22,972 nt of DNA from positions 714-23,685 of the IMG/VR virus record IMGVR_UViG_3300030106_001011. One strand, written 5' to 3'. Both the position numbers and the translations under genes were made by a program. Of the stretch, positions 1-22,972 are shown one piece after another. Below the pieces are notes generated by a model. It saw only the letters and a list, made by a program, of their open reading frames with translations, was not told the DNA's origin and ran no database searches. This DNA comes from a virus. The first letter of the stretch is position 1, and every line of letters begins with the position of its first letter.

Positions 1-187
1 CACTTGTTGCTGCTGCAAAAAATGGAAGTTGTGGTTCTTCATTGGCTATATCATTAATTGATTTGTTAATAGAATTTTTAACAAAGTTTTGAATACCTGT
101 CGCACTCGCAAATGTAGCAGAGGTTAGCTCAATCTCATTAAGTTCACGTAAAACATCATTTGTTAGTGTTAGGAATGTTGTTGCCAT
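1..187 (-). CDS. Tail/neck-type virion protein, N-terminal part
   Basis: The first 62 codons of a leftward gene that continues beyond the window edge. It starts MATTFLTLTNDVLREL and continues with a polar helical stretch. The ATG is preceded by a clear GGAG ribosome site about 6 bases upstream. It is the next gene after the major capsid protein, where podoviruses carry head-tail connector or tail tube genes. The N-terminus resembles small structural proteins that follow the coat gene in marine podoviruses. That assignment rests on position and a remembered family pattern; no catalytic or diagnostic motif is present in the visible part. Confidence 0.6.
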   Translation of the reverse strand, partial: MATTFLTLTNDVLRELNEIELTSATFASATGIQNFVKNSINKSINDIANEEPQLPFFAAATS

Positions 188-212
188 TAAATCTCCAAAT
201 TAAAAGTGTAAG

Positions 213-240
213 GGGGAAGCGAACACATGATTCCTTCCCC
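213..240 (-). terminator. Stem-loop after the major capsid gene
   Basis: GGGGAAG (213-219) can pair with CTTCCCC (234-240), giving a 7-bp GC-rich stem with a 14-base loop between the coat stop codon and the next start. On the leftward transcript no proper U-run follows, so it may be a weak terminator or an mRNA-stabilising or processing hairpin that sets the coat/tail ratio. Confidence 0.45.
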
Positions 241-253
241 ACTTACGAATTGC

Positions 254-1243
254 TTAGTCTACTACGTAGAAAGCAGATACTAGAGCTTCAGGTCTAAGTA
301 CTTCCGCACCATAAACGTGAAGACCTCTAACTATATCACCAAATGAATCAGGATCTCTAAGGACCTCTGTTGATGTTATAGCTTGAGCAGTAGCTGTTGA
401 CGATATGTGTCCTGCTAATACTTTACCAGTAGCGTTAGACGTACTAGCAACATTATTAGATTTGTACATATCAAATCCACGTAATTTACCACTGGATACT
501 AAACCATTTCTCAGTGAGCCTTGACCTGCGTTGAAGTCAACGGATAGAAGTTTAGAACCAGACTGTGAAAGCTCTTCGTAGAACGAAGGTGGTGCTAAGA
601 ACCATCTTCCTTCCTCAGGAATGCTTTGGTCGTCAAGTAGTCTAGCCATTCTAGCCATAAGGTCTAGGGCATCTACACCAGTTCCATCAGAACCTAAAAG
701 GTCTACTGAGTTTGTGGCGTGAGTCATGCTTGAATCAGCAGTAGAACTGTCTGAACCTATGACGTGGTCTGGTGAACTTGAAGATACACCTGCAAACATT
801 TCTGCAATGACACCTGCATCAAACGCATCTCTCAATGCATATGCAGCAGATGAACTTGCAACTTCTTTGAAGTTCACGTGAGACATTGAAGTTTCAATAT
901 CATCAACGATGAATTTAAAAGCGTTTGCTACATCAACAACCATAGTTAATTCTTGGTCTGTTAATGCTGTTTTAGTTACGTCAGCACCTCTCTCATATTG
1001 ATAAACGGTGATTTCGGGTTCTTTAATGATTCTTACAGTATCTCCGAAAGCAGATATTTCTCCTGCGTAATCAGTGTTAGTGATTGCTTCAGCTACCGAA
1101 GCTTTTCTAAAAAAGTTTAAAACCTTTTTGGAATAGACTTTCGGTAAGAAAAAGGAGTTAGTTTGACCACTTACGGAGTTACCAAAGTTACCATTTGTAT
1201 CAGTTGACTGCTCAAAAAATTGGTCAGATTGATTAAATGCCAT
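254..1243 (-). CDS. Major capsid protein
   Basis: A 329-residue protein, the expected size for a podoviral HK97- or P22-like coat subunit. The N-terminus (MAFNQSDQFFEQSTDTNG) is polar. It is followed by a region with FFLPKVYSKKVLNFFRKASV and GDTVRIIKEPEITVYQYERG, the kind of N-arm and strand pattern seen in coat proteins of marine podoviruses. It lies directly after an acidic coiled-coil scaffold gene, the standard order. AAGGAG sits about 8 bases before the ATG, and a hairpin follows the gene. It would assemble as hundreds of copies in the head shell. The role is well supported by context and general pattern; the exact fold family is not proven here. Confidence 0.88.
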   Translation of the reverse strand: MAFNQSDQFFEQSTDTNGNFGNSVSGQTNSFFLPKVYSKKVLNFFRKASVAEAITNTDYAGEISAFGDTVRIIKEPEITVYQYERGADVTKTALTDQELTMVVDVANAFKFIVDDIETSMSHVNFKEVASSSAAYALRDAFDAGVIAEMFAGVSSSSPDHVIGSDSSTADSSMTHATNSVDLLGSDGTGVDALDLMARMARLLDDQSIPEEGRWFLAPPSFYEELSQSGSKLLSVDFNAGQGSLRNGLVSSGKLRGFDMYKSNNVASTSNATGKVLAGHISSTATAQAITSTEVLRDPDSFGDIVRGLHVYGAEVLRPEALVSAFYVVD

Positions 1244-1272
1244 AATTATTCTCCTTGAATATTATATTTTGG

Positions 1273-2145
1273 TTATCCAATAATTCTGCCTTCCTCTAAA
1301 GCTTTGTCGATTTCACTTTCGAGTCTATCGTACTCGTCCATAGATAAGGCAGCAATTTCCTGTTGTGTCCAAATCTTAGGTTCGTTTACATCTGCAGGTT
1401 TAGTTGTCTTGGTAGATACTAAATCTGCTGCATCGTTCCTTGATTTGGGAGGAGTTGATTGTGCAGTTACGATTCCATTTTCAGCTTTAAAAAGGTCAAT
1501 GGCTTTACTAGCAAGAGTTGCATTGTTTGGATTATTATAAATCCAATCTTGTATCTCTTCTGGCTGAGTTTCTGCCCACGCATGAAATTCATTGCTACTT
1601 CTAAGTTCATCAAAGTCAGGATGTTTACTTAACAAATCTTTCTCTGCTTCTCTTTTTAGTATTTCTGATTCACGGTTTTGCATTGCATCCAATCTTTCTT
1701 GCAGTGTTGCAAGTTTTTCTTCGCTTTGCAAATGGGCTACTGATTCAACCACTTCGTAAACATCAGGATATTGAGCTTTAAATTGTTCTAGTTCCTCGGG
1801 AGTTTTAGGAGCTACATACTCAGGTTGCGTTTCAGTAACTCTTTGTAGTAACTCTTGCTCTCTTGCTCTAAAATTATTTAAGCTATTATCATAATGTTTT
1901 TTTAAGTCATCATATCTTTTTTTATAATCTGGACGTTTGTAAGCTTTTTCATTAGAAGGTTGAGGTTCAGCTTTCGCTTCTTCTTGTACTTCTTCTGTTT
2001 GTGCTTGTGGACGTTCAAAAAATAATCCCTCTGCCGTATCACCATGTTTAGGCATAACATCATCAGTATGCCATGCTTTTTTCTGATTATACGGATTAGG
2101 TGTTGCTTCTGTGGATTCCTCCTGTATTGTTTCAACTTCTGTCAT
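1273..2145 (-). CDS. Capsid assembly scaffolding protein
   Basis: A 290-residue, strongly Glu/Lys/Gln-rich protein with long helical, coiled-coil-prone stretches (about residues 70-190). The N-terminus is disordered and acidic, and the C-terminus is helical and acidic. There are no membrane segments or enzymatic motifs. This composition, plus its place between the portal-side genes and the coat gene, is typical of scaffolds that occupy the prohead interior and are removed before DNA packaging. AAGGAG stands about 8 bases before the ATG. The preceding 138-base gap carries several hairpins that could let this gene and the coat gene be expressed at a different level from the genes before them. 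Confidence 0.82.
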   Translation of the reverse strand: MTEVETIQEESTEATPNPYNQKKAWHTDDVMPKHGDTAEGLFFERPQAQTEEVQEEAKAEPQPSNEKAYKRPDYKKRYDDLKKHYDNSLNNFRAREQELLQRVTETQPEYVAPKTPEELEQFKAQYPDVYEVVESVAHLQSEEKLATLQERLDAMQNRESEILKREAEKDLLSKHPDFDELRSSNEFHAWAETQPEEIQDWIYNNPNNATLASKAIDLFKAENGIVTAQSTPPKSRNDAADLVSTKTTKPADVNEPKIWTQQEIAALSMDEYDRLESEIDKALEEGRIIG

Positions 2146-2161
2146 TTTATTTTCTCCTTAA

Positions 2162-2278
2162 GGGCTTGTGCTATTTACAAGGTAGCCTATCATAAAAACG
2201 TCTTTTTATTAGGGGCTTGTCTTACAAGGTAGCTAAAGGTTGTTAAAGTGATAAGGGTCACAAAGTGAGTAGCTTATC
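2162..2278 (-). repeat. Cluster of hairpins and a short direct repeat before the scaffold gene
   Basis: This 138-bp intergenic stretch has four potential stem-loops. Two copies of a near-identical unit (2162-2186 and 2213-2234: GGGCTTGT, a spacer, then ACAAGGTAGC) each form a CTTGT/ACAAG hairpin. Between them lies an A/T hairpin (2192-2209, ATAAAAA loop TTTTTAT). At 2250-2278, GATAAG pairs with CTTATC immediately after the stop of the 515-aa gene. They could be RNA processing sites, a partial terminator or protein-binding sites at the boundary between connector genes and scaffold/coat genes. No convincing promoter was found here. Confidence 0.5.
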
Positions 2279-2283
2279 GTTAA

Positions 2284-3831
2284 TTAGCTTCTGACGTATG
2301 GGGCAGTAGAAAGCATAGACTTTTTAAGTTCATTACCTATTAAATCTTCTTCTTCTCGCATACTAGCTTGAGCACCAACAGTTTCTTTCGTTACTCTGAT
2401 GTCTTGCTGTGTAGGTTGAGGTTGAGGTCGAAAAATAGGTTCTTCCTGCATTACCATTCCACCATTAGCCATATCTTGTCTTCCATCTGCTCTAGCTTCT
2501 GCTTCTTTCATCATAGACATTAATCTGTCTTCTCCGATTTCTTCAGTTGCCTTTGCAGTAAAGACAAATTCTCCATCCGATAACCTTGCAGGTATCGAAT
2601 CGGATATTCCAGTACCCGGTCCTTCAACAGTTCCAGAGCCTGTAAATTCGGTTGCACTCTCGACTACTTGGTCAAATATCTCGCTTAGTTTTGCATCTTT
2701 CTCGAGAGCTCTATTTAAATAATTCTTATCTTCATCATCTAGTGTAGACTCTATAACATAGTCTACATATTCTTCTTCCATTTCTTCATCAGGAAGCATT
2801 TCTGAATTCATTTCTTTTGTTTCTATTTTAGCAGGAGATACAGAAATTGCAAGTGCATTCATCTGGTCGTCTACTGTACCACCTTTTGAAAAAGGTATAT
2901 CATCATCTTCAGATACTTTGACGAAGTAATCATCATCGTCTAATTTTTTTACTTTACCTGAAATTATTTCTTGTATACTGTTTGCAGAAATAGCAGTTTC
3001 CTCACCATCAAGTGTATCATAAAAAATTACATTTTCACCTCTTTCATATTCTTTAATAATATCATCTGCTGTAGTAGACCTTTCCATGTATTTAGCTTCC
3101 TCAGGAGTCATAATACTTCTATATCTTTTAGGAAGTTCTCTTCTTAAAATTTGTTTAGCTTTTGAAGATAAAGCTCTAACAATACCACCAACTGCTTTTT
3201 CTTCCCTTAATAATTTTTTCATCCTATTTCTTACATCATCTGGAAATGTATCACCTATGCCTTCTTCTCTTAATTGTTTTCTAGCTAATTGTTCGGCTGC
3301 TAGTTCTTGTGACCTTGATATATTCATCCCAACATCTTGACCTCCCATAGGTGGTTCTCCTTCCATACCTGCTATTCTAAGCATTAGTTTAGAAGCTTGC
3401 AGGTTTGCTTCTTTTGTTCCCATACGTCCTCTTACATCTTCAAAAAATTGGTCAATAGTTTCATCACTTAAACCTTGTTTTTGTAAGTTTTCACGAACAA
3501 GTCCTAAGTTTACATATTTAGGCATATCAGCTCTTACATTTTCAATAAACTCGTCTATTGAAGAATCAAAACCCTCTACTCCACTCATTACTTCAAATTC
3601 ATCAAGTACTTCTTTTATTCTTACATCTGACAATCCTAATTCTTTAAGCTGTTTAACTGAATCACTTTTTGGTAAAACTACTCCTTCTTTAACTTGTTCT
3701 GATGCTTTTCTAGCAAACTTACTTAAAAATCCACCTACAGCTTTACGTTCTCTTAACAAAGAAAAGTCTTCACCACTAATCTTGCCATCTTTGTTAGCAT
3801 CTAGTTTTTTTTGTTTACCTTTTAGTGCCAT
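2284..3831 (-). CDS. Virion-associated protein with EF-hand-like N-terminus
   Basis: A 515-residue protein between portal and scaffold. The N-terminus holds one calcium-loop-like motif, LDANKDGKISGEDF, with Asp11, Asn13, Asp15, Ile18 and Asp22 in the spacing of dockerin/EF-hand loops. Residues about 30-220 are helical and charged. Around residues 400-440 is a conserved-looking stretch with GPGTGISDSIPARLSDGEF, seen in large structural proteins of marine phages. The C-terminus is Gln/Pro/Met-rich. Its start overlaps the stop of the 76-aa gene (TAATG), so translation is probably coupled. It may be an internal, neck or ejection protein; the position suggests a head role, but the specific function is unknown. 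Confidence 0.72.
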   Translation of the reverse strand: MALKGKQKKLDANKDGKISGEDFSLLRERKAVGGFLSKFARKASEQVKEGVVLPKSDSVKQLKELGLSDVRIKEVLDEFEVMSGVEGFDSSIDEFIENVRADMPKYVNLGLVRENLQKQGLSDETIDQFFEDVRGRMGTKEANLQASKLMLRIAGMEGEPPMGGQDVGMNISRSQELAAEQLARKQLREEGIGDTFPDDVRNRMKKLLREEKAVGGIVRALSSKAKQILRRELPKRYRSIMTPEEAKYMERSTTADDIIKEYERGENVIFYDTLDGEETAISANSIQEIISGKVKKLDDDDYFVKVSEDDDIPFSKGGTVDDQMNALAISVSPAKIETKEMNSEMLPDEEMEEEYVDYVIESTLDDEDKNYLNRALEKDAKLSEIFDQVVESATEFTGSGTVEGPGTGISDSIPARLSDGEFVFTAKATEEIGEDRLMSMMKEAEARADGRQDMANGGMVMQEEPIFRPQPQPTQQDIRVTKETVGAQASMREEEDLIGNELKKSMLSTAPYVRS

Positions 3832-4061
3832 TAATCTCCCTCTCTATCTAATGTTACTTTTACTTCTTCTTTAAGTTTACTCAATGTTTCCACTAAAGCC
3901 CACTTCCCCCGGTTGAGGAACAATTCCTGTTCCGATGTTGCCACCACCAGACCCTGTACGGTCAAGTTCCTCTGGTGGTTGAGGTGTTCCTGTAGGGCTT
4001 CCCATGCCTGTGGGTGGTTGACCAGTGGGAGCAGTTTCTTCGCCTGTTGTTTGCTGAGCAT
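3831..4061 (-). CDS. Small helical protein overprinted on the portal 3' end
   Basis: A 76-residue protein, mostly helical (LLPLVNHPQAWEALQEHL near the N-terminus, KLKEEVKVTLDRE near the C-terminus). It is read in a different frame from the portal and shares about 185 bases with its tail. A GGA-type ribosome site stands before the ATG. Its TAA overlaps the next gene's ATG by one base, and its final codons contain that gene's GGGAGA ribosome site; such coupling argues that it is translated. The portal tail over the same bases is Gly/Pro/Thr-rich low complexity, as expected if this frame carries the constraint. Small helical proteins follow the portal in many marine podoviruses. Function unknown. 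Confidence 0.68.
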   Translation of the reverse strand: MLSKQQAKKLLPLVNHPQAWEALQEHLNHQRNLTVQGLVVATSEQELFLNRGKWALVETLSKLKEEVKVTLDREGD

Positions 4062-6072
4062 TTTGCATTCCTATAATTTGGGCAGCTATTGCAGCTTCTT
4101 CCGGACTATTCAAAATTTCTTCTGGGTCTAGGTCGAGACTGAAAGCTAGTTCACTAATTAATTTAGACATTTTAACAAATGGTGCAATAGCAGGATTCTG
4201 TGCAGTTTGCAAGAACATAGTAAGTCTTTGTGACCTTACTTCTTTTTGCATTAGACTGGCTGTACCCATTGCTTCTATTTCTAAGTCACCAATAATATCT
4301 AAATCTTCTTCTATAAATTGCATATTCCAATGGAAGAAAGCTTCTCCTAATGGTTTAAGCAAAAAGTCGTCAATGTTTTTTATAACTGTTTTAATATTTA
4401 AACTTGATGCACCAAGTAGCATTGACATACCTGATGCAGTCCTAGTCATGCTCTGTACTCCTGTTTGCCCATGAGAGTAACTAGGTATTCCAGTTTGTTC
4501 GTCTGCAAGTTGTCTAAACTTGTCAAACATCATCATGTTTTCTGTAGCTGTATTTGGAAACTTAATTCCATGAATAGACTGACCCGGCATTCCTGCTTGT
4601 CTACGGAATATTTTTCCGGGATATATATCCATTGATTGTCCACCTACTAAAGCAGACTCATCTACATCAAACACTAATGAACCTGACAGTGCTAAATTGT
4701 CAATAGCCATTCTAGCATGTCCATTCATAATCTGTTGAGAATCTAACATATTTTCTGGTACACCAATACCAAAGAAACTGTATGGATTCTTTTCATATGG
4801 AAATGCATGATATGGTAGTGTCGGAGGTGTAAATGGATTTACAACTGCTCTTAATAAAACAGCACCACACGTCCATGCATTAATCTGTACTTCATCTAAA
4901 TCGTCTACTGTGTCTGGTAAATCAATACCAACTTCACGAGCATAGTCTGCATCCATGATTCCCCAGTATTCTAGTATTTCATATCTATCTGAATAATCTG
5001 TTTCGCTTCTATCTTCGTCAGCAGTTATTTGGTCTTCAAAGTCACGAGCTTCATAATTCGGACCCATCTGTAAAACATTTCTAATAGCATCTTTATCAAA
5101 GTAAGGCATGTTACGTAAGTTACGTACTTGACTTCTATTAAACTTATGTCTATGCACAATGTAATCACACTCTTCCATTGTAGTAGCATTTGGGTCAGGA
5201 TAAAAATCCCAACAACTAACAAACTCTACTCTTGGAACTCTAACGTGTGTAGGAGTATAGTTTCTTCCTTCTTCTCCCTGTGTCCAACGATGTAATGTTT
5301 TATTAAAACTAAATGGTCCTTTTAAGATGCCTGTTCCAAGCATAGCTGCTTCAAACAATGAATTACGTAATTCTGATATACCATTAGATTCTTCTAATTG
5401 GTCATGGATTAATTTTTCCATGTTACGTGCAGCTATTTGTGCAGGATTAATAGTAGGAGCAGGTATAGCAGAACTTCCTTCTGTTAAAACTATTTCTCCA
5501 TCTGTTCCTACATAATTATCTTCTAATGAAGATAAAAAGTCTTCTCCACTAACTAATGTAGCTCCTGCTTTTAAAACTTTACCATCACCTTCAAAACCTA
5601 CATTAAAAGGATTTTCATCTAGTTGTACTTGTGATACATCAATCCCACTTTCTACATAAGGTCCTTCGATATTAACAGGAGCTTGATTTAAATTTATGTG
5701 AGCTTCTTTAGCTATGCCCTCTGGTAATCTTGTTTCTTTTACAGAAATAGGAAACTGTCCTGTGCCAAACAAAACATCTATAAGTTGTCCATATGCAGCT
5801 ACAGTTTTAGTTTTTGTAACTTTAATAAATACTCTAGATTTTTCTGATTCTCTAAACCTTACACGCTTGCCATACAGACCTCTAAAGTTTTGATAAGACT
5901 GTAGCCATCGTTCTTCATCACCTTGTCTTGCTCTTTCAGCATCTGCAAAACGACTTCTAACAATACCTACTAAGTTTCTACTCTGGTCTTCTTCAAGCTG
6001 TAAAGTTTTGCCATCTTCGCCTTCAACCTCTTCATAGATGTTGTCAGCGTTTAAAAATGTATTTTCTTCCAT
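3877..6072 (-). CDS. Portal protein (head-tail connector)
   Basis: A 731-residue portal that forms the dodecameric ring through which DNA is packaged and ejected. The sequence directly follows the large terminase and carries portal-like features: an N-terminal region ending in a long helix, a central region with VEFVSCWDFYPDPNA and DSQQIMNGHARMAIDN, and GQTGVQSMTRTASGMSML before a helical C-terminal part. The last 60 residues are Gly/Pro/Thr-rich and overlap the 76-aa gene. I chose the ATG at 6072, one base after the terminase stop, because the longer frame to 6105 starts with TTG, overlaps the terminase and adds an unlikely hydrophobic leader. Length fits large podoviral portals rather than the T7 type. 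Confidence 0.88.
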   Translation of the reverse strand: MEENTFLNADNIYEEVEGEDGKTLQLEEDQSRNLVGIVRSRFADAERARQGDEERWLQSYQNFRGLYGKRVRFRESEKSRVFIKVTKTKTVAAYGQLIDVLFGTGQFPISVKETRLPEGIAKEAHINLNQAPVNIEGPYVESGIDVSQVQLDENPFNVGFEGDGKVLKAGATLVSGEDFLSSLEDNYVGTDGEIVLTEGSSAIPAPTINPAQIAARNMEKLIHDQLEESNGISELRNSLFEAAMLGTGILKGPFSFNKTLHRWTQGEEGRNYTPTHVRVPRVEFVSCWDFYPDPNATTMEECDYIVHRHKFNRSQVRNLRNMPYFDKDAIRNVLQMGPNYEARDFEDQITADEDRSETDYSDRYEILEYWGIMDADYAREVGIDLPDTVDDLDEVQINAWTCGAVLLRAVVNPFTPPTLPYHAFPYEKNPYSFFGIGVPENMLDSQQIMNGHARMAIDNLALSGSLVFDVDESALVGGQSMDIYPGKIFRRQAGMPGQSIHGIKFPNTATENMMMFDKFRQLADEQTGIPSYSHGQTGVQSMTRTASGMSMLLGASSLNIKTVIKNIDDFLLKPLGEAFFHWNMQFIEEDLDIIGDLEIEAMGTASLMQKEVRSQRLTMFLQTAQNPAIAPFVKMSKLISELAFSLDLDPEEILNSPEEAAIAAQIIGMQNAQQTTGEETAPTGQPPTGMGSPTGTPQPPEELDRTGSGGGNIGTGIVPQPGEVGFSGNIE

Positions 6073-6073
6073 A

Positions 6074-7795
6074 TTAATATCCAAAAGTAGAATCAGAAGC
6101 TTCAAAAGTACGTTGTTTTAAACGTATCATATCTGAGATAGGGTCTGACATTCTAGGTCTACTCATTATTAAATACCTTAATGCATCATATGCATGGTCC
6201 TGTGCATGTGTATCTACATCCTCAGGATTTGTTTTTGCCAAAGGTATACTTTGTAATTCTTTAATTAGATTAGGGCAAGTGTTAAATATTTGTAAGCGTG
6301 GTCTACTTTCTGGATTTGCTTGTTTTAAATATTCGTGTATTTGCACTTTACCTGCTATTCTATTTTTATCTGCTCGTCTAAGTTTGTGTCCTGACTTAAT
6401 TAAAACTTCACCTATTGTAGGTCCTGTATAGCCAGTTCTTGCCCACGCTGCAGTATCTAACACACCCGGAATAGAACGATACTCGTCATACTCTCGTTCT
6501 GTAATCTGTGCTCCGAGTGCTTCTCCCGTAAGACCTTTTTGATAAAGTTCTCTATATATGATGAGGGTCTTATCCTGTGGGTCAACAGCAGCCCAAAGAC
6601 AACAGCTTTCCGAAGCGTAGCCATAGTCAATACCTTTAATTCTTTCCCAATGTAAGGGTATGTCAAAAGGTGTTATGACATGAACTGATGGGTCAAATTC
6701 TACGAAAGCTGCTCCTTCATTTACTTCCCAGTTACCTTCTAATAATTGTTTTCTTTGGATTGGAGGTAGTGAAAGGAGCATACGTTCATATTCACCATCT
6801 TTAGCTAAGTAAGGATTGTCTGCTAACTTAGCCGGAATAAACTTTCTTGTTAAACCATCAGAACCAATAAATGATTTATTAGGTTCATCCGATTCTAAAT
6901 ATCTTTTCTTTACCCAGTGTGCTCCAACACCACCCGGGTTTGCAGTACAACGTAAATAGGTTTTAATACTAGGGTCAGTTGTTCTTAAACGTGAAGCTAA
7001 ATAGTTCCAACCGAACTCAGTTGGTAAGTGGGTAATTTCATCAAACCCTATCCAACTGTATGCTTGACCTTGATACCTATATACGTCTGCATCTTTTTCC
7101 AAGAAACCAAATTCTATTTTAGCTCCACTTGGAAAGTTCCAAACCTTTTCTACTTCTCTAAACTTAGTTCCCGGAAAAGCTTTGGGATATAATTCTCTAC
7201 TCTTATCTATGAGTTCTCTCAACTCTGGCATAGACCTTCTAAGTATTAAAGCTCTATGTCCTTTAACGTGGCAGTAACGCAATGGGTCTATTAACATTGC
7301 AAAACTTTTACCACCACCTGCAGCACCACCATAAAGAACGTCTTTTTCGTCTGCTGCTAAAAAATCTGTTTGTGGTCCTTCGTTTGGCATAAAAGCAACA
7401 AACGAATTAGTTTCTTCTAAATGAGCTTGTACTGAATTAGCTAAAGTAGTAACGTCTGATTCTGTTACTACCTTCCCCTCTTTTGATACTGTGCGTTCAT
7501 CCGATGCGTTCTCAAACTTACGGACCGTTGTTTCTTGTTGTCTGAGTGTTTGTTTTTTGGACCGTAGTTTCTTTTCAAGTTTTTCAACTGTCCTCCTCTT
7601 TGAAGTTAATGACTTTCTGGCTGCCATTTTCTTCTTTTGTTTAGAAGAATAAGCATATTTGGATTTAGAACCTTTCGGTCTTCCTCCCTTCTTTCGAGGT
7701 GTTCCGTCTTTGTTAAGTATAAGGTTGCCTTCAGAATCTGTCAAGTAAAGAGTTGAATTTATTTCTGTCTGCTTCTTCTTGTCGTTGTCTGTCAT
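6074..7795 (-). CDS. terL: Terminase large subunit (packaging ATPase and nuclease)
   Basis: A 573-residue motor protein. The N-terminal ~130 residues form a basic extension with an AT-hook-like GRPKGSKSK (39-47) and a Lys/Arg/Gln-rich helix. The ATPase has Walker A GGAAGGGKS (156-164) and Walker B IGFDEITHLP with Asp252-Glu253; RCTANPGG follows as the coupling region. The RNase H-like nuclease begins with GIDYGY (Asp390) and has a late acidic motif in HAYDALRYL. It cuts concatemers and pumps DNA into the prohead with the small subunit and portal. The first 65 bases overlap the preceding 99-aa gene, so part of the basic N-terminus is overprinted. Confidence 0.95.
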   Translation of the reverse strand: MTDNDKKKQTEINSTLYLTDSEGNLILNKDGTPRKKGGRPKGSKSKYAYSSKQKKKMAARKSLTSKRRTVEKLEKKLRSKKQTLRQQETTVRKFENASDERTVSKEGKVVTESDVTTLANSVQAHLEETNSFVAFMPNEGPQTDFLAADEKDVLYGGAAGGGKSFAMLIDPLRYCHVKGHRALILRRSMPELRELIDKSRELYPKAFPGTKFREVEKVWNFPSGAKIEFGFLEKDADVYRYQGQAYSWIGFDEITHLPTEFGWNYLASRLRTTDPSIKTYLRCTANPGGVGAHWVKKRYLESDEPNKSFIGSDGLTRKFIPAKLADNPYLAKDGEYERMLLSLPPIQRKQLLEGNWEVNEGAAFVEFDPSVHVITPFDIPLHWERIKGIDYGYASESCCLWAAVDPQDKTLIIYRELYQKGLTGEALGAQITEREYDEYRSIPGVLDTAAWARTGYTGPTIGEVLIKSGHKLRRADKNRIAGKVQIHEYLKQANPESRPRLQIFNTCPNLIKELQSIPLAKTNPEDVDTHAQDHAYDALRYLIMSRPRMSDPISDMIRLKQRTFEASDSTFGY

Positions 7796-8030
7796 ACTTC
7801 TTATCTATATGTTTTTTTAAACCCATTCGTGAGAGTTTACGGTTAGTACTTGCTTCGAGCCAGTCAACTGCAACAGCTAAACTAATCTCGTCATTGCGTA
7901 CCATTTCTGATACAACATTTAAAGCTTGTATTTGTTCAGGTACAGGTTTTAAGTAACCTTCTACTTCGTTGTCAATTTCATATCCAAAAGGTATGGTTGA
8001 CGTTTTTCTTTTTATATATCCTTCTTTCAT
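7731..8030 (-). CDS. Small protein with a recombinase-linker-like pattern
   Basis: A 99-residue basic protein. RKTSTIPFGYEID, then YLKPVPEQIQAL and a helical half with SLAVAVDWLEASTNRKLSRMG, resembles the helix-turn-helix linker of large serine recombinases (PFGY, then L.P.P.E, then a helix pair), but no catalytic domain is present. It may be a small DNA-binding protein. It overlaps IscU (ATGA) at its start and TerL by 65 bases at its end, so it is tightly coupled to the packaging motor. Small proteins of this look precede terL in other marine phages as far as I recall. A packaging accessory role is a guess. Confidence 0.65.
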   Translation of the reverse strand: MKEGYIKRKTSTIPFGYEIDNEVEGYLKPVPEQIQALNVVSEMVRNDEISLAVAVDWLEASTNRKLSRMGLKKHIDKKYDRQRQEEADRNKFNSLLDRF

Positions 8031-8443
8031 AACTGATTGTGATGTCTACGAGCTAATTTGTTTTCCCAATCTTCAATAGCTTTTGCAATACTTTCTTCTG
8101 CTAACACAGAACAATGTAGTTTAATAGGTGGTAGTTCTAAAACTTCTGCAATGTCTTTATCTTTAATTTGTTTTGCTTCTTGTATAGTTTTACCTTTGAG
8201 CATATCTACAAATAATGTAGATGATGCTATAGCAGAACCACAACCATATGTTTTAAACTTAACATCTTCGATAGTATTACCATCTAGTTTAAGTTGTAAC
8301 CTCATTACATCACCACATGCAGGAGCACCTGTCATACCTGTAGCTACGTTAGGGTCATTAGGGTCAAACCTACCTACTGCATGTTTTTCAGGTTCATTAA
8401 GAACACTTTCAAATCTATCTACTACTTTTTGTGAATATGCCAT
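8027..8443 (-). CDS. iscU: IscU-type Fe-S cluster assembly scaffold
   Basis: 138 residues, full length for IscU. All ligands are present: Cys43 in GAPACGDVM with Asp45, Cys68 in YGCGSAIASS, and His110-Cys111 after LPPIK (104-108), which corresponds to the HscA-binding LPPVK of E. coli IscU. It should build a [2Fe-2S] cluster on these cysteines and pass it to target proteins, using host IscS and HscA/HscB, since no other Isc gene lies here. It is embedded in the late operon with one-base overlaps on both sides, so it is probably expressed late. This is an auxiliary metabolic gene; an acceptor might be a host protein or the cysteine-rich protein at 15077-15805. Confidence 0.92.
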   Translation of the reverse strand: MAYSQKVVDRFESVLNEPEKHAVGRFDPNDPNVATGMTGAPACGDVMRLQLKLDGNTIEDVKFKTYGCGSAIASSTLFVDMLKGKTIQEAKQIKDKDIAEVLELPPIKLHCSVLAEESIAKAIEDWENKLARRHHNQL

Positions 8444-8589
8444 TACTTATTAAATATCCTATCCCAGTTATCATCAAACTGTTTTTTAGACACAGATTGT
8501 TTTCTAGGTCTTGAACCTTTACCAATACGACCACCATTCTTCTTATTAGTCATAAGAACTGGCTTTTCATTACTTCCTAACTGTGGCAT
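8443..8589 (-). CDS. Small basic protein upstream of iscU
   Basis: A 48-residue Lys/Arg/Asn-rich protein starting MPQLGSNEKPVLMTNKK. I chose the ATG at 8589, two bases after the stop of the previous gene, over a longer frame that runs back into that gene. Its TAA overlaps the iscU ATG by one base. No known domain; the charged composition resembles the neighbouring small proteins, several of which may bind DNA or serve as minor head components. Confidence 0.6.
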   Translation of the reverse strand: MPQLGSNEKPVLMTNKKNGGRIGKGSRPRKQSVSKKQFDDNWDRIFNK

Positions 8590-8590
8590 C

Positions 8591-8923
8591 TTACCATTTA
8601 ACTTTATTAGCCCACCATGCAGCAGACATTTTACCACGAGCAATATTTTTAGCGTGACGAGCTTTAAAAGATTTACGTTTTGCTTTCATACGAGCAGACT
8701 CACCTTTTTTAGGTTTACCTGCTGTACCTTTAACTGTACCAACTTTTTTTCCTTGTTGTCCGAAGCGAATAGTTTTTATCTTATCCCCTTCTTTTGCAAC
8801 AACAATGTGAGACTTCGTTGGATGATTAGGAGTACGTTTAGGTTTGTTATAACCACTTACTCCTGCTCGTTTTAAACGTGAGTCTTTAGCTTTACCACCT
8901 TTTTTATAATCTTCTCTCATCAT
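8591..8923 (-). CDS. Basic protein of a conserved marine-phage family (DUF6321-like)
   Basis: A 110-residue very basic protein with LKRAGVSGYNKPKRTPNHP, then KSHIVVAKEGDKIKTIRFGQQG and a C-terminal KSFKARHAKNIARGKMSAAWW. This pattern recurs in marine phages and some large viruses; I recall it as DUF6321 but cannot confirm the number. The middle forms a short beta segment and the rest is Lys/Arg-rich. Function unknown; charge and late-operon position fit a DNA- or head-associated protein. Start is the first of two adjacent ATGs just after the preceding stop. Confidence 0.72.
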   Translation of the reverse strand: MMREDYKKGGKAKDSRLKRAGVSGYNKPKRTPNHPTKSHIVVAKEGDKIKTIRFGQQGKKVGTVKGTAGKPKKGESARMKAKRKSFKARHAKNIARGKMSAAWWANKVKW

Positions 8924-8924
8924 A

Positions 8925-9050
8925 TTAGAATGGTTCTTTTGTAATATTTTTAATATTATGTTTTATATTGTTGTATGTTTCAGGCTTAAACTTTTTTAAA
9001 CCAAGACCAGTAATAACTAGTAACACAACTAGAAAAATAAATATATCCAT
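8925..9050 (-). CDS. Small single-pass membrane protein
   Basis: A 41-residue protein, MDIFIFLVVLLVITGLG then a basic tail. The first ~17 residues form one membrane helix, followed by a Lys-rich cytoplasmic-type segment. The strong AAGGAGAT ribosome site before the ATG at 9050 decides the start against a longer frame. The size and late position would allow a holin-like or membrane-anchoring role, but nothing specific shows it. Confidence 0.6.
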   Translation of the reverse strand: MDIFIFLVVLLVITGLGLKKFKPETYNNIKHNIKNITKEPF

Positions 9051-9054
9051 ATTA

Positions 9055-9312
9055 TTATCTCCTTTTCTTTTTAGTTTTAGTTTTACGATGTAAGCCATGT
9101 TGAGCATGTTGCTTACCCTTTGCAGTGGCTTCTCTCTTCTTTTTATTTGCAGCAGCTAACTTACGTCTACCGGCTGCAGTTGATTTAAGTTTTTTAATCT
9201 TTGCAGATGGAGCATAGACCTCTCCAGTTTCAGAAGATTTCTTTCCACTGGGAGTTCTCCATTTCTGTTTTGTCCATTTCTTTAAAGACCTTTGAGATTT
9301 TTTAAGTGCCAT
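9055..9312 (-). CDS. Small basic protein, DUF5872-like
   Basis: An 85-residue protein starting MALKKSQRSLKKWTKQKWR, followed by a short TPSGKKSSETGEVYAP segment and an Ala/Lys-rich helix ending in a Lys/Arg tail. The KSQRSLKKWTKQKWRT opening matches my memory of DUF5872, a family in marine phages and algal viruses. Function unknown. It overlaps the upstream 227-aa gene's stop by one base (TAATG), so it is coupled to it. Confidence 0.68.
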   Translation of the reverse strand: MALKKSQRSLKKWTKQKWRTPSGKKSSETGEVYAPSAKIKKLKSTAAGRRKLAAANKKKREATAKGKQHAQHGLHRKTKTKKKRR

Positions 9313-9995
9313 TATTTATCCTTTTCACTATATAAATTATTAAAAGTTATTTCTGGATTCATATAACTTTCGTGTCCTTCTGCAGAATGTAACCACTGGG
9401 AAGGGATAAAGTCTGGTGGTCCTTCACCAGTTGCCCACAACGCAGGGTTAGTAACTCTAACTCTGTTATTGGGTAATGCAATAATATTTCCTTTCCAAGG
9501 ACAATCTTCTGTAATATATAGTACGTGAGACTGTTTATGTTGTGCCGGGTCGTCAGCAATACTGTTATCGGTGTAGTCTACAGTAAACAAATATCTTGCT
9601 GTGTAGAACTCATTTGCAATTTTAGCAATCCAAGGTGATGAACTTGTTCTATCTAAAACCACAACTGAGTGTGTTCTAGCTTCACAATCCCAAGGCTGCA
9701 CCAAATGATTTTCCATTGGTTCTGCCCATTCATCCATAGGTATGTCAGCTACTAAACCTTGTATGGGCATCCTAGCCCACATAGCTCCACCATGAATATT
9801 ACCTTCTTCCCAATCATCTCGGTCTACTTCATTTCCAGTAAATACTACTTGAAAACTAAGAGACCTATCAGGTATTGTGTTTACTGCTATTGCTAGTGCA
9901 TGAATAAACTCACCATGATATTTTAAATGATTGTGTGTAAACTCCCTCCTTACCCAACATGGAAAGTGAGGAATATTACTCATTAAGAAAGACAT
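9312..9995 (-). CDS. Conserved late protein of unknown function
   Basis: A 227-residue soluble protein rich in Trp, His, Pro and acidic residues, mostly beta-like. It has no signal peptide, membrane segment or enzymatic motif I recognise. Its codon use looks like that of its neighbours. It sits between small basic proteins in the late operon, directly after the stop of the 44-aa gene (TAA immediately followed by ATG), with an AAAGG ribosome site. Related proteins appear to occur in marine podoviruses in the same place, but the role (head accessory or host takeover) is open. Confidence 0.7.
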   Translation of the reverse strand: MSFLMSNIPHFPCWVRREFTHNHLKYHGEFIHALAIAVNTIPDRSLSFQVVFTGNEVDRDDWEEGNIHGGAMWARMPIQGLVADIPMDEWAEPMENHLVQPWDCEARTHSVVVLDRTSSSPWIAKIANEFYTARYLFTVDYTDNSIADDPAQHKQSHVLYITEDCPWKGNIIALPNNRVRVTNPALWATGEGPPDFIPSQWLHSAEGHESYMNPEITFNNLYSEKDK

Positions 9996-10130
9996 TTAAC
10001 CTTTCTTCTTCTTACGAGTAGCTTTCCTTTTAACTACTCTTTTAGCTCCCCCTTTAGACATACTTTTCTTTTTTTTAGCTCCACCTTTAGCGTAGCCTTT
10101 TCTCATTTTATGCTGTGGTGTATGTGGCAT
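9996..10130 (-). CDS. Tiny Lys-rich protein with repeated KGGAK
   Basis: A 44-residue protein, MPHTPQHKMRKGYAKGGAKK at the start, with two KGGAK repeats and a Lys/Arg tail. A strong AAGGAG ribosome site precedes the ATG, and its TAA abuts the next gene's ATG, which supports real translation. The composition suggests nucleic acid binding. It belongs to the run of small basic proteins in this operon; nothing more specific can be read. Confidence 0.62.
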   Translation of the reverse strand: MPHTPQHKMRKGYAKGGAKKKKSMSKGGAKRVVKRKATRKKKKG

Positions 10131-10155
10131 TATATGCTCCTTACATTAGTTAATA

Positions 10156-10452
10156 TTAAGTCTTGCGACCATGTTGTTTTCGGATAGCTTCTTTTCCTTT
10201 CTTAGCTATCTGAGCCTGTGTAGCTTTACCTGCTACTTTAGCACGTTGTTCTAATACTGTCAATATCTGTATCTTACGTGCAAAAGGTTTTTTAATTCGT
10301 TTTACTTTGGCTACTGTAGCTCTGGCATCAGCCGGAGTTGCAAACTTAATTGATACAGTATCCTTTGGATTCTCGTCTGTGTATAGTCTTCTTCCACTAC
10401 CCTTAGGTTTTTTACCTGTTCCTTTCTTAGGGTCTCTTTTCTTTTTAGTCAT
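10156..10452 (-). CDS. Basic protein of a conserved marine-virus family
   Basis: A 98-residue protein: a Lys/Gly-rich N-terminus (PKKGTGKKPKGSGRRLYTDE), a central segment with TVSIKFATPADARATVAKV, and a basic helical C-terminus. The GSGRRLYTDENPKDTVSIKF signature recurs in marine phages and algal viruses; the domain number is not certain to me. The ATG overlaps the preceding stop (ATGA). It may bind DNA or participate in head maturation. Function unknown. Confidence 0.68.
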   Translation of the reverse strand: MTKKKRDPKKGTGKKPKGSGRRLYTDENPKDTVSIKFATPADARATVAKVKRIKKPFARKIQILTVLEQRAKVAGKATQAQIAKKGKEAIRKQHGRKT

Positions 10453-10571
10453 GACTGTAAATTATAAATAATTAATAATATGAATATTGCTCCGAGTACT
10501 GGTGGTAGTGTAGGTAAGAACACCATGTACCATAAAGGTCTACTAAGTAGCTTACGATTTGTATCCTCCAC
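10449..10571 (-). CDS. Small membrane protein, start uncertain
   Basis: The C-terminal 25 residues (MVFLPTLPPVLGAIF onward) form one membrane helix, preceded by a short charged, Trp-containing stretch. The stop overlaps the next ATG as ATGA, which supports a real gene. The start is unclear: GTG at 10571 gives 40 residues; ATG at 10526 gives 25; GTG at 10637 gives 62 but overlaps the upstream gene heavily. Function unknown. Confidence 0.5.
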   Translation of the reverse strand: MEDTNRKLLSRPLWYMVFLPTLPPVLGAIFILLIIYNLQS

Positions 10572-10752
10572 CTGCTGCTTTGTATTGTTTTGCAAGCATC
10601 TGTGCTTTTCTTGCACTCCATTGTCCGGGTCTTCCACCTTTACTCCCTGCTTTAATTTTATTAAATAATCTTTTACGCATAGTAGGTTTCGTATAGTTAC
10701 CTGCTTTGTTTACTGTAGATTTCTTTTTAGTTGTTGTTTTCTTTCTTGGCAT
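10552..10752 (-). CDS. Small basic protein with AGSKGGRPGQWSARKAQ motif
   Basis: A 66-residue protein with an N-terminus of Lys/Thr (MPRKKTTTKKKST), then PTMRKRLFNKIKAGSKGGRP and a C-terminal ARKAQMLAKQYKAAGGGYKS. This tail is recurrent in marine phage late operons. AAGGA precedes the ATG. The charge again suggests DNA or head binding. It is the second gene of the late operon after the small terminase subunit. Function unknown. Confidence 0.68.
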   Translation of the reverse strand: MPRKKTTTKKKSTVNKAGNYTKPTMRKRLFNKIKAGSKGGRPGQWSARKAQMLAKQYKAAGGGYKS

Positions 10753-10796
10753 TGTTCTTCCTTCGCTTTTGCATTAGATGCTCCCACATAATATTG

Positions 10797-11252
10797 TTAG
10801 CATCCAACTTCTGTTTCATCGTAGCTGTCTTCTTCTTCATATTCTATTTCTTCAGCATCTATTGTTACAGGAGCTTTATCTGGTAATATAAAGATACCAC
10901 TAGATGCTTGCATATTAATATCTAACTTCTCAGACTTTGACACTCCTACACGGTCTAATAAAGACTGTGCAGCTACCAGTTTATTACTAGCCTGAGGTAT
11001 TGGTTTATCCGAATCCATGATTTCTAAGAGCTTAAAAGCTGCCTTAGGTGCATTATGAGCTAGTACATCCTTAGTTAACTCTAAGACTTCGTTCTTTAAA
11101 GACTTTAAAACCTGATAATGTCCACCAGAATAACCTGCTAAAGCTGCTGCAGCCTTTGCATCTCCTTGTGTTTCTACAAGATTGTCTAAAAATAATTGTT
11201 GTTTGTCTGTAAGCTTTCTAGCTTGTTGAGTTGTGGGTATAATACTGCTCAT
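10797..11252 (-). CDS. terS: Terminase small subunit
   Basis: A 151-residue protein. The N-terminal ~60 residues hold the pattern of phage small terminases: LTDKQQLFLDNLVETQGDAK followed by AAALAGYSGGHYQVLKSL, a helix-turn-helix that binds the packaging site. A helical oligomerisation part and an acidic C-terminal tail (EEIEYEEEDSYDE) follow; the tail is the usual contact for the large subunit. As first gene of the leftward operon it lies just after promoter 11260-11287. There is no ribosome site before the ATG, and the -10 box ends 7 bases upstream, so the mRNA may start at or next to the ATG. Confidence 0.75.
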   Translation of the reverse strand: MSSIIPTTQQARKLTDKQQLFLDNLVETQGDAKAAAALAGYSGGHYQVLKSLKNEVLELTKDVLAHNAPKAAFKLLEIMDSDKPIPQASNKLVAAQSLLDRVGVSKSEKLDINMQASSGIFILPDKAPVTIDAEEIEYEEEDSYDETEVGC

Positions 11253-11259
11253 GTAAACT

Positions 11260-11287
11260 AGTATAAGGTGCTATGAAAAAAAGTCAA
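11260..11287 (-). promoter_or_regulatory. Leftward late promoter
   Basis: On the minus strand, TTGACT (11287-11282) and TATACT (11265-11260) are separated by 16 bases, a good sigma-70-like promoter. It lies upstream of terS, the first gene of the late operon. The predicted start falls at about 11253, next to the ATG. Its -35 box overlaps one half of the dyad GTCAAG-AAGGA-CTTGAC (11283-11299), whose other half carries the rightward -35 box. Confidence 0.65.
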
Positions 11288-11294
11288 GAAGGAC

Positions 11295-11323
11295 TTGACA
11301 AAAAGCTCTCTGGACTGTAGAAT
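11295..11323 (+). promoter_or_regulatory. Rightward promoter into the inverted-repeat region
   Basis: TTGACA (11295-11300), 17 bases, TAGAAT (11318-11323): near-consensus. Transcription would start at about 11330 and run rightward through the left arm of the large inverted repeat, producing RNA complementary to the mRNA of the right-arm genes. No gene is seen on the plus strand until 12282, so its product is probably non-coding or a long leader. It shares a dyad with the leftward promoter. Confidence 0.6.
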
Positions 11324-11459
11324 GAGGCTTGTCCGGTAGGCAGGTTAGCACCTACAGGATACCCACCACTATATAGTCTTTAAAGCCCGACATTTCTGGT
11401 TTACACCCCAAACAGCAAAAAATATATAACCACACCATAGATATATATGGAGGGTGGTA

Positions 11460-12174
11460 TGGTCTCCTGCGTACCCATAGACTATTCGGGATATGAAAGG
11501 CGATAGGACCAAATAGATATTGATATTCAAACTCTCAGGAGAATTCAGGTCTATATAGAACAGAGATGTGTCACGATAGACTTTGGGGAACGACCATATA
11601 TTGTAAAGTCCACTAGCTTTTTGGAATTTCGTAGACTTGATAGGACTCAGATGGTGCAAGGCAAGCTCTTAATCTTGTGACTAGGCTCTCCCTAGGCAGT
11701 GATGTCTATCAATATAATAATTCTTAGCAAGTCTTCTCCTTTTTTAATAGCTTGCTGGACCTTCAAGTGTGTTTCACTTTCAAAAACTATCTAGTTTACA
11801 AAATCTACAAAGTTAATAAACATATATAAAATTATTATTAAACTAAAAACTTCATAAACTTCAAAGGGTTAGATAGTTTTTGTTTGAATTCATATTACCA
11901 CTTCGTATCCATATTATAAGTTCCTTACGCTGATTATTGTACATCATTATAAGAGCAAGCTAGACATCCTTCGATTGCACTCCATCAACTGCTATCGCAT
12001 GCTAACTTTTACGCTTCTAGAACAAAAAGTCCTTTGTGCGTTCTGAAATCCTTGTATCACTAAGCCCTAAGCCCTGTCTTGAAACTCAAAGAGTTTGCGT
12101 GTTTCTCAAACGTAAAAAGTTTCATATATATTCTCCCTGTATCTTTATTATTAATTTACATGAAACCAAAAAGC
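11460..12174 (-). pseudogene. Left arm: non-coding inverted counterpart of the two right-arm genes
   Basis: Read leftward, this arm keeps both ribosome sites and start regions of the right-arm genes (ACAGGGAGAATAT at 12140-12128; TTATAATATGGATAC at 11919-11905), but the first frame closes after 21 codons and the second after 5. A leftover frame at 11369-11659 still reads FQKASGL, PKVYRD and DLNS as in the right-arm protein. It may be a decayed inverted duplicate, an antisense RNA source transcribed rightward, or both. The block-and-spacer pattern is not what uniform decay gives. Confidence 0.6.
11781..11882. repeat. Side-branch hairpin inside the left arm
   Basis: CAAAAACTATCTA (11781-11793) is perfectly complementary to TAGATAGTTTTTG (11870-11882), a 13-bp stem enclosing 76 very AT-rich bases with a further internal inverted repeat (TTAATAA/TTATTAA). 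It accounts almost exactly for the extra length of the left arm relative to the right arm between paired blocks 11905-11919 and 11770-11779. Confidence 0.75.
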
Positions 12175-12185
12175 GTCACAAGAGT

Positions 12186-12234
12186 CAAGAGCCTGTAACA
12201 GCTAAAGCTTAACAGGCTCTAAACACTGCTCTTG
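12186..12234. other. Apical hairpin with a competing alternative stem
   Basis: AGAGCCTGT (12188-12196) pairs with ACAGGCTCT (12212-12220), with an inner AGC-TAAA-GCT stem, closing the rod. ACAAGAG (12178-12184) pairs with CTCTTGT (12229-12235) just below. Alternatively CAAGAGC (12186-12192) could pair with GCTCTTG (12228-12234), which excludes the first stem. No U-run follows, so it is not an ordinary terminator. Confidence 0.6.
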
Positions 12235-12260
12235 TTAGCTTTTTGTCTCCATGTTATAGT
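12232..12260 (+). promoter_or_regulatory. Promoter for the right-arm genes
   Basis: TTGTTA (12232-12237), 17 bases, TATAGT (12255-12260). Transcription would start near 12267, just before the GGGAGA ribosome site of the first right-arm gene. The matching left-arm position on the minus strand has a weaker -10 (TAAATT), in line with loss of that copy's expression. Confidence 0.5.
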
Positions 12261-12281
12261 ATTGTAAACAGGGAGAATATT

Positions 12282-12464
12282 ATGATACTAATTACCTTTA
12301 AGAACCAAGAAACTTATGAGTTTCAAGACAGTTTTATGGCAAAGTGCTTCATAGGATTTCAATCCACACAAAGCATTTCTGTTGTAAAAGTTAGATGCGA
12401 TAGGGCATCTGATTACGTGGCAATCGAAGAATATCTTAGATTGCTTAATAATAATATCCAATAA
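12282..12464 (+). CDS. Small protein on the right arm of the inverted repeat
   Basis: A 60-residue protein, MILITFKNQETYEFQDSFMA at the start, with an alternating strand pattern followed by a helical end (AIEEYLRLLNNNIQ). GGGAGA stands 5 bases before the ATG at 12282, which I prefer to an upstream in-frame ATG lacking a ribosome site. It is the first gene after the apex promoter, followed by the 91-aa gene with an 17-base gap. No family recognised. Much of its coding sequence is complementary, in blocks, to the left arm, so its mRNA could pair with RNA from that arm. Confidence 0.6.
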   Translation: MILITFKNQETYEFQDSFMAKCFIGFQSTQSISVVKVRCDRASDYVAIEEYLRLLNNNIQ

Positions 12465-12481
12465 AACTAAGGAGTTATAAT

Positions 12482-12757
12482 ATGGATACTACGTTCGACA
12501 TGAAAAAAGTGAAACAGGAAACACTTGAAGGTCCTGCAACCTATAATCAATGTAATGGACTTGCTAAGAAGTTCTCATATGGATTAAAGGGAAAAGAATG
12601 GGGAGAGTCCTATTCTAGAATAAGAGCTTGCTTGCTTGAAGAAAGAGCCGAAGGAAGACTTACTTTCCAAAAAGCTAGTGGACTTTTCGGGAAAACAAAG
12701 CTCCCCAAAGTCTATCGTGACAAAATACAAAAATATCTAGACCTGAATTCTGGATAG
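12482..12757 (+). CDS. Small basic helical protein on the right arm
   Basis: A 91-residue protein with QCNGLAKKFSYGLKGKEWG, then a helical region with RIRACLLEERAEGRLTFQKA and a C-terminus SGLFGKTKLPKVYRDKIQKY. AAGGAG precedes the ATG by 7 bases. The pattern suggests a small DNA- or RNA-binding or regulatory protein, but I do not recognise the family. It ends shortly before two tandem terminators, making a two-gene operon with the 60-aa gene. Long stretches (22 and 20 bp) of its 3' half are perfectly complementary to the left arm. Confidence 0.68.
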   Translation: MDTTFDMKKVKQETLEGPATYNQCNGLAKKFSYGLKGKEWGESYSRIRACLLEERAEGRLTFQKASGLFGKTKLPKVYRDKIQKYLDLNSG

Positions 12758-12774
12758 TTTGTAACTAAGAAAAG

Positions 12775-12803
12775 AGCTAGGTCCTATCGCCTAGCTTTTT
12801 TTT
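12775..12803 (+). terminator. Rho-independent terminator 1
   Basis: AGCTAGG (12775-12781), 8-base loop, CCTAGCT (12790-12796), followed by a run of eight Ts beginning with the last stem base. It ends the two-gene right-arm operon. Its loop and part of its stem (12780-12792) are also complementary to left-arm bases 11498-11510, so pairing with the left arm would compete with the terminator. Confidence 0.85.
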
Positions 12804-12823
12804 GTCTATGGGTACTGAGTAGG

Positions 12824-12851
12824 CTTGGCATTCGCCAAGTCTTCTTTTTTT
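12824..12851 (+). terminator. Rho-independent terminator 2
   Basis: CTTGGC (12824-12829), loop ATTC, GCCAAG (12834-12839), then TCTTCTTTTTTT. It comes 20 bases after terminator 1. The segment 12816-12851 is exactly the 36-base piece that the right arm has and the left arm lacks between two otherwise collinear complementary blocks. Confidence 0.85.
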
Positions 12852-12913
12852 GCAGGAGACCAACCATACTTAATATTACTTTAGAGTATTCCATATACTT
12901 CAGTATACAGTAG

Positions 12914-13041
12914 GGGGCAACAGGTGGAGGGCATACTGTGGATAAGTTGTATATAAGTTGTATATAACCTGTATATAACCTGTATATATCCTGTGGATAA
13001 CTTTCGTATTTATATATAATAGAGGGGCAACAGATGGAGGG
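12914..13041. other. Probable replication origin: phased DnaA-box array
   Basis: Two exact DnaA boxes TGTGGATAA (12937-12945 and 12992-13000) flank four related sequences (TGTATATAA three times, TGTATATAT once), starting at 12948, 12959, 12970 and 12981: six boxes exactly 11 bp apart, on nearly the same face of the helix. A very AT-rich stretch follows (13007-13020). The whole is bracketed by two 18-bp near-identical repeats beginning GGGGCAACAG (12914-12931 and 13024-13041, one mismatch), 110 bp apart, i.e. ten 11-bp steps. A DnaA-like host initiator or a phage protein could bind here and melt the AT-rich part. Confidence 0.65.
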
Positions 13042-13050
13042 AATTAAAAC

Positions 13051-13101
13051 TGTACCTTTGCCTACTGTACCTTACTAAACTATGTACCTATATCTGTACC
13101 T
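13051..13101. repeat. Four TGTACCT repeats upstream of the early promoter
   Basis: TGTACCT occurs at 13051-13057, 13066-13072, 13083-13089 and 13095-13101 in the same orientation, spaced 15, 17 and 12 bases. They lie between the origin-like array and the first early promoter, so they may be binding sites of an activator, repressor or initiator. The rest of 12863-13150 shows no gene. Confidence 0.5.
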
Positions 13102-13150
13102 TTTATAGTATAGTAGTCTTCAAACTATTAAGATAATTGATATAATAGAC

Positions 13151-13180
13151 TTGACAAGATTGTGGCGTTCGGGTTAAACT
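13151..13180 (+). promoter_or_regulatory. Early promoter 1
   Basis: TTGACA (13151-13156), 17 bases, TTAAAC (13174-13179). The -35 region contains a dyad ACAA-GA-TTGT (13154-13163). It resembles promoter 2 at 13842: both share an upstream ATATAATAGA-like element, CTTGACAAG at the -35, and a leader ending in ACCTGAGGAGGT. The leader has a small hairpin (CGGGG, CAGA, CCTCG). Confidence 0.6.
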
Positions 13181-13242
13181 TTAAAGCGTTCGGGGCAGAC
13201 CTCGGACATTTGTTTAAATATAATAACCTGAGGAGGTTTAAT

Positions 13243-13542
13243 ATGTCAAAAGTAAATATTGGTTCACATAAAGTAAACGAAGTAGTAGTTTCTAATCATG
13301 TACACAGAGATGATAAAGGACATGGTTGGTTTGTTACTAAAGATATTTTAGTGATTAATGAAGAAGGCGAAGAAGTATTATGTATTACTTTGTTTGCTGA
13401 ACACTTAAATCAATTAAAATTTAAAACTGTTGAGTCTTATGAGGGCAGGGAAGATGATATAGTTACTAAACGCTTTGGTGAAACTTTAATAGATGATTTA
13501 ACTAAAGATGATATTATTGCAAGAGCAAAGGAGAATTCATAA
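13243..13542 (+). CDS. Small early protein, unknown
   Basis: A 99-residue acidic protein, MSKVNIGSHKVNEVVVSNHV at the start, with mixed strands and helices and no membrane segment. I chose the ATG at 13243 because TGAGGAGG stands 6 bases upstream; a longer frame from 13162 would start inside the promoter. It is the first gene of the early region. Its stop overlaps the next ATG (TAATG). I do not recognise a family; first-expressed genes of this kind often act on host functions, but that is only a general expectation. Confidence 0.65.
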   Translation: MSKVNIGSHKVNEVVVSNHVHRDDKGHGWFVTKDILVINEEGEEVLCITLFAEHLNQLKFKTVESYEGREDDIVTKRFGETLIDDLTKDDIIARAKENS

Positions 13543-13637
13543 TGGAAAGAATTATTCAAGACTGGGAGCTAGTTAAACAGCTCATAAAAGATATTGAAGA
13601 TAATAGTGATGATGAACTTAACTTCGAGGAGGACTAA
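13542..13637 (+). CDS. Tiny acidic protein
   Basis: A 31-residue protein starting MERIIQDWELVKQLIKDIED and ending in an acidic tail. Its start overlaps the previous stop and its stop overlaps the next start (both TAATG), and its last codons contain the GAGGAGG ribosome site of the next gene. This chain of overlaps supports translation. It may be a small inhibitor-like helix or mainly a coupling element. Function unknown. Confidence 0.5.
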   Translation: MERIIQDWELVKQLIKDIEDNSDDELNFEED

Positions 13638-13822
13638 TGAGTTTTAGAACACAAGACTTAGCTTTCGACCACTATTACAATAAAGGTTTTAAATATGATA
13701 AGTCCATGAGTGTCCGAGAGGATAAATGGTATATGTTTAGAAAGGGCAATCGCTATGTAGTTATAACTCCCAAGTATGATAATATACTGGGAACTAGTTG
13801 GATAGCAAGGAGCTTTTATTAA
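13637..13822 (+). CDS. Small early protein, unknown
   Basis: A 61-residue protein rich in Tyr, Arg and Lys (MSFRTQDLAFDHYYNKGFKY at the start; RKGNRYVVITPKYDN in the middle), probably a small beta sheet. GAGGAGG precedes the ATG, and the start overlaps the previous stop. It ends just before promoter 2. No family recognised. Confidence 0.6.
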   Translation: MSFRTQDLAFDHYYNKGFKYDKSMSVREDKWYMFRKGNRYVVITPKYDNILGTSWIARSFY

Positions 13823-13841
13823 TATAATAGATATAACAGGC

Positions 13842-13870
13842 TTGACAAGGATTGTCGAGTCGGTTATACT
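13842..13870 (+). promoter_or_regulatory. Early promoter 2
   Basis: TTGACA (13842-13847), 17 bases, TATACT (13865-13870): strong. A perfect dyad GACAA-GGA-TTGTC (13844-13856) overlaps the -35 box and looks like an operator. Upstream and leader elements match promoter 1, suggesting a duplicated regulatory unit. Confidence 0.72.
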
Positions 13871-13892
13871 TTTAGGGCTTCGGCAATGGAGG

Positions 13893-13913
13893 GTATCTCT
13901 TAGATACTTTTTT
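13893..13913 (+). terminator. Attenuator-like hairpin in the promoter 2 leader
   Basis: GTATCT (13893-13898), loop CTT, AGATAC (13902-13907), then six Ts. It lies about 16 bases after the expected start of promoter 2 and before the ribosome site of the 133-aa gene, so it could end a fraction of transcripts as a very short leader RNA. Confidence 0.6.
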
Positions 13914-13946
13914 AATAATAATAATACCTGAGGAGGTAATCAAGAT

Positions 13947-14348
13947 ATGAGTAAAATTACTTATACTGTAAAAGGGAGTGCGACTTCCACACCAATCGCA
14001 TTAGCACCATTATCAATTCAAAAGATTTGGAATAGAGGAACTGAGTTAGGAGTTAATATCCTAAGAGTCAGAGCTGTTCAAAATCGTAATGAAATATCTA
14101 CTGGTGCTACATTTGATGGCTATCACAAAGATAAAGTTTCTATCTATAGCCAAAAAGATAACCCTGCTAAAGAGCTTTGGTTTAGGAGGTTTGTTAAACT
14201 GAATGAAGCTAACAAGAGTATGCAAGTTCTTGAAGTTGCAGATAACCTTGATGTTCAAGATACTTTGAATGTCATGGACTCTTACAATACATTTGCCAAT
14301 GGTAATGTATTTACTAGGTTCTTCAGAAAAGTATTTAGCTTAGTCTAA
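13947..14348 (+). CDS. Early protein, unknown (133 aa)
   Basis: A 133-residue mixed alpha/beta protein starting MSKITYTVKGSATSTPIALA, with a basic-aromatic middle (ELWFRRFVKLNEANKSMQVL) and a C-terminus rich in Phe and basic residues. TGAGGAGG precedes the ATG. It is driven by promoter 2 behind an attenuator-like hairpin and followed by a weak terminator, so it may be a separately controlled unit. I do not recognise the family. Confidence 0.65.
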   Translation: MSKITYTVKGSATSTPIALAPLSIQKIWNRGTELGVNILRVRAVQNRNEISTGATFDGYHKDKVSIYSQKDNPAKELWFRRFVKLNEANKSMQVLEVADNLDVQDTLNVMDSYNTFANGNVFTRFFRKVFSLV

Positions 14349-14360
14349 TACTAAGAGTTT

Positions 14361-14390
14361 GATAGTTCTCTTTAAAAACTATCACCCTTT
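14361..14390 (+). terminator. Weak terminator-like hairpin
   Basis: GATAGTT (14361-14367) pairs with AACTATC (14377-14383), followed by ACCCTTTT. An AT-rich 7-bp stem with a short T tract after the 133-aa gene; probably only partial termination. Confidence 0.45.
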
Positions 14391-14416
14391 TAATAACAAT
14401 CTATGGAGATAGAAAT

Positions 14417-14815
14417 ATGGCACAAATGAGAAAATTTGAACAAGATGCAATAGTTAATCAGATAATTAAAACTATTAAATCTAAATTTGAAACAAACAAT
14501 GAGACTTTAAAATCAAATAAAAAATATTTAGCTATAGTAGCAATTAATGATGATATTAAAGACCTTGAAAATAAACTAAGAGTTCTTCGAATAGAAAAAG
14601 AAAGTCTTCAAAACTCAAGACGAGAGCTAATAAACGACTTTAATAAGAAATTCGATGTTGAATTAGATTATGATTATAATGATAATCTGAATTTCAATTT
14701 TCAAGAATGGACTGTTAGACGAGATGTTGAAGACCAATTAGCTATAGCTTTACTTGGTAGTGAGTGGAAAGATAATCTTCCTGCTATCATTGAGGAGATT
14801 GCTAGTCAATTTTAA
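14417..14815 (+). CDS. Coiled-coil early protein
   Basis: A 132-residue helical protein with a long coiled-coil region (about residues 45-80, KDLENKLRVLRIEKESLQNS) and an acidic, Asn-rich segment with repeated Asp-Tyr. It has no membrane segment or Cys motif. GGAGAT precedes the ATG. A short helical oligomer in the early region could be an inhibitor of a host enzyme or a structural adaptor, but nothing specific is visible. Confidence 0.65.
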   Translation: MAQMRKFEQDAIVNQIIKTIKSKFETNNETLKSNKKYLAIVAINDDIKDLENKLRVLRIEKESLQNSRRELINDFNKKFDVELDYDYNDNLNFNFQEWTVRRDVEDQLAIALLGSEWKDNLPAIIEEIASQF

Positions 14816-14817
14816 TT

Positions 14818-14901
14818 TAAGGGTGTGTTCTGGGAATGTTAACACAAACACTTAATAAGGACTAAATAAATGCCCCCAAATCCTTGCCCTTATATTTTTT
14901 T
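14818..14901 (+). other. Possible three-way-junction RNA element ending in a T tract
   Basis: An outer stem TAAGGG (14818-14823)/CCCTTA (14887-14892) encloses two hairpins, TGTGTT (14824-14829)/AACACA (14841-14846) and AAGGA (14857-14861)/TCCTT (14881-14885), and is followed by TATTTTTTT. The two loops carry TGGG and CCCA, which could kiss. It could be a terminator or a ligand- or protein-responsive leader for the following genes. It does not match a riboswitch consensus that I can recall. Confidence 0.4.
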
Positions 14902-14914
14902 GAGGAGATAAAAT

Positions 14915-15067
14915 ATGTTATTTAATGTATATGTCGGCACGTTAAAAGAAATTGTAGTCGTGCAATTAAAAGCAAATAGCCATAGTCAAGCACTAAACAA
15001 AGTTAAAAGAATTTTTCCAAATTCAAAAGACTATACGCTTGATGTAAAAATAAAAAGTTATACATAG
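14915..15067 (+). CDS. Small protein upstream of the Gp88-like gene
   Basis: A 50-residue protein, MLFNVYVGTLKEIVVVQLKA, a short strand-strand-helix-strand unit (FPNSKDYTLDVKIKSYT at the end). TGAGGAGAT precedes the ATG. It starts the chain of closely spaced genes that runs to 19055. No known domain. Confidence 0.6.
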   Translation: MLFNVYVGTLKEIVVVQLKANSHSQALNKVKRIFPNSKDYTLDVKIKSYT

Positions 15068-15076
15068 GAGATAAAT

Positions 15077-15805
15077 ATGCCTACATACAAATTACTATCA
15101 AAAGGTAGTATTAAAATAGATAAAGGTAATAAGATACAAAGCAAATATTTTAGTAGAGTTATGTATCTTGCACCACACAACTTAGCTGATGGCAAACGTA
15201 CTGTATGTCCATATGCTACAGTTGCTAAATGCCATGAGCCATGTTTAAATCTATCAGGCAATGGATTTTATACTAATGTTCAAAAAGGTAGAATTAGAAA
15301 GACTTTATTGTTTTTAGATAACTATGATACATTCATGGAGTATTTAATTGAGGACATCAACAAGTTTATTGGAGAGTGTTATGAGCTTAATAAGATACCA
15401 TGTCTAAGACTTAATGGTACTTCGGATATACAATGGGAACATCAGTTGGTTGATGGCAAAAATATATTTGAAATATTTCCTGATGTCTTGTTTTATGATT
15501 ACACCAAGATACCTACACGAAAAGTTTCACATATTAAAAACTATCATTTGACTTGGAGTTACTCAGAAGCTAACGATAAGTATGCTAAATTATTTGATAA
15601 GGTACAATGCAACAAAGCTGTTGTATTTAGAAAAGAATTACCTGAGACTTTCAAAGGTCTCAAAGTAATAAATGGTGACAAACATGATATGAGATTTCTT
15701 GACGAACCTAACGTAGTAGTTGGGTTACTAGCAAAAGCTAAAGCTAAGAAAGATTATTCAGGGTTTGTTGTTGATAACTTAATAGAAGCGAGGGCAGTAG
15801 TATGA
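15077..15805 (+). CDS. Gp88-like phage protein with a three-cysteine cluster
   Basis: A 242-residue protein of the family I know as phage Gp88/DUF7227. Recognisable parts are MYLAPHNLADG, the cluster CPYATVAKCHEPCLNLSG (Cys44, Cys52, Cys56), an RIRKTLLF helix, LRLNGTSDIQWE, FPDVLFYDYTKIP, YHLTWSYSEAND, VINGDKHDMRFLD and VVGLLAKAKAKKDYSGFV. Alternating strands and helices suggest a barrel. The conserved cysteines, with spacing C-x7-C-x3-C, could bind a metal or an Fe-S cluster; this is not the standard radical-SAM spacing. The phage also encodes IscU, which makes an Fe-S cofactor worth testing. The biochemical role is unknown. Confidence 0.78.
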   Translation: MPTYKLLSKGSIKIDKGNKIQSKYFSRVMYLAPHNLADGKRTVCPYATVAKCHEPCLNLSGNGFYTNVQKGRIRKTLLFLDNYDTFMEYLIEDINKFIGECYELNKIPCLRLNGTSDIQWEHQLVDGKNIFEIFPDVLFYDYTKIPTRKVSHIKNYHLTWSYSEANDKYAKLFDKVQCNKAVVFRKELPETFKGLKVINGDKHDMRFLDEPNVVVGLLAKAKAKKDYSGFVVDNLIEARAVV

Positions 15806-16014
15806 TGATACTAAATTATAAAAGTAAAAAAGAGTTGAAAGAAAACATAGGTAATCGATTAAGATATACTGAAACTTCTTTCTTTGGTAACGAATATGAA
15901 AGCAATGGAACTTTTGTAGGTTGTAATAGACCATATGACCCAAGAGGTACAGGAACTAGAGAGTTCTTTGCACAAGTTACAATGGTTGATGATTTAATTA
16001 GTGAGGTAAAATAA
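15802..16014 (+). CDS. Small conserved phage protein
   Basis: A 70-residue protein with KELKENIGNRLRYTETSFFG, then NGTFVGCNRPYDPRGTGTRE and FFAQVTMVDDLISEV. This resembles a short conserved phage protein with a RYxETSxFG and NRP..GxxREFFAxVTM pattern. It overlaps the Gp88-like stop (ATGA) and often sits beside early genes, as far as I recall. Probably a small beta domain; function unknown. Confidence 0.65.
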   Translation: MMILNYKSKKELKENIGNRLRYTETSFFGNEYESNGTFVGCNRPYDPRGTGTREFFAQVTMVDDLISEVK

Positions 16015-16015
16015 T

Positions 16016-16291
16016 ATGGGTAGTGGATACGAAAAAACAGCTAAAGAACACATGGTTCTAACTGGATTAGAAGGCTATGTTGAAGATACAATTGAGTATT
16101 CTGATACAATACTTAGCATTCATAATGATATACAAGATGTTAAAGATATTGCAGAAGATAATCATAGATATGCTATGGACCATATTAATGACGAGTATAG
16201 TAGATTAGAGTCAGAGCTTGATAGCAAAGTATATGATTTAGAAAGTATGATTGATGATTTGAAACAAATGATTGAGGACTTGAAAAAATGA
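16016..16291 (+). CDS. Acidic coiled-coil protein
   Basis: A 91-residue, Asp/Glu-rich, almost wholly helical protein. The second half (residues 55-91) shows heptad-like repeats (LESMIDDLKQMIEDLKK). It starts two bases after the previous stop and its stop overlaps the next ATG. Probably an oligomeric adaptor; no domain recognised. Confidence 0.6.
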   Translation: MGSGYEKTAKEHMVLTGLEGYVEDTIEYSDTILSIHNDIQDVKDIAEDNHRYAMDHINDEYSRLESELDSKVYDLESMIDDLKQMIEDLKK

Positions 16292-16407
16292 GTAGAAAAG
16301 AATTTTTTGAATGGTTATCTACTTGCCCTAGTAAAAAAATGTTTTTTATAAATGATGATTGGGGCAATACAACGATTAGATTTGAATATGAGGAGTTACA
16401 AAAATGA
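16288..16407 (+). CDS. Tiny protein in the coupled early chain
   Basis: A 39-residue protein, MSRKEFFEWLSTCPSKKMFF, followed by a short beta-like end. It overlaps its neighbours on both sides (ATGA), which is the main support. Its open frame fills an otherwise empty 112-base gap. Function unknown. Confidence 0.55.
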   Translation: MSRKEFFEWLSTCPSKKMFFINDDWGNTTIRFEYEELQK

Positions 16408-16688
16408 GTAATGATGCAAACGAAAGACTACAAGAATTTATAAGTGAAGAAGTATCTAGACAGTGGCAACTTCCTAATAGACCTGATTTAGAGAAAGACT
16501 GTGTAGAGTTTATATGGGATAGATGGGATAAAGAAATACCCTATCAAGACGAAGTATATATAACTTTTTTATTAATACAGTTTCTATCAGGTCATTGTCG
16601 TAATGCATTATCTTCACAAGATATTGACTTTATGGCTATAGAAGAGATACATAGAAATTTAGAAAAACAATTAGAGGAAACAAGATGA
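16404..16688 (+). CDS. Small helical early protein
   Basis: A 94-residue acidic helical protein with aromatic residues (VEFIWDRWDKEIPYQDEVYI) and a central hydrophobic segment (FLLIQFLSG) too short and flanked too closely by charge to be a confident membrane helix. ATGA overlaps on both sides. No family recognised. Confidence 0.6.
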   Translation: MSNDANERLQEFISEEVSRQWQLPNRPDLEKDCVEFIWDRWDKEIPYQDEVYITFLLIQFLSGHCRNALSSQDIDFMAIEEIHRNLEKQLEETR

Positions 16689-17014
16689 AAGCAATATTAA
16701 TTGATGTACATACACAATCAGTAACTGAGGTAGAACATGATAATACTTTAGATAATATTTATGATTTATTAAACTGCAGAACTTTTGATGTAGTTAGGAT
16801 TGATGAAGTAGATAGTATTTATGTTGATGATGAAGGATTATTTGTAGACGACCAGTTATTCTTTGAGTATGGTGGTGATGCCCAATCTGTTAGACTAGCA
16901 GGTAATGGATTAATACTTGGAGTAGATGATGAAGGCAACTCCATTAGTCCTCAAACAACTGTTGAAGAAGTGGAGGGTAGAGTTGGTTTCTTACCTAGAG
17001 GATATTCATGGTAG
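16685..17014 (+). CDS. DUF3846-like phage protein
   Basis: A 109-residue acidic protein: MKAILIDVHTQSVTEVEHDN, then IYDLLNCRTFDVVRID, YVDDEGLF, and LAGNGLILGVDDEGNSISPQ. The order (short strand, helix ending in a Cys, DDEG, then GNG...G.DDEG) matches DUF3846, a family common in phages and plasmids with unknown function. It is coupled to both neighbours by overlaps. Confidence 0.68.
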   Translation: MKAILIDVHTQSVTEVEHDNTLDNIYDLLNCRTFDVVRIDEVDSIYVDDEGLFVDDQLFFEYGGDAQSVRLAGNGLILGVDDEGNSISPQTTVEEVEGRVGFLPRGYSW

Positions 17015-17247
17015 ACGTTGAAGTATATGGATATGACGACAATGGTATCAATGTTGAATGGTATTGGAGTGACCAAGTAAAAAAGAATTGGAAGACTTGG
17101 AAACCTAAGGTGGAGGATGTATTACTAGTAGACTTGACACACACCCAAAGAAATGGTAAAATTATCTATGAAATTTTTCAGGATGTAATGGATAAAGAAC
17201 ATCCTAAGAAAATTAAACCAACAGGAATATATAAAGTAAGGAGGTAA
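17008..17247 (+). CDS. Small Trp-rich early protein
   Basis: A 79-residue protein with a beta-like N-terminus (VEVYGYDDNGINVEWYWSDQ) and a basic, Trp-containing middle (KKNWKTWKPKVEDVLLVDL). It starts inside the end of the preceding gene. No family recognised. Confidence 0.58.
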   Translation: MVDVEVYGYDDNGINVEWYWSDQVKKNWKTWKPKVEDVLLVDLTHTQRNGKIIYEIFQDVMDKEHPKKIKPTGIYKVRR

Positions 17248-17248
17248 A

Positions 17249-17527
17249 GTGGATAGTTATATAGTAGAAGTTATAGATGAATTAAATGAGTCTTGTATTA
17301 TAATTAATTATGCAGACACTATACAAGAACTAGTAGATAACATAGTTTGTATGGAGGGATTTAAATTTATCAAAAGGATTAGAAGACAATCAGATGATAA
17401 AGAAATAAGATTAACAAAAGACAAAATAGACTTAGAAGAACTTAGATTATTAAGGTCGTTAATTGATGATGAAATTGAACTAAGAAATACATTAACAAAT
17501 CAAGAGGAAGATAAAACTATACAGTGA
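17249..17527 (+). CDS. Small acidic early protein, GTG start
   Basis: A 92-residue protein with an alpha/beta N-terminal half (MDSYIVEVIDELNESCIIIN) and a helical C-terminal half rich in charged residues. It starts with GTG at 17249, supported by AAGGAGGT just upstream; no ATG in the frame fits better. Its stop overlaps the following GTG (GTGA). Function unknown. Confidence 0.6.
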   Translation: MDSYIVEVIDELNESCIIINYADTIQELVDNIVCMEGFKFIKRIRRQSDDKEIRLTKDKIDLEELRLLRSLIDDEIELRNTLTNQEEDKTIQ

Positions 17528-17673
17528 GAAAAGCTAGACAAAAAATAGAACATACTTCTAAGACTGGTTCTAGAGGTAAAAAGACTTGGCAGGGTAGAGG
17601 GAATGTAGGTACTTCGACTATGCCAAAGAGAAAGAAACAAACCTACAAAGCTTATAGAGGGCAAGGAAAATGA
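17524..17673 (+). CDS. Tiny basic protein with RGQG tail
   Basis: A 49-residue basic protein, starting GTG, with RQKIEHTSKTGSRGKKTWQG, RGNVGTSTMPKRKK and a final AYRGQGK. This ending recurs in small proteins of marine phages. It lies exactly between two genes with 4-base overlaps on both ends (GTGA and ATGA). Charge suggests nucleic acid binding. Too short for a domain call. Confidence 0.6.
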   Translation: MRKARQKIEHTSKTGSRGKKTWQGRGNVGTSTMPKRKKQTYKAYRGQGK

Positions 17674-18023
17674 TTGAAATATCACAAGCAACACTAGATG
17701 TCATTGAGTCTATTAAAAATAGTAGACCACTACGTTTCACATATGGAGACAGTGGTGAAAGACTAATCCAACCAACAGGTTTTTTCGGAGACTTTATTGG
17801 GTTTGAGGGTAATGATTTAGATGTATCTGAGGAAGAGAATAACTTTAAAAGATTTTTATTTAAAAGAGTTACTCATTGGGATGGAGTATGTTTACCTTAC
17901 AAAGTTTCAGTAACATTTAAGTTTGAAGGTTATCCAACAGACAAGGAAGTAAGAGAACAACTTATCTTTCTTGCCGAAGAAAGTGAAGACTTAGAATACA
18001 CCATCACACAAGATGATGACTGA
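17670..18023 (+). CDS. WYL-like small protein
   Basis: A 117-residue protein. Residues about 17-70 (RPLRFTYGDSGERLIQPTGF, then FIGFEGNDLD, then NNFKRFLFKRVTHW) follow the strand order and key positions of a WYL domain: a hydrophobic strand ending in Tyr, a basic-Pro segment, an aromatic-Gly strand, and a final RxFxxxRI-like strand. WYL domains bind nucleic acids or ligands and often regulate transcription. Here it stands alone, with an acidic C-terminus and no helix-turn-helix. A ligand- or RNA-sensing regulator is an inference. Confidence 0.58.
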   Translation: MIEISQATLDVIESIKNSRPLRFTYGDSGERLIQPTGFFGDFIGFEGNDLDVSEEENNFKRFLFKRVTHWDGVCLPYKVSVTFKFEGYPTDKEVREQLIFLAEESEDLEYTITQDDD

Positions 18024-18189
18024 GTATGACATACATAAAATATTTGCAGAACAACAAGAACATGACAGAGTAACAGCACTGTATGCTGATAATGGAGTAA
18101 TTGAATTACGATATGCTGATGGCACTGCAGAAATTTACAAGAAACGTAAATGGTTAAAAGGTTTTAAATTAATAAGGAGAAGACAATGA
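18016..18189 (+). CDS. Small protein before the membrane protein gene
   Basis: A 57-residue protein starting MTEYDIHKIFAEQQEHDRVT with a strand hairpin (IELRYADGTAEIYKK) and a basic tail. The ATG at 18016 (or the in-frame ATG at 18013) overlaps the previous gene, and the stop overlaps the next ATG. The basic tail also encodes the AAGGAG ribosome site of the next gene. No family recognised. Confidence 0.6.
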   Translation: MTEYDIHKIFAEQQEHDRVTALYADNGVIELRYADGTAEIYKKRKWLKGFKLIRRRQ

Positions 18190-18848
18190 AAATTGCAACA
18201 ACACTTATATGTTTACTAGCTATAGCAGTGGGCATAAATGTTTATTCTTCGCATACAGAACGAGACAGATTAGAAACTGCTCTACGTTTATTGGATGCAC
18301 GAATAAGTGAAAATAGCACTTCTATTGAAGAGGTGGAGGATTATATTGTAGATAGCACAATCGAACTAGAACGAATGCACTACATTATGATGGATAATAT
18401 TAGAGATGTAGGTAAGTCTTTAAATAGTCATGAGCATGAGCCTGTGTATATTGAAGTACCGGAAGTTCCTGCTGTAGAGATTACAACAAAGCCTGAACCT
18501 AAACCTGAACCTGTAGAAGAACCAACTTTAGAAAGAGTGTATGATGAAGAAACACAATTACATACACCAGTCTTTCCAGTTGAAAAAGAAGTGGAGGTAG
18601 TCAAGGAAACATTTAGTTGTCCGAAAGCTAACAGCAGACTTGGTAGATACATAGAAGATATAAGTATTCGTAAAGACTATGAGTTTGTGGCAACCTATGA
18701 TGTTGTTGACTCTAGCATAGATAATATTAGATTTGACAAGACACTACCTAATAGTTTAAAATTTGCAGTGTCAAGATATATTAAGAGCTTAACAGCTCGT
18801 GGTAATAAAGCTGATTGTAAAATATCAATTAAAGTATTGGAGAACTAA
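18186..18848 (+). CDS. Membrane-anchored periplasmic protein with TonB-like layout
   Basis: A 220-residue protein. Residues 3-20 form a signal anchor. An acidic coiled-coil-like part (27-80) follows, then a Pro/Glu/Lys-rich linker with KPEPKPEP (about 102-113), as in TonB. A C-terminal domain of ~75 residues (146-220) has a strand, VDSSIDNIRFDKTLPNS, a helix and a final strand, like the TonB C-terminal fold. It has two cysteines, Cys145 and Cys211, that could form a periplasmic disulfide. It could act in the envelope, for example interfering with an outer-membrane transporter or superinfection. A lysis spanin is another possibility, but the early position argues against it. Confidence 0.6.
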   Translation: MKIATTLICLLAIAVGINVYSSHTERDRLETALRLLDARISENSTSIEEVEDYIVDSTIELERMHYIMMDNIRDVGKSLNSHEHEPVYIEVPEVPAVEITTKPEPKPEPVEEPTLERVYDEETQLHTPVFPVEKEVEVVKETFSCPKANSRLGRYIEDISIRKDYEFVATYDVVDSSIDNIRFDKTLPNSLKFAVSRYIKSLTARGNKADCKISIKVLEN

Positions 18849-19055
18849 ATGCAAGAATTTTATAGACTAACCAAATCTGAGTACATGGAGTTTAATAACT
18901 TTTGTACAGACAATTACAAAGAATTATATGAAAATAAAGATGGACATGTAGTACACTATATGCCTAATTCTGATAGCTTTCATGTATATGTAGATGCAAA
19001 TGAACAATCAGGTATGCAAGATTTTTTAGATAAATTGCTTGCATACGAATTGTAA
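18849..19055 (+). CDS. Small early protein at the end of the chain
   Basis: A 68-residue acidic protein rich in Tyr, Phe and Asn (MQEFYRLTKSEYMEFNNFCT at the start), with an alpha/beta pattern. Its ATG follows the previous stop directly (TAA ATG). Promoter 19039-19067 begins inside its 3' end. No family recognised. Confidence 0.6.
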   Translation: MQEFYRLTKSEYMEFNNFCTDNYKELYENKDGHVVHYMPNSDSFHVYVDANEQSGMQDFLDKLLAYEL

Positions 19056-19067
19056 GTATGGTATAAT
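19039..19067 (+). promoter_or_regulatory. Promoter for the replication genes
   Basis: TTGCAT (19039-19044), 17 bases, TATAAT (19062-19067). The -10 is perfect. The start would be near 19074, giving a 5' leader of about 188 bases before SSB. It overlaps the end of the preceding gene. Confidence 0.72.
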
Positions 19068-19078
19068 GCACTCACTCA

Positions 19079-19220
19079 AAGACATGACCTTGATATTAAA
19101 GGCTTTCCTTGAGTCACCGAGTAGCATTAGCCCTCTATCTCCATCCTCCTCAAGGAGCTACTTGGTTCAGTTATCTGAGGTGATGGGGCAACTGGCTCAT
19201 AGCCCCAACTCGAAAGAGTT
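19079..19220 (+). ncRNA. Structured leader of the ssb operon
   Basis: Visibly richer in G and C than its AT-rich surroundings, with four potential stems: ACTCAA/TTGAGT around 19080-19114; a 10-bp stem ACCGAGTAGC (19116-19125) with GCTACTTGGT (19157-19166), one G-U pair, with a CTCC/GGAG region inside; TGGGGC (19184-19189)/GCCCCA (19202-19207); and AACTC-GAAA-GAGTT (19207-19220), a tetraloop hairpin. It lies between a strong promoter and SSB, so it may control translation, for example by SSB binding. No known riboswitch class matches. A weak 53-codon frame (from 19084) is also present. Confidence 0.55.
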
Positions 19221-19261
19221 AGCTATGGTTTTTAAATACTGTTAAAATAGGAGAAAAAAAT

Positions 19262-19675
19262 ATGGCAGTAGTTAATGGAACTGCGTATTGGGCAAGTATT
19301 AAAACACCTAATACGAAATTCGAACCAGTATATACAATCAACCTTGTGGTTGACGAAGATACTGCAAATGATTTTGCGTCAAGAGGACACAAAATTAAAC
19401 AGATGGATGAAGGTCCATCTATTGTTATCAAAAGAAAAGTTAATGGACCTAATGGAATGGTTCGTACAGCACCTAGACTTTTAGATGCTGAGAAGAACGA
19501 AGTTAACTATTCAGTTGGTAATGGGTCTAAAGTTAGAGTACAATTCAATGAGTACCAAGGAGAAAATAAGTATGGACCATACACAGGTCTAGACTTACAA
19601 GCTGTCCAAGTGATTGACCTTGTTGAGTACAGAGCAGAAGATGGTGCTGAACTTTTAGATGGGGAGGAGTTCTAA
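19262..19675 (+). CDS. ssb: Single-stranded DNA-binding protein
   Basis: A 137-residue protein of the gp2.5/DUF2815-like SSB type in marine podoviruses. The N-terminal strands (TAYWASIKTPNTKFEPVYTI) and central KIKQMDEGPSIVIKRKV, NGMVRTAPRLLDAEKNEV and GPYTGLDLQAVQVIDL suit an OB fold. The C-terminus is acidic and ends in Phe (LLDGEEF), like T7 gp2.5, whose tail binds the polymerase. The primase-helicase here ends similarly (LDDLPF). A GGAG site precedes the ATG. It coats single strands during replication and recombination. Confidence 0.8.
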   Translation: MAVVNGTAYWASIKTPNTKFEPVYTINLVVDEDTANDFASRGHKIKQMDEGPSIVIKRKVNGPNGMVRTAPRLLDAEKNEVNYSVGNGSKVRVQFNEYQGENKYGPYTGLDLQAVQVIDLVEYRAEDGAELLDGEEF

Positions 19676-19953
19676 TGACAGATACTCCTCAGTTGCAGGG
19701 TGCACCTATAACTATCAATCAAGAAGATGGTTCGGCTAAGGTATATGATACAGGACTGTTATCACCCGAAGCACAACAATCGGTTGATATGATTACCTTT
19801 ATTGCAAGGTTAAGAAATGTACTTGATGCAGCAGGACAAGTATTCAGTAATGTAGTAACCAACAGTCTTATTGACGAAGCTGTAGTAGAAGAACTAAGCT
19901 CACCAAATAAGAAGGTTGAGGAAGACACTACTGATGATAAGGACACTAAATAA
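19675..19953 (+). CDS. Small acidic protein following SSB
   Basis: A 92-residue protein with a short strand part (APITINQEDGSAKVYDTGLL), a helical middle (LSPEAQQSVDMITFIARLRN) and an acidic Lys/Asp tail. The layout resembles short phage proteins with DLS.EAQ.Q, such as DUF6447-like ones, but this is not firm. Its ATG overlaps the ssb stop (TAATG), so the two are coupled. It could be an SSB partner. Function unknown. Confidence 0.6.
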   Translation: MTDTPQLQGAPITINQEDGSAKVYDTGLLSPEAQQSVDMITFIARLRNVLDAAGQVFSNVVTNSLIDEAVVEELSSPNKKVEEDTTDDKDTK

Positions 19954-19955
19954 TA

Positions 19956-20003
19956 GTGTTAGTAACACGAGGGCAGGTTACCATAGCTTGCCCTCATTTT
20001 TTT
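19956..20003 (+). terminator. Terminator between ssb unit and primase-helicase
   Basis: A small hairpin GTGTT-AGT-AACAC (19956-19968) abuts the main stem GAGGGCA (19969-19975)/TGCCCTC (19989-19995), followed by ATTTTTTT. A strong intrinsic terminator. No new promoter is obvious before the next gene, so partial read-through would lower helicase and polymerase relative to SSB. Confidence 0.88.
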
Positions 20004-20016
20004 ATGAGGAGGTTAT

Positions 20017-21669
20017 ATGGAACAAAGCACTTGGGATAAACACAAGCTACCCTGTCCGAAATGTGGTGGCAGTGACCCAGTATCTACGAACACAGATGGT
20101 TCAGGCTATTGCTTTAGCTGTAACCACTATTTCAAAGATTATCAAAGTGAAGTGGATGGTAACATAGTAGACATGGCTTCACACAAAGAACCTAGCACAT
20201 TCTTAAACTCATACACAGGAGTCTTTGGTGACCTGACTGATAGAAAGATTAGTCAAGACGTTGCTAAGAAATATTCTGTACGTGTGATTTATGATAGTCA
20301 AGGCAAGGTAGCTAAGCATATCTATCCTTACTACAATAGCAATGAGATTGTCTCAACTAAAACAAGAACAGTAAGTACAAAAGGTTTTGTAGTCGATGGT
20401 GGCTATGAAGGTACAGGATTGTTTGGTGAGCAACTGTTTGGTAAAGGTGGTAAGTATCTTACGATAACAGAAGGTGAATGTGATGCTATGGCAGTCTACG
20501 AAATGTTCGACAAGAAGTGGGCATCAGTTTCAGTTAAGCGTGGTGCTCAAGGTGCAGTCAGAGATATACGAGACAGCATCGAGTTTGTTGAATCATTCGA
20601 CCACGTTGTTCTTTGTTTTGATAATGACAAGTATGGTAGAGAAGCAGCTAGAAAAGTTGCTCGTATTATAAAACCCGGAAAAGCTAAGATAGTTTCTTTA
20701 CCACAAGGTTTTAAAGATGCCAATGCTATGCTTGAACAAGGACAGTATGCACAGTTTACTAAGGCATGGTGGGATGCTAAGACATACACACCATCGGGTA
20801 TCATGGAACTGTCTAGTGTAAAAGACAAATGGTTACACAGAGAACAGAAAGAAAGTATTGCGTATCCTTGGGAAGGACTTAACAAGAAACTTTATGGTAT
20901 GCGTAAAGGAGAGTTGGTCACACTTACTGGTGGTACAGGACTTGGTAAGTCTAGTATTACTCGTGAGCTGACTCACTATCTAATTAAGAACACCGAAGAT
21001 AATGTTGGTATCATAGCATTAGAAGAAAACTGGTTGAGGACTGCTGATGGTATTGTATCTATCGAAGCTAATGATAGATTGTATCTTGAAGAGAAACGCA
21101 AGAACTATACTGATGAACAACTGCAAGAGTTATTTGATAAGGTTATTCAGAAAGACAAAGTATTTATTCATGCACATCTTGGAGCTACAGATATAGATGA
21201 AATCTTTTCTAAGCTTCGGTACATGATTGTTGGTTGTGAGTGTGATTGGGTAATCGTGGACCACTTACATATGTTGGTCAATCAACTGACTGAATCAGAT
21301 GAACGCAGAGGTATTGATACATTGATGAACAGACTCCGTTCTTTAGTTGAAGAGACTGGTGTGGGTATGTTCTTAGTATCACACTTACGTAGAGCAGCAG
21401 GAGATAAAGGACACGAGCAGGGTATTGAAGTATCCCTATCACATCTTAAAGGCTCTCAAGGTATCTCACAGTTATCGGATTGTGTGATTGCATTAGAACG
21501 TAATCAACAGGCAGAAGATGAAATGGAATCGAATACAACTAAAGTTCGTGTTCTTAAATCTAGATACACAGGAGATACTGGACTAGCTTGTAGCTTGCTT
21601 TATGATATTCAAACTGGTAGAATGAATGAGGTTACAGATGAAGAAACCTTAGACGACTTACCATTTTAG
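20017..21669 (+). CDS. DNA primase-helicase (T7 gp4 type)
   Basis: A 550-residue bifunctional protein. A zinc ribbon with Cys13, Cys16, Cys32 and Cys35 reads the priming site. TOPRIM follows with Glu152 in TITEGECDA and Asp202/Asp204 in LCFDNDKYG. The DnaB-like RecA core has Walker A GGTGLGKS (305-312), Walker B WVIVDHLHML (Asp415), and Arg516 as candidate finger in VLKSRYTGDTG. It ends LDDLPF, an acidic tail with terminal Phe, as in T7 gp4, where the tail contacts the polymerase. TGAGGAGG precedes the ATG. It unwinds DNA and makes primers for lagging-strand synthesis. Confidence 0.95.
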   Translation: MEQSTWDKHKLPCPKCGGSDPVSTNTDGSGYCFSCNHYFKDYQSEVDGNIVDMASHKEPSTFLNSYTGVFGDLTDRKISQDVAKKYSVRVIYDSQGKVAKHIYPYYNSNEIVSTKTRTVSTKGFVVDGGYEGTGLFGEQLFGKGGKYLTITEGECDAMAVYEMFDKKWASVSVKRGAQGAVRDIRDSIEFVESFDHVVLCFDNDKYGREAARKVARIIKPGKAKIVSLPQGFKDANAMLEQGQYAQFTKAWWDAKTYTPSGIMELSSVKDKWLHREQKESIAYPWEGLNKKLYGMRKGELVTLTGGTGLGKSSITRELTHYLIKNTEDNVGIIALEENWLRTADGIVSIEANDRLYLEEKRKNYTDEQLQELFDKVIQKDKVFIHAHLGATDIDEIFSKLRYMIVGCECDWVIVDHLHMLVNQLTESDERRGIDTLMNRLRSLVEETGVGMFLVSHLRRAAGDKGHEQGIEVSLSHLKGSQGISQLSDCVIALERNQQAEDEMESNTTKVRVLKSRYTGDTGLACSLLYDIQTGRMNEVTDEETLDDLPF

Positions 21670-21677
21670 GAGAAGTT

Positions 21678-22972
21678 ATGGAAGAAATTGTATTTGACAT
21701 AGAAGCAAATGGCTTACAACCTGATAAGATTTGGTGTATTGTAGCCAAGCCTTTGGGTAAGCCTGTCGTATCGTTTGGTCCGAATGCTATTGATGAAGGT
21801 ATTACATTTTTACAATCTGCTGATGTATTGATTGGTCATAATATATTAGGTTTTGATATGCCTGTTATTAATAAACTGCATGGTGTAGACTTATCTAAGA
21901 AAGTAATTAAAGACACACTTGTTATGTCTAGATTGTTTAATCCTGTACGTGAGAATGGACATAGTTTAAAAACGTGGGGATACATCGTAGGCTTTCCTAA
22001 AAACGAACAACCCGAAGATTGGGATGGTTTCTCAGACGAGATGTTAAAGTATTGTCAACAAGATGTAATACTAAATGAAAAAGTATATCAACGTCTACTC
22101 AAAGAAGGTGAAAACTTTGGAGAAGATTCGATAGCACTTGAGCATGGAGTAGCAGAAGTTCTAAAACAACAAGAAGACAATGGGTTCGAGTTCAATCAAG
22201 AGTATGCCATGATGTTGGTAGCTCAGTTGAAAGAACGTATGTTTGAAGTTGAGAAAGAAGTACAAAAGGTTTTTAAACCTAAGATGGTAGATATAAAACA
22301 AGTTGTACCTAAGTTAAAGAAAGATGGAACACTATCCAAGTCAGGTTTAACAGCAGAAGAATATGATAGGCTCATAGAGTCAGGTGATTACAAACCTTTT
22401 ATGAGACAGAAGTTACAAGACTTTAATCTAGGTTCTCGTAAACAGATTGGTGAATACCTTACAGACTTCGGTTGGAAACCTAACAGGTTTACTCCTACAG
22501 GTCTGCCGATAGTTGATGAATCTTCTTTGGCAAAGGTTAAAGATATACCGGAAGCTAGGTTAATAGCAGAGTTTTTACTGCTACAGAAACGCATAGCTCA
22601 GATTGATTCTTGGATACTTGCTGTACAGAAGGACAATAGAGTACATGGCTTTGTGATACCTAATGGTACAATCACTGGTCGTATGTCTCACCGTTCTCCT
22701 AACGTAGCACAAGTTCCTAGTCTCAGTAGTGAGTATGGTAAAGAATGCAGGTCTTGTTGGACTGTTAAAGATGGTTACAAATTAGTAGGTATAGATGCTA
22801 GTGGTTTAGAATTACGAATGTTAGCACACTATATGAATGACGAGGATTACACACATGAAGTTACAGAAGGAGACATACACACAGCTAATCAGAAAGCTGC
22901 AGGACTTAAATCAAGAAATCAGGCAAAGACATTTATCTATGCCTTCATATACGGAGCAGGAGATGCAAAGAT
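21678..22972 (+). CDS. polA: Family A DNA polymerase, N-terminal part
   Basis: 431 codons before the window ends; the reading frame is intact throughout. The 3'-5' exonuclease has Asp7 and Glu9 in FDIEANGL, then VLIGHNILGFDMP, and later YCQQDV. The polymerase part has TGRMSHRSPNVAQVP, motif A GIDASGLELRMLAHY and motif B SRNQAKTFIYAFIYGAG. The Tyr after KTFI aligns with T7 Tyr526 and E. coli Phe762; Tyr here is the residue mostly found in virulent phages. AGGAG precedes the ATG, 8 bases after the helicase stop. It replicates the phage genome. No insertion or broken motif is seen in the visible part. Confidence 0.94.
   Translation, partial: MEEIVFDIEANGLQPDKIWCIVAKPLGKPVVSFGPNAIDEGITFLQSADVLIGHNILGFDMPVINKLHGVDLSKKVIKDTLVMSRLFNPVRENGHSLKTWGYIVGFPKNEQPEDWDGFSDEMLKYCQQDVILNEKVYQRLLKEGENFGEDSIALEHGVAEVLKQQEDNGFEFNQEYAMMLVAQLKERMFEVEKEVQKVFKPKMVDIKQVVPKLKKDGTLSKSGLTAEEYDRLIESGDYKPFMRQKLQDFNLGSRKQIGEYLTDFGWKPNRFTPTGLPIVDESSLAKVKDIPEARLIAEFLLLQKRIAQIDSWILAVQKDNRVHGFVIPNGTITGRMSHRSPNVAQVPSLSSEYGKECRSCWTVKDGYKLVGIDASGLELRMLAHYMNDEDYTHEVTEGDIHTANQKAAGLKSRNQAKTFIYAFIYGAGDAK

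What the first reader, a model, noticed from the sequence alone, without database searches (positions are those of the whole stretch)
11460..12862. A 1.4-kb fold-back element: alternating perfect blocks and equal-length unrelated spacers
Read directly: about 22 collinear reverse-complement blocks (up to 22 bp, about 250 bases in total) pair 11460-12174 with 12238-12862. The coordinate sums of paired bases stay within 24394-24412 for the inner part and 24286-24293 for most of the outer part. Between blocks the arms look unrelated, yet spacers match in length (16/16, 15/15, 21/21, 23/23, 5/5; others within a few bases). Uniform decay of a duplicate would scatter mismatches. This pattern instead resembles a rod-like RNA or DNA with symmetric internal loops, which would avoid the long perfect duplexes that RNase III or SbcCD attack. 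I know of no phage element described like this.
Basis: partly seen in the sequence, partly recalled or inferred. Interest (0 to 1): 0.95.

Follow-up and report, generated by a model that had tools for sequence, protein, structure and literature searches.

The report
Self-masking fold-back phage messenger RNA
Many uncultured ocean viruses of bacteria carry a 1.4-kb stretch that folds back on itself because a non-coding half keeps evolving to match the half that codes two small unknown proteins, which suggests a message that carries its own antisense and hides its start signals; no described system looks like this.

Summary
The fold-back at 11454-12867 is real: predicted RNA energy is -553 versus -332±10 kcal/mol for shuffles. 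The right arm codes two small proteins, A (60 aa) and B (91 aa), with no known relatives. The left arm is a non-coding, inverted counterpart. The same layout lies beside the terminase small-subunit gene in about 40 IMG/VR marine phage contigs (17 divergent lineages compared), and is absent from the nearest cultured pelagiphages. In 17 of 17 lineages the left arm matches its own right arm best, even where right arms of different lineages no longer resemble each other, so the arms co-evolve. Perfect helices never exceed 24 bp; long ones occur at less than half the random rate. A near-consensus sigma-70 promoter, the left arm, A, B and a terminator form one transcription unit. Where A-B lie on the other strand there is no fold-back, and no terminator protects them from the same promoter, whose RNA is thus predicted antisense to A-B in both formats. 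Best reading: an mRNA whose 5' leader is its own antisense, masking both start sites. Transcription, masking and the RNA (not DNA) level are inferred; the G·U test does not favour plus-strand RNA. A DnaA-box origin candidate abuts the element.

The parts
10797..11252 (-). terminase small subunit gene (fixed left neighbour)
   Evidence: PHROG 51 E 3e-6; 189 IMG/VR relatives
11295..11323 (+). sigma-70 promoter TTGACA-17-TAGAAT driving the element
   Evidence: 11-12 of 12 consensus matches with 17-bp spacing in 19 of 20 lineages, also kept where the rod is absent
11330..11458 (+). conserved 5' leader with the ATAGATATATA motif and a Shine-Dalgarno site
   Evidence: kept even in loci without rod
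11459..11506 (+). possible leader ORF (ATGGTCTCCTGC..., 15 codons) at the outermost block
   Evidence: invariant nucleotides in the close relatives; motif TCTCCTGC kept widely; translation not tested
11460..12174 (+). left arm: non-coding, antisense to A-B
   Evidence: no A/B protein match in any minus frame of rod loci; tracks own right arm
11781..11882 (+). 102-nt AT-rich side hairpin inside left arm
   Evidence: compensated stem changes among relatives of the window clade
12178..12235 (+). central hairpin (turn of the rod)
12238..12862 (+). right arm
12282..12464 (+). ORF A, 60 aa, beta-beta-alpha-beta-alpha model, unknown family
12482..12757 (+). ORF B, 91 aa, helical model, unknown family
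12772..12799 (+). intrinsic terminator 1 directly after ORF B; its loop is complementary to left arm 11498-11510
   Evidence: terminator after B in 13 of 16 A+B lineages
12818..12845 (+). intrinsic terminator 2
12851..12864 (+). outermost right block GCAGGAGACCA, just beyond the terminator T run
12937..13001 (+). two DnaA boxes (TGTGGATAA) flanking 11-bp repeats: origin candidate

Best explanation
The element is one transcription unit: a strong host-type promoter, a 0.7-kb leader that is the antisense of the coding part, two small protein genes (A, B) and a terminator. As the RNA is made, the leader (left arm) pairs with the coding part (right arm) to form a ~1.4-kb rod of short perfect helices and symmetric loops. 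The rod covers the ribosome-binding sites of A and B and so keeps their expression low, late or conditional; leader copies could also act in trans on other A-B messages. Shown: the fold-back, its presence in many lineages, arm-to-arm co-evolution, the helix-length cap, the conserved promoter and terminator, and that in lineages with A-B on the opposite strand there is no rod and no terminator between that promoter and A-B. Inferred: that it is transcribed as one RNA, that pairing represses translation, that short helices evade RNase III, and that the rod lineages kept the antisense role after A-B came to lie on the promoter's own strand.
For: Energy. Own arm matched best in 17/17 lineages, score 232-532 versus null 114. 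Compensation 34/99 in register versus 0-7. Rod in every lineage with A+B on the plus strand; no rod with A-B or B on the minus strand (L066, L072, L097; B-only L082, L086, L087, L092, L096, L101). Promoter 11-12/12 in 19/20 lineages and no conserved internal promoter before A. Terminator right after B in 13/16 plus-orientation lineages; in minus-orientation lineages the terminator is on the minus strand after B and none protects A-B from the plus promoter. Start regions are the most paired parts (A 0.86 versus body 0.70; B 0.74 versus 0.60). Where B is replaced, a shorter rod remains over A and, in L077 and L075, the start of the new B.
Against: G·U pairs are not favoured over A·C mismatches on the plus strand, and the minus strand folds more stably in 16 of 20 lineages relative to shuffles. 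Synonymous sites in blocks are not significantly more conserved when blocks are defined from an outside lineage (p about 0.2). The outermost invariant block lies beyond the terminator. Start-site pairing could be high simply because those sites are conserved. No transcript data.
Confidence: 0.5

Rival explanations
1. DNA-level palindrome: the arms matter as DNA (cruciform, hairpin or recombination substrate at a replication origin), and the left arm is kept similar by short-patch copying between arms (template switching at quasi-palindromes).
For: A DnaA-box origin candidate abuts the element in most rod lineages (22 boxes in 37.4 kb here versus 1 in 310 kb elsewhere). Pairs are almost all Watson-Crick with few G·U. 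The outermost invariant block lies outside the predicted transcript.
Against: The rod covers essentially A-B and stops within about 80 nt of B's stop codon, is absent when A-B are on the other strand, and matched sites in close pairs are isolated single changes rather than tracts. Copying alone does not explain the cap on helix length or why a useless 0.7-kb arm is never lost.
Confidence: 0.22
2. The rod RNA itself is the product: a long double-stranded-like RNA that acts as a structural RNA or decoy (for a nuclease or an RNA-sensing defence), with A and B as partner proteins, as the delta antigen partners the HDV rod.
For: Rod-wide pairing, not only start sites; cap on perfect helices; ORF B is lysine/arginine-rich (sequence); structured phage RNA from terminase genes is sensed by bacterial CBASS (PMC10686824).
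Against: Rod length follows the genes, and minus-orientation lineages lack a rod but keep the genes. No known fold for A or B.
Confidence: 0.15
3. Replication-control RNA: the plus transcript running toward the adjacent origin primes or activates replication, and arm pairing controls it, as antisense RNAs do in ColE1-type plasmids.
For: Transcription points at the DnaA-box array; A-B with antisense next to an origin resembles plasmid copy control (from general knowledge).
Against: Two terminators stand between rod and boxes in the window; no transcript or origin mapping; several lineages lack exact boxes.
Confidence: 0.1
4. Assembly or amplification chimera, or a recent duplicate in simple decay.
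For: Inverted duplicates are a common chimera.
Against: Imperfect arms shared by about 40 independent contigs, with lineage-specific compensation.
Confidence: 0.01

Closest known systems
Obelisks (about 1-kb circular rod RNAs coding Oblins; marine forms in PMC11922315)
   Same: Rod over the whole element, protein-coding in one part, marine bacteria-associated samples, similar size
   Different: Here encoded in a dsDNA phage genome with promoter and terminator; linear by all evidence; A/B have no database relatives; no ribozyme found
Hepatitis delta-like agents (about 1.7 kb, unbranched rod; PMC6628682)
   Same: Unbranched self-complementary rod, small protein coded on one side
   Different: Not circular, not an RNA replicon, no delta ribozyme, DNA phage gene
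Antisense-controlled operons: type I toxin-antitoxin mRNAs with long-range fold-back, phage P4/P1 antisense immunity RNAs (from general knowledge)
   Same: Start sites hidden by RNA pairing; antisense and sense from one locus
   Different: Here pairing spans the whole two-gene coding region through a dedicated inverted arm that co-evolves; A and B are not a known toxin pair
Plant MIRNA genes born by inverted duplication of their target (PMC3237417)
   Same: Inverted, non-coding copy of a coding sequence forming a fold-back
   Different: Bacterial virus; source and copy are adjacent on one transcript; no Dicer; whole arm maintained, not one short RNA
GOLLD / ROOL / OLE large RNAs (PMC12286853)
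   Same: Large structured RNAs, some in phages
   Different: Multi-branched ornate folds with conserved sequence; here an unbranched rod whose sequence turns over completely; no Rfam match
cabRNA, structured RNA from staphylococcal phage terminase genes sensed by CBASS (PMC10686824)
   Same: Structured RNA beside terminase genes
   Different: About 400 nt within terS/terL coding; here a separate unit reading away from terminase

Membership tests
Obelisks | codes an Oblin protein | tested here: inconclusive
   A and B match nothing in Pfam, PHROGs, PDB or BFVD folds; no Oblin profile was named in these libraries
Obelisks | circular RNA replicon without DNA copy | tested here: not met
   Element is a fixed part of phage DNA contigs at one locus
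Hepatitis delta-like agents | unbranched rod | tested here: met
   e.g. L064 450 bp in 72 helices, L070 485 bp in 72 helices, nested on one axis
Hepatitis delta-like agents | self-cleaving ribozyme | tested here: not met
   No Rfam ribozyme in the window or element
Hepatitis delta-like agents | delta antigen homologue | tested here: not met
   No Pfam or PDB match for A or B
Type I toxin-antitoxin / antisense operon | RNA antisense to the protein mRNA from the same locus | tested here: inconclusive
   Layout predicts it in both formats; no transcript data
Type I toxin-antitoxin / antisense operon | toxic membrane peptide | tested here: inconclusive
   A and B are predicted soluble globular folds; toxicity not tested
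GOLLD / ROOL / OLE large RNAs | match to the covariance model | tested here: not met
Transposon-like inverted-repeat element | mobile, several positions or copies | tested here: not met
   One copy, same place beside terS in all contigs

The most novel reading that the evidence does not exclude
A new class of gene: an mRNA whose 5' leader is a full-length, co-evolving antisense of its own coding region, folding the whole message into an HDV-like rod; the same locus exists in a second format where the genes sit on the opposite strand and the same promoter gives ordinary antisense RNA.
Probability: 0.45. Interest if true: 0.93.

Novelty: categorically new. Interest (0 to 1): 0.88.

Why it matters
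It is a large, conserved fold-back in uncultured marine phages, with two new protein families and an inverted non-coding arm that has re-matched its coding arm in every lineage examined while sequences turned over. If it acts as RNA, it is a form of gene control (self-antisense messages in a viroid-like rod) not described in bacteria or phages, and gives a natural system for asking how long double-stranded RNAs escape RNase III. If it acts as DNA, it is a new kind of origin-side palindrome maintained by co-evolution. Either can be tested with short synthetic constructs.

Tried and rejected
Chimera/assembly artefact: rejected (about 40 contigs). Simple decaying duplicate or pseudogene: rejected (tracking). 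Mobile element with terminal repeats: rejected (single fixed position). Phage-specific promoter array: the TATGGTCTCCTGC and CCATAGATATATATGG motifs do not recur convincingly elsewhere in the window. Known RNA family: none. Protein function through Pfam, PHROGs, PDB sequence and Foldseek: no usable match. Named phages: no DNA match of note; HTVC103P, 104P, 115P and 033P lack rod and A/B. Host genomes: no B relative. G·U/A·C strand test: ambiguous, confounded by base composition. An early blastn self-comparison seemed to show two loci without the left arm; a direct search showed that they have it. Synonymous-site constraint: positive with in-group blocks but not with outside-defined blocks, so not claimed.

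Full report
What was checked. The window is 23.0 kb of a 23.7-kb IMG/VR virus record. Genes left of about 11.25 kb are packaging/structural on the minus strand, genes right of about 13.2 kb are replication genes on the plus strand. The nearest named phages are Pelagibacter phages HTVC103P/104P/115P (primase-helicase about 45%, TerS 49-56%); HMO-2011 is more distant (TerS 41%).

Perfect inverted blocks (22, 21, 15, 13, 13 bp and many shorter) pair 11460-12174 with 12238-12862. RNAfold gives -553 kcal/mol versus -332±10 for shuffles; the rest of the window shows no such excess. A gapped alignment of the arms gives about 80% identity over 600 columns, so the spacers are not wholly unrelated, but mismatches look like random letters.

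Anatomy. The right arm contains two genes with good ribosome-binding sites: A (12282-12464, 60 aa) and B (12482-12757, 91 aa). Both are conserved protein families with confident small-fold models (pLDDT 94 and 88) and no relatives in Pfam, PHROGs, PDB or BFVD. The left arm has no open A or B frame in any rod locus. Upstream is a sigma-70 promoter (11295-11323); downstream two intrinsic terminators.

Relatives. A search with B gave 13 contigs, all with both arms. A search with TerS gave 189 hits, 80 kept. About 40 contigs with enough flank show a 1.2-1.5-kb fold-back at the same place. In L064 and L070 it is one unbranched rod of 450 and 485 bp. The nearest cultured relatives lack it.

Co-evolution. 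Left arms share ancestry within the window clade (common 102-nt side hairpin), yet where the right arms of two lineages differ, each left arm follows its own right arm about 3:1. Between the window and a sister clade, 34 of 99 differing columns are fully compensated in register, against 0-7 at 18 other offsets. Across 17 divergent lineages every left arm scores best with its own right arm (232-532; null 114; distant pairs near null). In close pairs, the double changes are isolated single sites, not tracts. This argues for selection on matching rather than occasional wholesale copying, but does not exclude short-patch copying.

Geometry. Across 19 lineages the longest perfect helix is 12-24 bp (mean 18.1) against 27.5 expected if breaks were random, and helices of 16 bp or more number 39 against 90 expected. 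Large loops are symmetric within 1 nt in 69% versus 32% after shuffling (the energy model favours symmetry, so this is weaker).

Transcription unit and orientation. The promoter matches consensus at 11-12 of 12 positions with a 17-bp spacer in 19 of 20 lineages; no internal promoter upstream of A is conserved. A terminator follows B within tens of bases in 13 of 16 lineages with A-B on the plus strand. In lineages with A-B (L066, L072, L097) or a B-like gene (L082, L086, L087, L092, L096, L101; weaker matches) on the minus strand, there is no rod; in those tested the terminator is on the minus strand after B, and no plus terminator stands between the promoter and the genes. TerS trees show rod, flipped and other cassettes beside identical TerS proteins, so cassettes are exchanged. 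The common denominator is that RNA from this promoter is predicted to be antisense to A-B, either directly or through the left arm. This is the main basis of the proposed mechanism.

Mechanism. Because the left arm is transcribed first, nascent A-B sequence can pair at once. Start regions are the most paired parts, and where B has been replaced a shorter rod remains over A and, in two lineages (L077, L075), the new start of B. I therefore favour translational masking by a self-antisense leader (confidence 0.5). Against it: no excess of G·U pairs on the plus strand; if anything the minus strand folds better. Base composition confounds this test, and no minus promoter was found conserved, but the DNA-level rival stays open.

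Origin candidate. DnaA boxes (TGTGGATAA) occur 22 times in 37.4 kb immediately right of the element and once in 310 kb elsewhere in the same contigs, with 11-bp repeats and TGTACCTTT repeats. So the rod abuts a likely replication origin, which keeps replication-control and DNA-level models alive.

Comparison. The fold resembles HDV and Obelisk rods, with a small coded protein on one side, but defining features (RNA replicon without DNA, ribozyme, delta antigen) were tested and not met. The logic resembles antisense-controlled operons, but at a scale and with a co-evolving inverted arm that I have not seen described (literature searches; open-access papers only).

Limits. All relatives are metagenomic contigs; lineages share ancestry, so counts are not independent; no expression data; G·U test ambiguous; 'about 40' counts contigs, of which roughly 20 are non-redundant lineages.

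Noticed in passing
window 12937-13001: Two exact DnaA boxes (TGTGGATAA) flanking 11-bp repeats TGTATATAACC; the boxes are about 180-fold enriched at this place across related contigs: probable phage replication origin using host DnaA.
   Followed up: partly
window 13045-13110: TGTACCTTT repeats (2 exact here, up to 7 in relatives such as L066/L072) and GTGGAGGG/TTGAGGGCG repeats right of the element: possible iterons or regulator sites.
   Followed up: partly
window 11781-11882: 102-nt AT-rich hairpin present only in the left arm of the window's clade, with compensated stem changes (e.g. CTATCTA/TAGATAG to CCACCTA/TAGGTGG in L032).
   Followed up: partly
window 11436-11472: Motif CATAGATATATATGGAGGGTGGTATGGTCTCCTGC conserved even in lineages without the rod: leader peptide start or RNA signal.
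   Followed up: partly
window 12772-12799 with 11498-11510: The left arm is complementary to the loop and inner stem of terminator 1, with matched changes in relatives; pairing would act as an anti-terminator.
   Followed up: no
L091, L094, L097, L100, L101, L087, L092: Identical TerS proteins sit beside different cassettes (rod, flipped, other): this locus is a cassette-exchange hotspot.
   Followed up: partly
window 11283-11299: A minus-strand terminator-like hairpin overlaps the -35 box of the plus promoter, just upstream of terS.
   Followed up: no
L077, L075, L105, L103: Lineages with ORF A but a different, longer second gene (about 114-123 aa, N-terminal resemblance to B); the rod shrinks to cover A and, in L077 and L075, the new start.
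   Followed up: partly
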